Source of the DNA: Solirubrobacteraceae bacterium
GTDB lineage: Bacteria > Actinomycetota > Thermoleophilia > Solirubrobacterales > Solirubrobacteraceae
Length of the DNA: 64,000 bases
Direction of reading: 5' to 3'
Assembly: GCA_017882405.1 (NCBI GenBank)
Contig: JADGPO010000045.1
Location: forward strand, 10,492-74,491
Shown: piece after piece, positions 1 to 64,000 of the stretch
How positions within the stretch are numbered: the first letter of the stretch is position 1
Layout: the number at the start of each line of letters is the position of its first letter
Made by a program: the position numbers and the translations under genes
Notes under the pieces: model-generated
The model's database searches: none
The model's input: the letters and a program-made list of their open reading frames with translations, nothing else
Told to the model about the DNA's origin: nothing

Positions 1-8
1 GCGAGAAG

Positions 9-698
9 TCAGCTCAGCAGGTCGGCCAGCTGCTCACGCAGCTGCGCCAGCTCCGACTCCAGGACGGCAACCCGGGCCTCCAGGGCCGTCACGTCGAAGG
101 CGGGCGGGACCGGCGGCGTGGGCGGCCTGGGCGACGCAGCAGCGGGTGGCAACGACACCGGAGCGGGCGGCGGCGCCGGCGCCTCCGACGCGTCGGCCCC
201 GGTCGCGGCGCCGCCCAGCAGCTGGGCGTAGCGCTCCTCCTTCTGGCCGGGTCGGCGCTCCAGCCGGACCACATGGCCGCGCGCGATCAGCTCGCGGAGC
301 ACCCGCTCCACGTCGGCCAGCGTCGGCATCGGGGCCAACCGCTCGCTGCGCTGCTTGAGCTCGCCGGGCGTCTGCGGGCCGCGAAGCAGCAGCACGCCCA
401 GCACGGCCAGCTGCTCACGGTCCAGGCCAAGGCCCTCCTCGGCGAGATGGCGGTGCTTGACGGCGCGCGAGTTGTGGCCGCTGGCCAGGCGGGCCAGGCC
501 GTACTTCGAGAGCCGCTGGGCGGCCTCGCGCACGGCGTTCTCGTCGTAGTGGGTGACCGGGTCGCGGTTAGTCGACTGGTTGCACGCGAGGCGCAGCGCG
601 TTGAGCGACAGGGGGTACTGCTCGGGCGTGGTCCAACGCTTCTCGATCAGGCAGCCCAGGACCCGCTGCTCGACCGGGGTGAGATCACCGAAATGCAC
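9..698 (-). CDS. YceH/DUF480 family protein (UPF0502)
   Basis: A 229-residue protein whose N-terminal about 160 residues match the DUF480/YceH family: it opens with LTPVEQRVLGCLIEKRWTTP and contains the conserved PLSLNALRLACNQ.TNRDPV stretch, the usual start of the tandem winged-helix fold. Residues about 165-205 are a Pro/Ala-rich linker, and the last about 25 residues (ALEARVAVLESELAQLREQL) form a short coiled coil, so it probably oligomerises. Its biochemical role is unknown in the family; DNA binding is inferred from the fold. The coding strand runs away from the window edge, so the gene is complete, and it lies 24 bases downstream of the glycosidase gene in the same direction. Confidence 0.93.
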   Translation of the reverse strand: MHFGDLTPVEQRVLGCLIEKRWTTPEQYPLSLNALRLACNQSTNRDPVTHYDENAVREAAQRLSKYGLARLASGHNSRAVKHRHLAEEGLGLDREQLAVLGVLLLRGPQTPGELKQRSERLAPMPTLADVERVLRELIARGHVVRLERRPGQKEERYAQLLGGAATGADASEAPAPPPAPVSLPPAAASPRPPTPPVPPAFDVTALEARVAVLESELAQLREQLADLLS

Positions 699-722
699 GC
701 GGCGAGCATAGTCAGATGCTGC

Positions 723-2777
723 TCACAGCGAGCGCTCGGCGAGCGTCACCCGGCGACCGGCTGGCAGCTCCCAGCGTCCGTCGCGCCAGGCGATCCGGCC
801 GCCGTCCGCCAAGCGCGCCGCGGTGTGTCCCAGCCGCGGCACGCCCCACAGGGTGGCCCTCAGCGGCCGCTCGGCCTCCGGCTCGTCCCCCAGGCCTGAG
901 GCGACGTGCCAGGCCGGATAGGTGACCACGATCGAGCCCGCCCGCACCCATACCGGGATCCGCTCCAGCGGGGCGTCCACGATCACCTCGCCCCCGCCGT
1001 GGACGTACCGCCCCGACCACGTCTCGATCCACTCCCCCCGCGGCAGCGCCACCTCGCGCTGGCGCGCCCGGTCGTCGAGCACCGGCGCCACCCACAGCGC
1101 CGGCCCGTAGCCGTAGGCGTCGCCCAGCGTCCAGCCGCGCGGATCGTCGGGATCGAGCAGGCAGAGCGGGCGGATGATCGGCATCCCTGTGCGGGCGGCG
1201 GTCAGCGCCGCCGCGTGCACGTACGGGACGAGCTGCTCGTGCAGCAGCACATAGGCGCGATAGCAGTCGAGCACCCGCTCGCCGTAGCGCCACGGCTCCT
1301 GCGGCATCCGGCCGTGAGCGTGCATCAGCGGCGTGAAGCAGCCGAACTGCAGCCAGCGCATCAGCAGCTCCGGAGGGCAGCGCTCCACCAGCCGGTGCCC
1401 GAGGTAGCCACCGATGTCGTGGGAGAAGTTGGAGATGGCGCTGCAGGCGGCGCTCAGCGCCGCCACCACGAGGACGCGCAGCGACCAGAAGTCCGACACC
1501 TGGTCGCCGCCCCACGTGAGGCCATGGGCGTGCTGGCCGCTCCAGCCGCTGCGGCCGAACAGCACGCCCTTGCCGGGGTGCGCCTCGTCGAGTGCCCGCT
1601 GCAAGCACTGGCGGTGCAGGCCGCCCAGCGCCCACGCCGCCTGCGCTCCGGTGCGCCCGTCCGCCAGCCTGACCCGGTCGGGGATGTAGTAGCCGTCGCC
1701 GTCGTCGGCCTTGATCCCCTCCACCCCCAGCTCGAGGACCCGCTTGGCCGACTCCCGCCACCAGCGCTCGGCCGCCGGGCTGGAGAAGTCGACCGGCGAG
1801 CCGGTGCCCATCCACCACTGGGACACGAACGGCCGGCCGTCCGGCTCGCGCACGAAGTGCCCGGCGGCGGCCGCGGGGGCGTAGTTGGACGCCGGCAGGG
1901 CATGCATGTGCTCTGACTCGGGCTGCGGCGGGATTTGCCCGTTGCGCGAGTCGAGGTTCACCCACGGCGTGACCCACACCACGGTGCGCACCCCGTCGGC
2001 CCGCATCGAGGAGATCATCCACGCCGCGTCGGGGAACTGGTGGGGGTTGAACTCCCAGGTGTTGTACTGCGTCGCCCACGGCGAGTCGATCACGATCGCG
2101 TCCAGGGGGATGTTGTGGCGGCGGAAGCCGAGGAAGTCGTCGAGCACGTCGTCCTGGTGCTCGTGCACGTCCCGGCTCTTCCAGAAGCCGTAACCCCATT
2201 CGGGCAGCTGGGCCGGGAAGCCGGTCAACCGGCAGAGCTCACGCAGACGTGCCGCCGGCGTGCGCCCGCACACGATCTCAAGCGTCAGCGGTCCGGCATG
2301 CGCCCGTGTGGAGACCGAGATCCGCTCGCCGGCGAGATCGAAGCACGTGCCGTTGCCGTCGCCGCGGCACCACACGCCGTAGCCGCGGCTGGAGAGCAGC
2401 CACGGCACAGGCGCGCAGTCGCCCTGGGGGATTCCACCCTCGGCGAGCATCTCCGGTGGGCAGTCGGGCCCGGTGTAGCGACGATCGGCGCCCAGCTGGA
2501 TGTCACGGCCGGCCTGGTCCAGCCGCGGATGGTGACGCAGGCCGAGGCCCACCAGGCGCTCCTCGGCGCGCCGCTCCCAGTCCAGACCCAGCCGCAGCGG
2601 ACCGCCCTCGGCGGTCAAAGCAAGCGACACCCGGTGCTCTGACGGCAATTCGACTACCAGCTCCGCGCCGCGGCCCCCCTCCAGGCGCAGCTCGAGGGTC
2701 AGGCCCCGCTCGCTGCGCGCCACCGGCGACGCGGCCACCGCGCGCTGTACCGGCGCGCGCTCCTCGGAGGCGAGCAC
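723..2777 (-). CDS. Glycoside hydrolase family 31 (alpha-glucosidase/alpha-xylosidase type), main part
   Basis: A 684-codon reading frame covering most of a GH31 retaining alpha-glycosidase. It has the family landmarks in order: a GYGFWKSRDVHEHQDDV entry strand, the LDAIVIDSPW strand, the nucleophile region EGIKADDGDGYY (Asp near residue 357), the acid/base region TWGGDQVSDFW (Asp near 424) and the NFSHDIGGYLG segment, then C-terminal beta domains. No signal peptide, so it is probably cytosolic and acts on imported oligosaccharides; the substrate cannot be told. The frame begins at a GTG directly after an in-frame TAG, and the missing N-terminal mutarotase-like strands are encoded just upstream in the same frame, so the gene is probably interrupted. 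Whether the GTG restart makes active enzyme is unknown. Confidence 0.9.
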   Translation of the reverse strand: MLASEERAPVQRAVAASPVARSERGLTLELRLEGGRGAELVVELPSEHRVSLALTAEGGPLRLGLDWERRAEERLVGLGLRHHPRLDQAGRDIQLGADRRYTGPDCPPEMLAEGGIPQGDCAPVPWLLSSRGYGVWCRGDGNGTCFDLAGERISVSTRAHAGPLTLEIVCGRTPAARLRELCRLTGFPAQLPEWGYGFWKSRDVHEHQDDVLDDFLGFRRHNIPLDAIVIDSPWATQYNTWEFNPHQFPDAAWMISSMRADGVRTVVWVTPWVNLDSRNGQIPPQPESEHMHALPASNYAPAAAAGHFVREPDGRPFVSQWWMGTGSPVDFSSPAAERWWRESAKRVLELGVEGIKADDGDGYYIPDRVRLADGRTGAQAAWALGGLHRQCLQRALDEAHPGKGVLFGRSGWSGQHAHGLTWGGDQVSDFWSLRVLVVAALSAACSAISNFSHDIGGYLGHRLVERCPPELLMRWLQFGCFTPLMHAHGRMPQEPWRYGERVLDCYRAYVLLHEQLVPYVHAAALTAARTGMPIIRPLCLLDPDDPRGWTLGDAYGYGPALWVAPVLDDRARQREVALPRGEWIETWSGRYVHGGGEVIVDAPLERIPVWVRAGSIVVTYPAWHVASGLGDEPEAERPLRATLWGVPRLGHTAARLADGGRIAWRDGRWELPAGRRVTLAERSL

Positions 2778-2780
2778 TCC

Positions 2781-2939
2781 CTAGGTGAACTGCAGGAACT
2801 GGTCGCGGATCTCCCCGTCGACCGCCCACGCGCCGCCGGCGCGCAGCAGCGAGCGGCCGGCGCGGCGAATGACCAGCGAGAACGGCCGCAGCGTCACCTC
2901 CACCCGCAGCACGCGGGTCTCCAGCACCACCTCCTCCAT
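2781..2939 (-). pseudogene. N-terminal fragment of the GH31 gene, cut off by TAG
   Basis: This stretch (ATG at 2937-2939, or TTG at 2981) encodes LETRVLRVEVTLRPFSLVIR and then VDGEIRDQFLQFT before a TAG at 2781-2783. It is in exactly the same frame as the GH31 frame that resumes one codon later, and the residues read like the N-terminal beta-sandwich strands that precede the GH31 barrel. The simplest reading is one gene of about 740 codons with a nonsense change of a sense codon (CAG or GAG to TAG). Readthrough or an assembly error are alternatives. Confidence 0.65.
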
Positions 2940-3070
2940 GCGAATCGACACATGCACGTCACCAATGGTTCTCGCCCGCAACGCTCCAACATGCGGTCGT
3001 TCACGAAATGGTCACTGAACGTGAGCGCGTTCTTCACGGTTGCCGGCAATAGCAGGCCAATCCTGTAGTC

Positions 3071-5341
3071 ATGAACGAGAACAGCCGCGTCGACATGCAT
3101 GTGCACTCGACAGCGTCGCAGCTGTCGAAGCTGGGGGTGCAGCGTTCGCTGAGCCTGCCGGAATGCGCCACGGAGCCGTGGGAGGTCTACGAGCTGGCCA
3201 AGCAGCAGGGGATGGATTTCGTGACGATCACCGATCACGACACGATCGCGGGCGCGCTGGCGGTCAGCCACCTCCCGGACACGTTCATCTCCGAGGAGCT
3301 GACCGTCTCCTTCAAGGGCGAGGCCCAGGCGGTGCACGTGCTCTGCTACGGCATCACGCCCGCCGACCACGAGTGGCTGCAGGCCCACAACGACGACGTG
3401 GAGACGTGCGCGGCCTACCTGCAGGAGCACGAGATCACCGCCGCCCTCGCCCACCCCTTCTACGCGGTGCAGGCGCCGCTGACCGCCCGCCACCGCCGCC
3501 GCCTGGCGCAGCTGTTCCCGATCTGGGAGACCCGCAACGGGTCCCGCGCCAAGGAGCTCAATCTGCCGGCGTTCGTGTACATCGAGACCCATGGGGGCAC
3601 CGCCATAGGTGGGTCCGATGACCACGCCGGAATCGACGTCGGACGCACGTTCACCCAGACCCCGAGGTCGGCCGGTCCGCGGGAGTTCCTGGACCACGTG
3701 CGCTCCGGACGTGCCGAGGCCCACGGAGCCCAAGGCAGCGCCGCCAAGTGGGCCCACGCGGCGATGGCGCTCGCGGTCCGCAGCCTCGGCGACGCCGACG
3801 GCCCCGCCCAGCCGCCTGATCCCATCGCCGTGCTGGCGATCGTCGAGCGGGTGATGTGCGAGGGTGACGCCCGCCACGGTCAGGTCGGATCGGACCTGGG
3901 ACCCGAGGACGGCCGGACGCTGCTGCGCGCATGGCTTCAGACGATGGAATTGAACATCACCGAGGACGAGCTGCTGGCGCGCCTGCAGGACGGCCGCCTC
4001 AGTCACCCGGACCTCGAGCGCCGCGCCCGGCGCCTGCACGAGCGCCAGCTCGCCGCCGCTGTGTCCGAGCTGGCCGACAGCGTGCAGCACGGACGGCTGG
4101 CGCTCGGGGAGCACGGCGCCCAGCTGTTCAGGGCCTGTATCCCGGCGATCCCCTACGCCGCCGCGGCGGCGTTCCTCGGACGGGAGAAGTTCAAGCTGAC
4201 CCGCTCGGACGGGGACCGGCCACGGGTGGCCCTGGTCGCCGACGGCCTGGGCGCGATGCACGGCGTCACCCACACGGTCCAGCAGATCCGCGACCGCGGG
4301 GTTCCGGGATACGAGGTGGAGGTGATCGGCACCGACGCCGACGTCGACCGGCGGCTGAGCTCGGTGGCCGAGATCGAGGTTCCGTTCTACCGCGGGCTGA
4401 CCCTCGGGGTACCCGGGCTGCCGGCGATCGTCAACGCGCTGGCCGAGGGCCGCTACGACCTCGTGCACCTGTGCTCGCCAGGCCCCGCGGGGATCGGCGC
4501 CTGGCTGCTGGCGAGGGTCCTGGAGCTGCCGGTGGTCGGCAGCTATCACACCGAGCTGGCCGCCTACGCCGGCCTGCGCTCGGGCGACGCCCAGCTCGAG
4601 GCGCTCACCGCCGCCGCGGTCGCCGGCTTCTACGGCAGCTGCGAGGCGGTGCTCTCCCCCAGTCCCAGCTCCGACGAGCGCCTCGCCCGGCTGGGCATCG
4701 CGCCCCAGCGGATCGGCCGCTGGGAGCGGGGCGTCGACCTGGAGCGCTTCGATCCGGGGCTGCGCCGCCCGGGCATGCTCCCCGGCGCGGTCAACGTGCT
4801 GTACGCCGGGCGTCTGACGCGGGAGAAGGGCGTCGATCTGCTCGCCGACGCGTTCCTCGCCGCCCACGCGCGTGACGGCCGACTGCACCTCGTCCTGGCC
4901 GGGGGCGGTCCCGAGGAGGCCACCCTGCGCGAGCGCCTCGGCGGGCAAGCGACGTTCCTCGGGTGGCTGGAGGGAGAGGACCTGGCGCGCGCCTATGCCA
5001 GCGCCGACGCGTTCCTGTTCGCCAGCCAGACCGACACGTTCGGGCAGGTGATCCTCGAGGCCCAGGCCAGCGGCCTGCCGGTGGTGGCCGTCGACGCGGG
5101 CGGCCCCGCCTCGCTGGTCGCCTCGGGGGAGACTGGACTGCTGTGCGCGCCGGAGCCCGAGGCCCTCGCCGCGGCGCTGCTGGCGATCACGACCACCCCG
5201 CGGCTGGCCCGGCGGCTGCGCCAGGCCAGCCTGGCGGCCGTCCAGGAGCGAACCTGGCCGGCGTCGCTGGCCCAGCTGGCCGGCGGCTACCGCAGCGCCC
5301 TGAGGCGCACGCGCCGACACGGCCGGGCTCGAGTCGCCTGA
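3071..5341 (+). CDS. PHP-domain phosphoesterase fused to a GT4 glycosyltransferase
   Basis: A 756-residue two-enzyme fusion. Residues 1 to about 215 are a PHP metal-dependent phosphoesterase domain with its ligand motifs DMHVHST (8-14), TDHDT (near 55), AHPF (near 133) and GGSDDH (180-185). After a helical linker (about 230-370), residues from about 387 form a GT-B fold family 4 glycosyltransferase: VALVADGLGAMHGVTHTV at the donor-domain start, AGRLTREKGVDLL (near 579) for nucleotide-sugar binding and EAQASGLPVVAV (near 663), the E-x7-E-type region. GT4 enzymes transfer sugars from activated donors, often to lipids. The PHP domain could hydrolyse a phosphate from the same substrate or product. 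No signal peptide. The gene stands alone between divergent and convergent neighbours. Confidence 0.92.
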   Translation: MNENSRVDMHVHSTASQLSKLGVQRSLSLPECATEPWEVYELAKQQGMDFVTITDHDTIAGALAVSHLPDTFISEELTVSFKGEAQAVHVLCYGITPADHEWLQAHNDDVETCAAYLQEHEITAALAHPFYAVQAPLTARHRRRLAQLFPIWETRNGSRAKELNLPAFVYIETHGGTAIGGSDDHAGIDVGRTFTQTPRSAGPREFLDHVRSGRAEAHGAQGSAAKWAHAAMALAVRSLGDADGPAQPPDPIAVLAIVERVMCEGDARHGQVGSDLGPEDGRTLLRAWLQTMELNITEDELLARLQDGRLSHPDLERRARRLHERQLAAAVSELADSVQHGRLALGEHGAQLFRACIPAIPYAAAAAFLGREKFKLTRSDGDRPRVALVADGLGAMHGVTHTVQQIRDRGVPGYEVEVIGTDADVDRRLSSVAEIEVPFYRGLTLGVPGLPAIVNALAEGRYDLVHLCSPGPAGIGAWLLARVLELPVVGSYHTELAAYAGLRSGDAQLEALTAAAVAGFYGSCEAVLSPSPSSDERLARLGIAPQRIGRWERGVDLERFDPGLRRPGMLPGAVNVLYAGRLTREKGVDLLADAFLAAHARDGRLHLVLAGGGPEEATLRERLGGQATFLGWLEGEDLARAYASADAFLFASQTDTFGQVILEAQASGLPVVAVDAGGPASLVASGETGLLCAPEPEALAAALLAITTTPRLARRLRQASLAAVQERTWPASLAQLAGGYRSALRRTRRHGRARVA

Positions 5342-5367
5342 CCGCGCGGCACGCTTCCCTCGTCAGC

Positions 5368-6657
5368 TCAGTAGGGCTTGCTGGGGAGACCGGGGCCGAG
5401 CTGGCTGTTGGCGCGAGCGGCCTCGCTCTCGGCACGGGCCGGCCAGAACACACCGCCCGGGGGTCCGCCGCCGCACCCGCTGCTGTTGCCGGGCGGATGC
5501 GTCCACATCCAGGCGTCGGCAAACGCAAAGCCGGTCTCGGTCGTCGTCTGCGGGCCCAGACCGCGTCCCGGCGGGTTGCAGAGATCCTCGACGCCGTCCC
5601 TGACCTTGTTGTGGTTCAGCAACGGGCCCTGGCCGTTGTCGGCGGTGTCGACGATGAAGTGCGCGCCGCCCGTCTTCTTGGAGATCGCCGTGGCCCATTT
5701 GGCCTCGTTGATCGTCCACGCCTCGTGGGTGTCGTTGGTGAAGAAGCCACGGATCTTGTTGACGCCGATGGCGTTGAGGATCTCGGCCGTGTACCCAACC
5801 GAGTTGGAATCCGAATACCCGCCCTCGACGTACACGACGGTGTGCGGCAGCGCCTGCATCGCGTTCATCTCATACCGCAGGTCCGCCTCCCACTGGGGCA
5901 TCGAGTGGTTCCTGGCGATGCAGCCGGAGGAACCGATTGCGTCGAGCTCGAGCAGCACCACGGCCGGGCGGCGGTCGATCCCCGCCGCCATCGCGTCAAC
6001 GCGGCTGTGGAACACCCCGTTGTAGGCGCTGACCTGCGACGGCGTAGGACACCCGCCGAGCTGCGGGTGCAGGAAATAGGTGTTGAAGATGGGGATGCTG
6101 CCCGGATCAGCGGTTTGATTCAGACAGAGGATCTTCTGGGTCTGCTTGAAGATCCCGCTGGCGGTGCCGCCCCAGGAGTAGATCGAGATGCGCTGCGCCT
6201 CGGGCTGGCTGGCGATCTTCGACAGCTGGGCTACCTGGCGGGCCAGGCTGGGCTTGGCGACCAGCTGGTCGTGCAGAGGGCCGAAGGCGAGCTTCTGGGC
6301 GAACGTCGCCCACGACTCATCGACCGGGAGGTTGTCGGGATTGAGGCCCAGCAGTTGCGCGATCGTGCGCGCGGCCGAGCCCTTCGTGGGGCCGGGAACG
6401 AAGAAGCGCGCTCCGGTGAGCGGGTTGGCGCCCGGCGCCTGCGGCAGATCAAGAGGGTTGGCGGGATCGCGCTGGGCCGGATAGGACTCCGTGCACTGCT
6501 GCGCGTCGTGAGGACGGGCATGCGCGGTCCGGGCGCTGGCGCTTGTGATCTGGACTGTTGCGGCGAGCGCGAGCGCCGTCAGCGTGGCAAGAACGAAGCG
6601 AAACCGACCAAGACGGCCGAAAGAACCTGAATGGGCGTGGGATGACATGTATTGCAC
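5368..6657 (-). CDS. Secreted glycoside hydrolase family 6 (endoglucanase/cellobiohydrolase type)
   Basis: A 429-residue secreted protein: positively charged start, a hydrophobic core FVLATLTALALAATVQITSA and a likely signal-peptidase site near residues 43-45. The mature part carries GH6 signatures: ISIYSWGG, the acidic strand VVLLELDAIGSSGC (Asp near 232), CNPPGRGLG (near 360) and MWTHPPGNSSGCGGG (near 384), which corresponds to the W.KPPGESDG region. GH6 enzymes invert beta-1,4-glucan bonds, so this should attack cellulose or related glucan outside the cell. There is no carbohydrate-binding module. The Lys and Glu of the usual KPPGES motif are replaced by His and Asn, so activity should be checked. 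An AT-richer stretch just upstream (about 6660-6700) may hold its promoter. Confidence 0.9.
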   Translation of the reverse strand: MQYMSSHAHSGSFGRLGRFRFVLATLTALALAATVQITSASARTAHARPHDAQQCTESYPAQRDPANPLDLPQAPGANPLTGARFFVPGPTKGSAARTIAQLLGLNPDNLPVDESWATFAQKLAFGPLHDQLVAKPSLARQVAQLSKIASQPEAQRISIYSWGGTASGIFKQTQKILCLNQTADPGSIPIFNTYFLHPQLGGCPTPSQVSAYNGVFHSRVDAMAAGIDRRPAVVLLELDAIGSSGCIARNHSMPQWEADLRYEMNAMQALPHTVVYVEGGYSDSNSVGYTAEILNAIGVNKIRGFFTNDTHEAWTINEAKWATAISKKTGGAHFIVDTADNGQGPLLNHNKVRDGVEDLCNPPGRGLGPQTTTETGFAFADAWMWTHPPGNSSGCGGGPPGGVFWPARAESEAARANSQLGPGLPSKPY

Positions 6658-6767
6658 ATCGGCAAGTTTCCCAAATATGTAAAGTCAAATAACCGGTGTG
6701 TCGTATGACCGGCCAGAGGCCGCGCCCAGCCGCCGCGACCAGGGGTCCGGCGCCCGGGGCCACGGCA

Positions 6768-8852
6768 CTAGAGCAGCGTGCCCAGCACCAGAGGCACGAC
6801 GCGTTCGGCCCCCGCCATCCGCAGCTGCCCGCCGACCATCGCCAGCGTCCAGCCCGAGCTGCGCCGGTCGTCCAGCAGGACTCCGACCCCCGGCGGCGGC
6901 GAGTCGCTCACCCGAAATGCGCCGCGCACGTTGGCCGCCTGCGACACGGCATTGGCCATCTCGCGCTGGGGTGGGCGCTGCTCGACGCGCTCCAAAAGCT
7001 CGACATAGCAGGCTCCCAGGTCGGCCGCCACCCGCCCGCCGAGGCGCGGCAGAACCCCACCCAGCCCCACCGAGGGCACGGCCGTCAGCCAGCCGACCGG
7101 CACCCCACCGCCCCGCAGCACCTCGGCCAGCGCGCTCACCACGTCGGGCTCGAACTCCCCTGACTGAAGACCCCGCTCCACCGCCGGCCACCAGCCGCCG
7201 TCGCCGAAGCGCGCCAGCGACCATCCGGGGTCGATCCGCACCCCGTCGGGGATCTTGCGCATCGCCCCCTCGGCGTCGGGCGCCATCTTCTTGACCTCCA
7301 GCTCGATCGGCCGCGAACGCAGATGGCGCCCGGCCTGCTCGACCAGCGCGGGATCCGGCGGATCGGCGAACCGCGGCGCCGTGCAGACCGCGCAGCGCCC
7401 ACAGTCCTGCGGATCAGGATCATCCAGTTCCTCCTGCAGCGCCCGCATCAGACAGCGGCCGTCGGCTCCGAACCGCGCCATCGCCTCCTGCTCGGTGCGG
7501 CGCAGGGCGGTCACGTGGGCATAGCGCTCGGCGTCGTAGGTCCAGATTGAATCGGACCCCACCCGCCCGACCGCCACCCAGCGCGAGCCGTTCCGGCTGA
7601 CCGCCCCCTCCACGTCGAGGATCTTCAGCATCGCCTCCAGCCGGGCCATGCCGATGTTCACGACCGCCAGCAGCTCCCGCGTGGTACGACCCGCCTCGCC
7701 CGCGGCCTCCAGGTCGGACAGCACCGCCATCACCCGCTCACGCGCGGGGAACGACTGCTCGATGAAGAAGTCCTGGATGCGCCGGTCCTCGCCCCCGCGC
7801 AGCAGCACCACGTCGGCGTGCTCGACGCCCCGTCCGGCACGGCCGACCTGCTGGTAATAGGACACGACCGAGCCGGGCGCCTGGTAGTGCACGACGAACG
7901 TCAGGTCGGACTTGTCATAGCCCATGCCCAGCGCGCTGGTGGCCACGACCGCCTTGACCTGGTTGGCCAGCAGCCGCTCCTCGGTGGCCACCCGCTTCTC
8001 GGTTGACTGGTCGCCGCTGTAGGCCTCCGCGGGAATCCCGTTGGCCGACAGAAACGACGCCACCTGGTCGGCGTCGCGTTTGGTCAGCGTGTAGACGATG
8101 CCCGATCCCGCCAGCTCCCCCAGGTGCTCCACCAGCCACGCCAGCCGCTGCGCGGGCCGGGGCAGGTCGACGACCTCCAGCCGTAGGCTGGTGCGCGCCA
8201 GCGGACCTCGATACGTCCGCAGCGGCTGGACATCGCCCGCGGCGAGCTGCTCGACCACGTCGGCGACGACGCGGTCGTTGGCCGTCGCGGTGGTGCCCAG
8301 CACCGCGACGTCGGGCGCCAGCGCGCTCAGCATGTCGCGCACCCGCCGGTAGTCGGGGCGGAAGTCGTGCCCCCAGTCAGAGATGCAGTGAGCCTCGTCG
8401 ATCACCAGCAGCCCCACCGAGGCGGCGAACAACGGCATCATCTCGTCGCGGAAGCGCGGGTTGTTGAGGCGCTCGGGACTGATCAGCAGCAGGTCCAGCT
8501 CGCCCGCCGCTAGCTGGTCGCGGACCTCGTTCCACTCCTCACGGTTGGTGCTGTTGATCGTGTGCGCGCGCAAGCCCAGCCGCCGCGCGGCCACCAGCTG
8601 GTTGCGCATCAGCGCCAGCAGCGGCGAGACGATCAACGTGGGTCCCGCTCCTGCCTCGCGCAGCAGGGCGGTGGCCACGAAGTAGACCGCCGACTTGCCC
8701 CACCCGGTGCGCTGCACGCACAGCACCCGAGCGCGGTCGACGGCCACGTCGCGGATCGCCTCCAGCTGTCCGTCGCGAAACTCGGCGGCGTCGTCGGCGG
8801 TCAGCGTGCGCAGGCGATTGAGGGCATCGGCGGCGAAGGTCGTCGTACTCAT
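6768..8852 (-). CDS. RecQ-family ATP-dependent DNA helicase with C-terminal phosphoribosyltransferase-like domain
   Basis: A 694-residue helicase when started at the ATG giving MSTTTFAADALN; a longer frame upstream adds unlikely arginine-rich residues. Motifs in order: Walker A RTGWGKS (near 47), DEAH in VIDEAHCISDWGHDFRPDYR (near 152), motif VI YQQVGRAGRG (near 335), then RecQ zinc-site cysteines (CLMRAL at about 466 and CGRCAVC at about 485). The last about 100 residues include VLLDDRRSSGWTL, a phosphoribosyltransferase-type PPi loop, an arrangement known in actinobacterial RecQ relatives. It should unwind DNA 3' to 5' in repair or recombination. It points the same way as the broken MerR gene upstream. 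Confidence 0.92.
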   Translation of the reverse strand: MSTTTFAADALNRLRTLTADDAAEFRDGQLEAIRDVAVDRARVLCVQRTGWGKSAVYFVATALLREAGAGPTLIVSPLLALMRNQLVAARRLGLRAHTINSTNREEWNEVRDQLAAGELDLLLISPERLNNPRFRDEMMPLFAASVGLLVIDEAHCISDWGHDFRPDYRRVRDMLSALAPDVAVLGTTATANDRVVADVVEQLAAGDVQPLRTYRGPLARTSLRLEVVDLPRPAQRLAWLVEHLGELAGSGIVYTLTKRDADQVASFLSANGIPAEAYSGDQSTEKRVATEERLLANQVKAVVATSALGMGYDKSDLTFVVHYQAPGSVVSYYQQVGRAGRGVEHADVVLLRGGEDRRIQDFFIEQSFPARERVMAVLSDLEAAGEAGRTTRELLAVVNIGMARLEAMLKILDVEGAVSRNGSRWVAVGRVGSDSIWTYDAERYAHVTALRRTEQEAMARFGADGRCLMRALQEELDDPDPQDCGRCAVCTAPRFADPPDPALVEQAGRHLRSRPIELEVKKMAPDAEGAMRKIPDGVRIDPGWSLARFGDGGWWPAVERGLQSGEFEPDVVSALAEVLRGGGVPVGWLTAVPSVGLGGVLPRLGGRVAADLGACYVELLERVEQRPPQREMANAVSQAANVRGAFRVSDSPPPGVGVLLDDRRSSGWTLAMVGGQLRMAGAERVVPLVLGTLL

Positions 8853-8881
8853 ACATGTACTAGCCTGCCACGCCCCGCGGA

Positions 8882-9309
8882 TCACCCCCCGGTCGCGTCG
8901 GCGCGGAAGATCGGCCAGCCGATCTCGGTCACCCATTGGCCGTCGTCGGGCGTCTCGTGCGCGCCGCGCACGTAGATCTCGCGCAGCTCAGCGCCGTCTC
9001 GGGCCGGGTGATGAGGTTGCGCAGCGAGCTGACGGCCTCGCGCGTGCGCGCCAGGTCGGCCTCCAGCCGGTCCAGATGCGCCGCGATCAGGGCGTTGCGG
9101 GCGTCGCTGTCGCTCGCCACCACCACCGCCTTCACATCCGGCACCGGCATCTCGAGGTCGCGCAGGCGCCGGATCACCTGCGCGACCGGTATCTGCGCCT
9201 CGACGTAGTGGCGGTAGCCGTTGCCGGGGTTGACGAAGCTCGGCTCCAGCAGCCCCACCTCGTGGTAGTGGCGCAGCGTCTTAACGCTCAGGTGCGTCGC
9301 CCATCTGAG
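8882..9309 (-). pseudogene. Broken MerR-family regulator with remnant GyrI-like tail
   Basis: The reverse strand reads ATHLSVKTLRHYHEVGLLEP (about 9240-9297), the second half of a MerR winged helix, then NGYRHYVEAQIPVAQVIRRL and a coiled coil to SLRNLITRP. The first helix and start codon are absent: the frame runs straight into the end of the SBP56 gene. At the other end the frame shifts, and a second frame continues ELREIYVRGAHETPDDGQW and TEIGWPIF to a TGA at 8882-8884, which resembles the last strands of a GyrI-like effector domain. About 100 residues of that domain are missing in between. So this is a MerR-GyrI regulator that has lost its start, most of its ligand domain and its frame. 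Confidence 0.7.
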
Positions 9310-9311
9310 GC

Positions 9312-10652
9312 CTACTGGAAGATCTCCGTGGTGCAGTCGCCCCCCGGGAGGTGGATCTCGTGCGGACGGGCACCGTCGGTCTGCTCATGGAAGTCGACGA
9401 AGAAGTCCTCATCGAGCGCGTAGCTGCCGTCCGGCTGGCGACGCAGCATCGTCAGCCAGCCCTTGATCTCCGGATAGAACTGGTTGTCCCACGTCGAGTA
9501 CAGCGAGTTGGACACGTACACGCGCTCGCCGTCGAGCGAGTTCTGCAGCATCTGGGGCCCGCCGTTCAGCGCGCCCGGCGCCTTCGGGTGGCCGCCGTCG
9601 CGGCCCAGCAGGCCGCCCAGCCACACCTGCGAGCGCAGCTGCGGATTGCGCGGGTCCGAGACGTCGTAATGGCGCAGGTCGCCGTGCAGCCAGTTGGAGA
9701 AGAACAGGTCCTTGTCGTCGAGCGAGAGCACCAGGTCGGTGATCAGGCCGGGAACGCCGCCCTCCAGCGGCCAGCCCTCCAGCGGCTCGTTGGCGACGTC
9801 GATCACCGTCTCGGCGTCCCACGAGCCGTTGTCGCGGTAGAAGCGCTTGACGTTGCTGGAGAGCGTGACCCCCACGAACCCCTGGGCTGAGTCGGGGTCG
9901 TGCTGCCAGCGCAGCTCCAGCGGGATCCAGCCGTCGTCGCCGAGGTCAAGCGTCTGCACCTGCTTGCGCGTCTCCAGGTCCCAGAAGTGCAGCTTGCGCC
10001 CGTACTTGCCGGCGGCCACGTCGGCGGGGTTGAAGCCGTCCTGGAAGGTGTTGGGCGCGCCCCACTCGCTGGAGACCATCGCGTTCTGGCGGGGCTGGTA
10101 CCAGAAGTCGTACATGAACTGCACGTCAGGCGTCTCTGACTCCCAGCGCCCGGCAACCGAGAAGTCGCGAGCGTCGAGGATCGCAAAGCCGCCGGGGGTG
10201 TTGCCCTCGGCGTCGCCCAGCATCGAGATGGTGACGATGTCCCCCGGCATGCAGTGCACGGTGTGCGGAGCCGAGAGCCCCAGCTTCTCCTTGATCTCGT
10301 CGCCCTCGATCACGTTCTTGATCCGCGGCGAGCGGGGGTCGGAGATGTCGAGCATGTGGATCCGGCTGGAGCGCATCCCGGGGACGACCAGCGTGTCGCG
10401 CGAGAGCTGGGAGTGGCACGCCGACGAGCAGGCGTTGAAGCCGAAGTGATGCAGCTCGTCGCCGACGTTGGGCATGTCGGTGCGCCCCACCACCTGGCCG
10501 TAGGTGTCCGAGCCGGGCTCGACGTCGACGACGGCGATGAAGTCGGGCTTGTCGATGCCGGTGCCCTCGTAGAGCGCGGCGACGTAGATGACCTGCTCGG
10601 GGGCCTGTTCGCGAGCGACCTGCGGGGAGGCGTATCCAGGACCTGTGCTCAT
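9312..10652 (-). CDS. Selenium-binding protein 56 family / methanethiol oxidase
   Basis: A 446-residue SBP56-family protein. Landmarks are ELHHFGFNACSSACHSQL with the Cys pair typical of the family, SAPHTVHCMPGDIV, VSSEWGAPN, and the C-terminal ARPHEIHLPGGDCTTEIFQ. Characterised bacterial members are copper-dependent methanethiol oxidases that release hydrogen sulfide, formaldehyde and hydrogen peroxide from methanethiol; that activity here follows from family membership. The ATG at 10650-10652 has a good ribosome site (GAGGAGAAAG) upstream, so the longer open frame before it is not used. No signal peptide. It is divergent from the TMEM175 channel gene across about 105 bases. Confidence 0.94.
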   Translation of the reverse strand: MSTGPGYASPQVAREQAPEQVIYVAALYEGTGIDKPDFIAVVDVEPGSDTYGQVVGRTDMPNVGDELHHFGFNACSSACHSQLSRDTLVVPGMRSSRIHMLDISDPRSPRIKNVIEGDEIKEKLGLSAPHTVHCMPGDIVTISMLGDAEGNTPGGFAILDARDFSVAGRWESETPDVQFMYDFWYQPRQNAMVSSEWGAPNTFQDGFNPADVAAGKYGRKLHFWDLETRKQVQTLDLGDDGWIPLELRWQHDPDSAQGFVGVTLSSNVKRFYRDNGSWDAETVIDVANEPLEGWPLEGGVPGLITDLVLSLDDKDLFFSNWLHGDLRHYDVSDPRNPQLRSQVWLGGLLGRDGGHPKAPGALNGGPQMLQNSLDGERVYVSNSLYSTWDNQFYPEIKGWLTMLRRQPDGSYALDEDFFVDFHEQTDGARPHEIHLPGGDCTTEIFQ

Positions 10653-10757
10653 CGGGCTCTTTCTCCTCGTCGATGGTGGCGCTATCCCGACGGATCTTAT
10701 GGGTTTTGATTGCGTCGCCCCCACAGGATCGCGGCCGACCCCGGCGAAGGTGATCGG

Positions 10758-11339
10758 ATGGGGACCAACCGGCTCGAGTCGTTCTCCGACGGCGTCATTG
10801 CCGTGGCGATCACGCTGCTCGTGCTGAACATCACCGTTCCGCCACCGGGCACCCGCGACCTGGCGCATTTCCTGGGCCACCAGTGGCCCGAGTACATCGC
10901 CTACGTGATCTCGTTTCTCACCATCGGCATCATCTGGATCAACCACCACGCGATGATCGGACGCCTGCGCGAAGCCGACCACACGATCCTGATACTCAAC
11001 CTCCTGCTGCTGATGACGATCGGCATCCTCCCGTTCGCCACGGACCTGGTGGCCAAGCACCGCAACGAGTCATTGGCAGCCGCCGTCTACAGCGGCTGCT
11101 TCACGCTCATGGCCCTTGTCTTCTCCCTGCTCAACCGGCAGGTCCTCATCGTCCGCGGCCATCTGCTGGCGGAGACGCTGCCCCTCGACGAGCGACGGCA
11201 GATCTGGCGCCGGGCGGCCTCCGGTGTCGTGCCCTACGTGTTGGCCACGGCGCTGGCCTTCGTCTCCGCCTACATCACCCTGGGGATCTGCGCGGCCATA
11301 GCCCTCTACTACGCTACCCCGCTGGCCTCGACGCGCTAG
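10758..11339 (+). CDS. TMEM175-family potassium channel (DUF1211)
   Basis: A 193-residue membrane protein starting MGTNRLESFSDGVIAVAITL; the FSDGVIA motif in the first helix is the selectivity-filter signature of bacterial TMEM175 channels. About six hydrophobic segments follow (for example YIAYVISFLTIGIIWINHHA, ILILNLLLLMTIGILPFA and VLATALAFVSAYITLGI). Family members are K+-selective leak channels that assemble as tetramers. The ATG at 10758 was chosen because FSD must lie near the N-terminus and GAAGG precedes it. Its ancestors carry two repeats, but bacterial forms like this have one. Confidence 0.9.
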   Translation: MGTNRLESFSDGVIAVAITLLVLNITVPPPGTRDLAHFLGHQWPEYIAYVISFLTIGIIWINHHAMIGRLREADHTILILNLLLLMTIGILPFATDLVAKHRNESLAAAVYSGCFTLMALVFSLLNRQVLIVRGHLLAETLPLDERRQIWRRAASGVVPYVLATALAFVSAYITLGICAAIALYYATPLASTR

Positions 11340-11360
11340 TGGGGGCGGCCACCAGCGTGG

Positions 11361-12527
11361 CTACTTCTGGATCTGAAAGAACAGCAGGCCGGAGCGGTCG
11401 ATCGAGCTCGGTCCGTGAGACTGCACGGTCGGGCCCACGCCGCCCTGGACACCGAACGAGAGCCAGTCCGCGGGCTGCCAGACGAGCTGGGTGCCGGCGC
11501 TCAGTGACTCCTGCGAGGTGCCGCCGCTGACGTTCTGCCCGGCCGTCAGCTGCGCCCAGAAGCTCAGCTGCAGGTTGGCGGGCAGCGCGATCACGTAGGA
11601 CTCCTGACCGCCGAAGCTGACCGTGAACTGCTTGGTCGTGAGGCTGTACTGCACCTGCGCGAAGATCTGGCGCTCCTCGCCGCTCTGGTTATTGGCGTGG
11701 CGCTGCATCGTGTAGGCCGCCACCACCTGGTTGACCCACTCGTGCAGGGCGTCGTTGGGCCCATACGGCGTCGTGTAGTAGTGGCGGACGTCCCCGACGC
11801 CCCCCTGCACGCCCAGGTGCTCAGTTTCGCCACCGGCCTTCGCCGGGGGAGTCGGCGCCTCGGGGGGACCCATGGGCGCCGGGGCGGTCGGGCCGCCGTG
11901 CTGTCCGCGGTTCTCTCCGGCCAGCCAGACCTCCACCTCGGCACCGTCCGTCGACCCGCTGGAAAGTCCGGTGTTGAACCGGTCCTCCGCAAACCGTTTG
12001 GGCCCGATCCACTGGATCAGGGCGTTCTTGATCGTCTCCGCACGGCCGATGGCCTCCCCCGAGGGGTCGTCCCCGGACGCCTTGGGCACCACGTCGATCG
12101 TGACGTAGGCGATGTCACAGCCGGTGAATGCGGTCACGATGTCCTTGCACACCTGGTCGAGCGGCATCTTGCCGGCAGGGCCGCCCCACTTGGCGATCTG
12201 ACGGGCCTCGTAGGAGCACCTCAGGTCCGCGCCCGTCGCCGCCGGCTGGCGCGCGAGCACGCGCCGCGGCCGGTCGTCCTCGGAGAGCTCGGCCTCGGAA
12301 GCGCCGCCGCAGGTGCAGCGCCCCGCGCACCGGCACAGCGTCCGGCTCGAGCCGACGATCGAGCCGACCGCGCTGTTGCCCGCCTGGCGCTGGAGCGCGA
12401 GCAGCGCCGCCGGACGCCCCGCCCGGGCCGCGCGCAGCAACGACCCGCCGTGGCCGCCACGGTTGTCCGTGACCGACTGGTCGGAGGACTGCTCCAGGTC
12501 CCGTGAGACGTTCTGAGTGCCGCGCAT
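11361..12527 (-). CDS. Contractile-injection-cargo-like protein with LQR.AGN.AV signature and OmpA-like region
   Basis: A 388-residue protein I cannot name precisely. Residues 42-58 read LLALQRQAGNSAVGSIV, the N-terminal signature repeatedly found in proteins linked to extracellular contractile injection systems (eCIS), often with DUF4157. A cysteine cluster CRCAGRCTC follows at 65-73. Residues about 105-205 (for example VTIDVVPKASGDDPSGEAIG then RAETIKNALIQWIGPKRFAE) resemble an OmpA-like fold. A Pro/Gly linker leads to a beta-rich C-terminal half ending LFFQIQK, reminiscent of barrel-like strands. There is no signal peptide, which fits delivery by a non-Sec route. No sheath, tube or baseplate genes are in the window. 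The ATG at 12525-12527 was chosen because the upstream extension is arginine-rich and gene-unlike. Confidence 0.75.
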   Translation of the reverse strand: MRGTQNVSRDLEQSSDQSVTDNRGGHGGSLLRAARAGRPAALLALQRQAGNSAVGSIVGSSRTLCRCAGRCTCGGASEAELSEDDRPRRVLARQPAATGADLRCSYEARQIAKWGGPAGKMPLDQVCKDIVTAFTGCDIAYVTIDVVPKASGDDPSGEAIGRAETIKNALIQWIGPKRFAEDRFNTGLSSGSTDGAEVEVWLAGENRGQHGGPTAPAPMGPPEAPTPPAKAGGETEHLGVQGGVGDVRHYYTTPYGPNDALHEWVNQVVAAYTMQRHANNQSGEERQIFAQVQYSLTTKQFTVSFGGQESYVIALPANLQLSFWAQLTAGQNVSGGTSQESLSAGTQLVWQPADWLSFGVQGGVGPTVQSHGPSSIDRSGLLFFQIQK

Positions 12528-12598
12528 GGCTGCTGGCTTCCGAGTGAAACCGTATCCGCAGCCACCGGCAAAGTCGAGGCCGGCGTAGGATCGCAGCG

Positions 12599-14026
12599 GT
12601 GACCGCGGTATTGCGCACTCCAGCCGAGCGCGAGCTGCGGGCGCTGCTGGGCGACGGCGGCGTCCTGGCGGGCACCACCCGCGAATACCTGCACGACGCC
12701 ACCGAGAGCCGCAACGTGAGCGGTCGTGCGGACGCCGTCGCACTGCCGGCCGACGCCTCGCAGGTCGCCGCGGTCGTGGCCTGGTGCTACGCCCACGATG
12801 TCCCGCTGGTGCCGCGCGGGGGCGGCACCGGGTTCACCGGCGGAGCGGTGCCCGACGGCGGCGTGGTCCTGAGCCTCGAGCGGCTGCGCGAGCCGGTCGC
12901 CCTGGAGCCGGAGCTGTGGCGGGCGCGGGTGCCGGCGGGGGTGACGACCGCCGAGCTGGCGCGCCGCGCGCGCGAGACCGGCCTCTTCTATCCGCCCGAT
13001 CCGGGCGCCGCCGAGCGGTCGCAGCTGGGCGGCAACATCGCCACCAACGCCGGCGGCCCGCACACCTTCAAGTACGGCGTGACCGGCTCGTGGGTGACCG
13101 GGCTCGAGCTGGTGCTGGCGCCGGGAGAGCTCGTCAGCGTCGGCGGCCCGGTCCGCAAGGACGTCGGCGGCTACGACGTCAAGTCGCTGATGATCGGCTC
13201 CGAGGGCACGCTGGGGATCGTCACCGCCGCCTGGATGCGGTTGACCCCGGCGCCCGCGGCGCAGCTGCCGGTGGTCGCCTTCTATCGCGACGCGACGGCC
13301 GGCTGTGAGGCGCTGCAGCGGGTGCTGGCCACCGGGCTGCTCCCGGCCGCGCTCGAGTACCTCGACGAGGGCGCGGTGGCCGGCTCGCTGGCCGCGTTCC
13401 CCGGCGAGGCACCCGGCGAGGCACCCGGCGAGCGGGCATTCATGCTGATCGCCGAGGCCGATGGCGCCTCGGAGTCCGAGGCGCAGCGGCTACGCGACGA
13501 GCTGGTCGAGGTGCTGGCGAGCGATGCCCTGGCGACCCACGTGCCCGGTGATCGCCGCGCCGTCCGTGAGCTGTGGCAGTGGCGCTCGGGCGTCTCGCTG
13601 GCGGTCACCGCCCAGCGCGGCGGCAAGGTCTCCGAGGACATCGTCGTGCCGGTGGAGCGCCTCGCCGAGGCGATCGCCGCCACGCGCGAGATCGGCGAGC
13701 GCCACCGGCTCCCCGCTTGCAGCTGGGGCCACGCCGGCGACGGGAACCTGCACTCGACGTTCATGGTCGACCTCGCCGACCCGGCCGAGCTCGAACGCTC
13801 ACACGACGCCGCCGGTGAGCTGTTCGCGCTGGCGGCGCGGCTGGGCGGCGCGGTGTCCGGCGAGCACGGGCTCGGGCTGCTCAAGCGCGGCGCCCTCGCC
13901 CAGCAGTGGGCCGAGCCGGCGCTCGAGCTGCATGACTCGATCAAGCGCCTGCTCGACCCCAAGGGCCTGCTGAACCCGGGCAAGAAACTGGCCCGCCGAG
14001 ACGTGGTTCGTTCTACGTCCCCATAG
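12599..14026 (+). CDS. FAD-binding oxidoreductase, GlcD / D-lactate dehydrogenase type
   Basis: A 475-residue flavoprotein of the vanillyl-alcohol-oxidase superfamily. The FAD-binding loop PRGGGTGFTGGAVPDGG (near 75), GGNIATNAGGPHTFKYGVTG (near 141) and the C-terminal GHAGDGNLHSTF and GAVSGEHGLGLLKR signatures match the GlcD/DLD group, which oxidise 2-hydroxy acids such as glycolate or D-lactate. No GlcE/GlcF partners lie next to it, so the electron acceptor is unknown. It starts with GTG and shares a 71-base divergent promoter region with the cargo-like gene. GEAPGEAPGE near residue 277 is a small in-frame repeat. Confidence 0.92.
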   Translation: MTAVLRTPAERELRALLGDGGVLAGTTREYLHDATESRNVSGRADAVALPADASQVAAVVAWCYAHDVPLVPRGGGTGFTGGAVPDGGVVLSLERLREPVALEPELWRARVPAGVTTAELARRARETGLFYPPDPGAAERSQLGGNIATNAGGPHTFKYGVTGSWVTGLELVLAPGELVSVGGPVRKDVGGYDVKSLMIGSEGTLGIVTAAWMRLTPAPAAQLPVVAFYRDATAGCEALQRVLATGLLPAALEYLDEGAVAGSLAAFPGEAPGEAPGERAFMLIAEADGASESEAQRLRDELVEVLASDALATHVPGDRRAVRELWQWRSGVSLAVTAQRGGKVSEDIVVPVERLAEAIAATREIGERHRLPACSWGHAGDGNLHSTFMVDLADPAELERSHDAAGELFALAARLGGAVSGEHGLGLLKRGALAQQWAEPALELHDSIKRLLDPKGLLNPGKKLARRDVVRSTSP

Positions 14027-14043
14027 CGGACATAGAACGCACC
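14005..14043. terminator. Bidirectional stem-loop between convergent genes
   Basis: A 16-bp inverted repeat with two mismatches (left arm 14005-14020, right arm 14028-14043, 7-base loop). Its left arm overlaps the last codons of the FAD oxidoreductase, and the stop TAG is inside the loop. It sits between two convergent genes, as expected of a two-way terminator. There is no clear T-tract on either strand. Confidence 0.6.
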
Positions 14044-14051
14044 ACCCCCTC

Positions 14052-14324
14052 CTAGGCGGCCGGCCAGCGCTGCCCGGCGACCTCCAGCTGGCCCACCTTC
14101 AGCGACCCGATCTCGATCTCCTCGGCCTGGAGTCTCTTGATCACGGCGTTGGCGATCGCCAGGCGGCCGATCGCCAGCGCACCGATCGCGCAGGCCGCGA
14201 TCGCCACCGGCGCCATCGCCGTCGGGCCGAGGATCCGCGGGCCCGAGACCTGGCCCCCGGTGACGGTCGCCCCCGTCACTGTCACGCCGGTCTTACGGAC
14301 GTCGATCGACTTGCTGCGTCGCAT
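14052..14324 (-). CDS. Small protein with pentapeptide-like A-I-x-x-x repeats
   Basis: A 90-residue protein with a strong ribosome site (CAGGAGGCAGCACC before the ATG). The central part shows about ten consecutive five-residue units with a hydrophobic residue at the middle position: VAIAA CAIGA LAIGR LAIAN AVIKR then LQAEE IEIGS LKVGQ LEVAG. This periodicity suggests a small right-handed quadrilateral beta-helix of pentapeptide type, although the Ala/Asp-Leu core of classical members is relaxed. The basic N-terminus MRRSKSIDVRK could touch nucleic acid or membrane. Function unknown. Confidence 0.7.
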   Translation of the reverse strand: MRRSKSIDVRKTGVTVTGATVTGGQVSGPRILGPTAMAPVAIAACAIGALAIGRLAIANAVIKRLQAEEIEIGSLKVGQLEVAGQRWPAA

Positions 14325-14413
14325 GGTGCTGCCTCCTGAGTTCGAGGGGGTCCCAGCCAGCGTACGACGGGCGGGAAAAAAGCACCTCAGAGTGCCCTTT
14401 TCTCGCTTGCGGC

Positions 14414-15379
14414 TCAGCGGTCGGTCAACGGCGCGTAGGCGTCCGGCCGGCGCGTCGTCAAGAACGGGAACAGCTCCAGCCAGTCGCGGCGCTGGTCGAG
14501 ATCCAGGTCGGCGACCAGCACGGCCGCGCGGTTCCGCGGCGCCTGGACGAGCACCCGGCCGTACGGATCGGAGATGAAGCTGCAGCCGTAGAAGGTCAGC
14601 GGCGGCTCGGTCCCGATCCGGTTGACGGCCACCATGAACGTTCCGTTGGCCACCCCGTTGGCGACGATCACCTGCTGCCACAGCGGCTGGGTGTCGAAGT
14701 CCGGATGGTCGGGCTCAGAGCCGATCGCCGTCGGGTAGATCAGCACCTCCGCGCCGGCCAGTGAATAGGCCCGCGCCAGCTCCGGGAACCACTGGTCCCA
14801 GCACGTCGGACAGCCCAGCCGGGCGGGGTGGGCGGGATCGTCATCCATCGGCAACGCCACCAGCGGGAAGGCGTCGCCGCCCGCCGGCCCGGGCCGGAAG
14901 TAGCGGTTCTCGTGGTATCCGGCGGTGATCGGGATGTGCAGCTTGCGCGTGCGCGACAGCAGCCGCCCGTCGGGGGCCACCACCACCGCCGTGTTGTAGC
15001 CCAGGCCGTCCTCCGCATCCGCGCGCTCGTACAGCGAGGCGTGCACGTAGACGTCGCACTCGGCGGCCGCGGTGCGCGCGAAGGTGACCGTGGGACCGGT
15101 CAGCAGCTCCTCGGGAGCAGCGCCGGCCGCCGCCGGTCCGGCGGGGGTGATCGCGAAGTACGGCGACAGCGTCAGCTCCTGCAGGCACACGATCCGGGCC
15201 CCCTCGGCGGCCGCGATGCGGATCCCGGCCGCCAGCGCTGCCAGGTGCATCTCCGGATCCGGGCGCCAGCGCTCCTGGACCAGCCCGACGCGCAGCGGCG
15301 CACGCTCGCTGGGCCGCGTGCGCGCCGGCGACGGCGGCGCTGGGTAAGCGGTGAACAGCTCTGCCGGGGGCTCAGCCAT
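14414..15379 (-). CDS. aguB: N-carbamoylputrescine amidase
   Basis: A 321-residue nitrilase-superfamily amidohydrolase with the Glu-Lys-Cys triad visible: E68 in CLQELTLSPYF, K146 in RTRKLHIP and C193 in CPTCWDQWFPE. It should hydrolyse N-carbamoylputrescine to putrescine, CO2 and ammonia, the last step of the agmatine deiminase route. The start overlaps the last codons of aguA by 8 bases, so the two are translationally coupled. The first about 28 residues (Pro/Ala-rich) extend beyond the usual family start at LRVGLVQE. Confidence 0.94.
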   Translation of the reverse strand: MAEPPAELFTAYPAPPSPARTRPSERAPLRVGLVQERWRPDPEMHLAALAAGIRIAAAEGARIVCLQELTLSPYFAITPAGPAAAGAAPEELLTGPTVTFARTAAAECDVYVHASLYERADAEDGLGYNTAVVVAPDGRLLSRTRKLHIPITAGYHENRYFRPGPAGGDAFPLVALPMDDDPAHPARLGCPTCWDQWFPELARAYSLAGAEVLIYPTAIGSEPDHPDFDTQPLWQQVIVANGVANGTFMVAVNRIGTEPPLTFYGCSFISDPYGRVLVQAPRNRAAVLVADLDLDQRRDWLELFPFLTTRRPDAYAPLTDR

Positions 15380-16352
15380 GGCGCGGGGGAACCTGTTGGG
15401 TGATGCAGTGCGGGCCGCCTCCGCCGTAGGCGAGCAGCAGCCCCGGCACGGGGACCACCTCCCGCCCCGGGTAGGCGGCGGCGATGATCTCCAGCGCGTG
15501 TCCGTCGGTGTCAGCTGAGGCGACGGGCACGATCACGGCACGATTGCAAATGTAGAAGTTCAGGTAGCTGGCGGCGATCGACTCGCCCGCCACGGTGGCG
15601 TAGGGCAGCAGCGGCAGCTCGGTCACCTCGATCCCGGCGGCGTGCAGCCGCGCGCGGTTCTCGACGCAGTGCTCGAAGTTGGGGTTGTCCTCCGCGACCG
15701 TCTGCAGCAGTACGTGACCGGTCGCCGTGAACGCCGCGATCAGGTCCACGTGGCCGTCGGTGTCGCGGTCCTCCAGCAGGCCCATTCCCAGCCATACGAT
15801 CCGCTCCACTCCCAGCCGGGCACGCAGCTCGGACTCGATCTGCTCGCGCGACATCGACGGATTGCGGTTGGGGTTCAGCAGGCACTGCTCGGTGGTCAGC
15901 AGCGTCCCCCGGCCGTCGGTGAGAATCGAACCGCCCTCCAGCACCATCGAGGACTCCACCACCCGGTCGCCGAGGCGCTCGGCGACCAGCCGGCCGACGA
16001 CCGCGTCGTTGTCCCACGGGGGGAACTTCTCGCCCCAGGCGTTGAAGGCGAAATGCACCGCCAGCCGCCGCCCGTCGTCGTCGTAGACGTAGATCGGGCC
16101 GCAGTCGCGCAGCCACGAGTCGTCCAGCGCCAGCTCCACGATCTCCACGTTCTCCGACAGGGCGCCCCGGGCGTCCCCGGGGTCGGGACCCGGGTTGGCG
16201 ATCATCGTCACCGGCTCGAACGCGGCCACCGCGTTGGCCACCGCCGCGTAGTCGGCGCGCGCCTGATCCAGCGTCTTCCCCCACAGGTCCAGCCGGCAGG
16301 GCCAGCCCATCAGGGTCCGCTCGTGAGGCTCCCATTCGGCCGGCGTGCGCAC
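15372..16352 (-). CDS. aguA: Agmatine deiminase
   Basis: A 326-residue member of the peptidyl-arginine-deiminase-like family. It has the substrate and catalytic signatures PAEWEPHERTLMGWP at the N-terminus, DSWLRDCGPIYV, VLEGGSI, DTDGHVDLIA and the C-terminal GGGGPHCITQQVP with catalytic C316. It converts agmatine to N-carbamoylputrescine in the cytosol, feeding the overlapping aguB product. Length is slightly below the usual 340-370 residues but all motifs are present. The upstream gene (LuxR-type regulator) ends 34 bases before it in the same direction; whether it controls the pair is not shown. Confidence 0.94.
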   Translation of the reverse strand: MRTPAEWEPHERTLMGWPCRLDLWGKTLDQARADYAAVANAVAAFEPVTMIANPGPDPGDARGALSENVEIVELALDDSWLRDCGPIYVYDDDGRRLAVHFAFNAWGEKFPPWDNDAVVGRLVAERLGDRVVESSMVLEGGSILTDGRGTLLTTEQCLLNPNRNPSMSREQIESELRARLGVERIVWLGMGLLEDRDTDGHVDLIAAFTATGHVLLQTVAEDNPNFEHCVENRARLHAAGIEVTELPLLPYATVAGESIAASYLNFYICNRAVIVPVASADTDGHALEIIAAAYPGREVVPVPGLLLAYGGGGPHCITQQVPPRHG

Positions 16353-16386
16353 GGGTGCGCAATCTAGCGCCGACGCGGTCGCGGGT

Positions 16387-19300
16387 CTACGCCAGGTGCA
16401 GGCGGTGGGCCACCGCAGCCGCCTCGGTGCGTCCCTGGACGTCGAGCTTGGCCAGGATCCGCGAGACGTGGACGCTGGCCGTCTTCTCGGCCATGAACAG
16501 AGCGGCGCCGATCTGACGGTTGGTGGCGCCCTGGGCGAGCAGCCCCAGGACCTGGCGCTCGCGCGGGGTGAGCCCGAACGGATCGGGCTCGACGCCGTCG
16601 GCCGCCGCGCTCCCGTCGTCGGCGCCGCCGTCCGTCCCGGGAGCGACGCGACCGGTGCGCACGCGCGCCAGCCCGAGCCGGGCCCGATCGCCCAGCGTGG
16701 TCAGCTCCTGCACTAGCCACTGCGAGCCCAGCCGCCGCGCCACCGCCAGCGCGTCGGACGCGACCAGCGCGGCCTCGGTCCGCTTGCCGGCGCCCACCAG
16801 TGCCTCGGCCTGGCGCCAGCGCGCGGTCGCCGCCGGATAGGGACGCTGGACGTCATCCCAGGCGGTGGCTGTCAGCGCCCACTCGCTGGCGGCCCCGCGG
16901 CCGCGCGCGCGGGCCAGCTCGGCCTTGGCCTCGGCGAGGTAGGCGCACTCCACCGGGCCGCCCTCGGCGGCCGCGGCGTCCACGCGCTCGACGTGGATCT
17001 TCGCCCGAGCGAGCGCATCGCGCCGCTGCCCGGCCTCGCGCAGGTCCCGGGCGCGCTCCGCGCGGTCGGCCTCCAGCCGCGCCCCCACGACGCTCACGCG
17101 AGCGATCCGCATCACGTCGTCGGTGCAGACCTCGAGGCGATCCAGCGCATCCTGCACCGCGGCCTGAGCGCCCTCCAGATGGCGCTGGCGACGGCACAGC
17201 TCGCCGCGCAGCACCCCATACATGCCAATCCACTGCGGCTCGGCGGAGCGCTGCACGAGCGGCTCGGCGGCGTCGAGCGCCGCCTGGGCGCGCGCCTCGT
17301 CGCCGGTGCCCAGGGCGAGCTCGGCCTCCCGCATGCGGGCGAAGATCCCCGCCACACCCAGCAGACGGGTGCTGCCGCCGATCAGGTACTCCTCGGAGGT
17401 GTCCCACTCGCCGGCGGCGTAGGCGCACTCCGACACGGTCAGCGTCATCCAGTCGTACACGCGGCTCAGACGGCGCGGCGTGGCCGCCATCCCCTCCTTG
17501 GCCGTGGTCAGCGCGTCCTGGGTGCGTCCGACCATGCTCAGCGTGTCGGCGAGGTTGGAGTACGCGGTGGCCAGGTTGTCGACGTCGCCCGAGGCGCGGG
17601 CCACCTCGATCGCCTGGCGCAGCCGCTCCACGCCCTGGTCGATGTCGCCGAGGGCCGCCTGCGCCATGCCGAGCGTGTTGAGCATCTCGGACTCCGAGGA
17701 CTGATCGCCGGCCTCGCGGGCGGCCTGGAGCGCCAGCTCGCCGTCGATCGCGGCCTCGCGGAAGCGCCCCCGCAGAAAGCGCGTGCGGGTCAGGTGAGCG
17801 AGCAGCTGCGGGCGGACCCCGAGCGGATCGTCGGGGGGCAGGATCGACAGCGCTCGCTCGGTCATCGCCACCGCCTCCTCGCCGCGGTTCAGCGACCAGA
17901 TGGTCCGCGCCTGGCTGCCCAGCAGGAAGGCGAAGCGCGCCGGGTCGCGGGTCGGCCCGAGCTCCTTGAGCGCCTCGCGCAGCAGCCCCTCCGCGCGGTC
18001 GCGGTCGCCGGCGATCCGGTGGGCGCGGCCGCCGCGGGCCAGCAGCGCCACGTGGTCCACGCCCGCGACCGTCTCGGCGTCGTCGACGCGCGGCCACAAC
18101 TCGAGCGCGTTCTCGTACAGGTCGGCGGCCTCGCCGTAGGCGAGCACGCACTCGGCGGCGTGCGCCGCCCGCACGGTGCTGCGCAGCGCCGCGGGCTGGT
18201 CGCCGGCCGACGCGTAGTGCCCGGCGACGGTGGTTGTGCGCTCGAGCTCGCGCTCGTCGCCGTCCTCGCACAGCGACTCCAGGTAGCGGGCGAGGGCGAG
18301 GTGCAGCTGCGCCCGCTCGCCGGGCAGCAGATCGTCGATCAGCGCCTCGCGCAGCAGCGCGTGGCGAAAGCCGAAGCGCTCACCCTGGACCTCGACGAGG
18401 ACCTGCTCGGCAACCGCCTCGCGCAGCGCCGTCTGCAGCGCATCGCGGCCCAATTCGGTGACCACGGCGAGCGCCGGCTCGTCCAGCTTGCGCCCCACGG
18501 CGACCGCGCGTGCCACCCGCTGAGCGTCGGGCGACAGACGTTCGATCCGGGCCATGAACGCGTCCCGCAGGCTCTGCGGGGCGGCGCCGCGACCGTCCAG
18601 GCCGGCCGCCAGCAGCTCCTCGGTGAACAGCGGGTTGCCCTCGCTGCGGGCGAACAGCCGCTCCAGCACCGCCCCCGCGGGCTGCGCCCCGAGAATGTCG
18701 GCCAGCGCCTCGGAGAGCTCCGCCCGATCGAACGGCTCCAGGTCGATGCGCCGGGCGCGCTCCAGCCGTTCGAGCTCGGAGAGCAGCGGGCGCAGCGGAT
18801 GGCGGCGGTGAAGCTCGTCGGCGCGGTAGGTCAACAGCAGCATCACGCGCTCCTGGCGCAGGCTGCGGGCCAGGAACGCGACGAACGTGCGGGTGGAGCG
18901 GTCGGCCCAGTGCATGTCCTCGAGCGCGAGGACGAGCGGCGCCGCCTCGGAGACGAGGTCGATGAGCTCGAGCACGGCCTCGAACAGCCGCAGCTGCCCG
19001 GAGCCGTCGGCACGGTCGTCGCGGACGCGGCCGTCGTCGTCCAGGCCGGGAAGGATGGTGGCAAGCTGCGCCCGGCTGCCGGCCGTCAGCTCGGCGAGCG
19101 CCGGGTGGCGCCCGCGCACGAGCGGACGCAGGGCGCTCAACAGCGGTGCGTAGGGCAGCTCGCCGTCGGCCTGCTCCACCCCGTCACCGCGCAGGAACAG
19201 GACCGCGGGCCGCTCGCCGCCACCGGAGGCCGCCTCGGCGCCGAGGCGCTGCTCGAGCTCGGAGACGATGCGCGTCTTGCCGACGCCCGAGTCACCGCCG

Positions 19301-19425
19301 AGCAGTACGAGCGTGGACCGGCCGGCCGTGGCCTCCCGGACGGCGAGCTCCAGCTCGGCCAGCTCGCCGACCCGTCCCACGAAGTGGCTGCTCGTCAGTC
19401 TCGAGCGCATGCCCGAAGTATCCAC
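16387..19425 (-). CDS. Large AAA-ATPase LuxR-family transcriptional regulator (LAL type)
   Basis: A 1012-residue regulator. The N-terminus has a FVGRVGELAELE entry motif, Walker A GDSGVGKT (44-51) and an ALEDMHWADRSTRTF Walker B/sensor stretch, typical of signal-transducing ATPases of the MalT/LAL group. The middle (about 380-900) is alpha-helical with repeated Ala/Leu-rich helical pairs, consistent with TPR-like ligand-sensing repeats. The C-terminal about 65 residues are a LuxR/GerE helix-turn-helix: LTPRERQVLGLLAQGATNRQ followed by IGAALFMAEKTASVHVSRI. It probably responds to a small ligand and activates nearby or distant genes. ATG at 19425 or the internal ATG giving MRSRLTSSHFVGR are both possible starts. 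Confidence 0.93.
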   Translation of the reverse strand: MDTSGMRSRLTSSHFVGRVGELAELELAVREATAGRSTLVLLGGDSGVGKTRIVSELEQRLGAEAASGGGERPAVLFLRGDGVEQADGELPYAPLLSALRPLVRGRHPALAELTAGSRAQLATILPGLDDDGRVRDDRADGSGQLRLFEAVLELIDLVSEAAPLVLALEDMHWADRSTRTFVAFLARSLRQERVMLLLTYRADELHRRHPLRPLLSELERLERARRIDLEPFDRAELSEALADILGAQPAGAVLERLFARSEGNPLFTEELLAAGLDGRGAAPQSLRDAFMARIERLSPDAQRVARAVAVGRKLDEPALAVVTELGRDALQTALREAVAEQVLVEVQGERFGFRHALLREALIDDLLPGERAQLHLALARYLESLCEDGDERELERTTTVAGHYASAGDQPAALRSTVRAAHAAECVLAYGEAADLYENALELWPRVDDAETVAGVDHVALLARGGRAHRIAGDRDRAEGLLREALKELGPTRDPARFAFLLGSQARTIWSLNRGEEAVAMTERALSILPPDDPLGVRPQLLAHLTRTRFLRGRFREAAIDGELALQAAREAGDQSSESEMLNTLGMAQAALGDIDQGVERLRQAIEVARASGDVDNLATAYSNLADTLSMVGRTQDALTTAKEGMAATPRRLSRVYDWMTLTVSECAYAAGEWDTSEEYLIGGSTRLLGVAGIFARMREAELALGTGDEARAQAALDAAEPLVQRSAEPQWIGMYGVLRGELCRRQRHLEGAQAAVQDALDRLEVCTDDVMRIARVSVVGARLEADRAERARDLREAGQRRDALARAKIHVERVDAAAAEGGPVECAYLAEAKAELARARGRGAASEWALTATAWDDVQRPYPAATARWRQAEALVGAGKRTEAALVASDALAVARRLGSQWLVQELTTLGDRARLGLARVRTGRVAPGTDGGADDGSAAADGVEPDPFGLTPRERQVLGLLAQGATNRQIGAALFMAEKTASVHVSRILAKLDVQGRTEAAAVAHRLHLA

Positions 19426-19567
19426 GGACGGCGGCGACCACGCGAACGCCCGACCAGGCGACGCGGTCGAAGCCGCCAGCCGTCGCGGCGCGGCGGTATC
19501 GGGCGGCGTCGGCGCGGAGGTCGTCGGCGCGGTTCTGGGCGAGGATTGAGGTGAATTGGGGGTGCAT
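19292..19567 (-). CDS. Possible short protein of the MHP...ARYRRA type
   Basis: A 91-codon frame beginning MHPQFTSILAQNRADDLRAD then AARYRRAA, preceded by GAGAGGAAG. Short proteins with this N-terminal pattern are common in actinobacteria, which is the main support. The frame overlaps the start of the LuxR-type regulator by over 100 bases and its second half is unremarkable, so its true end, or whether it is expressed, is uncertain. It may be a leader frame coupled to the regulator. Confidence 0.35.
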   Translation of the reverse strand: MHPQFTSILAQNRADDLRADAARYRRAATAGGFDRVAWSGVRVVAAVRGYFGHALETDEQPLRGTGRRAGRAGARRPGGHGRPVHARTARR

Positions 19568-19685
19568 GTGGGCTTCCTCTCGATGGCTTCCGCGTCATCT
19601 CAGAATGAACTGAGACCCGCGGCCGCACATCGGGAGAAAGGCGCCGCCTCCGACCCCCGACCCCTTACCTCACCGGCGCCACCCC

Positions 19686-20827
19686 TTACCGCTCAGGCGG
19701 GGCTGGCACACCCTCGCCCGAGCGCCCGCGGTTCTCACTCGGCGCCTCGGGGGCCAGCTCGCCGGCACTGAGGGGGCTGGCCGGCGAGCGGGTGGCGGCG
19801 CTGATCTCCACCGCCGTGACGTTCTGGGGATGGTGGCAGGCGGCCAGGTGTCCACCGGCGTACTCGGTCAGCTGCGGCTCGACCGCCGAGCAGACTTCGG
19901 TGGCCCGCGGGCAGCGGGTGTGAAAGCGACACCCCGACGGCGGGTTGATCGGGTTGGGGGGCTCCCCGGTGACCGACACCCGGGTGCGCGCGCGGTTCTC
20001 TTTGGGGTCCGGGATCGGAATCGCGCTCAACAGCGCCGAGGTGTAGGGATGGATCGGCTTGCTGTAGAGCTCCTCGGCGGGGGAGATCTCCATCAGCTTG
20101 CCGAGGTACATGACGACGATCCGGTCTGACACGTGACGGACCACGCTCAGATCATGCGCGACGAAGATGTAGCTGAGGCCGAGCTCGTCCTGGAGGTCGT
20201 CGAGCAGGTTGATGACCTGGGCCTGGATTGAGACGTCAAGCGCGGAGACGGGCTCGTCGAGGAGGATCAGGCGGGGGTTGACGGCCAGCGCGCGGGCGAT
20301 TCCGATGCGCTGGCGCTGCCCGCCGGAGAACTCGTGCGGGAAGCGGTTGAGCACGTCGGTCGACATCCCAACCCGCTGCAGCAGGTCGCGACTCTCGGCG
20401 TCGAGCTTGTCCTTGGCGACGCCCCGCCGGCCGAGTGGCGTGGCCAGGATCTGGCCGATTCGCTTGCGGGGATTCAGGGACGCCTGCGGGTCCTGGAAGA
20501 CCATCTGCATCTCTGATCGGATCGGCTCCAGCTGCTTGCGGCCGCTCTTGGTGATGTCCTGGCCGCGGAAGCGGATCGTTCCCGACGTGGACTCGATCAG
20601 CCGCACGAGCACCCGGATCAGCGTCGTCTTGCCGCACCCCGACTCGCCGACGACGCCCAGCGTCTCGCCCTCCGTCAGCCGGAACGAGACGTCGTCGACG
20701 GCGTGCACGGCGCCCACCTGGCGGTCGATGATGACGCCCGACTTGATCGGAAAGAGCACCCGCACGTGCTCGACGTCGAGCAGGGCGCCGTCGCCGTTCG
20801 GCGGCGGGGAGGGCGACGCCGAGGCGC

Positions 20828-20831
<4 letters not shown>
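19686..20831 (-). CDS. oppF: Oligopeptide ABC transporter ATP-binding protein (OppF type)
   Basis: A 381-residue ABC ATPase: Walker A GESGCGKTT, Q-loop VFQDPQASLNP, signature FSGGQRQRIGIARAL, Walker B LILLDEPVSALD, and the C-terminal GCRFHTRCPRATEVC extension characteristic of oligopeptide/dipeptide transporter ATPases. The GTG start at 20829-20831 overlaps the stop of the preceding ATPase (GTGA), which fixes the start against the longer open frame. It is the last gene of the oppA-C-B-D-F operon and works as a heterodimer with OppD. The final about 45 residues are a variable, low-complexity tail. Confidence 0.94.
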
Positions 20832-21879
<1,048 letters not shown>

Positions 21880-21883
<4 letters not shown>

Positions 21884-22821
21884 GCCAGACGGACGCGCGG
21901 GTCGAGGAACGCGTACATGATGTCGACCACCGCGGCGAGCACGACCACCGCCGTCGCCGTCAGGATGACGATCACCAGCAGCGGGATGACGTCCAGGTTG
22001 CCGATCGATTGCGCCGCCAGCTGACCGACGCCGTGCAGGTTGAACACCGACTCGGTGAGGATCGCGCCGCCGCCGATCACCTGCGCCATGTCCAGCCCCC
22101 ACAGGGAGACGATCGGGATGAGGCTGTTGCGCAGCGTGTGGCGCAGCAGCACCTGGCGGTCCGACAGGCCCTTGGCGTGGGCGGTGCGCACGTAGTCCTC
22201 GTTGACGGTGTCGAGGATCGTCGAGCGCAGCACCCGCGAGTAGAAGCCGATGAACAGCACCGACAGCGTGATCCACGGGAGCACGAGATGGACCACCCAC
22301 TGCCACGGGTTCTGGGTCAGGGGCACATAGTTGCCCAGCGGGAAGATGTTGGCCTGGTAACCGAGGAAGTACAGGAGCACCGCGCCGAGGAAGAACGGAG
22401 GGAAGGAGACTCCCATCATCGACACGACGGTCAGCACCCGGTCGGTGTATCTACCTGCCTTCACCGCCGCCAGCGTGCCGATCAGGACCGAGAGGAGCAG
22501 CCAGATGATCCCGGCGCCGAAGGCCAGCGAGAGGGTCGCCGGGAAGTCGCGTCCGACCTCCTGCAGGACGTTGATCCCCTGCGTGTAGGAGTAGGCCTGC
22601 CCGGTGAAGATGTTCCCCATCGTCTTGACGTACTGGACGTAGATGGGTTTGTTGAAGCCGAACTTGACCTCGATCTGATGGACCTGGGCCTGGGTGGCGT
22701 TACGGCCGGCCAGCCGGTCGGCCTGGTTGCCACTGCCGAGCAGCAGCAGGAAGGTGACGATCGAGATCGCGAGGATGACGAGCACCATCGCGACCAGCCG
22801 GCGGATGATGAAGCGGACCAT
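21880..22821 (-). CDS. oppB: Oligopeptide ABC transporter permease (OppB type)
   Basis: A 313-residue inner-membrane permease beginning MVRFIIRRLVAMVLVILAIS, a classic OppB/DppB opening, with six predicted membrane helices and the EAA loop VRTAHAKGLSDRQVLLRHTL that contacts the ATPases. It forms the translocation pore with OppC. The start ATG overlaps the oppC stop (TGATG), and a longer open frame upstream is arginine-rich shadow, not gene. Confidence 0.93.
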
Positions 22822-23852
22822 CAGTGGGCGATGCGGACCTTGGCCCGCGGATCCAGCGCGTCGCGCAGACCATCGCCGAAGATGTTGATCGACATCACGG
22901 CGAGCACGAGCATGGTGCCGGGCACCAGCACGTTGGAGAAGGCCGCCGGGATGGAAGCGATCCCGTCGGAGATCATCGTCCCCCACGACGGGTTGGGCGG
23001 CTGCACGCCGGCACCGAGGTAGGACAATCCGGCTTCCAGCAGGATCGCGTTGGCGAGGATCAGCGGGATGAAGACAACGATCGTCGATGCCAGGTTGGGC
23101 AGCAGCTCGGAGAACATGATCTCCCGGTTGGAGAGGCCCTGCTGGCGAGCGGCGTCGATGAACTCCCGCTCGCGCAGCTGCAGCACCTGGGCGCGGACGG
23201 GCTTGGCGACGTAGGGGATGTAGACGATCCCGATCACGAACGCGGGCAGCAGGAGGAACGTCCCGTGGATCGGACCGATGCCGCCCACGGCGAACACGGT
23301 GCCCAGGGTCACCCCGAGGAGCACCGCGGGAAACGCCCAGACGACGTCGAGGATACGGCTGAGGACGCCGTCCGACCACCCGCGGAAGTACCCGGCGACC
23401 ACGCCGATGACGAGCGCGAGAACCATCGTGATGATCGTGGCCACGGCGCCGATCTCCAGGGAGTTGCGTCCGCCGTAGAGCAGCCGCACGGCCGTGTCAC
23501 GTCCGTTGCTGTCGGCCCCGAAGAAGTACCGGGACTGCCAGGTGGGTCCGATCGGGATGCCCGTCGGGCTGACGATGTCCTTCGTCTTGCCTCCGACCTT
23601 GACCGTGCCGGTGATGTTCTCGGTGGCGAGCGTGGTGTGAGCCACGTCGTGCGCATAGACCGGCGCCAGCAGGCAGAGCATGACGATGACGAGGAACAGC
23701 CCGCCGAAGAACAGAGCGACCTTGTTGCGACGCAGGCGCCGCCACGCGAGACGCCACGGCCCGATGCCGGGCTGAACCTCGCCTCCCTCGTCGACGAAAC
23801 CCGAGTTGAGGTCGTCGGAGAACTCGGTGCCGGAGGCTGACGCGGTCGCCAT
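22821..23852 (-). CDS. oppC: Oligopeptide ABC transporter permease (OppC type)
   Basis: A 343-residue permease with the OppC-type soluble N-terminus (about 35 residues, then WRRLRRNKVALFFGGLFLVI), a periplasmic-side loop, GAVATIITMVLALVIGVVAG, and the EAA motif FIDAARQQGLSNREIMFSEL. The C-terminal DALDPRAKVR is typical. It partners OppB. A strong stem-loop separates it from the upstream binding-protein gene. Confidence 0.93.
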   Translation of the reverse strand: MATASASGTEFSDDLNSGFVDEGGEVQPGIGPWRLAWRRLRRNKVALFFGGLFLVIVMLCLLAPVYAHDVAHTTLATENITGTVKVGGKTKDIVSPTGIPIGPTWQSRYFFGADSNGRDTAVRLLYGGRNSLEIGAVATIITMVLALVIGVVAGYFRGWSDGVLSRILDVVWAFPAVLLGVTLGTVFAVGGIGPIHGTFLLLPAFVIGIVYIPYVAKPVRAQVLQLREREFIDAARQQGLSNREIMFSELLPNLASTIVVFIPLILANAILLEAGLSYLGAGVQPPNPSWGTMISDGIASIPAAFSNVLVPGTMLVLAVMSINIFGDGLRDALDPRAKVRIAH

Positions 23853-23871
23853 CGCAGGATCTTATGAGTCG

Positions 23872-23902
23872 ATGGGCCGGGGCGCAAAGCGCCCCGGCCC
23901 AT
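23872..23902 (-). terminator. Strong GC hairpin between oppA and oppC
   Basis: A perfect 14-bp inverted repeat (23872-23885 and 23889-23902) with an AAA loop, located just after the oppA stop. There is no T-tract. In binding-protein operons such hairpins protect the upstream message or attenuate transcription so the binding protein is made in excess over the permease; that role is inferred. Confidence 0.75.
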
Positions 23903-23911
23903 GACGCGGAT

Positions 23912-25618
23912 CTACTTGATCGAGAACGAGCTCAGGTCCCAGCCGTACACGGCGTGGAAGATCGCCCCGCTGTAGTTCATGCGCGCGGACATGAACTTCG
24001 GGAACGTGTAATAGCCGAACACGCCGATGTAGGCCTGCTTGGCGACGTACTCATCAAGCGCCTGCCACTTGGCGGCGACCGAGCCCAGCTGGGGCGTGGG
24101 GACCCGGCCGAGCGTGGCGACCGCCGAGTTGATCTTCGGGTCGTTGACCTCGCCGAAGTTCTCGTTGCTGGTCGGCAGGATCGCATGACCGTCAAGCAGC
24201 AGGTAGAAGTCGACGGGGTTGGCGAAGTCCTGGTTCCAGTCGGCAAAGCCGGTCTGCGGATGGAGCTTGCGCTCGCCGATGGTCGTGAAGTACGTCGCGT
24301 CGGCCAGCACCTTCTGCGTGGCCTTGAACCCGATCGAGTTCAAAAACGACGTGTAGTACGCCATCCACTGCTGGCGCGGCGTCCGTGTCTCCGACCATAC
24401 CGTGACCGGCTGGCCCGCCATTCCGGACTGCTTGACCAGAGCCTTGGCCTTGGCCAGGTCGCCCTGACCGGGGGTCCCGTACGGGCACGTGCTCGTGGGA
24501 TGACCTGGCACCGACGGCGGCAGGAAGAAGCAGGCCGCAGTCAGCGAGCCCGAGCTGAGGCGGTTCATGGCGTCCTGGTTGAGGCCGGTGACGACCGCCT
24601 CGCGAGCCAGCTGGCTGCTGAACGGCTTGTTGGTGACGTTCATGAAGACGTAGTACGTCGACCCACCGAGGTTGATGTTCTGGAAGCGCCCGGCGGCCTT
24701 GGCGTGGATCTGCGGCAGCAGGCTGCCGGCGACCGTGTCGGCCCAGTCGAACACGTCGGCGCTGTTGTTGAGCACCGACAGCGCGTTGGAGGTGACGTTG
24801 GTCGAGATCTTCACGTTGACGTTCACGTGACCCGACGGGATCCCGGGGATCGGGGTCCAGTTCGAGTTCTTGACGACCGAGTAGGACTGGTTGGGGACGA
24901 TGTTCGTCACCTTGTAGGGCCCGACGCCCGGAGGCGGGTTGGCCGGCTCCTCCTTGAGCGAGGTGTTGGCCGGGACCAGCCCCAACGCCGGGAAGGCGAG
25001 CACGTTCTCGAACGGGCCGTAGGGCTTGACCAGGTGGATCGTGATCTTGCCGGTCTTGTCGTCGGTGGTGATGCCGGTGATCGTCTTGGCCTTGCCGGTG
25101 GAGTAGGCGGTGGCGCCCACGATGACCGGCGTGATGAAATGGCCCGAGCCGCCCCACGGGATAGTGATCGCCCGCTCGATGGCGCGCGGAAAGTCCGAGG
25201 CCTTGACGGGCGTCCCGTCGGAGAACTTCAGGCCCTTGCGCAGCGTGGCCGTGTAGGTCTTGCCGCCGGCTGAGATCTTCGGCAGCGCCGTCGCCAGGCC
25301 CGGGATCAGCGTCGTGCCGGCCTTGCCGTTGACGTGCTGATAGGTGGTCAGGCCCGTGTGGACCAGCCAGTTGATCTCGGCGTCCTGCGTGGTGAAGCCC
25401 TTGCCCGGATCAAGCGACTGCGGCGCTGTGCCCTGCAGGAGCGTGACGGTACCGCCGCCCGATCCGCCCGAGCTCGAGCTCGGGGCGCTACCGGAGCCCG
25501 TCCCACCGGACCCTCCCGCCGAGCTGGATGAGCTCGACGAGCCTCCGCACGCGCCTACGGCGAGTGCAACGATGACCGCGAGCAGCATGGCGCTCGACGG
25601 CCGGACGTATCTCTTCAC
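23912..25618 (-). CDS. oppA: Oligopeptide-binding lipoprotein (SBP family 5, OppA type)
   Basis: A 568-residue extracytoplasmic solute-binding protein. Start GTG with GGAGGAGGATCA upstream. Residues 1-26 are a lipoprotein signal ending LAVGAC, followed by a Ser/Gly-rich linker (about 25-60) that tethers the domain to the membrane. Family 5 features include ATLRKGLKFSDGTPVKASDF and PNQSYSVVKNSNW. It captures peptides or related solutes for the OppBCDF transporter, and as the first gene of the operon it is probably the most expressed. Ligand specificity cannot be read from the sequence. Confidence 0.94.
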   Translation of the reverse strand: MKRYVRPSSAMLLAVIVALAVGACGGSSSSSSSAGGSGGTGSGSAPSSSSGGSGGGTVTLLQGTAPQSLDPGKGFTTQDAEINWLVHTGLTTYQHVNGKAGTTLIPGLATALPKISAGGKTYTATLRKGLKFSDGTPVKASDFPRAIERAITIPWGGSGHFITPVIVGATAYSTGKAKTITGITTDDKTGKITIHLVKPYGPFENVLAFPALGLVPANTSLKEEPANPPPGVGPYKVTNIVPNQSYSVVKNSNWTPIPGIPSGHVNVNVKISTNVTSNALSVLNNSADVFDWADTVAGSLLPQIHAKAAGRFQNINLGGSTYYVFMNVTNKPFSSQLAREAVVTGLNQDAMNRLSSGSLTAACFFLPPSVPGHPTSTCPYGTPGQGDLAKAKALVKQSGMAGQPVTVWSETRTPRQQWMAYYTSFLNSIGFKATQKVLADATYFTTIGERKLHPQTGFADWNQDFANPVDFYLLLDGHAILPTSNENFGEVNDPKINSAVATLGRVPTPQLGSVAAKWQALDEYVAKQAYIGVFGYYTFPKFMSARMNYSGAIFHAVYGWDLSSFSIK

Positions 25619-25773
25619 TGATCCTCCTCCAAAGAGGTCGCGGTTCCCAGGTCGCACAATGTATTCCCTCAACCGCCACCGGGCGAACGACCTAATCAAT
25701 CCTCAACACCGGGGGATAGTTTTTTTTCGCGACGGTTCGGTACGTTGGATCTTGGGAGGAACCACCGGTGCTA

Positions 25774-26703
25774 CTAGTCGACGGTCAGGACCGCCTTGCC
25801 GACCACCCGGCGGTCGAGCAGCGCCTCGATCGCCTCGGCGGCGCGCTCCCACGAACCGCTGAAGCCGATCTGCGGATCCAGCCGGCCCGCGGCCACCAGG
25901 TCGGCGAGCCGGCGCAGGTCCGCGGAGGCGCTGCGCGTGTGCTGCAGCTCCGCGAAGACGTAGAGCCCGTACAGGCGCGCTCCCGGGGCGCGGCCGAACA
26001 GCGCGCGCGTGGGGTAACTGACCGGGTCGGTGACCGTGGAGGCGAAGCTCACCACCGTCCCGCCCGGGGCGACGCGTTGCAGGCAGGTCCCCAGCACGGG
26101 GCCGCCGATGGCGTCGAGGATCACCTCGAAGTCGGGGCCGTCGGCCTCCAGCTCGGACAGCACCTCGTCGGCGCCCAGCTCCGGCAGCCCCTGGGTGCGG
26201 CGCGCCATCCCCGTCACGTGCGCGCCGGCCAGATGGGCGAGCTGGATCGCTAAGTGCCCGACGCCCCCGCTGGCGCCGGTCACCAGCACGCGCTTGCCCA
26301 GCACGAATCCGCCCTGCTCCAGCGAGCGCAGCGCCGTGAGCCCGGCGACGGGCAGCGTCGCGGCCTGCTCGAAGGAGATCCCCTCGGGCAGCTCGGCCAG
26401 GAACTCGGTGGGCACGGCCACGCGCTGCGCCCACGCACCGGAGCTCACCAGGCCGACCACGCGGGCGGCGACCGCGGGGCCCGTGCCATCGGCCGCGGCC
26501 TGCACGACCTCGCCGGCCAGGTCCCAGCCGGCCACCGTCGCGGGCTCCATCGTCTTCAGCCGGTTGCACTCGCCGCGGTTGAGGCTGAACGCCCGGACCG
26601 CGACCACGGCCTGGTCGGGAATCGGCGACGGATCGGGGACGTCGGCCGGCTCTGCGAAGGGAGCGTCGGGGCGGGAGACGAGCGCGCGCATCGGGGCGAT
26701 CAT
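25774..26703 (-). CDS. Zinc-independent quinone oxidoreductase / MDR-family NAD(P)H dehydrogenase
   Basis: A 309-residue medium-chain dehydrogenase/reductase. N-terminal GroES-like part (VRAFSLNRGECNRL), then a Rossmann domain with VTGASGGVGHLAIQLAHLAG as nucleotide-binding loop. It lacks the cysteine-rich structural zinc lobe, as in QOR/CurA-type enzymes, so it probably reduces quinones or enones with NAD(P)H. The ATG at 26701-26703 or the ATG four codons later (MRALVSRPD) could start it; the latter matches relatives better. No partner genes are adjacent. Confidence 0.9.
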   Translation of the reverse strand: MIAPMRALVSRPDAPFAEPADVPDPSPIPDQAVVAVRAFSLNRGECNRLKTMEPATVAGWDLAGEVVQAAADGTGPAVAARVVGLVSSGAWAQRVAVPTEFLAELPEGISFEQAATLPVAGLTALRSLEQGGFVLGKRVLVTGASGGVGHLAIQLAHLAGAHVTGMARRTQGLPELGADEVLSELEADGPDFEVILDAIGGPVLGTCLQRVAPGGTVVSFASTVTDPVSYPTRALFGRAPGARLYGLYVFAELQHTRSASADLRRLADLVAAGRLDPQIGFSGSWERAAEAIEALLDRRVVGKAVLTVD

Positions 26704-26792
26704 CGATACTAGTGTCGCGATTGGGAAATTCGTGAGTAGATCTCGCGAGTGGTTGGGCGTGGCTAATTTCTCAGTCGGGGCACTAGACCCCG

Positions 26793-27228
26793 ATGCGCCT
26801 GCGATTCATCGCGCTGGTCGTCGCGTTGGCCGGCACGACGATCGCGCTCACCGGGACGGCCGAGGCCGCGCTCAAGGTCACCTGGATGCCGGGGGTGAAA
26901 TCGGCCGGCACGCCTGCCCGCTACGACAAGGTGGGGGTGATCAAGGTCGGATCGGCGCGCGCGCAACGTGCTCGTGATCGAGCCCGGCAGCTCCGCCGGT
27001 GGGGCCTCCTTCGTGCCCCTGGCCCAGTGGATCGTCTCCCGCGCGAAGAACTGGCAGGTGTGGTCGGTGGAGCGGCGCGAGAACCTGCTGGAGGACCAGT
27101 CCGAGCTGAACCTCGCCAAGCGCGACGGCGCGACCGCGACCCAGGTGTTCGAGACCGCCTCGCACGACCTGTGGGAGGAGGTGCTGCCGATCGCCGAGCA
27201 TGACGCCGACCGTCGCCTGGACGCGTAA
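26793..27228 (+). pseudogene. Frameshifted secreted alpha/beta-hydrolase-like gene
   Basis: The gene opens with a signal peptide (MRLRFIALVVALAGTTIALT GTAEA) and MPGVKSAGTPARYDKVGVIK, then loses frame in a GCGCGCGCGC run at about 26957-26966. The next frame continues NVLVIEPGSSAGGASFVPLA and WQVWSVERRENLLEDQSELN, which fit the first strands of a secreted alpha/beta hydrolase, and ends early at 27226-27228. Two defects are therefore visible: a dinucleotide-slippage frameshift and loss of the C-terminal two thirds, including any catalytic Asp and His. The run-length error could in principle be a sequencing artefact, but the truncation cannot. Confidence 0.7.
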
Positions 27229-27278
27229 GCCTCCGCGGGCTTGCGTGGCATGCGGCGGTCTGGTTTGATCGGCTGGCG

Positions 27279-27764
27279 ATGACACAGGCCTGGCACCCGG
27301 TTGCGGTGGCCGGCGGGACCGTGCGGGTGATGCTCCCCGAGGGCGAGGATCTGGAGGATCACGAAGGGATCGTCTCGTGGTCTCCGGCGCCCGAGTCCGG
27401 GCGCTTCACCGTCCTGCGCGGCGCCGCGCAGGACGGCGACGGCGACGAGCTGCTGGCCGCCGAGCGGTCCGACGGCGAGGTGGACGTGGAGCACGACTCG
27501 AGCGCCGAGCGCGGCGGCCTCCCGGTCCGCCACCTGCGTTATCGCTCCCGACGGCACACGCCGCGGGTGGTGCTTGATCGTGGCTCGGAAGGGTTGGAGC
27601 ACGGGGGCGACGAGGACGTCGACTCGCTGACCGACGTGCTCTTCGTGCGCGACGGCAACACGATCGTGCGGGTCGGCTACACGGTGCTGGCGTCCGCGCC
27701 GAGCGAGACCCGGGACGTCCTGGCCGAGACGCTTGACCGGGTTCGGATCGGCAACGAGCCGTGA
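27279..27764 (+). CDS. Small acidic protein coupled to the metalloprotease cargo gene
   Basis: A 161-residue acidic protein with no recognised domain. Its end overlaps the GTG start of the downstream metalloprotease by 4 bases (GTGA), so the two are co-translated. The pattern of a short beta-rich N-terminus (GGTVRVMLPEGEDLED), a polar middle and a terminal TDVLFVRDGNTIVRVGYTVL plus a helix ETRDVLAETLDRVRIG is similar to DcrB/DUF1795-type folds, which in other secretion systems act as effector chaperones. That comparison is my inference from the layout of strands, not a detected homology. Confidence 0.75.
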   Translation: MTQAWHPVAVAGGTVRVMLPEGEDLEDHEGIVSWSPAPESGRFTVLRGAAQDGDGDELLAAERSDGEVDVEHDSSAERGGLPVRHLRYRSRRHTPRVVLDRGSEGLEHGGDEDVDSLTDVLFVRDGNTIVRVGYTVLASAPSETRDVLAETLDRVRIGNEP

Positions 27765-29314
27765 GCGCCCGCGTCGACCGGGAGCGCAAACCGGCCCGCC
27801 CCGCCGCTGCGCGGCCCGTCGAGCGCTCGGCCTCTCCGGTCGGACCCGAGGCCGTGCTCGCGCTGCAGCGCCACGCCGGCAACGCCGCGGTGGCACGGCT
27901 CCTCGCGCGCCAGGGCGCCCCGGCGGCCACCGCGGCTCCCGCCCACGCCGACTGGAGCAACCCGGCCAACGCCCAGACCACGGCCGCGGCCACGCGCGCC
28001 CGCCTGCTCACCCAGCTGCTGCCGTTCATGGCCGCCCATCGCGACCCGATCGTCCGTAACACGGCCGAGCTGTTCACCGGCACGACTCCGCTGCTGACGA
28101 TGGACGCGATCACCAAGCGTCCCGATTCCGCCCTCCAGGTCGCCAAGCCGACCAATCCGGCCTGGGTCACGGCCCGCCCCCACGATGCCTACTTCTATGG
28201 GACGACGATCGCGCCGGCGAACGTCCACTTCATGGAGCCGAACATGATCGGCACCCTCAAGGGGACCGTGATGTACGTGCGCGGCCACGACTCCTCCGGC
28301 GACCCGCAGTCGCTGGACGAGATCGCGGGGGTGGTCACGCACGAGTGCAGCCACTTCTTCGTTAGCCAGTACGGCGAGCTGCCGGCCAGCCAGAACAACG
28401 CCAACAGCTATGACCGCTACGCCGACGAGTTCCGCGCCTACTGGGTCCAGTACCACGGGATCGCGTCCGGCCTGAGCGACGCCGACAAGGTCAAGAAGAT
28501 CCGCGAGCACCTGGTGGGCACGTCCGGCGACCCCAACTCCGGCTACTCGAACTTCCACGCTGCGTACTTCGCTGCCGGACCCAACGCCTTCAAGACGGCC
28601 GTGGACGCGCTCGCCGGACCGGTCGGCTACAACCTCACCAACTCGATTCGCCTGCACCGGCTGTGGCTGCTGTTCGGCCAGCAGGCGAGCGGCACGGCGA
28701 CGATCGACGACCTCGTGCTGGCGATCGACGCGTTGCCGGCATCCGAGCGCCAGGAGGCGGCCGGGGCCACCCTGCTCACGTCGCTGATCGCCAAGCTGCC
28801 GCCCGCCGACGGCAAACGCGTCCGGCGCGCCCTGGATGCGCCCACCGTCCCCGAGTACACCCAGCAGCTCAACCCCGCCAAGAGCGCGGCGATCGCCGGC
28901 CTGCTCAAGGCGATCGTCGCCGCCGGCGACGACGAGATCAAGAAGGCCTACGGCGCCCTCGGCGCTCGCGACCGCGAGGCGGTCGCGATGAATGCCGCCT
29001 TCCTCGCCTACCTGGACTTCCATCTGACCGACGCCGCCACCAAGGCGTGCGTGTACGCGATGGTGGCCAGCCGCGACGCCGGGCAATACGACGCGATGGC
29101 CGCCTTCGTCAGCTCGCTACGCAGCGCCAAGGACGAGAACGACCTGTTCGGCATCTCCTCGGCTCCGTCCTATGTCACCGACGCCATGGACAAGCTCACC
29201 GACGAATCCCGCTGGTCGTTCTTCTCCTGGGCGCGCAACGGGGCGCTCAAGCAGTACGTCGACGCGCTGCCGGCGAAGGTCGCGGACGAGATCCGCGAGC
29301 GCCTGCGCGACTGA
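27761..29314 (+). CDS. HExxH metalloprotease with eCIS-cargo-like N-terminus
   Basis: A 517-residue protein. Residues about 30-50 carry AVLALQRHAGNAAVARLLAR, the signature found at the start of many eCIS-associated proteins. The central domain contains GVVTHECSHFFVSQYGEL, a HExxH zinc-protease motif (near residue 197), and about 30 residues later YADEFRAYW, whose Glu is well placed as third ligand as in gluzincins. The C-terminal 200 residues are helical with no assigned domain. No signal peptide. This layout suggests a toxin or effector loaded into an injection particle encoded elsewhere. Enzyme activity and delivery are inference; the metal motif and N-terminal signature are seen directly. 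Confidence 0.85.
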   Translation: MSARVDRERKPARPAAARPVERSASPVGPEAVLALQRHAGNAAVARLLARQGAPAATAAPAHADWSNPANAQTTAAATRARLLTQLLPFMAAHRDPIVRNTAELFTGTTPLLTMDAITKRPDSALQVAKPTNPAWVTARPHDAYFYGTTIAPANVHFMEPNMIGTLKGTVMYVRGHDSSGDPQSLDEIAGVVTHECSHFFVSQYGELPASQNNANSYDRYADEFRAYWVQYHGIASGLSDADKVKKIREHLVGTSGDPNSGYSNFHAAYFAAGPNAFKTAVDALAGPVGYNLTNSIRLHRLWLLFGQQASGTATIDDLVLAIDALPASERQEAAGATLLTSLIAKLPPADGKRVRRALDAPTVPEYTQQLNPAKSAAIAGLLKAIVAAGDDEIKKAYGALGARDREAVAMNAAFLAYLDFHLTDAATKACVYAMVASRDAGQYDAMAAFVSSLRSAKDENDLFGISSAPSYVTDAMDKLTDESRWSFFSWARNGALKQYVDALPAKVADEIRERLRD

Positions 29315-29338
29315 CCCCCTGAGAACCTCTTAGGGGGT
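29314..29338. terminator. Stem-loop terminator after the metalloprotease gene
   Basis: Inverted repeat ACCCCCT (29314-29320) and AGGGGGT (29332-29338), extendable by a few pairs, overlapping the TGA of the upstream gene and the stop of the reverse-strand frame at 29330. Suitable as a two-way terminator between convergent genes. Confidence 0.55.
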
Positions 29339-29713
29339 GTAGTCGAAGTTACGACACGGCTGCCCGCCGCACACGTCGACGATCGTGCCGCCCGGAGCCA
29401 GGAAGTCGGACTTCTGGACGCGGGCCGCCGGGGTGTTGCGCACGTCCTCGTGGGGATCGATGTTCGTCGCCGAGGCGACCGGGACGACGTTGGTCAACGG
29501 CGGCGGTCCGACGTGGCCGGGACCGCATCGGAACCTGGAAGTCTCCGCGATCGAGGCCAGCGACTCCTCAACCTGCAGCCACTCGGTGCGCGGCGTCATC
29601 AGCTGCACCATCGACGTGACCAGGCTCATCGTGACCAGCGCCGCCCTGGCCGTCACGGCCCCGGCGCCCGGCGTCGCCGTGTTCGCCGGCGCGATCACCG
29701 TCGTAGGCTTCAC
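29330..29713 (-). CDS. Hypothetical protein, uncertain
   Basis: A 127-codon frame from a GTG. The open frame continues upstream (EELIGTITWAITD) to a TAA without a clear ribosome site, so the 5' end may be lost. It reads like a genuine protein: a hydrophobic stretch near residues 20-40 and a Cys-containing C-terminus (VDVCGGQPCRNFDYTP), with the shared terminator hairpin at its stop codon. The opposite strand is also open here (29385-29801) but is less protein-like. No function assigned. Confidence 0.4.
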   Translation of the reverse strand: MKPTTVIAPANTATPGAGAVTARAALVTMSLVTSMVQLMTPRTEWLQVEESLASIAETSRFRCGPGHVGPPPLTNVVPVASATNIDPHEDVRNTPAARVQKSDFLAPGGTIVDVCGGQPCRNFDYTP

Positions 29714-29809
29714 GTCGGTGATGGCCCAGGTGATCGTGCCGATGAGCTCCTCGCTGTCGGCCGACCATGAACGCGGACGCGTGGGGCGAGCCGCGGGTTA
29801 GGAGGCCGG

Positions 29810-30616
29810 TTAGCGGCTACGAGGCCCGGCCCCGGCCGCGCGGCGCAGGTCGTCCTCGATCGCGTCGGCGGCGCGCTGCGCCGGCGGGAGGAAGTCGCGA
29901 CGCAGGGTGGTCATCGAGCCGCGGCTGGCGTGGACGGAGACGTTGAGCGCCGCCACCACCTCGTCCGCGGCCCCGCGAATCGGCACCGCCAGGGAGCGCA
30001 GGCCCTCCTCCAGCTCCTGGTCGACGGCCGCCCAGCCCTGCTTGCGCACCCGCTCCAGGACGGCCCGCAGCTCATCGGCGTTGGTGATGGTGTGCGCCGA
30101 CAGCGGCCGCAGCTCGGTCCGCGCCAGGCGCGCCTCCAGCTCGGGCTCGGGCAGCGCGGCCAGCAGCACTCTGCCCATCGAGGTGGCATAGGCGGGCAGC
30201 CGCGTCCCGACCGACAGGGTGATGCTCATGATCCGGCGGGTCGGCACGCGAGCCACGTAGACGATCTCGGTGTCGTCCAGGACGGAGATCGACGAGGACT
30301 CGTTGACGCTCTCCACCAGCGCCTCCATGTGCGGCTGGGCGACCTCGGGCAGCGTGAGACTCGACAGGTAGGCATAGCCCAGCTCCAGCACCCGCGGGCT
30401 GAGGGCGAAGCGACCGTCGGCGAAGCTCATGTAGCCCAGGCGCACCAGCGTGAGCAGGAAGCGACGGGCGGCCGCGCGGGTCAGCCCGGTGATGCGAGCC
30501 ACGTCCGAGAGTCCCAGCTCGCGGTGCTCGGCATCGAAGGCGCGGATCACCGCCAGTCCGCGCTCGAGCGACTGGACGAAGTCGGCGCTCCTGGGACGCT
30601 CCTCCGGCACGGCCAC
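29810..30616 (-). CDS. IclR-family transcriptional regulator (PcaR/PobR type)
   Basis: A 268-residue IclR regulator: winged helix with DFVQSLERGLAVIRAFDAEH and LSDVARITGLTRAAARRFLL (the extended helix of the PcaR/PobR branch), then an effector domain with SSSISVLDDTEIVYVARVPT, GRVLLAALPE and AVPIRGAADEVVAALNVSVH. Such regulators usually control aromatic or acid catabolism genes. Several in-frame GTG codons (30610, 30616, 30622) follow a GGAGG; 30616 is chosen and the alternatives differ by two residues. It is divergent from the O-methyltransferase gene, 66 bases away. Confidence 0.92.
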   Translation of the reverse strand: MAVPEERPRSADFVQSLERGLAVIRAFDAEHRELGLSDVARITGLTRAAARRFLLTLVRLGYMSFADGRFALSPRVLELGYAYLSSLTLPEVAQPHMEALVESVNESSSISVLDDTEIVYVARVPTRRIMSITLSVGTRLPAYATSMGRVLLAALPEPELEARLARTELRPLSAHTITNADELRAVLERVRKQGWAAVDQELEEGLRSLAVPIRGAADEVVAALNVSVHASRGSMTTLRRDFLPPAQRAADAIEDDLRRAAGAGPRSR

Positions 30617-30682
30617 CTCCACCTCCGTTCGGTATGCGCACACTACCCGAGCGGCCGGAGCGGCGACGCTAGCGTTGTCGGC

Positions 30683-31270
30683 ATGAACGCCGAGCGGCGC
30701 GCGGTCGCCTCCGAGGTCCTCACCGCCGGCCGCGCGTACGACGCCCGGCAGGCCGACCGCCTGGACCGACTGCGTAATCTGGAGCCTGAGACCGCCGAGC
30801 TGCTGGGCGTGCTCGTGCGCGCCACCGCGGCCCGCCGGGTGTTGGAGATCGGCACCTCCAGCGGCTACTCGACGATGTGGCTGGCCGACGCCGTGGAGGC
30901 AACCGGCGGTCGCGTGGAGACGCTTGATCTCGATCCGCGGCGCACCGAGCAGGCTCGCGCCAACCTGGAGCGAGCGGGTCTGGACAGCGTGGTGGAGCTT
31001 CGCACCGCCGGGGCCGCCCAGGCGCTCACCGAGTATCCGGACGGCTCCTGGGATCTCATCTTCCTCGACGCCGAGCGGCCGGAGTACGCCGGCTTCTGGA
31101 CCAACCTGCGCCGCGTGCTGGCGCCGGGAGCAACGCTGGCGATCGACAATGCGATCTCGCACAGCGACGAGCTGGTCGCGTTCAACCGGCTGCTCGACGC
31201 CGACCCTCGCCTGCAGTCGGCGCTGGTCCCGATCGGCGCCGGGCTGATCCTCGCGGTCGCCTCCGACTGA
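30683..31270 (+). CDS. SAM-dependent O-methyltransferase
   Basis: A 195-residue class I methyltransferase of the COMT-like family. The SAM-binding glycine motif is RVLEIGTSSGYSTMWLADAV, the acidic strand 2 is VETLDLDPRRTEQAR, and DLIFLDAERPEYAGFW is the metal/substrate motif IV. It should methylate a hydroxyl on an unidentified small molecule. The ATG at 30683 was chosen because the long open frame upstream on this strand is only the complement of the IclR gene. Confidence 0.92.
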   Translation: MNAERRAVASEVLTAGRAYDARQADRLDRLRNLEPETAELLGVLVRATAARRVLEIGTSSGYSTMWLADAVEATGGRVETLDLDPRRTEQARANLERAGLDSVVELRTAGAAQALTEYPDGSWDLIFLDAERPEYAGFWTNLRRVLAPGATLAIDNAISHSDELVAFNRLLDADPRLQSALVPIGAGLILAVASD

Positions 31271-31274
31271 GCCC

Positions 31275-31463
31275 TCACCGCGCGCGGCCGTGCAACAGCG
31301 GCGCCAGGGCGGCGATCGCCACGCACAGCCCGACGGTGATCGCCGAGCCGGTCTGGCGCAGCGTGTTCAGGGTGCCGGCGGCCAGCTGGACCACCATCGC
31401 CGCATAGCTGGTCGAGGCGCCGACCCTGAGCAGGGCGGCGCAGGCGACGGCCACGATCTGAAA
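31275..31463 (-). pseudogene. C-terminal remnant of an MFS (DHA2-type) transporter
   Basis: Between the methyltransferase and lysK the reverse strand, from a TAG at 31464-31466 to a TGA at 31275-31277, reads FQIVAVACAALLRVGASTSY then AAMVVQLAAGTLNTLRQTGS and AITVGLCVAIAALAPLLHG. The N-T-x-R-Q-x-G-x-A pattern followed by a membrane helix is the conserved late region of 14-helix drug-efflux permeases (EmrB/QacA type). Only about 60 residues survive, with no start codon, so it is a gene stump. Confidence 0.65.
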
Positions 31464-31499
31464 CTAGCCGCCGGATGCTTCGGTCGCGGCCGAAGTGCT

Positions 31500-33140
31500 T
31501 CAGGCGCCGGTGAGCAGCTGCCGGGCGCGCTCCTGGCCAATCGAGAGCAGCAGCGTCGGCAGCCGGGGGCCGGTCTCGGCGTCGGCCAGCAGCCGGTACA
31601 CGGACTTGAAGAATGCCCGCTGGGCGGCCTTGACCTCGGCGTTGGGCTCGGCATCGGCAGGCAGGCCCTGCAGCGTCTTGGGCACCGCATATACCAGCGC
31701 GGTGAGGCCCTCGATCGACCAGTCGTCCTCCAGGCCCTCGGCCAGCAACTCCACCCCGCGCCGCATCGCTTCGTCCAGCTGCTCGTAGGCGTCGCGCGCG
31801 AACTCGGAGCGCACCCGGGTGCGCTCGGCCTCGGGCACGACCTCGGTGGCAAAGCGGATCGCGCAGCCGAGCCGCGGCTCCAGCTCGGCCAGCAGCGCCT
31901 GCGGATCAGGCGCGGCGCCGTTCAGGTGCTCGGAGACGATCCGCGCCATCTGCTGGCGGTTGCCCTGCGTGATGTCGGCCACCGAGGACAGCAGGCGGAA
32001 CGACACCGGCCGCGCGGTGCGCTGCACCGGCCCGGCGGAGGACTCGACGCTCTGGCGGTACACGGCCGCCTCGTCGCCCTCGGCCTCCCCGGCGGCGACC
32101 CGGGACTCCAGCCGGTCCCACTCGTCGTACAGGCGCTGAATTGCGCGGGGAGACAAATCGATCGCGAACGATTGCGATGGGAGCCGACGCACGTACAGCC
32201 AGCGCACGATCGCCGGCTCGATCACGTCCAAGGCGGTGGCGGGAATCGCCGCGCCCCCCACCGAGCCCGACATCTTCCCGCCGACACCGGCCAGGGACAC
32301 GAACGAGTAGACGACCGAGTCGGGGGCGTGGCCGCCGTACAGCTCGGAGACCAGGGTCCGTCCGACGGTGAAGCTTCCGGTGGGCGCATGATGGTCCTCG
32401 CCCGCCGGCTCGAACGACACCCCCTCGTACGCCCAGCGCATCGGCCAGTCGACCTTCCACACGAGCTTGCCGCTGATCGCCGCGCCGTCGGCCAGGCTCA
32501 TCTCGCCCGAATGGGCGCAGCGGCATTCGAACACGACGGTCTCGTCCTCATACCCCAGGACGCGCGTGTTGTCGGTGCCGCAGACCGGACAGTAGGGCTT
32601 GAACGGGTAGTACTCGCGGCGGCGCTCCTCCAGCGGCCGCTCGTGGCGCCCGGCGGTCTGCTGGCCGGCGAGCGTGTCGAAGATCAGGCCGCGCTCGTCC
32701 ATCGCCCGGCGAATCGAGGCGTTGTAGGCACCCGCGGGATAGCGCTCGGACTGTTGGACCTCGGTCATCTGGATCCCCAGCACCTCGAGCGAGGCCCGCA
32801 GCTCGTCCATGAAGTGCTCCGCATAGGAGCCCGACCCGCCCTCGGGGTCGGGGATCGCGGCCAGCGGCATCCCGACGTAGCGCTCGAACGAGGGATCGAC
32901 GCCCGCCGGAACCTTGCGGAAGCGGTCGTAGTCATCCCACGAGTGCAGGTGCACCACCTCGCGGCCCCGGCGGCGCAGCGCCTCGGCCACCAGATGAGTG
33001 GTGAACACCTCGCGCAGGTTGCCCATGTGGATCGGGCCCGAGGGCGAGATGCCGGAGGCGACGACGATCGGGCGGTCGGGGTCGTTGGCCGCCGCGATCC
33101 GCTCGGCGATCACGTCATCCCACAGCTCGGCCTCGCTCAT
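31500..33140 (-). CDS. lysK: Lysyl-tRNA synthetase, class I
   Basis: A 546-residue class I LysRS. HIGH-type motif SGISPSGPIHMGNLREVFTT near the N-terminus, zinc-site cysteines in YCPVCGTDN and ECRCAHSGE, and KMSGS in GVGGKMSGSVGGAAI in place of KMSKS. It charges tRNA-Lys with lysine. Class I LysRS is typical of archaea and a minority of bacteria, including some actinobacteria. It ends close to the MFS stump and is divergent from the mhqO gene over 165 bases. Note that a tRNA-Lys fragment lies elsewhere in the window at 58.55 kb. Confidence 0.95.
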   Translation of the reverse strand: MSEAELWDDVIAERIAAANDPDRPIVVASGISPSGPIHMGNLREVFTTHLVAEALRRRGREVVHLHSWDDYDRFRKVPAGVDPSFERYVGMPLAAIPDPEGGSGSYAEHFMDELRASLEVLGIQMTEVQQSERYPAGAYNASIRRAMDERGLIFDTLAGQQTAGRHERPLEERRREYYPFKPYCPVCGTDNTRVLGYEDETVVFECRCAHSGEMSLADGAAISGKLVWKVDWPMRWAYEGVSFEPAGEDHHAPTGSFTVGRTLVSELYGGHAPDSVVYSFVSLAGVGGKMSGSVGGAAIPATALDVIEPAIVRWLYVRRLPSQSFAIDLSPRAIQRLYDEWDRLESRVAAGEAEGDEAAVYRQSVESSAGPVQRTARPVSFRLLSSVADITQGNRQQMARIVSEHLNGAAPDPQALLAELEPRLGCAIRFATEVVPEAERTRVRSEFARDAYEQLDEAMRRGVELLAEGLEDDWSIEGLTALVYAVPKTLQGLPADAEPNAEVKAAQRAFFKSVYRLLADAETGPRLPTLLLSIGQERARQLLTGA

Positions 33141-33238
33141 GCGCTCAGCGTAGTCGGGTGGGTGGGATCCGATTCGACGACCAGCACCAAGAGGTGGCGC
33201 GCGCCGTGGACGCCCTCGACGCGCTCGAGCTGCCGAAC

Positions 33239-33285
33239 GATGCTTGCGCGCGCAAGCATCTCCCTGCTACGCTTGCTCTAGCAAG
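33239..33285 (+). promoter_or_regulatory. mhqO promoter with two CTTG-N6-CAAG operators
   Basis: A perfect 22-bp palindrome (33239-33260) has the core CTTGCGCGCGCAAG, and a second palindrome, GCTTGCTCTAGCAAGC (33271-33286), has the same CTTG-N6-CAAG layout. Their centres are 29 bp apart, about three helical turns. TTGCGC (33244-33249) and TACGCT (33268-33273), 18 bp apart, could be the -35 and -10 boxes, so a bound dimer would block RNA polymerase. The likely ligand is the MarR protein encoded at 34891-35397, whose own upstream region has a third copy. Confidence 0.7.
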
Positions 33286-33305
33286 CAATCGACCCAGAGG
33301 CAGCC

Positions 33306-34250
33306 ATGCAGCCGATCGACGGCATCCACCACATCACGCTGATCACCGGAGACGCTCCCCGCAACGTGGACTTCTACGCGCGGGTGATGGGTCTGCGCCT
33401 GGTCAAGAAGACCGTCAACCAGGACGACCCCAGCGTCTACCACCTCTTCTACTCCGACGAGAACGGCTCGCCGGGTGCCGACATCACGTTCTTCGAGTAC
33501 CCGGGCGCGCGTCGGGGCCGCCCCGGCGCCGGCATGATCGACCGCATCACGCACCGGGTCGCCGGCGACGGAGCGCTCGACTTCTGGGCCGACCGGCTCG
33601 GCACCGAGGGCGTGGCCGTCACCCGTGAAGCCGGCCGCCTCCAGTTCGCCGATCCCGAGGGCATGGGCCACGAACTGGTCGTCGGCACCGTGAGTGATCC
33701 GCCCCTGATCGCCGCCCACCGCGAGGTCCCGGCGGAGTTCGCGCTGCAGGGATTCGACGCGGTGCACGCGCTGGTGCACGACCCGTCGCGCAGTGAGGGG
33801 CTGGTCACCGCGGTGCTGGGATTCAAGGGCCTTGAGACCCACGACTACGAGGCGCGCGGCGAGCATCGCGGCGGCCGGATCGTGTTCGAGCCATCCAACG
33901 AGCGCGGTATCCCCGGCGCCGGAACCGTGCATCACGTGGCCTGGGCGGTCCTCACTTCCGAGCTCGGCGGGTGGCGCCAGCACGTCGCCGCCAGCGGCGC
34001 GCGACCCACGCCGGTGATCGACCGCTTCTGGTTCGAATCGGTGTACTTCCGGGAGCCGGGCGGCATCCTCTACGAGCTGGCCACGCTCGACGGCGCCGGC
34101 TTCGCCGCCGACGAGGAGCCCGAGCTGATGGGCCGCAGCCTCGTCCTGCCGCCGTTCCTGGAGTCCGAGCGCGACCGGATCGGGCCGGCGCTCACGCCGC
34201 TGCCCGACCCCAGCATCTGGCGCCCGGAGTCCGCTCCGGCGAGGGGCTGA
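33306..34250 (+). CDS. mhqO: Ring-cleaving-dioxygenase-type VOC protein (MhqO/MhqA-like)
   Basis: A 314-residue protein with two vicinal-oxygen-chelate modules. Metal-ligand positions are visible: GIHHITLITGD at the first strand, GTVHHVAWAV in the second module and YFREPGGILYELAT near residue 250. The length and the start MQPIDGIHHITLITGDA match the MhqO/YkcA group, which is induced by quinones and electrophiles and probably degrades hydroquinones or their adducts with an Fe/Mn centre. It is followed 4 bases later by an MhqD-type esterase and then a MarR regulator, the same partners as in the Bacillus mhq regulon. Confidence 0.92.
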   Translation: MQPIDGIHHITLITGDAPRNVDFYARVMGLRLVKKTVNQDDPSVYHLFYSDENGSPGADITFFEYPGARRGRPGAGMIDRITHRVAGDGALDFWADRLGTEGVAVTREAGRLQFADPEGMGHELVVGTVSDPPLIAAHREVPAEFALQGFDAVHALVHDPSRSEGLVTAVLGFKGLETHDYEARGEHRGGRIVFEPSNERGIPGAGTVHHVAWAVLTSELGGWRQHVAASGARPTPVIDRFWFESVYFREPGGILYELATLDGAGFAADEEPELMGRSLVLPPFLESERDRIGPALTPLPDPSIWRPESAPARG

Positions 34251-34253
34251 CTC

Positions 34254-34889
34254 ATGGCCGGTGGTGCCGCCGCACATCTTGCATTCGAGCACGTTTACGA
34301 GCCGGGCGACAGCCCGTGGACCCTGCTGCTGCTGCACGGCACCGGGGGCGACGAGCACGACCTCGTCGGGCTGGGGCGCCAGCTGGCACCCGGCGCGGCG
34401 CTGCTCTCGCCGCGCGGAAAGGTGCTGGAGAACGGGATGCCGCGCTTCTTCCGCCGTCTGGCGGTGGGACAGCTGGACATTCCCGACCTACTGGCGCGCA
34501 CCGACGAGCTGGCCGCGTTCGTCGGCGGGGCGGCCGGCGCGTACCAGCTGGACCTGGGACGGGTGGTCGCCGTCGGCCTGTCCAATGGCGCGAACATCGC
34601 CGCCAGCCTCCTGCTCCGGCGCCCCGGCGTGCTGCGCGGCGCCGCGCTGCTGCGCCCGATGCTCCCCTACGAGCCGGAGCGCGAGCCCGACCTGACCGGC
34701 GCCGATGTGCTGATCGCCGCCGGCGAGAGCGACCCGTACTCGTCGCCCGACCAGGTGCTGCGCCTGAGGGAGATCCTGGACAGCGCCGGCGCGCGGGTGA
34801 CGACGACCGTCGAGCCCGGAGCAGGTCACGGCCTGACGCCGAACGACCTCCAGCGCCTGGCGGAGTGGCTCGCCGACCTGACGCGCTGA
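34254..34889 (+). CDS. mhqD: Phospholipase/carboxylesterase-like alpha/beta hydrolase (MhqD-like)
   Basis: A 211-residue alpha/beta hydrolase with a complete triad: S110 in GLSNGAN, D160 in AAGESDPY and H192 in GAGHGLT, plus the oxyanion region LLLLHGTGGDEHDL. MhqD-type esterases are co-expressed with mhqO under quinone stress and are thought to hydrolyse ester products. The start ATG lies 4 bases after the mhqO stop, so they form an operon. The gene is convergent with the MarR regulator; only one base separates them. Confidence 0.92.
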   Translation: MAGGAAAHLAFEHVYEPGDSPWTLLLLHGTGGDEHDLVGLGRQLAPGAALLSPRGKVLENGMPRFFRRLAVGQLDIPDLLARTDELAAFVGGAAGAYQLDLGRVVAVGLSNGANIAASLLLRRPGVLRGAALLRPMLPYEPEREPDLTGADVLIAAGESDPYSSPDQVLRLREILDSAGARVTTTVEPGAGHGLTPNDLQRLAEWLADLTR

Positions 34890-34890
34890 G

Positions 34891-35397
34891 CTACTCGGTG
34901 CAGGTGGCGGCGGCGCGCGGCGCCATCCGCCCGAACACCTCGGCCAGCGCCTCCAGGTCGTCGGCGCCCAGGCGATCGAAGAACTCGCGCTGGACGGAGG
35001 CGAAGTGGGTGCGCTGGGCGGCGCGCATCAGCTCCAGGCCCGCCTCCGTCAGGTGCGCCTCCACGGCCCGCGCGTCCTCGGGGCAGGGCTCGCGGACGAT
35101 CAGCCCGCGCACCTCCAGCGAGGCGGCGATCCGCGAGACCCGGCTGAGGCTGAGCCCGGCTGCGCTCGCCAGCGCGGACAGGCGCAGGCAACGATCAGCA
35201 GCGGCCGCCAGGCGCGCCAGGAGCTCGAGGCTGGAGAGGGTCAGCCCGTAGCGCGCGTCGAGCTCGGCATCGAGCATCCGCGTGAGCTGCTTGTGGGTCT
35301 CCAGCAGCCCGATCCAGGCATCGGCGTGGCGATCTGACCAGGTGGCGACGCCGTCGTCGCCGACGAGGTAGGAGTTCGATGTCCGCGCGGTCGCCAT
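34891..35397 (-). CDS. MarR-family transcriptional repressor (MhqR-like)
   Basis: A 168-residue MarR protein: N-terminal dimer helix (WIGLLETHKQLTRMLDAELD), winged helix with LSALASAAGLSLSRVSRIAA as recognition helix, the wing RGLIVREPCPEDARAVEAHL, and a C-terminal dimer helix. A single Cys sits in the wing (REPCPED) and another is four residues from the C-terminus; a thiol switch by quinones is known for MhqR relatives, so this is a plausible sensor. Its context with mhqO and mhqD and three shared CTTG-N6-CAAG sites indicates that it represses that operon and itself. Confidence 0.92.
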   Translation of the reverse strand: MATARTSNSYLVGDDGVATWSDRHADAWIGLLETHKQLTRMLDAELDARYGLTLSSLELLARLAAAADRCLRLSALASAAGLSLSRVSRIAASLEVRGLIVREPCPEDARAVEAHLTEAGLELMRAAQRTHFASVQREFFDRLGADDLEALAEVFGRMAPRAAATCTE

Positions 35398-35408
35398 TGT
35401 GTCCCTGT

Positions 35409-35436
35409 TAGTCTACCGACTACTTGTTAGCGCAAG
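35409..35436 (-). promoter_or_regulatory. Operator region upstream of the MarR gene
   Basis: Two abutting inverted repeats precede the repressor gene: TAGTC-TACC-GACTA (35409-35422) and CTTGTTAGCGCAAG (35423-35436). The second matches the CTTG-N6-CAAG layout of the two sites in front of mhqO. Autoregulation is the likely purpose. Confidence 0.65.
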
Positions 35437-35497
35437 TTTCATGGCCGGCGCGTCGCGGGTAACCGGTGCGTGTCGCCTCTTCGCAGAAGGAGCCTGA

Positions 35498-35803
35498 ATG
35501 TCCTCACAAGATCCCCACACCGGACCACGTCACGAGCCTGAGCGCATCTACGAGCGCGATCCCGATCCCGCCGAGGCGGCCGACCGCCCGCTGGAGCCCA
35601 AGTCCTCGTCACAGCCACTGCACGCCACCGATGAACCGGACGACGCGCAGCAGGCCCAGGATCCCCACCACGCCCTGAACACCCACGTGGGCGACCCCGA
35701 TCCCGACGCCGACTCGGACCCGTACCGCACACCCACGACCGAGGACGACGACGAGCACGCCTCCGGGACCCGCGGCAGCGGCCAGGGCGCCGAGGACCGC
35801 TGA
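35498..35803 (+). CDS. Small acidic, disordered hypothetical protein
   Basis: A 101-residue protein rich in Asp, Glu, Pro and His, with no hydrophobic core; segments such as DPDPAEAADRPLEPK and VGDPDPDADSDPYRTPTTED repeat a D-P-D theme. A good ribosome site (AGAAGGAGCCTGA) precedes the ATG. It is probably intrinsically disordered. Function unknown. Confidence 0.7.
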   Translation: MSSQDPHTGPRHEPERIYERDPDPAEAADRPLEPKSSSQPLHATDEPDDAQQAQDPHHALNTHVGDPDPDADSDPYRTPTTEDDDEHASGTRGSGQGAEDR

Positions 35804-35816
35804 GCGCAATCGGCCC

Positions 35817-35838
35817 CGCCGGCGTTCGCGGGCCGGCG
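35817..35838 (+). terminator. Possible GC hairpin after the acidic-protein gene
   Basis: CGCCGGC (35817-35823) pairs with GCCGGCG (35832-35838) over an 8-base loop, 14 bases after the stop codon. No T-tract follows. Could terminate the acidic-protein transcript. Confidence 0.35.
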
Positions 35839-35847
35839 CAGCGACAA

Positions 35848-35880
35848 TACAGGGATCAGCCCGCCGTTTAGATCCCTGTA
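35848..35880 (+). promoter_or_regulatory. Perfect 10-bp inverted repeat in front of nadE
   Basis: TACAGGGATC (35848-35857) and GATCCCTGTA (35871-35880) form a perfect inverted repeat with a 13-base spacer, ending 13 bases before the GTG start of the NAD synthetase gene. It could be an operator for a dimeric repressor of NAD synthesis or an RNA stem that hides the ribosome-binding region. Neither is shown. Confidence 0.6.
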
Positions 35881-35893
35881 CCGCCACGGCTAC

Positions 35894-37924
35894 GTGCGCG
35901 TGGCGGCGGCCGTCCCGCACGTCCGAGTGGGCGACCCGGGCTTCAACGCCGAGCACACCGCCGGGCTGGCCCGGCGCGCCCACGAGACGGGCGCCGCGGT
36001 GGTGGTGTTCCCCGAGCTGGGGCTGGCGGGCTACTCCAGCGAGGACCTGTTTCACCAGGCCGCCCTGCTCGATGCCGTCGAGGCGGCCCTCGAGCACCTG
36101 GTCGCCGTCAGCTTGGACCTGCGCCCCGTGCTGCTCGTGGGAGCGCCGGTGCGCGCCGAGGGCGGGCTGTTCAACGCCGCGATCGCCATCCGCCACGGCC
36201 AGATCCTGGGCGCCACGCCCAAGACCTACGTGCCCGAGTACCACGAGTACTACGAGAAGCGACAGTTCCGAGCCGCGCGCGACGTGATCGGCGATCGGCT
36301 GACGCTGGCCGGGGCCACCGTGCCCTTCGGTCCCAACCTGGTCTACGCGTGCCGTGACGTGCGCGACTTCGCCCTGCACGTGGAGATCTGCGAGGACCTG
36401 TGGAGTCCGATTGCACCCAGCACGTACGGAGCGTTGGCCGGCGCGACCGTGCTCACCAACCTGTCGGCGAGCAATATCACGATCGGCAAATCAGGCTTCC
36501 GGCGCATGCTGTGTGAATCCCAGTCGGCCAAGACCGTCTCGGCCTACGTGTTCGCGGCCGCCGGCCTGGGCGAGTCGACGACCGACATGGCATGGGACGG
36601 CCAGGCGCTGATCTGCGAGAACGGCGACCTGCTGTCCGAGTCCGAGCGCTTCTCCGACGAGGAGCAGCTGATCGTCGGCGACATCGACCTGGACCGCATC
36701 CTGTCTGACCGGATGAGCATCTCCAGCTATGGGGACACGATCGGTGACGAGCGCGAGCGCCTGCGCACGTTTCGCCGGATCGAGTTCGAGCTCGACCCGC
36801 ACTCCGCGCCCGAGGCGTCTGAGACCCTGAGCCGCCGCGTCGAGCGCTTCCCCTACGTGCCGTCGGACCCGGCCAGCCGCAACGAGCGCTGCGAGGAGGT
36901 CTACAACATCCAGGTCAGGGGGCTGGAGACCCGCCTGCGGGCCACCGGGATCAAGAAGATCGTGATCGGGGTCTCCGGGGGGCTGGACAGCACCCACGCG
37001 CTGATCGTTGCCGCGCGCGCCGCCGACCGCCTCGGGCTGCCGCGTACCAACGTGCTCGGCTACACGCTGCCGGGCTTCGCCACCAGCCCGCGAACGCTGG
37101 AGAACGCCCACGCATTGATGAAGGCGCTGGGCGTCACCGCCGCCGAGCTGGACATCCGCCCCTCGGCCACGCAGATGCTGCGCGACCTGCAACACCCGGC
37201 CGCCGAGGGCGAGCCCCAGTACGACGTGACCTATGAGAACGTCCAGGCGGGGGAGCGCACCTCGCACCTGTTCCGGCTGGCCAACTACCACCGCGCGCTG
37301 GTGCTGGGCACCGGCGACCTGTCAGAGCTGGCCCTCGGATGGAGCACCTACGGCGTCGGCGACCAGATGTCGCATTACAACGTCAACGCCTCGGTTCCCA
37401 AGACGCTGATCCGCTTCCTGCTGCGCTGGGCGATCGGCGCCAACCTGTTCGGCGAGGAGGCCAACCGGGTGCTGGCCTCGGTGCTCGAGACGGCGATCTC
37501 GCCCGAGCTGGTCCCCGGCGGCGACGACGCCGGCGACGGCCCCCACCAGGACTCCGAGCAGACGGTCGGCCCCTATGAGCTCCAGGACTTCTTCCTGTAC
37601 TACATCCTGCGCTTCGGCTACCGGCCCAGCAAGGTCGCGTTCCTGGCCGAGTACGCCTGGGGCGATCGCAGCCGGGGAGATTGGCCCGACCTGATCCCCG
37701 AGGACCGGCGCAACCAGTACTCGCTGCACGAGATCCGCCACTGGCTGGAGGTGTTCCTGCAGCGGTTCTTCGCCAGCAGCCAGTTCAAGCGCTCGGCGAT
37801 GCCCAACGCCCCCAAGGTGGGCTCGGGCGGATCGCTGTCGCCGCGCTCTGACTGGCGCGCGCCGTCGGACGGGAACGCCACCGCGTGGCTGCAGGAACTC
37901 CGCGCGGGCGTGCCTGAGGAATAA
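35894..37924 (+). CDS. nadE: Glutamine-dependent NAD+ synthetase
   Basis: A 676-residue two-domain enzyme. The N-terminal nitrilase-type glutaminase domain has its triad: E41 in [16 protein letters not shown], Lys in [16 protein letters not shown] and Cys in HVEICEDLW. The C-terminal synthetase domain has the PP-loop [15 protein letters not shown] and [10 protein letters not shown]. It amidates nicotinic acid adenine dinucleotide to NAD+ with ammonia channelled from glutamine. The length is that of the long tubercular type. It starts with GTG, is preceded by a perfect inverted repeat, and is followed after 8 bases by a small gene in the same operon. Confidence 0.95.
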
Positions 37925-37932
37925 TCACGGTC

Positions 37933-38301
37933 ATGCCCACGGAACCCGAACCGCTCACCCTGGCCGAGGTCGTCCGCCGCGCCTGCGCGCTGGTCGATCC
38001 CGACGACACCGATCCCGTCGTGGGCGACTTCGAGCGCTACTTCGAGGACGCCGACGAGCCGATCCGGGCACTCGACGATGTCGAGGCACGGGTGGCCACC
38101 GTGCTCGCCGACCTCGACCCGGCAGTCGCCAACGGCTCCCTGTCGGTGGCCGGCGCGGTCACCGTGTACCTCCAGTACCGTCGCGACGAGTACGGCGTCG
38201 AGCCTGCCAAGCTGCTGCGGCTGGCGGCCGGGGCCGAATGGAAGGGCAAGCCGCCCGAGGTCGTGGTCGCCTGGCTGGGCGACCGCGACATCAAGCTTTA
38301 G
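37933..38301 (+). CDS. Conserved hypothetical protein downstream of nadE
   Basis: A 122-residue, mostly helical, acidic protein (LTLAEVVRRACALVDPDDTD at the N-terminus, LQYRRDEYGVEPAKLLRLAA near the end). No recognised domain and no membrane segment. It begins 8 bases after nadE and so is probably co-transcribed with it; its last 11 bases overlap the 3' end of the convergent xdhC gene. Confidence 0.75.
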   Translation: MPTEPEPLTLAEVVRRACALVDPDDTDPVVGDFERYFEDADEPIRALDDVEARVATVLADLDPAVANGSLSVAGAVTVYLQYRRDEYGVEPAKLLRLAAGAEWKGKPPEVVVAWLGDRDIKL

Positions 38302-39442
38302 TGCCCACGCGGTCGGCCACCTGGTCGCGACCGTGGATCGGCCCGCTGGTCTGCCGCAGCGGCCGGGCGGCGCGCTGAGCGCGGTCGGCGATGATCTCGG
38401 CAAGCACCGAAACGGCCGTCTCCTCGGCCGTGCGGCTGCCGATGTCCAGCCCGCAGGGAGCGTGGATGCGGGCCAGGTCGGCCTCGCTGACACCGGAGTC
38501 GAGCAGCCGGCGCTCCCGGTCGGCGGTCGTCTTGCGGCTGCCCAGCGCGCCGATGTACCCGGCGCCTGAGGCCAGTGCGGCGATCAGGGCCGGCTCGTCG
38601 AACTTGGAGTCATGGGTGAACACCAGCACGGCGTCGCGCGGGCCCAGCTCCAGGTCTGCCATGACCTCCTGGGGCCAGCCGATCCGCACGTCGGCGACGG
38701 TGGTGAAGCGCGGCGAGCGGGCGAAGCGATCTCGCGCGTCGGCGATCGTGACCTGGTAACCGATCGCCGAGGCGAACGGGGCCAGCGCCGCCGAGAAATC
38801 GATCGCCCCGATGATGAACATCTCCGGCGGCAGCGCGTAGGCGCGGATGTGGACGCGCTGGTCGTCGCCCAGCGTGGCGCCGTCGGCGCCGAAGCGGCGC
38901 ACGGTCGTCTTGCCCTCCTCCAGCAGGCCCAGGGCCTCGCGAGTCACGTTGCGGTCCAGCAGCTCGGAGCCGGCCAGGGTGCCCGTCACCGTGTCCTCGG
39001 TGACGGTGAGCCGGGCGCCGGCCTGCTCACCGTCCAGCAGCGTGGCCACCGCCGCTGGGCGCCCCTCGGCGTGCGCCTCGAGCGCGGCCAGCTCGGTCTG
39101 CCCGTCGGCGCCCGCCGGCTCGGAGATGAAGATGTGCACGGTCCCGCCGCACATCAGCCCGACGGTGCCCGCCAGCTCGTCGGAGATCCCATAGGTGAGA
39201 ACGCCGGGGCCGCGATCGCCGGCCATGATCCCCTCGGCCTCGGCGACCACGGCGCCCTCTACGCAACCGCCGGTGATCGACCCCTCGATGTGGCCGTGCT
39301 CGTCGATCACCATCATCGCGCCCTCGGGCAGCGGCGCGGAGCCCTCCACCTCGATCAGCAGCGCCTGCACGAAGCGACGGCCCTCGCGCAGCCACGCGAC
39401 AGCCATCTCCTGGGTGGCGTTGACGACGCCCGAATCGATCAC
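38291..39442 (-). CDS. XdhC/CoxI-family molybdenum-cofactor maturation protein
   Basis: A 383-residue XdhC-family protein. The N-terminal XdhC/CoxI domain has GSAPLPEGAMMVIDEHG and GSITGGCVEGAVVAEAE; the C-terminal Rossmann-like part has MFIIGAIDFSAALAPFASAI, DAVLVFTHDSKFDEPALIAA and YIGALGSRKTTADRERRL, ending with HAPCGLDIGSRTAEETAVSV. Such proteins load and sulfurate the molybdenum cofactor for xanthine- or CO-dehydrogenase-type enzymes. No molybdo-hydroxylase gene is in the window, so its client lies elsewhere. Confidence 0.92.
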   Translation of the reverse strand: MIDSGVVNATQEMAVAWLREGRRFVQALLIEVEGSAPLPEGAMMVIDEHGHIEGSITGGCVEGAVVAEAEGIMAGDRGPGVLTYGISDELAGTVGLMCGGTVHIFISEPAGADGQTELAALEAHAEGRPAAVATLLDGEQAGARLTVTEDTVTGTLAGSELLDRNVTREALGLLEEGKTTVRRFGADGATLGDDQRVHIRAYALPPEMFIIGAIDFSAALAPFASAIGYQVTIADARDRFARSPRFTTVADVRIGWPQEVMADLELGPRDAVLVFTHDSKFDEPALIAALASGAGYIGALGSRKTTADRERRLLDSGVSEADLARIHAPCGLDIGSRTAEETAVSVLAEIIADRAQRAARPLRQTSGPIHGRDQVADRVGTKA

Positions 39443-39478
39443 TGCGCCGCCCGCCTCTCCATGTAGTAGGAATTAGTC

Positions 39479-40042
39479 ATGACCTTCACGCCCGGTACCT
39501 ACACCCTAGGCCCTGAGAATGGCACCCTGTCGGTACGGACGGCGCGCAGCGGCGCCGCCGCCAAGGCAGGCCACGACCTGCTGATCGAGGTCGGCGCCTG
39601 GGAGGGCGTTATCAAGCTGGCCGAGGACCCGGCCGCCTCGTCGGTGACGCTGACCGCCGATGCGGGCTCGATGCGCGTGCTCGACGGCACCGGCGGGATG
39701 ACCAAGCTCGACGAGGGAGACAAGACCGGGATCAAGCAGACGATCGACCAGGACGTCCTCAAGGGGACCGCGATCGCGTTCGAGTCCTCGGCCGTGCGGT
39801 CGGCCGACGCCCAGGCCGACAGCCTGAGGTTCGACGTCGACGTCGACGGCGAGCTGGAGCTGTTCGGCCGTCGGGCTCCGGTCTCGCTAACGCTCACGAT
39901 CGATGACGGGGGCCACCTGGTCGCTGACGCAAAGCTCAAGCAGACCGCCTGGGGCATCAAGCCGTACTCGGCGCTGTTCGGCGCGCTCAAGGTCGCCGAC
40001 GAGGTGCAGATCGCCGTCGACGCGCAGCTGCCGGCCGCCTGA
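39479..40042 (+). CDS. YceI-family lipid-binding-like protein
   Basis: A 187-residue YceI-like beta-barrel protein: opening PGTYTLGPENGTLSVRTARS with AAAKAGHDLLIEV, and later VDGELELFGRRAPVSLTLTI and the terminal LFGALKVADEVQIAVDAQLP. YceI proteins bind isoprenoid-type lipids in a lipocalin-like barrel. This one has no signal peptide, so it is cytoplasmic. It is divergent from xdhC. Confidence 0.9.
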   Translation: MTFTPGTYTLGPENGTLSVRTARSGAAAKAGHDLLIEVGAWEGVIKLAEDPAASSVTLTADAGSMRVLDGTGGMTKLDEGDKTGIKQTIDQDVLKGTAIAFESSAVRSADAQADSLRFDVDVDGELELFGRRAPVSLTLTIDDGGHLVADAKLKQTAWGIKPYSALFGALKVADEVQIAVDAQLPAA

Positions 40043-40153
40043 GCTCGCGGCGCACGGTCGGTGTCGGCTGCGGGTGTCCTCATCGAAGGGCTGCCTCTCC
40101 TCCTCAAACTCTGACCCTCTGATCGTAGCCCGGGCGATCGCCATCCCGAGCGG

Positions 40154-41161
40154 CTAAGCCAGCGCGGCCACGAAGCGCCAGTCCAGCACCTCGCCAGACC
40201 AGTCCTGGCGGTGCGCCGTGACCACGCTGCGCAGGCCGGCGATAGCGCCCCCGTCGGGCAGCGGCCTCAGGTCCTCCACCGTCAGGCTGCTGGTCAGCAG
40301 GTCCTCCTCGCGCACCGGTGCCGGGTGGTCGCAGCCGTGCCAGGCGAGTACCGCCGCCAGCCCGGGCAGGGCACGCGCCGCCTGATGAGCGGCCAGCCCG
40401 ATGGCGTGACCGCCGTAGACGAGCCGGAACCCGGTGCCGGTGGCGCGCGGGTCATGGTGCACGGTGGCGAGGTTCAGCGTCAGGCGCGACAGCTCGGTCG
40501 CGCACGTGACCGGGTCGGCGACGTCGATCTCGAACCTGTCGCCGACCGACAGCTGGGCGGCGTGCGGTCCCTCGACGGCCTCGCGCAGAGCGCCCAGGTC
40601 CCAGCCACTCGCCAGCTCGGTCACCCCGTCCATGTCGACCTCGGCCCGCCCCGCGTTCACATCGTCCTCGTGTCCGGTCCGGGCTGCCGGGTCACGCAGC
40701 GGCAGCATCGCGCAGCGCTCGAAGTCCAGCACCGGGCGGCCCTCGCCGTCGGCCGTCCTGATCCGCAACACGGCCAGCCCCGTCGCCGGACGGTCGGGGC
40801 GGGAACGGTTCTGCTTGAGTGCGACCACTTCCGTCCTGGTGTGCAGCGTGTCGCCGATCGCGGGGAGGCGATGCAGTTGCAGCCCGCGGTAGAAGAGGTT
40901 CGCCCGCACGCGGCGCGTGAGCACGCTGGAGTGGCCGATCGACACGTCGACGACCAGGCCGGGCGGCGCCGGGACGATCCCGCCGAACACGGTGCGGGCC
41001 AGCGCGTGGTCGAGCGTGGCCGTCGTGCGATCGCCGAGAACCGCCTGGTGCAGGGCGGCGTGACCGCTGGTGAGCGTCAGCGCGGGGGCGCCGAGCCGGT
41101 CGCCGATCCGCAGATCCTCGAAGTAGGGGCCGCCGATGTCGGCCGCGGCCGTGGGGCTCAT
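40154..41161 (-). CDS. MaoC-like hot-dog dehydratase
   Basis: A 335-residue protein with two MaoC-type hot-dog halves: GGPYFEDLRIGDRLGAPALT with ALARTVFGGIVPAPPGL in the first and VHHDPRATGTGFRLVYGGHA in the second. The family hydrates enoyl-CoA-type thioesters; double-domain forms in actinobacteria include mesaconyl-CoA-hydratase relatives. The ATG at 41159-41161 overlaps the stop of the SDR gene (ATGA), so the pair is an operon probably acting on the same acyl-CoA. Confidence 0.88.
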   Translation of the reverse strand: MSPTAAADIGGPYFEDLRIGDRLGAPALTLTSGHAALHQAVLGDRTTATLDHALARTVFGGIVPAPPGLVVDVSIGHSSVLTRRVRANLFYRGLQLHRLPAIGDTLHTRTEVVALKQNRSRPDRPATGLAVLRIRTADGEGRPVLDFERCAMLPLRDPAARTGHEDDVNAGRAEVDMDGVTELASGWDLGALREAVEGPHAAQLSVGDRFEIDVADPVTCATELSRLTLNLATVHHDPRATGTGFRLVYGGHAIGLAAHQAARALPGLAAVLAWHGCDHPAPVREEDLLTSSLTVEDLRPLPDGGAIAGLRSVVTAHRQDWSGEVLDWRFVAALA

Positions 41162-41964
41162 GCGCCCGGTTGGGCCAGCTGGGCCTGCAGGCGACGCATA
41201 CCGGCCAGCCACCGCTCGTAGTCGGCGCCCTTGCGCTCAAAGAAGGCGCCCACCTCCGGGTGCGGGAGGATCAGGAAGCGCTCTTGTGCCACACCCTCCA
41301 GCACCAGCCGCGCCACCTCATCAGGGTGCAGGACCTCCCCGGCGGCGCGGACGACCCGCGCTCCCAGGGACTCCAGCGCACCCGTGGGACCTGCGTTGAG
41401 CATCGCGGTGTCGACGCCCATCGGGCAAACGCAGCTCACCCGCAGTCCCCGATCGCCGTAGGTGACCGAGAGCCACTCGGCGAACGCCACGGCCGCGTGC
41501 TTGCTGACCGCATAGGGTGCCGACCCGATCTGCGTGAGCAGACCGGCGGCCGAGGCGGTCGCCACGAAGTACCCCTCGCCCCGTTGCAGCCAGTCGGGCA
41601 GCAGCAGGCGCGCGAGCCGCACGTGCTGGCGGACGTTGACCTCCAGCGCCAGGTCCCAGGTCTCCTCCGGGGTCTCGATCGGATCGGTGCCCACCGCCAC
41701 GCCGGCGTTGGCAAAGCAGACGTCGACGGGGCCGAGCGCGTCGCGGACGGCGGCGACCATCTCCTGCAGTGCGGCACCGTCGGTCAGGTCGCAGGGCAAT
41801 GAAACATGGGCGCCGCCCAGCTGCGAGCCCACGCCCTGCAGATCCTCGGCCAGCACGTCGGTGATCGCCACGCGGGCGCCGGCGTCGGCGCAGGCCAGCG
41901 CCAGCGAGCGACCGATGCCGCGGGCGGCTCCGGTGACGAGGACGGTGCGGGCGCCGAGCTTCAT
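41158..41964 (-). CDS. Short-chain dehydrogenase/reductase
   Basis: A 268-residue classical SDR: cofactor motif [20 protein letters not shown], Asp at the end of strand 2 (AITDVLAED), [10 protein letters not shown] for the NAG motif, and catalytic Ser with Y-x3-K in [20 protein letters not shown]. It oxidises or reduces an unidentified alcohol/ketone with NAD(H) or NADP(H). It is the first gene of the pair with the MaoC-like dehydratase. Confidence 0.92.
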
Positions 41965-42421
41965 GGCGTCAGGGGCGGTTGCACGGGCGCGGAGGCTATT
42001 GGTTCAGGCGCGTCACCAGCGGGTGGCTCGTCGCCGGGCTATCACCAGTGGCGGAGTGTGCCCGCCCGGTCCGCGGTCCCTGCCCATCGCCCTGGGGCCC
42101 CGCGCCACGGGCAGACATGAGCCGTCCGACCCGCAACGGCAGGCTGAGGTCGATGCGTGTCCGCCCACCGCTGTGCGGGCGGCCGACGCCAGATGCCGAG
42201 CCGAGCCGAGCCTGCGCGGCGCCAGGCGCAGATCGTGGCGCTCCACCCCTCCGAGCAGCCAATCGACTTCGCCACTCGAGGCGACGCGAACCCAGCGGCC
42301 GAAAGCTGGTCGGTCGCGCGCCACGGGTCGGTGCATCGGCTACGGACATCGCCGGGAACGCCTCTACCGCCACCCAGTCCGGAGCGGCTCACGTCAATTT
42401 CTAGGTGTGAACCTCGCCTGC
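41965..42421. other. Intergenic stretch, no gene seen
   Basis: 457 bases between the SDR gene and the PAS/HD-GYP gene. Open frames on both strands are arginine- and serine-rich without motifs or ribosome sites. It marks the change from dense coding to the looser right-hand region. Confidence 0.5.
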
Positions 42422-43441
42422 CTACACGACCGCTGACGTGATTGGTGCATCGTCCCTTCGGTCGTAGAGGTGCAGAAAAGCCTCCACCACCTGAGGGTCG
42501 AACTGACTTCCGCTGCAGCGTACGAGCTCGCGCTTGGCTTCCTCGGTCGCTCGGGCAGAGCTGTACGGTCTTGGACGGGTGATCGCGTCGAAGGTGTCGA
42601 CGACGGACACGATGCGGGCCGGGAGCGGGATCTCCTCTCGCATCAGCCCCGCCGGGTAACCCGCGCCGTCCCATCTCTCGTGGTGGGCAATGGCGATCTT
42701 CTCCCCCATCTGCAGGATTTCGCTTTCGCTTCCCGCCAGCAGCTGTGCGCCTAGCACCGTGTGCCGTTGCATCGTCGAGCGCTCCTCCGAGGTGAGTGTC
42801 CCCGGCTTGAGCAGGATCTGGTCGGGGATTCCGATCTTTCCGACGTCGTGCAGCGGAGCGGCCTCGCGGATCACTCCCACCAGACCAGCACGCATCCCCA
42901 GGCGCGAGGCCAGTCGAGCCGAGTTGCCGCCGACCCTCCTGGTGTGTTGCGCGGTCTCGTTGTCACGGAACTCGGCGGCCAGCGCCAAGCTGTGAAGCGT
43001 CTCGGCCCGGGATCGGAACAGGTCGTCGGTTCGTTCGCGAACCATCGCCTCGAGGTCGTCACGAGCGCGGAGCCGCTGGCTGATGTCATGGCTGACAACG
43101 CAGAAACCCACCAGTGCGCCAGTGTCCATGATCCTTGACAACGTGACCGAGACCTGAACCAGGGCGCCGCTCTTGCTCATGCTCTGGGTATCTACCTTGA
43201 CGGTGGCTCCCCGCGCGACGGCGGCCCACACCCGGCGCTCTCCTCCCGCTCTGGCGGGTGGAACGAGGATGTTCAGCGGCTGCCCGATGATCTCCTTCTC
43301 CGTGTACCCATAGAGTGCCACCGCTGCCCGGTTCCAGGTCAGGATCCTCCCGGTGACGTCGGCGCTGACGATGGCTTCGTTCGCGGCATCCACCAGGGCT
43401 GCATAACGTGTCTCCGCCGTGGCGGCGGGCCGGTGCTTCAC
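42422..43441 (-). CDS. PAS domain / HD-GYP phosphodiesterase
   Basis: A 339-residue signalling protein. Residues about 10-120 are a PAS sensor (RYAALVDAANEAIVSADVTG, then RILTWNRAAVALYGYTEKEI), followed by a coiled-coil linker (about 125-150) and an HD-GYP domain with full motifs: H and D in EAAPLHDVGKIGIPDQIL and HHERWDGAGYPAGL. HD-GYP enzymes break down cyclic di-GMP, so this should lower the messenger in response to a redox or ligand cue at the PAS domain. The GTG at 43439-43441 is preceded by GAGAGGG; a GTG 57 bases upstream is also possible. Confidence 0.92.
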   Translation of the reverse strand: MKHRPAATAETRYAALVDAANEAIVSADVTGRILTWNRAAVALYGYTEKEIIGQPLNILVPPARAGGERRVWAAVARGATVKVDTQSMSKSGALVQVSVTLSRIMDTGALVGFCVVSHDISQRLRARDDLEAMVRERTDDLFRSRAETLHSLALAAEFRDNETAQHTRRVGGNSARLASRLGMRAGLVGVIREAAPLHDVGKIGIPDQILLKPGTLTSEERSTMQRHTVLGAQLLAGSESEILQMGEKIAIAHHERWDGAGYPAGLMREEIPLPARIVSVVDTFDAITRPRPYSSARATEEAKRELVRCSGSQFDPQVVEAFLHLYDRRDDAPITSAVV

Positions 43442-43779
43442 GGCAACCCTCTCTTCATGTTGCGGCAACGACAGCCACTGTCCGCAAGACTGACCCACCC
43501 CGGCTCCGTCCCGAGGCCAGGCTCGACGATACGCACACGCAGTCCCTCACGCAACTTTGATGAGGCTTTACTGAGCGTTACACCTAGAAGACTGTGCAAA
43601 GGCTATAACCGCCGACAGGACTACCCCCCGACAGTCGACGTCACCTTGTAAAGCTCTTCGTCATTACTGCCGATGCACGGCGGAAGCGTCTCAAAGTCCA
43701 TGCACGACAGCGCGCCGGTCGCCGCTGGCAAAGTCCACTGGACCGTCCGACCGGGGCGGTTGCAAGCGCGAGGCCAATC

Positions 43780-45579
43780 ATGGGTTCAGTCGCCGAACAG
43801 GACCCCAGCGAAGTCGAGCGGGCGACCTCCGATCCCGTGCAGGCGACGGACCGGCCTAACGGGCGGGTCGATAACGCCATGTGGGACCCCCTGGGGGCTG
43901 ACTCTGTCGCGCCGGAAGCGCCAGCTCCCGTTCGGCATCGGGCTGACGATGGCGCCGAGTGGGTGGGCGCCTCATTGGAAGCGGCGCTGCGGGCCCGTGC
44001 GCCCGGCATTCACGCCTCTACGCCGCTGGTCTGTCAGCTCGCGGCCAGGGTCGGCCGCGAGCTCGAGTTCGACGCCGGCGCCCTGAAGCTCCTGGTGCTG
44101 GCCGCGCGCGTCCGTGACATCGGGATGATCGCGCTCCCCGACAGCGTCGTTCTGGCCACCGCGACCCGGTCGCCGGCTGAGTGGGAGATCGTGAACTCCC
44201 ACCCCGCCATCGGCCAGCAGATGCTCGCAGGGCTAACGGTCGTGGGGTCGGCTGCGCCGATCGTCCGCTCTCATCATGAACGCTGGGATGGTGCCGGCTA
44301 TCCGGACGGACTTCGGGGAGATGCAACTCCGCTTCTCAGTCGCGTCATCGCGACCTGCGATGCGTTCGTCGCAGTGGCGCGCGATCGCCCGCACCGCCGC
44401 GGAATGGGGGCCGAAGCGGCACTCGAGCTCGTCTGCCATGAGAGGGGTGCGCAGTTCGACCCGGACGCGGTGGATGCGCTGAGCGCCTCATTGGTCCGCG
44501 ACGGCGGGTCCAGGCGTCGCAGGCGAGACACTCCTCGCGCTGCCCCGGGCCGCGCTGCCGGAAGCCATGAGCGCCGCGACCGGCTCGACCTGACGAAGGC
44601 GATCACGGAGTTCGACGTCGTGCCGGTCCTCGCGCCCGCCTATGAGCAGGTGCTCGCGGCCACGGCCCCCGACGGCAGCGCTCGGGGCGAGCTGCTCACG
44701 TCCGTCGTGGAGAGCGACACGGGCCTCACCGTTGCCGTGATGCGGCGAGCGCAGGCCCTGGGGAACCGGCCCATCGCCAACGTGGCCGATGCGGTGCACG
44801 CGTTGGGCGCGCAAGGGATTGCCAAGGCCGCCAAAGGGCTCCCCCGTACCGAATTTCCCTGGCGAACCTCGCGCCTCGACGTGCTCATGCATCGTTCGCT
44901 GGTGCACGCGCAGGCCGTCGCCCGTGCCATGGACCAGCTCTCGAGCGGGCTGCAGCTGGCCGAACGCGACGACGTTCTGGCGGCGGCGCTGCTGCACGAC
45001 ATCGGCAAACTGGTGATGGGTCGCGCGCTGCCCGACTACACCGACGCCGGGGAGCGCACGTCCACCCCGGAAGCGCGAGCGCGCGCTGAGGTGCGAGCGT
45101 ATGGAGTGGACCATGCGAGCGTCGGCGGCCTGCTGCTTCGGAGGTGGGGGCTTCCCGACCCGCTGGCCAGCGCCGTCGCGGCCCACCACAGCGCCGAAGC
45201 CGAGAACGATGTCGCCACCTACGTGAGGCTCGCGGACATGGTCGCTCATCACGCTCAAGGCGAGACCATCGACCGCGCCAAGATGCTCGGCCTGGCTCAG
45301 CTGTGCGGGCTCTCGCCGCATGCGCTGAGAGACATACTGTTCGATCTGCCTCGGGCGGGCGGCAGCCGCCGGCGTCGAGCCGAACCGTCCCCGCTTTCGG
45401 ACCGGCAGACGTCGGTCCTCCGCCTGCTGGCCGCCGGCAAGGTCTATAAGGAGATCGCGGCGGCGCTGGGACTCGCGTCGACCACCGTCAGGACCCACCT
45501 GCACAACATCTACGGCCTGCTCGGTGTCCCCGACCGCGCGCAGGCCGTGCTTCGGGCAACGGACATGGGGTGGCTCTGA
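43780..45579 (+). CDS. HD-GYP-like / HDOD / LuxR helix-turn-helix fusion regulator
   Basis: A 599-residue three-part protein. Residues about 65-235 form an HD-GYP domain that keeps HHERWDGAGYPDGL (near 164) but has VRDIGMIALPD (near 108) where active enzymes have HDIGK, so the first metal His is lost and the domain may only bind. Residues about 270-490 are an HDOD domain with AAALLHDIGKLVMG (near 404). The C-terminus (from about 538) is a LuxR/GerE DNA-binding helix set: LSDRQTSVLRLLAAGKVYKE then TTVRTHLHNIYGLL. A cyclic-di-GMP-type sensor tied directly to a DNA-binding domain is unusual. It is divergent from the PAS/HD-GYP gene. Confidence 0.9.
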   Translation: MGSVAEQDPSEVERATSDPVQATDRPNGRVDNAMWDPLGADSVAPEAPAPVRHRADDGAEWVGASLEAALRARAPGIHASTPLVCQLAARVGRELEFDAGALKLLVLAARVRDIGMIALPDSVVLATATRSPAEWEIVNSHPAIGQQMLAGLTVVGSAAPIVRSHHERWDGAGYPDGLRGDATPLLSRVIATCDAFVAVARDRPHRRGMGAEAALELVCHERGAQFDPDAVDALSASLVRDGGSRRRRRDTPRAAPGRAAGSHERRDRLDLTKAITEFDVVPVLAPAYEQVLAATAPDGSARGELLTSVVESDTGLTVAVMRRAQALGNRPIANVADAVHALGAQGIAKAAKGLPRTEFPWRTSRLDVLMHRSLVHAQAVARAMDQLSSGLQLAERDDVLAAALLHDIGKLVMGRALPDYTDAGERTSTPEARARAEVRAYGVDHASVGGLLLRRWGLPDPLASAVAAHHSAEAENDVATYVRLADMVAHHAQGETIDRAKMLGLAQLCGLSPHALRDILFDLPRAGGSRRRRAEPSPLSDRQTSVLRLLAAGKVYKEIAAALGLASTTVRTHLHNIYGLLGVPDRAQAVLRATDMGWL

Positions 45580-45611
45580 CCACCCGGCGCCCACCGGGCG
45601 TCTGCGAACTA

Positions 45612-45917
45612 CTACCGCCGCTTGCGCGGGGCGCTGCGCTCGGCGTCCGTCATCTGGCGGATGACGAGACTCCCCGCAGTGACCTGTCGCTCGATCTCGT
45701 CGAGCTTCGCAGCGCGGAACGCCGCCTTGTTGCGTTCGACGGTCGCTCGGCGCTTCGCCGCGACAGCCGGGCGCAGGTGCGGGGCCTGCGCCGCGTCGAT
45801 GACGCCACCCTTCACTCCGGCGCCCGCTGACCGCTCGCCTTCGGCGGGTCGATCATCCTGCGGCGCCGACAGCCGAACGGTCGCCTCTGCCATCGTGATG
45901 GTTGTGATTCTCGTCAT
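45612..45917 (-). CDS. Small basic hypothetical protein
   Basis: A 101-residue protein with a good ribosome site (GGGAGC before the ATG). The N-terminal half is polar, and the second half is a charged helix (AAKRRATVERNKAAFRAAKL then DEIERQVTAGSLVIRQM) ending in PRKRR. It may bind nucleic acid or another protein. No family recognised. Convergent with the HD-GYP/LuxR gene. Confidence 0.55.
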   Translation of the reverse strand: MTRITTITMAEATVRLSAPQDDRPAEGERSAGAGVKGGVIDAAQAPHLRPAVAAKRRATVERNKAAFRAAKLDEIERQVTAGSLVIRQMTDAERSAPRKRR

Positions 45918-46329
45918 GGTGCTCCCGTGTGCTTAGGGCGGCCCTCGACGGGAGCGCCATCCAGAGCACGCGCGAGTCAAACGCTGCAGGTCTGATAGCC
46001 GAATCGTCCCGGTTGAGGCGGGGCCTCCGAAGCCCACCGTCTCTCGCACGGCAGATGGCTACCTGGTACAGCTGCTATCGGCACAAAGCGGGCGGAACTT
46101 GAGCCTCAGCGCCCTGCCGTCCAGCTCGGGCCCAGCTCCATCTCGCTCACGGGAATGCTGTCGACGAGACTCGACGGCACGGTGTGCCTACATCGCCGGG
46201 CGCGCAGGTGCTCAAGCCGACACGCGAAATGGTCGATGGACCTTGCGTGGTCGACGCCACCCTCAGTCGTTGGGCGACGCTCGGGAAGGGCGTGTGGTCG
46301 CTGCTCGACGCCGCAGTGGGAGCGCTGCT
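45918..46329. other. Stretch without a recognisable gene
   Basis: 412 bases upstream of the scrambled hydrolase remnant. No convincing reading frame on either strand; part may be unrecognisable debris of that hydrolase. Confidence 0.45.
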
Positions 46330-46922
46330 GTCCAGCAGTTGGCGCGGCTCTCCGGCGCTCGCGCCGAAGTGGCGGTAGTCAAACGTGTCGCAGTGCCCGT
46401 TCACCGACGGTCTGGCATCGCTGCCGCGGATGGGCGTGGCAAACATCGCCAGGGCCACCGTCGCCGGCCTCGCCGACCACATCGCGGGCTCGCTTGGCGG
46501 CCGCCCCCGTTACATCCCGGCGGTCGGACCGCCCGGCTCGTTCGCCGTCATGACAACCCCGGACTCAGAGCCCGGCTTCCAGGCCATTACTGCCGGCGGA
46601 CACCCGCTGGGAGAACCGCGTCGCGGCACGCGTGGCCCTGCGCGTCGCCGGCTATCGCCCGGGGCGATCGGCGGCACGGGTCGCCTGCCCGGCCCTGTTC
46701 GGCGTGTGCGACCGCGACGCGCTCGCCCAGTCCGGCGCCACCGTCAGGTTCGCCCGGGCCGCGCCGCGCGGCGAGATCAAGCGCTATCCGGTCGGCCATT
46801 TCGACATCTACGTCGGCGAGCCGTGGGAGCGCGCCGTCGCCGACCAGACCGAGTTTCTCGTGCGTCACCTCGGCGGAGATCGCCAACGCGCCGAGATCGA
46901 AGGCGCCGCGGTGCGATCCTGA
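46330..46922 (+). pseudogene. Scrambled alpha/beta hydrolase gene with an inverted 5' piece
   Basis: The forward strand from 46385 reads VSQCPFTDGLASLPRMG and then SLGGRPRYIPAVGPPGSFAV, shifts frame at about 46605, and continues WENRVAARVALRVAGYRPGR, CPALFGVCDRDALAQSGATV and KRYPVGHFDIYVGEPWERAV: the cap and C-terminal half of an alpha/beta hydrolase, with the acid in CDRDAL and the His in GHFDIYVG. Immediately before it, 46330-46383 on the opposite strand encodes FDYRHFGASAGEPRQLLD, an earlier segment of the same protein family. So a piece of the gene lies inverted against the rest, the nucleophile Ser region is missing and the frame is broken. Clearly non-functional. Confidence 0.75.
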
Positions 46923-47002
46923 CGCGCGACCTGCGCTGTCTCGGTGGCCGGCCTGCGCGTAGCGGTTGACCGTCCAGTCCGTACGCCGATAGGCTCAGCG
47001 CG

Positions 47003-47488
47003 GTGAACCGTCCCTGGTTCAAGCTGAAGTCCTGCGACGAGGACTTCCTTAGCTCGGCTCCGCAGCGCATGGTCGACACGATCGAGATCGCGCAGCCGGC
47101 TGACAGCGTGTGGGCCGATCTGACATCGGACGGGACGCTGTCGTGGTGCCGCCTGCTCGCCGGCGTCACCTGGACCTCGCCGCGACCGTTCGGCCAGGGG
47201 ACGACGAGGACGGTGCGGACGCCACTCGGCGTGCTCGTGCTCAAGGAGGTCTACTTCCGCTGGGAGGAGGGGCGGCGCAAGTCGTTCTACGTCGCCGAGG
47301 CGACGGCGCCGCTGTTCCGCACCTTTGCCGAGGACTACCTCGTCGAGGAGACCTCGCCGTCGAGCTGCCGCTTCACCTGGACGGTAGCGTTCGAAGCGCC
47401 GCCGGCGGCGCGACCGGGCAACCCGATCAACCGGCTGATCACCCGGAGCCTGTTCCGCGACACGCGGCGTCACTTCGGGGTCGGATAA
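47003..47488 (+). CDS. SRPBCC-fold (START/polyketide-cyclase-like) protein
   Basis: A 161-residue protein beginning MNRPWFKLKSCDEDFLSSAP, with IEIAQPADSVWADLTSDGTL, the usual helix-grip strand pattern of SRPBCC proteins (VWADLTS), and later KSFYVAEATAPLFRTFAEDY and FTWTVAFEAPP. These bind hydrophobic ligands in a deep pocket. It is intact, with GTG start, and stands alone among decayed neighbours. Confidence 0.8.
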   Translation: MNRPWFKLKSCDEDFLSSAPQRMVDTIEIAQPADSVWADLTSDGTLSWCRLLAGVTWTSPRPFGQGTTRTVRTPLGVLVLKEVYFRWEEGRRKSFYVAEATAPLFRTFAEDYLVEETSPSSCRFTWTVAFEAPPAARPGNPINRLITRSLFRDTRRHFGVG

Positions 47489-47508
47489 CCCGGTCCCGCG
47501 CAGCCGCC

Positions 47509-47678
47509 TTATTCATTCGCGGCGGCCAGCCTCGTCAGGGCGCGCCGTTCGAGCGCCACCACACCGTCGACGCGCGTCGGGAACTCGGGCAGGGCGGCCC
47601 TGGTCAGGGCGCAGACGATGGCGCAACGGTCTCCGGGTGCACCTGCAACGCGCGCGCCATGTCCTCGTAGCGCTGCAT
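47509..47678 (-). pseudogene. Frame-broken coding-like fragment
   Basis: The reverse strand reads MQRYEDMARALQVHPETVA and, after a one-base slip, AIVCALTRAALPEFPTRVDG then VVALERRALTRLAAANE and a stop at 47509-47511. The two halves join naturally, suggesting a small gene with a single-base deletion, or the 3' end of one. I do not recognise the family. Confidence 0.35.
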
Positions 47679-47967
47679 GCCTCCGCCGCGACTTCCCACT
47701 CGGTGGCGCTGCCGCGGACGGCTGGAAATGGACACCGGGGTCACGCGAGCGGAGCAGCGCTTGCTCTACCGCGCGAGCACGAACGCAGGACTGCGCTCCT
47801 CGGCGGCATCACTCTCGTAATACGCCAAGCGAAGGTGCGGAGTGGTTCGGACGTCGCCGTCCAGCCGTCGGCGAAGGTAGGAATTCCTTGCTGCGGCGGG
47901 CGGCGGTCAGCAGGACGATGGCTTGTCCTGTCAACGCCCGAAGGAGGCACGATGGAATCCATGCTGT

Positions 47968-48093
47968 ACCGCGCTGCTGGCGAGCGCATGGTGTCACCCC
48001 GGAGACGACGTCAGCACGCTCGCCGACCTCAGAGACCGCGGCCTGCTGACCAACGAAGAGTTCGACCGCGCAAAGGCCAAGGCCCTCCAGTAG
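47968..48093 (+). pseudogene. SHOCT-domain remnant
   Basis: The last part of this frame reads STLADLRDRGLLTNEEFDRA KAKALQ and a TAG at 48091-48093, a clear SHOCT (short C-terminal) domain. The codons before it make no sensible protein and no start lies nearby, so only the tail of a SHOCT protein survives. The 289 bases before it (47679-47967) hold nothing recognisable. Confidence 0.55.
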
Positions 48094-48637
48094 AGAGCGG
48101 CCTTACGGCGCGCCACAGCACTTGATCAGCTTCGAGCATTCCGCGGCGACTCTGGGTTCCGCTTTGTCGCCCTTCCGGCCGCGAGCGGGCGACTGCTGCT
48201 TCCGAGTCGGCGCGTTCGAAGGGGTAGCGACGGCGGCGGTCGCCGGCGTCGGGCACATGGCCGGGTTTTCGTCAACGCGGGAGTCTCGGGATCGCCGGTC
48301 GACGCTGCTGGCGGTTCTCGATTCAGCAGCGTGGTCGAGGGTGCTGCAGATCGATCGAAGAAACGCGGTGCCTTTGGATTGTCTCCGCCAGCATCGAATC
48401 GCGCCGGCAAAGGCCCTGCTGTCCGTCGCGTTGTTGGGAACGCGAGCGATCGGCGTGTCGATCGCCCAGCACACCTTGCCGGCACGGAGCCAGAAGAAGC
48501 AGTACTCGCGCAACTGGTTGGCGAGCCCCACGGGCATGTGGACGAGATGCTCGCGGCGCGGGTCAACGCTCGCAGCGCGCCTTCGAAGCGCCCGCTCCGG
48601 CAAGCCGACGCTCGTCTCGAGGGCTCAGATACCAGCA
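48094..48637. other. Stretch without a recognisable gene
   Basis: 544 bases. Frames are open on both strands but low in motif content. The best candidate, a reverse-strand frame ending RVAAECSKLIKCCGAP at 48103, lacks a ribosome site and relatives I can recognise. Confidence 0.4.
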
Positions 48638-49237
48638 TCAGGGATGGGTCGTGGCCTGCGGCTGCTTGGGGAGGAGGCGGTGACCGTCGACGACCGCGGC
48701 GGCGAGGTCGATGAGCTTGCGGTTATCGACGCGTGAGCGCTCGCGCAGCATCTCAAACGCGCTGCCCTCGTCGATGGAGTGGCGTTCCATCAGGATGCCC
48801 TTGGCTCGCTCGGTCAACGCCCGGCGCCCGAACGCACCTTCGAGATCGTGATATTCGGCGAAGCGGCGCAGCACGATGTCGATCGAGCTCTGCCAGTCCT
48901 CGATGTCGCCGTCAGAGATGTGAGCGAACACTCCCCGCTTGGATGCCTCTCTGATGAACGCGGGATCGGGCGCATGGAGCAGAGCGATCACGGGACAGGC
49001 GGCCTCGCGGACGATCTTGTCGATCAGCTCAAGCGCGTGCTCGGAGCTCGCTCCGAGCCCCACGAGCGCCACGTCGGGTCGCTCCCGGGCGGTCACCCAC
49101 CCGACGTCCTTGACTTCGATCTCGCGCGCGATCACCTCATGGCCGAGTGAGGCCACGATCGGGACCACCAGCGCCAGGCGGTCCTTGCGCTCGTTGGCGA
49201 TCAGGACCCGTAGATGCTCGGTGTTGCGGTCGGTCAC
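48638..49237 (-). CDS. ANTAR-domain response-regulator-like protein
   Basis: A 199-residue protein. Residues about 10-120 resemble a receiver domain (LRVLIANERKDRLALVVPIV and PDVALVGLGASSEHALELID) but the phosphorylation Asp is not in the usual sequence, so it may be a pseudo-receiver. Residues about 135-190 are an ANTAR RNA-binding domain (ALTERAKGILMERHSIDEGS then AFEMLRERSRVDNRKLIDLA). ANTAR proteins bind paired hairpins in mRNA leaders to prevent termination. GTG start at 49235-49237. No obvious twin hairpins were seen next to it. Confidence 0.88.
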   Translation of the reverse strand: MTDRNTEHLRVLIANERKDRLALVVPIVASLGHEVIAREIEVKDVGWVTARERPDVALVGLGASSEHALELIDKIVREAACPVIALLHAPDPAFIREASKRGVFAHISDGDIEDWQSSIDIVLRRFAEYHDLEGAFGRRALTERAKGILMERHSIDEGSAFEMLRERSRVDNRKLIDLAAAVVDGHRLLPKQPQATTHP

Positions 49238-49500
49238 GGGGTGGGGTGGTTGGCGCTCAGGAACGCGATCGCCGGCGACGACCCATTTCGGCGCGCATGG
49301 TCTGCTCGTCGGCCTGGCGTCGGCAGCCATGGCGGGTCGGACTCCACGGCCCGGCAGCGCACACGACCGTAGGTGAGCACGTCGCACGCGTAGCCCAACC
49401 GGGTGCGTAGCTTTGTGAATTCTGCGGTGCGATGATCAAGCCGCAGCAAGGACAGTGCAGGAATGATGCAACGCGACCCTGAGCTTGCATCGAACGAACC

Positions 49501-49728
49501 TCAGCACTCTGACCGATGGATGGCGATCGCCACCAGCCACGTGTTACGCCTGGCCTGGTAGGCGTCAGACAGCTTCTCGCCGGCCGCCTCGACCGCCTGC
49601 AGCCAACCGAGAGCATCGCGGTACTCCCCACGCTCGGCGGCCTCATCAGCCCATCTGAGGCTCCTCGCCACGGCCGCTAGATGCCTAGAATCGCTGTCCT
49701 TGTACGAGTCACGCGGGGCGCCACTCAT
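49501..49728 (-). CDS. Small helical conserved hypothetical protein
   Basis: A 75-residue protein, DSRHLAAVARSLRWADEAAE then RGEYRDALGWLQAVEAAGEK, resembling a single TPR-like helical hairpin. Its ATG overlaps the stop of the zinc-ribbon gene by 4 bases, so the pair is an operon. Function unknown. Confidence 0.7.
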   Translation of the reverse strand: MSGAPRDSYKDSDSRHLAAVARSLRWADEAAERGEYRDALGWLQAVEAAGEKLSDAYQARRNTWLVAIAIHRSEC

Positions 49729-49940
49729 TGCTCGCCCGCGCCCAAGCGAACGATCTTCGCCGGCGGATCAGGGTGCAGCAACGCGATCGTCGCGCCCAGA
49801 ACGCCAGCGGGCTCGGGTGGCCGACGGGCAGTGTGTAGCGGCTGCGAGCAGTGAGGACAGGTCTCGCCGACGGCCCACAGCACCTCTATGGCCACAGCAG
49901 ACCGGCAGACCGAACAGCGGACTCGGGCTCGCTCAACCAT
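49725..49940 (-). CDS. Small zinc-ribbon protein
   Basis: A 71-residue protein starting MVERARVRCSVCRSAVAIEV with CSVC and, about 20 residues later, CPHC, forming one treble-clef or ribbon zinc site, then a hydrophobic C-terminal part. An upstream ATG at 50006 would add 22 residues. Translationally coupled to the following small helical gene. Role unknown; nucleic-acid binding is possible. Confidence 0.7.
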   Translation of the reverse strand: MVERARVRCSVCRSAVAIEVLWAVGETCPHCSQPLHTARRPPEPAGVLGATIALLHPDPPAKIVRLGAGEQ

Positions 49941-50215
49941 CAGCCTCTTCCCAGGGGCCCAGTCCGACGAGCCGACCGGGTCTTCCCACCCAGCCGCGCC
50001 CGTCATCTAAACGCGACGGCAGCGCCACCCCGAAGAGCACGCCATCGCCAAGCGCGACTGTATCGTGCGTCGCCGGGCAAATCAATCCCGGTTAGCCGCC
50101 TCGGCAGGTCTAATCTAAACTGGGCGTTCCTGTTCGCTGGGTCTGGTTCTGGCTCGCTCTCAAATCTCCGCGCAGGGCCCTGTCAAATTGAAACGCTGCG
50201 GAGGGTGCGCGCAAC

Positions 50216-50447
50216 ATGGCAAATACAGATCGTTTGACAGGTGACGAACTGAACAGTGCCCTGACCAGCGAGCTCGTCGGTGTCCACACTGGGTACCTCG
50301 GCCACGGACCCGAGACTGCGTCGACGTTCTACCGCGGCAACGCAGTCGTCACGCTGATGCACGACGTGTTGACCAAGCCGAGAAGATCCTTGCGCAGACG
50401 GGGAGGACGGCGACGTGACCGAAGCGCACGGACTTTCGCACTTTTGA
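50216..50447 (+). pseudogene. Frameshifted DUF2294 gene
   Basis: Starts MANTDRLTGDELNSALTSEL and reads YLGHGPETASTFYRGNAVVT LMHDVLTK, matching the N-terminal half of DUF2294 proteins. The frame then slips at about 50377: AEKILAQTGR continues in another frame, and DGDVTEAHGLSHF in a third, ending at 50445-50447. About half of the domain is missing. Intact relatives are about 115-120 residues. Confidence 0.65.
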
Positions 50448-50953
50448 GGTGCTGATCGGCTGATCTGGTCGGCTGGCTCGGGCCGGGGTGGGCTGCGCGG
50501 AGTGGCGGCTTGAGCGTCTGTGGGGAAGGAGCATCGGCGGTGTCCCCGAAGCGGTGGGCGGGCGTCAACAGTCGATGCCGCGGGCGGGTGCCAGCCCGGT
50601 TCCGCGGCGCCCACCCGGGGGTGTACCGCTAAACGGGCCGGACAGACCGGTTTTGTGCAACAGCGTCCCTGACCGGCTCGCCGGCCACCCGTGAGGAGGG
50701 GAATCGCCCGGCGTATTTCACATCAGCCTCGGCGCAAAGCAGGCGTGCACCGAGAAGAGCAGTGGGCGGCGAGGGCGCGCAGCTGCTCATACCGCCAGCG
50801 CACGCAGCCGTCATCGATGAGATCCGAGGGTGAGACGCGAATGATGCGCGCCTGAGGCGCGCGCCGGGCAGGATCTAGCTCGATCGGTTCTAATGGAACG
50901 CTACGGAGACGCCTCGCCGGGGCGTTCCGGGAGCTCTAACAAAGGAAGCCCGC
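50448..50953. other. Stretch without a recognisable gene
   Basis: 506 bases between the DUF2294 relic and the next intact gene. No motif-bearing frame. The last part must contain the promoter of the gene at 50954. Confidence 0.45.
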
Positions 50954-51325
50954 ATGTCATCCAAGGGAACGTCGCACCTCGTCATCATGTTTACCGTGGG
51001 GCCTGATGACGTGGCCGAGGGAGATCGCATCTTCGCGAGTCATGGCGAGTTCATGAAGGGACATCCCCGCGAGGGCGATGTGGCGCTGCTGGACTACAGC
51101 ATCTCCAAGGGGCCGGAGCTATCGAACCCGATGGACCCGAGCTCGGAGCCGACCGGCAACACGATCTTCGTTGTCGATGAGCGCTACGCGTCACCTGCCG
51201 GCATCGCCAACCATTGGCAGGACACGACGGCCAACTGGGCAGAGATGTCTTCCGCGGCGCCAGCCTGGTTCGAGAAGGCCACGATTGTGACGCTGCACAA
51301 CGGCACGGCTGTCCAGGCGCTCTGA
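50954..51325 (+). CDS. Conserved hypothetical protein, ferredoxin-like fold suspected
   Basis: A 123-residue protein with AAAGGAAGCCCGC before the ATG. It opens with a strand (SHLVIMFTVGPDDVAEGDRI), then FASHGEFMKGHPREGDVALL, and has EPTGNTIFVVDERYASPAGI near residue 70 and EKATIVTLHNGTAVQAL at the end. Alternating strands and helices with an ABM-like rhythm suggest a small dimeric alpha/beta barrel; that is inference. Intact, in a region of decayed genes. Confidence 0.75.
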   Translation: MSSKGTSHLVIMFTVGPDDVAEGDRIFASHGEFMKGHPREGDVALLDYSISKGPELSNPMDPSSEPTGNTIFVVDERYASPAGIANHWQDTTANWAEMSSAAPAWFEKATIVTLHNGTAVQAL

Positions 51326-51500
51326 GAGCGCGGACACTCCAGTTGGCTCGCGGGTTTGACCAGACCCGTCGTACCCCGCCAACGTAGAAGCAGGACCCGA
51401 GAAAGACCTGGGGCGGGAGAGTTCCTTATCGCCAGCCGAGGGTCCACCTGGCATGGCGACCGAGCCGACCTTGGTGCGGCCGGCTCGGCCGTGGTCCGGT

Positions 51501-52187
51501 CTACCGATTGATCGTCGGGCCGGCGCTTGCGGAGATCGTCGGCGACGGTCGTCCGTGGACGGTGTTGATGATCTCGGCGCTGTCGATCCCTTGCGGGTAG
51601 GTGGTGGTGACGCCGAGGTCGGCATGCCCGAGTTGGCGCTGGATGACGACGAGCGGGACGCCTTCGTGCGCCATCTCTACGGCGTGGGCGTGCCGTAGCT
51701 GGTGCGGCGCGAACCGTCGCCGGATGCCGGCGGCTGAGGCGGCGTGATGGAGCTGCTTGCGGGCGGCGGACACCTCCCAGTGCCGTCCCGCGGTCGGGAT
51801 CACACAGAGGAGTGCTCCGACCGGGAGCTGATGACGGGTCTGTAGCCAGGCGTCGAGTTGGCCCTAGGCCCAGCGGTCCATGCCGAATTCGGCATGGACC
51901 TCGTCGGACGAGGATCGCGCCGCGGAAGTTGTCGAGATCGGTCTCTCGGAGCGCGAGGGCTTCGCTGATCCGCAGCCCGGCTCGCCGGAGGAGCACGATC
52001 AACGCGCGAGGCGTTGCCCGTTCGGTCGATCGCCGACGATTCGCATCACAGCGACGATCTCTTCCACCGTCGGCGGGTCGGCTGGGTACTGCTCGCCCTT
52101 GCTGCGTAGCGGGCGGCCGCGGTGGTAACCGGGCATGGTCGCTGGCGAGCGGCGATGACCGGCAGCGTCGGTCACGACGGATTCCAT
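51501..52187 (-). pseudogene. Tyrosine recombinase (integrase), multiply disrupted
   Basis: Three reading frames together give a XerC/phage-type integrase of about 225 codons. ATG at 52185-52187, PADPPTVEEIVAVMR, a slip near 52010, RALIVLLRRAGLRISEALAL (catalytic Arg), a slip at about 51880-51900, MDRWA then an in-frame TAG at 51864-51866, WLQTRHQLPVGALLCVI, FAPHQLRHAHAVEMAHEGVP (HxxR), LVVIQRQLGHADLGVTTTYP (His and the Tyr nucleophile), and a stop at 51501. All catalytic residues remain but in broken frames, so no full protein is made. It is divergent from the toxin-antitoxin pair. Confidence 0.8.
51875..51900. repeat. Perfect 26-bp palindrome at a frame break
   Basis: GGTCCATGCCGAA (51875-51887) and its exact complement TTCGGCATGGACC (51888-51900) meet without a spacer. 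The right half has the integrase codons EFGMD in the proper frame on the reverse strand, while the left half stands where other codons are expected. This looks like a fold-back (template-switch) copy. Confidence 0.85.
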
Positions 52188-52205
52188 GGTCCCCCCTCTT
52201 GGGTT

Positions 52206-52255
52206 GGGATTGCTTGACAATCCCATGCTGTACTGCCATTGTGAGTACATGTCAA
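52206..52255 (+). promoter_or_regulatory. Promoter/operator region of the DUF1778-GNAT module
   Basis: Overlapping symmetric elements lie in front of the antitoxin: GGGATTG-CTTGA-CAATCCC (52206-52224), TTGACA (52214-52219), usable as -35 box and inverted as TGTCAA at 52250-52255, and TGTACT (52229-52234) with AGTACA (52244-52249) running into the start codon. Ribbon-helix-helix antitoxins bind such palindromes to autoregulate. Confidence 0.6.
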
Positions 52256-52527
52256 CGGTAAAGGAAGAACGACTTCAAATTCGCGTCGACCCGGCAGACA
52301 AGGCGCTGCTCGAGCGAGCCGCCGCTGCCTCGCACCTGAACGTCTCGGCGTTCGTGGTCCAGGCGGCCGCGTCCAAGGCCGAGGAGATCCTCGCCGAGCG
52401 ATCCAGCATTCGCCTCTCACGCGAAGCCGCAGTCGCGTTCAGCGAAGCGCTCGAGCGCCCAGCGGAGGTCAACGACCGACTCGCGCAGGCGCTACGGCGC
52501 AAGCGGAAGTTCAGCTGGCTTGACTGA
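52249..52527 (+). CDS. DUF1778 ribbon-helix-helix antitoxin (TacA-like)
   Basis: A 92-residue antitoxin: the N-terminal RLQIRVDPADKALLERAAAA SHLNVSAFVVQAA is the ribbon-helix-helix DNA-binding domain of DUF1778 proteins, followed by a helical toxin-neutralising tail ending FSWLD. ATG at 52249 follows the operator palindromes. It overlaps the toxin start by 8 bases, the normal arrangement of TacA-TacT pairs. It should bind and inhibit the acetyltransferase and repress the operon. Confidence 0.92.
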   Translation: MSTVKEERLQIRVDPADKALLERAAAASHLNVSAFVVQAAASKAEEILAERSSIRLSREAAVAFSEALERPAEVNDRLAQALRRKRKFSWLD

Positions 52528-53041
52528 GCTTCGCCGGCCGGCGCTGCTTGACCCGCGCCGCCATGACCGCGAGCAACTCGACAGCGGCGAGCCGGTACTC
52601 GATGAATGGCTCCGCCGATACGCAGGACAGAACCGTCGGCGCGACACGGCCGCCACCTGGGTCATCGCGGACGCCGACGACGTCGTCGTCGCGTACGCGA
52701 GCGTCGCGATGACCGGAATCGAGCGCTCAGCCGCCCCCGAAACGCTCGCCGAGGGCGCGCCCGACCCTCTCCCGGCGTTACTGCTCGGTCGACTCGCCGT
52801 CGACCGCCACTACGCGAGCCTTGGGATCGGTACTGCACTCGCGGTGCATGTGCTCGCCACTGCAGTCGAGCTGAACGAGAAGGCTGCGTGCAGCGCAGTC
52901 GTCGTCACCGCGCTGAACGCCCGCGCCCGCGCGTGGTGGGAGCGGCTCGGATTCCATCCGTTCGACCCGGACGAGCCCGAACAGCTCGACCTCGACCTTC
53001 TGACCTCCGAGATCGAAACGACGTTTCGGCGAACGCGGTGA
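52520..53041 (+). CDS. GNAT acetyltransferase toxin (TacT/AtaT-like)
   Basis: A 173-residue GNAT protein starting with TTG. The acetyl-CoA pyrophosphate loop is in LLGRLAVDRHYASLGIGTAL, and the family features DPRRHDREQLDSGEPVLDEW (substrate side) and ARAWWERLGFHPF with the terminal strands are present. Relatives encoded behind DUF1778 antitoxins acetylate the amino group of charged tRNA and stop translation. The gene overlaps the antitoxin by 8 bases. It looks intact, in contrast to its neighbours, as expected of a self-maintaining module. Confidence 0.9.
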   Translation: MTELRRPALLDPRRHDREQLDSGEPVLDEWLRRYAGQNRRRDTAATWVIADADDVVVAYASVAMTGIERSAAPETLAEGAPDPLPALLLGRLAVDRHYASLGIGTALAVHVLATAVELNEKAACSAVVVTALNARARAWWERLGFHPFDPDEPEQLDLDLLTSEIETTFRRTR

Positions 53042-53186
53042 CAGCGCCGCCGGTGCGGTCGGCCGGATCCCCACCTACGCTCCTCCTGTCGGCGCAATCC
53101 GAGACTCTGCACGCGTCGCCGCCAGCGCCCCTCGTCGAACGCAAGCAGGGGGCGGCTAACGCCACGGGGTCTCCCCCTGCGGGACC

Positions 53187-53348
53187 ATGATGAGACGATT
53201 TAGGGAGCGGCGAAACCCGTCGGCGGCGACCATGCGACGGATGTCGGTGCGCGCAGCCGCCGTGGTGGCGGTTGGCCTGACGGTGGCGGCGTGTGGGAGC
53301 ACATCGTCGAGCATCTCCGCGGCCCGCTGGCACCGCGTCGACGCGTAA
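53187..53348 (+). pseudogene. Truncated lipoprotein gene (signal peptide only)
   Basis: A 53-codon frame from ATG: MMRRFRERRNPSAATMRRMS, then VRAAAVVAVGLTVAACGSTS, a complete lipoprotein signal with lipobox TVAAC, followed by only about 15 residues and TAA. It is the start of a lipoprotein gene whose body has been lost. Confidence 0.5.
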
Positions 53349-53515
53349 TCAGCCGATAATCCCATGTCCAGGCACTGCCGAGGCATAAGGCATATCGCGT
53401 CACGACGCGATTAGACGAGGCCCACCTAGGAGGATGGCAACTCTCCAGCGCGCGTGGCCGGCTACCTCATTCAGGCCGAGTAGATGAAGGAATCCCCATG
53501 CAGCCCTGCGTCAAA

Positions 53516-54621
53516 TTAGACTTTGGGTATCGGGTGTCGACCCGGCGTGCCGCTTTCACCCTGGTGGCCTCGCCGAATCGGCGGCTCGGCGGCTCGGCGG
53601 CTGTTCTCCGGGGTTGTCGTGGCGATCTGCTCGCCGGCGGTGACTCTCTGATCCGCATCCTCAGTCGACGACGACGGAACAGGCCCGAGAACCATCAAGG
53701 CTCGACCGAGGCTTCCGTAACGCCGTCGCGGCGTTTTCGCGGTTGGCCCCTCCCAGCTAGCCGTGCGGAGGTCGGCCGGCACCGGCGGGCGGCCTGTGCG
53801 GGCCCAGAAGCCGGGCAGCGCTGCGCGCACGGCCTCGTCACTCCATCGCCGAAAGCGGACCGGAGCGCCCGCATCACGGAGTGCCGCGTTCCACGGGTCG
53901 CGGTACTCGTCATAGGCATCGCAGACGACGGCCGCGCTCGGCCATCGTGGACTCTCCGCTTCCCAGACTCCCGGAAATGAGCGCGATGGCGTCCACTCGT
54001 GATAGCTCGGGGCATGGTCGTGTACTTCTATCCAACCGCGGATCGCCTCGCGGACGCCCCCCTTGGTCCATGCGCGCTGCGTCGATGGCTCATGTGCGGT
54101 GCAAGCCAGGCACCGCTCAGCGCGAGGGCTCGCGACGGGCCCTCCGCACTGCCTGCAGCAACCGGCCGTAGATAATTGTGCACCGTCGAGACCGAGACCC
54201 CGATCTGCTCGGCGATCGCGCGGATCCTTTGTCCGTCGGCTCGCAGACATTGGGCCATTTCGACACGCTCAGCGACGCTCTCGTCAAAGTCGAGAGCGTG
54301 CTCGATCAAACCCGCCGCCTCGAGCGCCTTGCCCCAGGATCCGAAATGGGCAGCGGCGCAGGAACTGCTCGGCCAGTAAGGATGATCGCGCATCCACTTG
54401 CGCTGACCAGCCTCAGCGCCGCCCGGGTGCTCGCCGCACCACTCCTGACGGCGTGGAGCACGCCCCGTCTCATCAGTCCAGTCTCGGAGGGCACGAAGGA
54501 TCGCTTCGTCGTTCCAGCGTCCCGGCGATCCCGGGTGCGCCAGCGGTGCGTACCGTGGCGCCTGCCGGGCCCGAGCCGGCCGGCTCGAGCCGTTTGCTGT
54601 CGCCGGACGTGTGGCTGACAT
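53516..54621 (-). pseudogene. HNH-associated-repeat protein with a central frameshift
   Basis: Two overlapping frames belong together. The first starts at 54621 and gives a homing-endonuclease-associated repeat (RWNDEAILRALRDWTDETGR ... AHFGSWGKALEAAGL) and a helix-turn-helix (RIRAIAEQIGVSVSTVHNYL), then becomes nonsense at a CCGGCCG run near 54165. The second continues GCCRQCGGPVASPRAERCLA (a zinc ribbon), and two more repeats: WTKGGVREAIRGWIEVHDHA and WSDEAVRAALPGFWARTGRP, ending at 53516. One gene of about 365 codons with a single frame slip. Such repeat proteins are found beside HNH nucleases of mobile elements, but no nuclease domain is seen here. Confidence 0.7.
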
Positions 54622-55196
54622 CGTCGGCGGGCCTCGCGCTCAGACGGCGGTGTCGACCGACTTCGTCTGCAGATAGCTCTTGAAGAACCGAGAATCCATC
54701 TCACGAACCCAGCCCGAGCCCTTGAAGGGCGCCGAACGGCATCGTGGCGGCCAACGCCTGTTGCCCAGCTGCTTCGGCTACCGCCATGAAATCCTCTCCT
54801 CTCGGCCGCGGAACCTCCCGCGCTCGGACGCCGGGACGCTGCGCGATCACGCTAGTCCACTCTTGACTACCGATCAAGGCGGCCCCGAAACGACCGCAAG
54901 CCGCGCGTTAGCTTTCGCCGACCAGATGCCCCGGCCCGGTGATGACCCGGGCGCCGGCGAATGGGCCTTGCTCGCCTTCCTCAGCGAGCAGCCGAGGCAC
55001 GGCTCGGGCGGAGGGCCCAAGCGGCAACGTCGTGATCCGCGGCGGCTTCTCATACCCGTGTGTTCTCCACTGCGTGCCGCGATCGACGGATCGGACTGGC
55101 GGCGGGTGGCATAGGCGCCTCCGTTGGCTTCGTAGTCAAAATCGCCCGCGACTTGCTGTCTGACCGGCCCGCCCGTGATGTCGTGTTCGCTGGTGC
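54622..55196. other. Stretch without a recognisable gene
   Basis: 575 bases between the HNH-repeat relic and an aldehyde dehydrogenase stump. Forward frames give fragments such as GIGASVGFVVKIARDLL without start or end that fit a protein. No call. Confidence 0.4.
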
Positions 55197-55382
55197 TCAG
55201 GAGGGGATGCTCATGACGTGGGTCTCGGTGAACTCGAGCAGGCCCTCTTTGCCCAGTTCGCGTCCGACGCCGCTCTGGTTAAAGCCGCCGAAGGAAGCAC
55301 GCTCGTCCGCGGCGGTGGCATTGTGGTTGTTGAAGAACGTCACGCCTCGCTCAGGGCCATCGCCAACGCCGCCTTTCCTCCG
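55197..55382 (-). pseudogene. C-terminal stump of an aldehyde dehydrogenase
   Basis: From a TAG upstream to TGA at 55197-55199 the reverse strand reads PERGVTFFNNHNATAADERA SFGGFNQSGVGRELGKEGLL EFTETHVMSIPS, the unmistakable last 50 residues of an NAD-dependent aldehyde dehydrogenase. Everything before it, including the catalytic Cys, is gone. A second, different aldehyde dehydrogenase relic lies 0.6 kb further on in the opposite orientation. Confidence 0.8.
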
Positions 55383-55541
55383 CTATACCGGCCCGAGGGC
55401 CACCCGGGCAATGCCTAGGCACAACGTAGCGGCCCGTGGCGCCAGCGGGCGATCCCCTGCGCGCACCGGCAACGTTCGGCGCACGCAACCGCTTTCGCGG
55501 CCGACAGGGCGGAGAGCAGCTTGACCTTCGAACCGCCCGTG

Positions 55542-55886
55542 CTACTTCGGGGTAAGCGTGTACCTAACGGTCTGAACACGGATCAGGCCATCGCGAAACA
55601 CGAAGGTATCGATGCCGTCGTCCGCCTTGACGCTCTCAGATTCTGCCTTCCACTCGAGGAGAAGGATGTCGTCCTCGAACAGTAGGGTCGGAAGCTCCCA
55701 GCTGGCACCCGGAAGATCACTCAACAGCTTGGTGAATCCCTCTCGGACACCCGCCTTGCCGCGAAGCACACCGTCGGGCGTGATGAATACGGCGTCGTCG
55801 GCGTAATCGCTGATGATGCCGTCGAGATCCTCGGCCATCAGCGCCTCGCCGTGGTGCTGGAAGACTTCCTGCGGACTGCGGCTCAT
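55542..55886 (-). CDS. NTF2-like / SnoaL-fold protein
   Basis: A 114-residue intact NTF2-like protein: FQHHGEALMAEDLDGIISDY ADDAVFITPDG, LRGKAGVREGFTKLLSDLPG, and the terminal strands DGIDTFVFRDGLIRVQTVRY. The fold binds small ligands or acts as a minor isomerase; members of this kind are often stress-related. Good start at 55886 with GGAGGAGAGC upstream. Confidence 0.88.
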   Translation of the reverse strand: MSRSPQEVFQHHGEALMAEDLDGIISDYADDAVFITPDGVLRGKAGVREGFTKLLSDLPGASWELPTLLFEDDILLLEWKAESESVKADDGIDTFVFRDGLIRVQTVRYTLTPK

Positions 55887-56020
55887 TGCTCTCCTCCTTG
55901 GGATCAGGCGAACGGTCTTGTCACCCTACAGCGGTAACAGCCGCTCGAGGTTGCCTCTGGCCGGCCTGCCAGTCGCATCGGATGTGCATCGGCAATCTGT
56001 AGATCCGGAGAGAGACAACG

Positions 56021-56960
56021 ATGGCCATACAGGCAGAGAAGATCGAGACCAACGAGCTGTTCATCGGCGGAGAATGGGTGGCGCCGCAGGGCAACGGACG
56101 CATCGACGTCGTCTCGCCGAGCACCGAAGAGCCGATCGGCCCGGTGCCCGAGGGCTCCGATGGCGATATCGACGCGGCAGTCCGCGCCGCCCGCGCGGCA
56201 CTGCCGGAGTGGTCCGGACGGCCCGTCGAGGAGCGCGTCGACGCGCTGATGCGCCTAGCGCAGGCGCTCGAGGCGCGTGGCGAGGACACCGCGCAGCGCG
56301 TCTCGATGCAGAACGGCATGCCGATCTCGGTCTCACGCCAGCTCGAGGCGGTCTTCCCGGCCGTCGTCGCCCGCTACTACGCCGGCCTGATCGCCGAGAC
56401 CGACCTTGAAGAGGACCGTGCGGGTCTGCTGGGCGGGCGGATCCGCGTGGTCCGCAAGCCGATCGGCGGCAAGTCCGCCGCGATCGTGCTCGACGACGCT
56501 GATCTGTCTGACGCGGCCGAGGCGCTATTCGCCGGCATGGCCGGCGCGCTGCGCCTAGGCGACGCGCTCTGGACCCCGAGACGCAGATTGGACCGATGGT
56601 CTCCGCCCGCCAGCGCGATCGCGTCGAAGGCTACATCGAAGCCGGCCGCGCGGAGGGCGCGCGCGTCGTCGCGGGTGGCGGTCGGTCCTGTCGGTGATCC
56701 CCTACGGAACCGAGGAGGAGGCCCTCGAGCTGGCCAACCACAACGACTTGGGTCTCGGCGGGTCGGTGTGGACCTCCGACGTCGCGCGCGGCGAGGCTGT
56801 CGCTAAGCGGGTGCAGACGGGAACGATCGGGATCAACAGCTACCGGCCAGATCCTGCCGCTCCGTTCGGCGGCCTCAAGGACTCCGGGCTCGGTCGCGAG
56901 CTGGGGCCCGAGGGCCTGGTCGCCTACCCGCAGCTGCAATCCATCTACCGACCCTCCTGA
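56021..56960 (+). pseudogene. Aldehyde dehydrogenase gene with several internal deletions
   Basis: Starts intact at ATG (TNELFIGGEWVAPQGNGRID VVSPSTEEPIG) and proceeds to RIRVVRKPIG, where about 110-130 codons are missing and the sequence jumps at about 56465 to [21 protein letters not shown] second jump removes the catalytic Cys region, going from LFAGM to ALRLGDAL; a frame slip follows at about 56570 ([20 protein letters not shown] in the other frame), and a third jump at about 56684 joins VVAGGGR to [20 protein letters not shown]. The normal C-terminus FGGLKDSGLGRELGPEGLVA ends at 56960. The junctions fall on short GG-rich repeats. No active enzyme is possible. Confidence 0.85.
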
Positions 56961-57388
56961 GCCAGAGCCGGAGCCGGAGGGCAAGATGTTGGGCCGACCT
57001 GCAGCAGCTCGGCCGCGACGACCGGCGTCCGTCGCTCCATGGCCCGCGGCGGAAAGAGCTAGCAACGACCGACCCGAGGGGTGGTTAGCGAAGCGGGCGC
57101 GGCCTTCCCAAGGCCTGTGGCCGACCGATAACGACAACGGCAACATCTAGTGGGTCTGTCGATATCGATCTGAACCCGGGCTCAAGCCGAAGCGGCAGCG
57201 CGCGGACGTTCGTCCATCAGCGACAACTGGCCTGTCCGGTGTCTACTCGTTACGACGTCCACGACTGCTCCAAGCGATGGCGAAGCGCACTGCTCTCCGG
57301 GAGCGGGAAATCGCGTGTGAGAGACCGCGCTGCGGTCCAGGTCTGGCAGCGGTTTTGACCTCGCCACGCAACCGTCAAGCACGCGAAC
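56961..57388. other. Stretch without a recognisable gene
   Basis: 428 bases between the aldehyde dehydrogenase relic and the isochorismatase gene; nothing recognisable on either strand. Confidence 0.45.
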
Positions 57389-57985
57389 TCAGTCAGGGAT
57401 GCCGTCGACGTCAGGGACGACGATGCCAAAGAGGTCCCCGATGGCTGCAAGGCTGGCCGCTTGCAGAGCCGCGGAGGACACGGCGTCGGGGGTGCCGGGA
57501 AGAGCGCGAGTTGCTGTGGTGCTGGCAACCACGGTGGGTGAGTAACCCAGGTTGAACGCCCCTCGCGCCGTGGAGTTCACGCACATGTGCGTCATGAACC
57601 CGGCGAGCACCAGATTGCGAGCGGAGGCGGCCTTGAGCCGATCGTCGAGGTCGGTCTGCACGAAGCAGTCCGGAAACTGCTTGACGAGCACCGTCTCGTC
57701 CCGGCGCGGTGCCACCTGGTCGACAATCTCACCGATCTCCGCTCGTACGTCGTAGGGCGAACCTTCTCCGGCGTCATGCTTGAAGTGGATGATGGGGATG
57801 CCAGCCAAACGAGCCCGCTCGAGCAGCTCGGCCGCCTGATCCAGGGCTGCTGCGACCCCATCGAGCGCCATGACCCCCCGCACGTAGGTGTTCTGGCAGT
57901 CAATCATGATCAGGGTGGAGTCGGCGAGACTCGCCGGGGTCGAAGACAGGCCGCTGAGTGCTCGTAGGGTTGTGGGCTCGGCCAT
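57389..57985 (-). CDS. Isochorismatase-family cysteine hydrolase
   Basis: A 198-residue hydrolase of the isochorismatase superfamily: catalytic Asp in LIMIDCQNTYVRG, Lys in ETVLVKQFPDCF and Cys in GFMTHMCVNSTARGAF, giving the Asp-Lys-Cys set of the nicotinamidase/isochorismatase-like hydrolases. The exact substrate (amide or enol ether) cannot be told. The ATG at 57983-57985 with GAGAGGACC upstream was preferred to the longer upstream frame, which is rich in Arg and Ser. Confidence 0.9.
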   Translation of the reverse strand: MAEPTTLRALSGLSSTPASLADSTLIMIDCQNTYVRGVMALDGVAAALDQAAELLERARLAGIPIIHFKHDAGEGSPYDVRAEIGEIVDQVAPRRDETVLVKQFPDCFVQTDLDDRLKAASARNLVLAGFMTHMCVNSTARGAFNLGYSPTVVASTTATRALPGTPDAVSSAALQAASLAAIGDLFGIVVPDVDGIPD

Positions 57986-58551
57986 AGTCGGTCCTCTCGG
58001 CGCGGTTCGTCGTGCCATCAATCTACTTGAGCGCGAGCCCGCGACGTGCTGTTGGCCGGAAAAGTCGGATCGCCGGAGCTCGGGCGCGGAAACGACGCCA
58101 TCGCCGCTGATCCGGCAGCTGAGACGAGCCAGCGCGTCCGCTTGCTCGGTGGGCGATGAGCGCGGTCGCCAGCAAGCGCCGCGACCGACAAGAGCAGAAG
58201 CGTCGGGGGCGCCAACATTGTGTTCCGTGCGAACGCATCCCGGTACTCGGAGCATGCGGAAGGCGGTGCCTGCTTCGTCACCGCTGCACGTACGGTGGGC
58301 TGACTTCCGACTCATGGCTCGTCGACCTGAAGGAGCACCACGACTTCCGGTCTCCGTTGCCTATGGCCGTTCCGACGGCGACGTCGAGCTGATTCGGTGC
58401 TGTATCGGACCTCGCTGCTCTCAGCGCAGTCGACGAGACGTGACTCCCGTCCGGACCATCCCTGAGAGCGTGCCGCGCCGCGCCTCGTCGAGCACCTCGC
58501 GCAGCCAGGCCTCGGCCGTCACAAGAGTCCTGCTTTACAGCAACTTCTCAG
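57986..58551. other. Non-coding stretch up to the tRNA fragment
   Basis: 566 bases with no convincing gene. By the orientation of the tRNA fragment this should be the chromosomal side of the junction. Confidence 0.45.
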
Positions 58552-58593
58552 TGCCGCCGGTGGGGTTCGAACCCACGACCTTCGGGTTAAGAG
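58552..58593 (-). other. 3' half of tRNA-Lys(CTT): attachment-site-like scar
   Basis: Read on the reverse strand, 58593-58552 gives anticodon loop CTCTTAA (anticodon CTT), 3' anticodon stem CCCGA, variable loop AGGTC, T-arm GTGGG-TTCGAAC-CCCAC, acceptor strand CGGCGGC and discriminator A, each of canonical length. The match stops exactly at the 5' edge of the anticodon loop: the next bases cannot form the 5' stem, and there is no D-arm. Tyrosine integrases that insert into tRNA genes leave exactly such a 3'-half repeat at the far end of the element. A chance remnant of tRNA duplication is the alternative. Confidence 0.85.
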
Positions 58594-58821
58594 ACAAGAG
58601 AAAAAAGATGCTCATATGCAGAGCTTTTAGCGTAACTACAGGTGTCTGCGTCTGGTTAGCTCAGGTTAGATTCGCTCAGAACTGCTGACTTCGCGACACG
58701 TTTCGGGACACGCCTTCCCGCCACGGCTCGGCTCGTCGTTACCACCGGGCGTCGAACGGGGGTCGAGTCGTCGGCTGCGATTGCGATCGGGGGCCGCCAC
58801 CGTCGGGCGTACCCTTCAGGG

Positions 58822-59880
58822 ATGTCGCGCGGCGCGTCATGCCTGGTCGCGGCCCTGTGCGTGCTGGTCGCCGGTGCTGTCGCGGTGCCGGCCTCGCGAG
58901 CGCGGCCGCGGGGGTCGGCGCCGGGTGCCCGGCCGGCGCCCGTCCCCGTCGCCGGACGTGCGGTGAACACCTCGCACCCCACCCGGGTGGTGGGCCACGG
59001 CACCCCGGCCAGCTGCACCTCGGCGGCGGTCGTCGCCGCGGTCCGAGCCGGCGGGGTGATCGGATTCTCGTGCGGGTCCGCGCCGGTCACGATCGGGATG
59101 AGGACGACCGCCAAGGTCCGCAACACCAGCGCGGAGGTCGTCCTGGACGGAGGCGGCCTGGTGACGCTGAGCGGTCAGGGCCGGCGCCGCATCCTGTACC
59201 TCGACACTTGCGATCCGGCCCAAGTGTGGACGACGTCGCACTGCCAGGATCAGGCCGCTCCCCAGTTGGTGGTTCAGAACCTGACCTTCACCGACGGGAA
59301 CTCGACCGGCCAGCGCTTTGACGGCGGTGGCGGAGGTGCGATCTTTGACCGGGGCGGGCGGCTGCGAATCGTCAACTCCGTGTTCACCGGCAACCGGTGC
59401 GAGCGGGACGGGCCGGACATCGGAGGCGGAGCCGTCCGGGCGCTTTCGCAGTTCCGCGGGCATCCGCTGTACGTGGTGAACAGCCATTTTGCCGGCAACG
59501 CCTGCAGCAACGGCGGCGGGCTGTCGAGCATCGGCGTCTCCTGGACGGTGCTCAACAGCCGCTTTGAGCGCAACCGGGCGATCGGCATCGGCGCCAACCC
59601 TGCCCAGCGCGCAACCCCGGGCGGCGGCAGCGGCGCCGCGATCTACAACGACGGAGATCAGATGACCCTCTCCATCGGTGGCAGCGTGTTTGAGGACAAT
59701 CACGCCACCGAGGGCGGCGGCGCAGTGTTCTTCGTCAGCGACGACCGCACCGGGACGATGGCGATCAGGCACAGCACCCTGGAGCACAACCGCAACGATC
59801 GCTTTCAGACCGCCGGCCTCCCCGGGATCTTCTTCCTCGGAGCTCAGCCGCCGACGATCACCGGCTCGGTCTTGCGATAA
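58822..59880 (+). CDS. Secreted parallel beta-helix protein
   Basis: A 352-residue secreted protein with a signal peptide (SCLVAALCVLVAGAVAVPAS, cleavage near residue 25). The body shows right-handed beta-helix turns: VVLDGGGLVTLSG, LVVQNLTFTDGNSTG, LRIVNSVFTGNRC, LYVVNSHFAGNAC, WTVLNSRFERNRAIG, LSIGGSVFEDNHATEGGGAV and MAIRHSTLEHNRND. The N-x-x-F-x-x-N asparagine ladder and GGGAV/GGA turns are like polymorphic-membrane-protein and pectate-lyase-like repeats. No catalytic residues are identifiable; an adhesive or polysaccharide-binding role is possible. Intact. Confidence 0.85.
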   Translation: MSRGASCLVAALCVLVAGAVAVPASRARPRGSAPGARPAPVPVAGRAVNTSHPTRVVGHGTPASCTSAAVVAAVRAGGVIGFSCGSAPVTIGMRTTAKVRNTSAEVVLDGGGLVTLSGQGRRRILYLDTCDPAQVWTTSHCQDQAAPQLVVQNLTFTDGNSTGQRFDGGGGGAIFDRGGRLRIVNSVFTGNRCERDGPDIGGGAVRALSQFRGHPLYVVNSHFAGNACSNGGGLSSIGVSWTVLNSRFERNRAIGIGANPAQRATPGGGSGAAIYNDGDQMTLSIGGSVFEDNHATEGGGAVFFVSDDRTGTMAIRHSTLEHNRNDRFQTAGLPGIFFLGAQPPTITGSVLR

Positions 59881-61297
59881 CGCTCCCGGCGCTCGGAACG
59901 CGGCGCCGATCCGACGTTCGCTAACACAATCGCCGATATGGCTTCTAACAGGTGTGTCGCTGCTCGATCAAAGCGGAAGCGCCTCGCACACCGACCGAAC
60001 CGAAGGCTTCCAGACGGCTGCTATTGCCCACCGCGACACCGGTGTGTCACTTATGTCGGCTCTCGGGTCCTAACTCGCAACACCCCCTGAGCCCGTGGGT
60101 GCTGGGCGCTCCGCTCAGTCCTCGGAGTGCAGGGGACCGCGGTTCAGGCGGCCTTCGGTAGTCGGGGAGTTATCACTTCTTGATAACTCGTAAGCCACCT
60201 CAGCGTTTGTGCGACAACCTCTCGTGAATGGGGAAGCGCGGCGCTGGCCGCCGAGACGCTCCTCGTCCCCAGGGCGAGAGGGGATCACCGCGTCGGCGAT
60301 CTCTCCTGCTTGGCGGCTTGGCGGCTGGCTGCTTGCTGGAACCGTCGACTGCCAGCGAGCGAGCCTCATACCGCCGAGCGGTGGTCCGGGCGGCGCGGGT
60401 GATCTGGGGGCGGGGCGGGGTTCGGTATGAGCCTCGCTCGGGGCGTCCCTTTCGGGACGCCGGGGTGGTGGCCCCGGCGTACTCTCCAATCTAGATCGCG
60501 GGCGATGGGCGCCCGCTTGGAACCCCCGGAGGGGTTTGCGACCTTTCGGGCGCTGGAGGTAAACGGGAGCCGCGTATAGCGCCTCGGCGATCGTGGTGGA
60601 TGGTGGCGCGCCCACGGAGACGCCCACAATAGCCAGACCAGGCACGCAACGCGAGACGTAGCCCGCCCCACCGAACGAACGCGCGAGACAGCCGCGCCCA
60701 ACCGACTCGTTCGCAAGGGCGGACGCGTGCTCCTCGCGAATCCGGTCGTGCTGCTGGTCGGCGAACACGCCGCCGACCGCTTGCGCACGCCCTCGTCGAA
60801 GTGAACGTTCGCCACCAGCAGGCGCGCGTGCGGCTGACTGCCGACGAGCGCTTCTGCTCGGTGCGCGGTCGCTGAGCCCACGATTCCTTTGGCGACGACT
60901 CGCTCGTGCCGATCCCAGACGCCGGGCGGGCGCTTCGCCGCGATTCCGATCGGCGGCTACAGCCCGGCAGTCCCCCGGCACGGTACCGCGGCATCACGGA
61001 AGCAGGGCGGGACCGCATCGAGGGACCCGTCCTGAGATTCGCCAATTGGGAGGTCTCGGTACGAGCTCACCGCGGCGCCTCCTGAGCGGAATCCGATCGT
61101 CCTTCGAGGCGCCACCCCTCAGACGCCGGCGGCCGCCCACGGTCGGCCGCGCAGTACGCAGAACAGCGCTCGGCCGGAATCCTGGTACGAAGCTGCAAGC
61201 CACGGGGCCAGCTGCTCACCACGGCGGACTAACCTGCGATCCTGCGCACCAGGGCGGAGGACTGTTCGACTCGTCAACCCGCAGAGGAGCTACGCGA
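59881..61297. other. 1.4-kb stretch without a recognisable gene
   Basis: The longest gap in the window. Several long frames are open on both strands, but all are Arg/Pro/Ser-rich with no motif or ribosome site. It holds a pair of strong overlapping hairpins at 60442-60479, and the last bases contain the leader of the gene at 61298. Confidence 0.5.
60442..60479. terminator. Two overlapping GC hairpins
   Basis: GGCGTCCC-TTTC-GGGACGCC (60442-60461) and CGCCGGGG (60458-60465) with CCCCGGCG (60472-60479) share four bases, so only one can form at a time. Either a tandem terminator or a structured RNA element. No gene ends immediately before it. Confidence 0.5.
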
Positions 61298-61744
61298 ATG
61301 ACTGGGAAGGCTGACTTCACGCAGGATGAGTGGAATCTCGTACTCGAGGCGCCCCCGAGCGCCGGTTTGATCGTCCTCACTGCCCAGAAGGGCGGGACGT
61401 TCCGCGAGACGATCGCCATCGCCAAGGCCTACACCGAAGCGCGTCAGGAGCACGGCGAAAGCGAACTGCTCGACGAGATCACGGCCGCCAAGCCCGAGCG
61501 CGACCACACCCACTACCACTCGCCCGAGGAGCTCAAGCAGGGAGGTCTGCAGCACCTGCGCGACGCCGTAGCTCTGCTCGAGACGAAGGCCACCCCGGAC
61601 GAGGTCGGCGACTATCGGCGCTTCATCCTCACACTGGCCGACAAGGTCGCCAACGCCCACCGCGAGCACGGCCAGAGCGTCGGCGACGCCGAACAGCAGG
61701 CGATCACCGAGATCACCACGGCGTTGGGCGGCGACGGCGGCTAA
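61298..61744 (+). CDS. Conserved hypothetical helical protein
   Basis: A 148-residue protein with GCAGAGGAGCTACGCGA before the ATG. Starts MTGKADFTQDEWNLVLEAPP and has helices such as AIAKAYTEARQEHGESELLD and GLQHLRDAVALLETKATPDE, plus a TPDEVGDYRRFILTLADKVA motif near the C-terminus. The all-helical layout resembles TerB-like proteins, but I cannot confirm the family. Tail-to-tail overlap of 4 bases with the cupin gene. Confidence 0.75.
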   Translation: MTGKADFTQDEWNLVLEAPPSAGLIVLTAQKGGTFRETIAIAKAYTEARQEHGESELLDEITAAKPERDHTHYHSPEELKQGGLQHLRDAVALLETKATPDEVGDYRRFILTLADKVANAHREHGQSVGDAEQQAITEITTALGGDGG

Positions 61745-62007
61745 CCGGCGCTCGTATCGAGCCCTCCCACCATCGTCCTCACGGAGTCGTCGGCGACGAT
61801 CACCCGCGCCGCGCTGAGCGCGCGGGCCTCGTGGCGCTCGCTGCCGGGCACCACCACGGCCTGACCGGGACGCACGACGGACGGCGAGCCCTCGAGCGAG
61901 ATCTGGACCTCCCCCTCGAGCACGCGCCAGACCTCCTCCTCGGGGTGGTACTCCGCTGCGTCGAACTCAGCCATCGCCTGTTGGAGCGTTTCCGTGTGGG
62001 TCGTCAT
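61741..62007 (-). CDS. Small cupin-domain protein
   Basis: An 88-residue single-domain cupin: AAEYHPEEEVWRVLEGEVQI (first motif, His and two Glu) and GQAVVVPGSERHEARAL (second motif, PG and His). The first motif is close to the N-terminus, so one or two strands may be missing compared with 110-residue relatives. Probably binds a metal and a small ligand. Confidence 0.8.
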   Translation of the reverse strand: MTTHTETLQQAMAEFDAAEYHPEEEVWRVLEGEVQISLEGSPSVVRPGQAVVVPGSERHEARALSAARVIVADDSVRTMVGGLDTSAG

Positions 62008-62479
62008 GGGCGCAACATATCTCTACGGCAGCCCGAGGAAAGCATTGCTCTGGATCGCACTGCGGTCCGGTCGCTGCTCTTGCTTTCCCGCGCGCCCGAT
62101 CCGCGAACGCGGCTGCCGTGGCCCGGACGATCGCTTCGACTCTCCGACCGGTTGGAACGCGGCGATCGGTTTGGCGACAATCCGTATGGACCGATCGTCG
62201 AACCGCGAGCCGCTGTGACGACTGCGTTCAGCCGCGACCTGGCCATCGCGGCCCACGACCACAGCCCAGCGCCAGCCAGAGTACGACTCGTTGCGAGCAA
62301 GCGGTCGCTGAAGTCGGCGCCCGCCGCCCCCAACGTGGGGCGTCCAAGCACATACCTCACAACAACGCGTAGCACCCCAGCACGAGAGGCGACCGCGGCA
62401 GTGATCCCGGCTGGACTATCCGAGTAGATTTGTCCCGAGCCTAGAGAGGGGATCGCATACGGAAGCGTGGCAGGAGGAT
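62008..62479. other. Stretch without a recognisable gene
   Basis: 472 bases between the cupin gene and the gene at 62480. Long open frames on both strands show no motifs. GGCAGGAGGA at its end is the ribosome site of the next gene. Confidence 0.4.
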
Positions 62480-62908
62480 TTGACGCCGGTCGCACGATCG
62501 ACGCGCGATCCAGTTGCGACCATCGTGTTGCCCGACCAGAGCTTCGAACTGGAGGACCTTCGCGAGCTCGCCGAGTCGCTCGACCGGGCGGGCTTGCCTG
62601 TAACCGTAGCCGAGAGTGCGTCACAACGTCGGCTTCTCGATCCGAACGTCGTAACGTCGCTCGTGATCCACGTCTCGCCGACGGTGCACGACGTGTTCGT
62701 CCCGTTTGCGGGGGCCGCCGCCTGGGACGGGGTCAAGATGGCGTTCGGTCGCCTGCGTCGGACGGGCGACGCCGAGCAGGCCGATGAACTTGCCCTCGAT
62801 GTCGAGATCCAGGGCGATCGCTTCCATGCGTCGGCCCGCGGCTCCGCAAGCGACGCGGTGGCGAAGGCGGCCCATGAGTTCGTGGAGCGTGCTCAGGCTG
62901 AGCGCTGA
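62480..62908 (+). CDS. Hypothetical protein convergent with the CHAT gene
   Basis: A 142-residue protein from TTG preceded by GGAGGA. Alternating strands and helices (PVATIVLPDQSFELEDLREL, ESASQRRLLDPNVVTSLVIH VSPTVHDVF, then two helices with SDAVAKAAHEFVERAQ). No recognised family. Its end overlaps the end of the CHAT-like gene by 16 bases. Confidence 0.6.
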   Translation: MTPVARSTRDPVATIVLPDQSFELEDLRELAESLDRAGLPVTVAESASQRRLLDPNVVTSLVIHVSPTVHDVFVPFAGAAAWDGVKMAFGRLRRTGDAEQADELALDVEIQGDRFHASARGSASDAVAKAAHEFVERAQAER

Positions 62909-63609
62909 TCGGAGAGCCAGGCGCCGGTGAACGCGAACGCAGCCCAGCAGTCCGGATGTGCGTAGCCACGGCGGGCGCCCCACTCTCGCGCTGCGTCCGG
63001 GAGAAGGCGCACGCTACGAAGGTCGGTCGGGAGGGAGACCGCCTCGTCAGGATGCCGCGCGTCGCTGACCGCGCTCTCGCACGCGGACATCGTGACGAGG
63101 CGGGGCGCGAAGCCGGGTTCCGCAAGGAGATCCCTGACAGTGACTCGGTCCTTCGACGCTAAGATCAGGCCGCTCTCGAGGGGGTGCACGGGATCGCCGG
63201 CTCCGTGGCACGCAACGTGAGCCACGTCGCTAGCGCGCAGCGCCGCGATGAGAGCACTCGGGTCACCCACCTCCCGGCGCTGGGATCGCGGGCCGAGTGC
63301 CTCAGCGATGGCGTCGAGTTCGCGACTCGTGCCGCCTAGGGTCGGATCCTTCGCGTCGATCAGGACCGCTCCGCGATCCGGTGGGGCGGCCCGCTGCGTT
63401 CCTGGAGCTGCCGGGAGGAACTTTGCGGAAGGCAGGAAACTCACGAGAAGTTCGTCCGCTAGGTACCTGAATCGGTCGGCGCGGAGCAATCTGGTCGCCG
63501 GGCGATCTGGAGCGGAAGGACGTTCAGATGACCGACAGCGACCAACCGGATCTCCGGCGAGCCGTGGCTTATGCGCATCAGCGCCGAAAGCAGCGCCGCG
63601 CCGCGCCAA
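62893..63609 (-). CDS. CHAT-domain caspase-like protease, probably shortened
   Basis: A 238-residue frame with the CHAT dyad: His in SDVAHVACHGAGDPVHPLES (near 134) and Cys in RLVTMSACESAVSDARHPDE (near 176). The preceding strand is DELLVSFLPSAKFLPAA. After SLPTDL the usual stretch (GAVGVLGSLWPVSD-like strand and helix) is missing, and the sequence passes directly to HPDCWAAFAFTGAWL, the C-terminal motif, so about 50 residues seem deleted. No TPR region precedes it, so the N-terminus may be lost too. Intact CHAT proteases act in defence or regulated cell death, cleaving a partner; this copy is probably impaired. Confidence 0.7.
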   Translation of the reverse strand: MARRGAAFGADAHKPRLAGDPVGRCRSSERPSAPDRPATRLLRADRFRYLADELLVSFLPSAKFLPAAPGTQRAAPPDRGAVLIDAKDPTLGGTSRELDAIAEALGPRSQRREVGDPSALIAALRASDVAHVACHGAGDPVHPLESGLILASKDRVTVRDLLAEPGFAPRLVTMSACESAVSDARHPDEAVSLPTDLRSVRLLPDAAREWGARRGYAHPDCWAAFAFTGAWLSDQRSA

Positions 63610-63821
63610 TCGGCTGTGGCCTCGAGTGCGGCTCCCATTCGGCGCGGGCTTTGATTCGGGCTGACGCGCTGAGTTCTGCGGATGGGGCCAGGTAGCGGGT
63701 CACCGACTAGCGACGAACCCGCCGCTCCTGCTTCCCATGCGAGGTGCGTCTTGCCGGACCGCTGGTCGTCGCCGGGAGTGGTAGTCGCGTCTCGGTGTCG
63801 GTCTTGGCAAACTCCCGGGAC

Positions 63822-64000
63822 ATGCTGTCCGACGCGAGCACCATGGGCGAACAACTGGTGGCGTGCCTGCACGCGGCGATGAACGCCCACGACGTCGAGG
63901 CGTTCGTCGCGTGCTTCGCTGAGGACTACGACAGCGTGCAGCCCGCGCACCCGGACCGGGCATTTCGCGGGCGCGAGCAGGTTCGCGCGAACTGGTCGGC
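63822..64000 (+). CDS. NTF2-like / SnoaL protein, cut by window end
   Basis: A frame that starts at ATG (or the ATG seven codons later) and runs off the window: MGEQLVACLHAAMNAHDVEA FVACFAEDYDSVQPAHPDRA, then FRGREQVRANWS. This is the opening helix and first strands of a SnoaL-type NTF2 fold, whose cone-shaped pocket binds small molecules. The rest lies beyond position 64000. Confidence 0.7.
   Translation, partial: MLSDASTMGEQLVACLHAAMNAHDVEAFVACFAEDYDSVQPAHPDRAFRGREQVRANWS

Follow-up and report, generated by a model that had tools for sequence, protein, structure and literature searches.

The question raised by this locus is why a putative zinc protease that begins like a cargo protein of extracellular contractile injection systems (eCIS) should be encoded, with a small acidic protein ahead of it, in a stretch of DNA where no injection-particle genes were found. 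We put the probability at roughly 0.6 that the two proteins form an orphan eCIS cargo unit, a zinc protease and its dedicated partner, whose particle is encoded elsewhere in the genome. This reading relies on the association of the protease's N-terminal leader with eCIS and on one relative in which the pair and the particle genes lie on the same contig. The window (the whole stretch of DNA that was analysed, 64 kb in length) contains the following features of the pair.

27279..27764, + strand: small acidic partner gene, ATG start, 161 aa, predicted Mog1/PsbP-like fold
27761..29314, + strand: putative zinc-metallopeptidase effector gene, GTG start, 517 aa, with an eCIS-type leader
27761..27764, + strand: GTGA stop/start overlap of the partner and effector genes, the same overlap being present in a distant relative (genome G238)
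27839..27922, + strand: effector leader VGPEAVLALQRHAGNAAVARLLARQGAP, two short helices predicted with modest confidence
28340..28354, + strand: HECSH zinc motif, effector residues 194-198 (H194, E195, H198), in predicted helix 185-204
28424..28438, + strand: DEFRA, effector residues 222-226, in predicted helix 217-229, with Glu223 as candidate third zinc ligand
28634..29311, + strand: all-helical C-terminal part of the effector in the predicted model, residues about 292-517

The effector has a basic N-terminal segment, and its residues 34-50 are the leader ALQRHAGNAAVARLLAR, of the ALQRxxGNxAV type. Scoring 7,996 candidates gave 66 relatives; one comes from a Solirubrobacteraceae MAG, and their names never go beyond "hypothetical protein". 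Two alignments were made, one of 37 sequences (A1) and one of the window effector with all 66 relatives (A3), which are 33-100% identical to it. HE.SH and DEFRA are present in all 67 aligned sequences. The leader pattern L[QEH]xxxGNx[AS] is matched by 54 of the 67, and the other 13 comprise 11 with short or variant N-termini and two that carry DUF4157 (eCIS_core, PF13699) in place of the leader. The window effector itself has no PF13699 match in a Pfam profile search up to an E-value of 10.

An AlphaFold2 model of the effector, calculated from the 67-sequence alignment, has a mean pLDDT of 88.7. The N-terminus (residues 1-26) is predicted with low confidence, the leader forms helices 29-39 and 41-51 with block means of 50-65, and a mixed domain containing the zinc-motif helix follows, the rest of the chain being helical. 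From the invariant motifs and their placement in this model the 517-residue protein is likely a zinc metallopeptidase of the HExxH + Glu type, with Glu223, invariant throughout the family, as the candidate ligand.

Pfam, NCBIfam and PDB sequence searches gave no match above cut-off for either window protein. Matches to MgtE_N (E 0.069) and Smoa_sbd (E 0.17) for the window proteins, and to Pam17 (11/67, best E 0.0015) and Peptidase_M48 (6/67, best E 0.0089) for effector relatives, were set aside as below cut-off or due to chance. Foldseek returned no confident match of the effector model to the PDB or to viral models, which does not by itself make the fold new, and no effector relatives were found in a scan of genome contigs, in viral contigs or in plasmids. 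The sequence-only reading had named the GTGA overlap, the ALQR.AGNAAVARLL-type signature, the HExxH motif with a downstream Glu in DEF and the acidity of the smaller protein (net charge -15, pI 4.66), all of which were borne out, and its suggestion of a possibly undescribed effector family agrees with a family that has no Pfam or NCBIfam name.

The same reading had reported that particle genes were absent from the neighbourhood. This was upheld when the 64 kb window was queried with profiles for the sheath and the eCIS core and with nine particle proteins from a relative, none of which found a particle gene; the same queries matched two control eCIS loci, not every protein matching both. The neighbours are of housekeeping type: a peptide-transport permease and binding protein, a zinc-type dehydrogenase and, by eye, a lysyl-tRNA synthetase. 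The last of these is 83% identical to its counterpart in a Solirubrobacterales MAG, and the source is probably an actinobacterium of Solirubrobacterales type. Directly upstream of the pair, overlapping frames at 26793-27203 and 26968-27228 (+ strand) appear on inspection by eye to be a single short gene for a secreted protein, split between frames; the first of them starts with a signal-peptide-like stretch and has no Pfam match. Surroundings without particle genes would suit a zinc protease of an ordinary kind, cytosolic or secreted, with an N-terminus that resembles the leader by chance or lineage history and no connection to eCIS. We consider this very improbable. The strict leader pattern, which occurs twice in the window, does not occur once when 80 background loci, 1,554,702 bases in all, are translated in six frames. 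The association of the leader with sheath genes in two genome samples, its interchange with DUF4157 in two families and the presence of both pair and particle genes in G238, each described below, also count against it.

The distribution of the leader was determined with profiles. Searched with the effector profile (A3), the nearest order (232 genomes) yielded no full-length relative, and at least 12 of the genomes had matches confined to the N-terminus (profile positions up to 134, mostly 5-70). By eye, the leader is followed by sequences of several kinds, some of which recur in related genomes (for example L090, L091, L093 and L108). A leader profile of 28 columns was built from 32 segments (A4), and it leans towards the leader pattern because the segments were picked with the leader regular expression. 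In a phylum sample of 396 genomes A4 gave at least 50 matches in at least 17 genomes. These counts are lower bounds, since limited numbers of first-look candidates were scored per genome (at most six in the order sample, three in the class sample and 21 in the phylum sample).

The sheath domain PF17482 was found in 34 of the 396 phylum genomes, which divide into 15 of the 17 leader genomes vs 19 of the 379 others (Fisher 4e-16, inflated by kinship). The leader stands outside an eCIS-core protein in 14 of the 17, and 12 of these 14 have a sheath. All 17 have eCIS_core, a figure for which there is no rate in the other 379 and to which the leader matches themselves contribute, 11 of the 50 being in eCIS_core proteins. 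In the order sample a sheath is present in 11/12 leader genomes vs 10/220 others (Fisher 2e-12) and eCIS_core in 11/12 vs 9/220 (Fisher 9e-13); kinship inflates both values, and G188-G194 are possibly one clade. The exceptions in which leader genomes gave no sheath match are G628 and G791. Among five plasmid loci around a DUF4157 match, strict and loose leaders are absent from four, three of which have particle genes in their annotation, and the fifth has one loose match. Judged on sequence, the leader is a portable N-terminal module that tracks eCIS-bearing genomes, and it is not universal. Three of the plasmids were noted in passing: pWB1 of Rhodococcus sp. WB1 (L082), typed as conjugative, has an eCIS cluster with a DUF4157 protein, and the linear Streptomyces plasmids L081 and L085 have clusters too. 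One further leader genome (G039:C203:254-427) gave neither a sheath nor an eCIS_core match, and the tail of its leader protein appears by eye to be peptidoglycan-binding-like.

The leader is also tied to DUF4157 proteins. In 11 of the 50 matches it directly precedes eCIS_core; the two share a strand, lie within 400 bases of each other and have open frames of equal length. A second leader protein is encoded in the window.

11361..12527, - strand: second leader protein, 388 aa if the ATG at 12527 is the start
12336..12419, - strand: leader of the second protein GRPAALLALQRQAGNSAVGSIVGSSRTL

For the family of this protein 7,990 candidates were scored, the leader being assigned by regular expression and the core by precomputed Pfam. 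Among the 25 members listed, itself included, eight have the leader, 13 have eCIS_core, none has both and four have neither, some of these four evidently with a short N-terminus. No sign of a relationship between this family and that of the effector was found. The counts from the two families indicate that leader and eCIS_core replace each other, and together with the adjacency in 11 of the 50 matches they point to an N-terminal module common to leader proteins and eCIS_core proteins. The second leader protein is without HExxH and has a CRCAGRCTCGG cluster after the leader. The usual order is inverted in L165 (G441 C36), where the leader ERVLALQRTIGNRAVSTLLQRSE comes after eCIS_core in a frame of 897 aa starting at about 930.

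A protein with an eCIS-associated N-terminus is not necessarily injected. In Streptomyces the small DUF4157 protein Sle2 is proposed, in the accessible text of PMC13277306, to link Sle1, an effector, with the baseplate, and the role of DUF4157 is itself hypothesised in that of PMC8213781. Leader proteins might likewise serve in assembly, baseplate docking, release or regulation without being injected, with the zinc protease acting in the producer. This is improbable in our view, as the leader matches number up to 16 per genome and precede sequences of several kinds. Their positions tell against it as well: besides the 11 in eCIS_core proteins, six have a sheath or core gene within 30 kb, and 33 of the 50 are further than 30 kb away (seven, on the same contig) or on other contigs (26, where assembly breaks can be the reason). 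Matches that are many, varied and scattered suit a cargo repertoire better than a set of assembly factors. The highest number was seen in G193, a 9.3 Mb genome of the order of G001, with 16 leader matches and five sheath-domain matches, possibly a large scattered cargo repertoire.

If the pair is orphan cargo, a genome that carries it should also encode a particle, and the sequence-only reading had proposed looking for eCIS genes in this or related genomes. In a class sample of 399 genomes one full-length effector relative was found, in G238, which measures about 3.4 Mb and has a contig C1 of 3,370,274 bases. Its partner gene is at 194080-194568 and its effector gene starts at 194565, in contig coordinates worked out from L159. 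Its effector shares 35% identity with that of the window, and the two partners are homologous by profile comparison (E 4e-13). At 2.376-2.393 Mb the same contig contains eCIS_core, AAA, sheath, tube, spike, gp25, baseplate J and tail I genes; no tail fibre or tail terminator was identified in the cluster. As far as this relative goes, the refuting case of a missing eCIS locus does not arise, and among the genomes searched G238 alone has a full-length relative. Its pair lies 2.18 Mb along the contig from the cluster, or about 1.2 Mb in the opposite direction should the contig be closed into a circle, so that, as in the window, it is not within or near an eCIS operon. The proposal of an orphan effector-adaptor pair is supported in its orphan, eCIS-linked part by this arrangement and by the leader's tracking of eCIS genomes and DUF4157 proteins; its adaptor part is less settled, as the partner may be an immunity protein.

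The partner gives a confident prediction of a Mog1/PsbP fold, matched over most of the chain. In T6SS the fold occurs both in Eag chaperones and in certain immunity proteins, and it fits an adaptor and an immunity protein alike. The structure predictions that had been suggested answered in part: they supplied a fold for the partner and placed HECSH in a predicted helix, and they left both roles for the partner standing. As an immunity protein it would block the protease and shield the producer or its kin, making the pair an antibacterial toxin-immunity unit delivered by eCIS. We regard this as unlikely, though it deserves more weight than the ordinary or non-injected protease. In the Foldseek ranking DcrB (1), EagT6 (23) and SciW (28) come ahead of the immunity proteins Tsi3 (34) and TplEi (45). 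In each of the two genomes examined, the partner gene lies ahead of the effector gene and overlaps its start. An upstream position is common for T6SS chaperone genes. A notable proportion of PVC-type toxins is without adjacent immunity genes, according to the accessible part of PMC3482391. With this position, the overlap and the DcrB/Eag-like fold in its favour, the partner is probably a dedicated chaperone or adaptor for the effector, as far as a predicted structure can tell, and an immunity role is less likely.

The partner appears to belong to this effector only. Its alignment (A2) contains 15 of the 17 relatives listed, the near-identical P0069 and the 94-residue piece P0074 having been left out, and none of the 15 has a match to a DcrB/DUF1795-type Pfam profile, the profile of Eag chaperones. 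Among 18,935 frames the partner profile matches only the window and G238. It matches one of 30 leader genomes, and in the genomes searched the partner was found only beside this effector. Several other leader loci have -4 overlaps with upstream frames, and outside the window and G238 no such frame passed a third-position GC filter, a crude one, at the 30 loci. The idea of the partner as a general leader adaptor was dropped on these two results. Upstream of another leader gene (L112), a frame ending at about 1261 on the leader strand looks by eye like a small putative SRPBCC/START-type gene.

We compared the pair with four known arrangements. DUF4157 is an eCIS marker and an EAT domain in the accessible text of PMC8213781 and PMC11297309. 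The leader resembles DUF4157 effectors in occurring in eCIS genomes, in standing directly before eCIS_core and in belonging to families with eCIS_core members; the window effector differs from them in lacking eCIS_core, in having no particle or DUF4157 gene found in the window, and in following its leader with its own HExxH domain, which ends in the invariant DEFRA. The N-terminal signal peptides of PVC are described in the accessible part of PMC11495950 as 50-70 disordered residues that load with the ATPase Pvc15. The window effector likewise has a low-confidence basic segment before its folded part, and the G238 cluster has an AAA ATPase, but the leader is defined by a conserved short motif with two predicted helices, and the likeness is drawn from description.

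Among T6SS chaperones, the partner shares its predicted fold with EagT6 and SciW, and its gene adjoins the effector gene. PsbP/MOG1-like genes beside T6SS toxins have been proposed as adaptors (PMC3482391), and the PVC row of the table in the accessible part of that paper has no PsbP/MOG1-like protein. Eag clients have N-terminal transmembrane domains, according to the accessible part of PMC12881460, whereas the window effector has none by eye; the partner family also lacks the Eag-type Pfam match, and the window partner is linked to eCIS-type cargo, not to T6SS. In Sle1-Sle2 of the Streptomyces CIS (SLP), too, a CIS effector of an actinobacterium has a small partner gene of its own, according to the accessible text of PMC13277306. 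Sle2, however, belongs to the DUF4157 proteins and its gene lies beside particle genes, in contrast to the Mog1/PsbP-fold partner of an orphan pair. Streptomyces DUF4157 proteins are associated with spike or baseplate proteins, as far as the accessible parts of PMC11126660 and PMC13277306 go.

In the orphan-cargo reading the disordered basic N-terminus with its ALQRxxGNxAVxRxLAR leader would direct the effector to the particle, residues about 62-290 would form the predicted HExxH + Glu peptidase, and the helical C-terminal part may bind the target or the partner. The partner, encoded first, would most likely bind the effector and keep it folded or inactive until loading. A wider proposal, which we hold tentatively and as somewhat more doubtful than not, is that ALQRxxGNxAVxRxLAR is a portable address tag that does the job of DUF4157 and recruits many scattered proteins (up to 16 per genome) into actinobacterial eCIS. 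Some of these cargos would have a dedicated Mog1/PsbP-fold chaperone, so that one chaperone fold would serve loading in both T6SS and eCIS.

The literature searched, from which motifs given only in figures, written otherwise or in subscription papers would escape, yielded neither a description of the leader motif nor one of an eCIS partner with a Mog1/PsbP fold, and no paper joining extracellular contractile injection, EagR and chaperone was found there. Cargo of eCIS is usually sought near particle genes or through the DUF4157 domain. A leader that tracks eCIS genomes and is also found on far-off genes would reveal cargo missed by such searches, and it offers a direct way of testing the function of DUF4157 and its N-terminus. 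A Mog1/PsbP-fold partner would link eCIS loading to the Eag-type chaperoning of T6SS.
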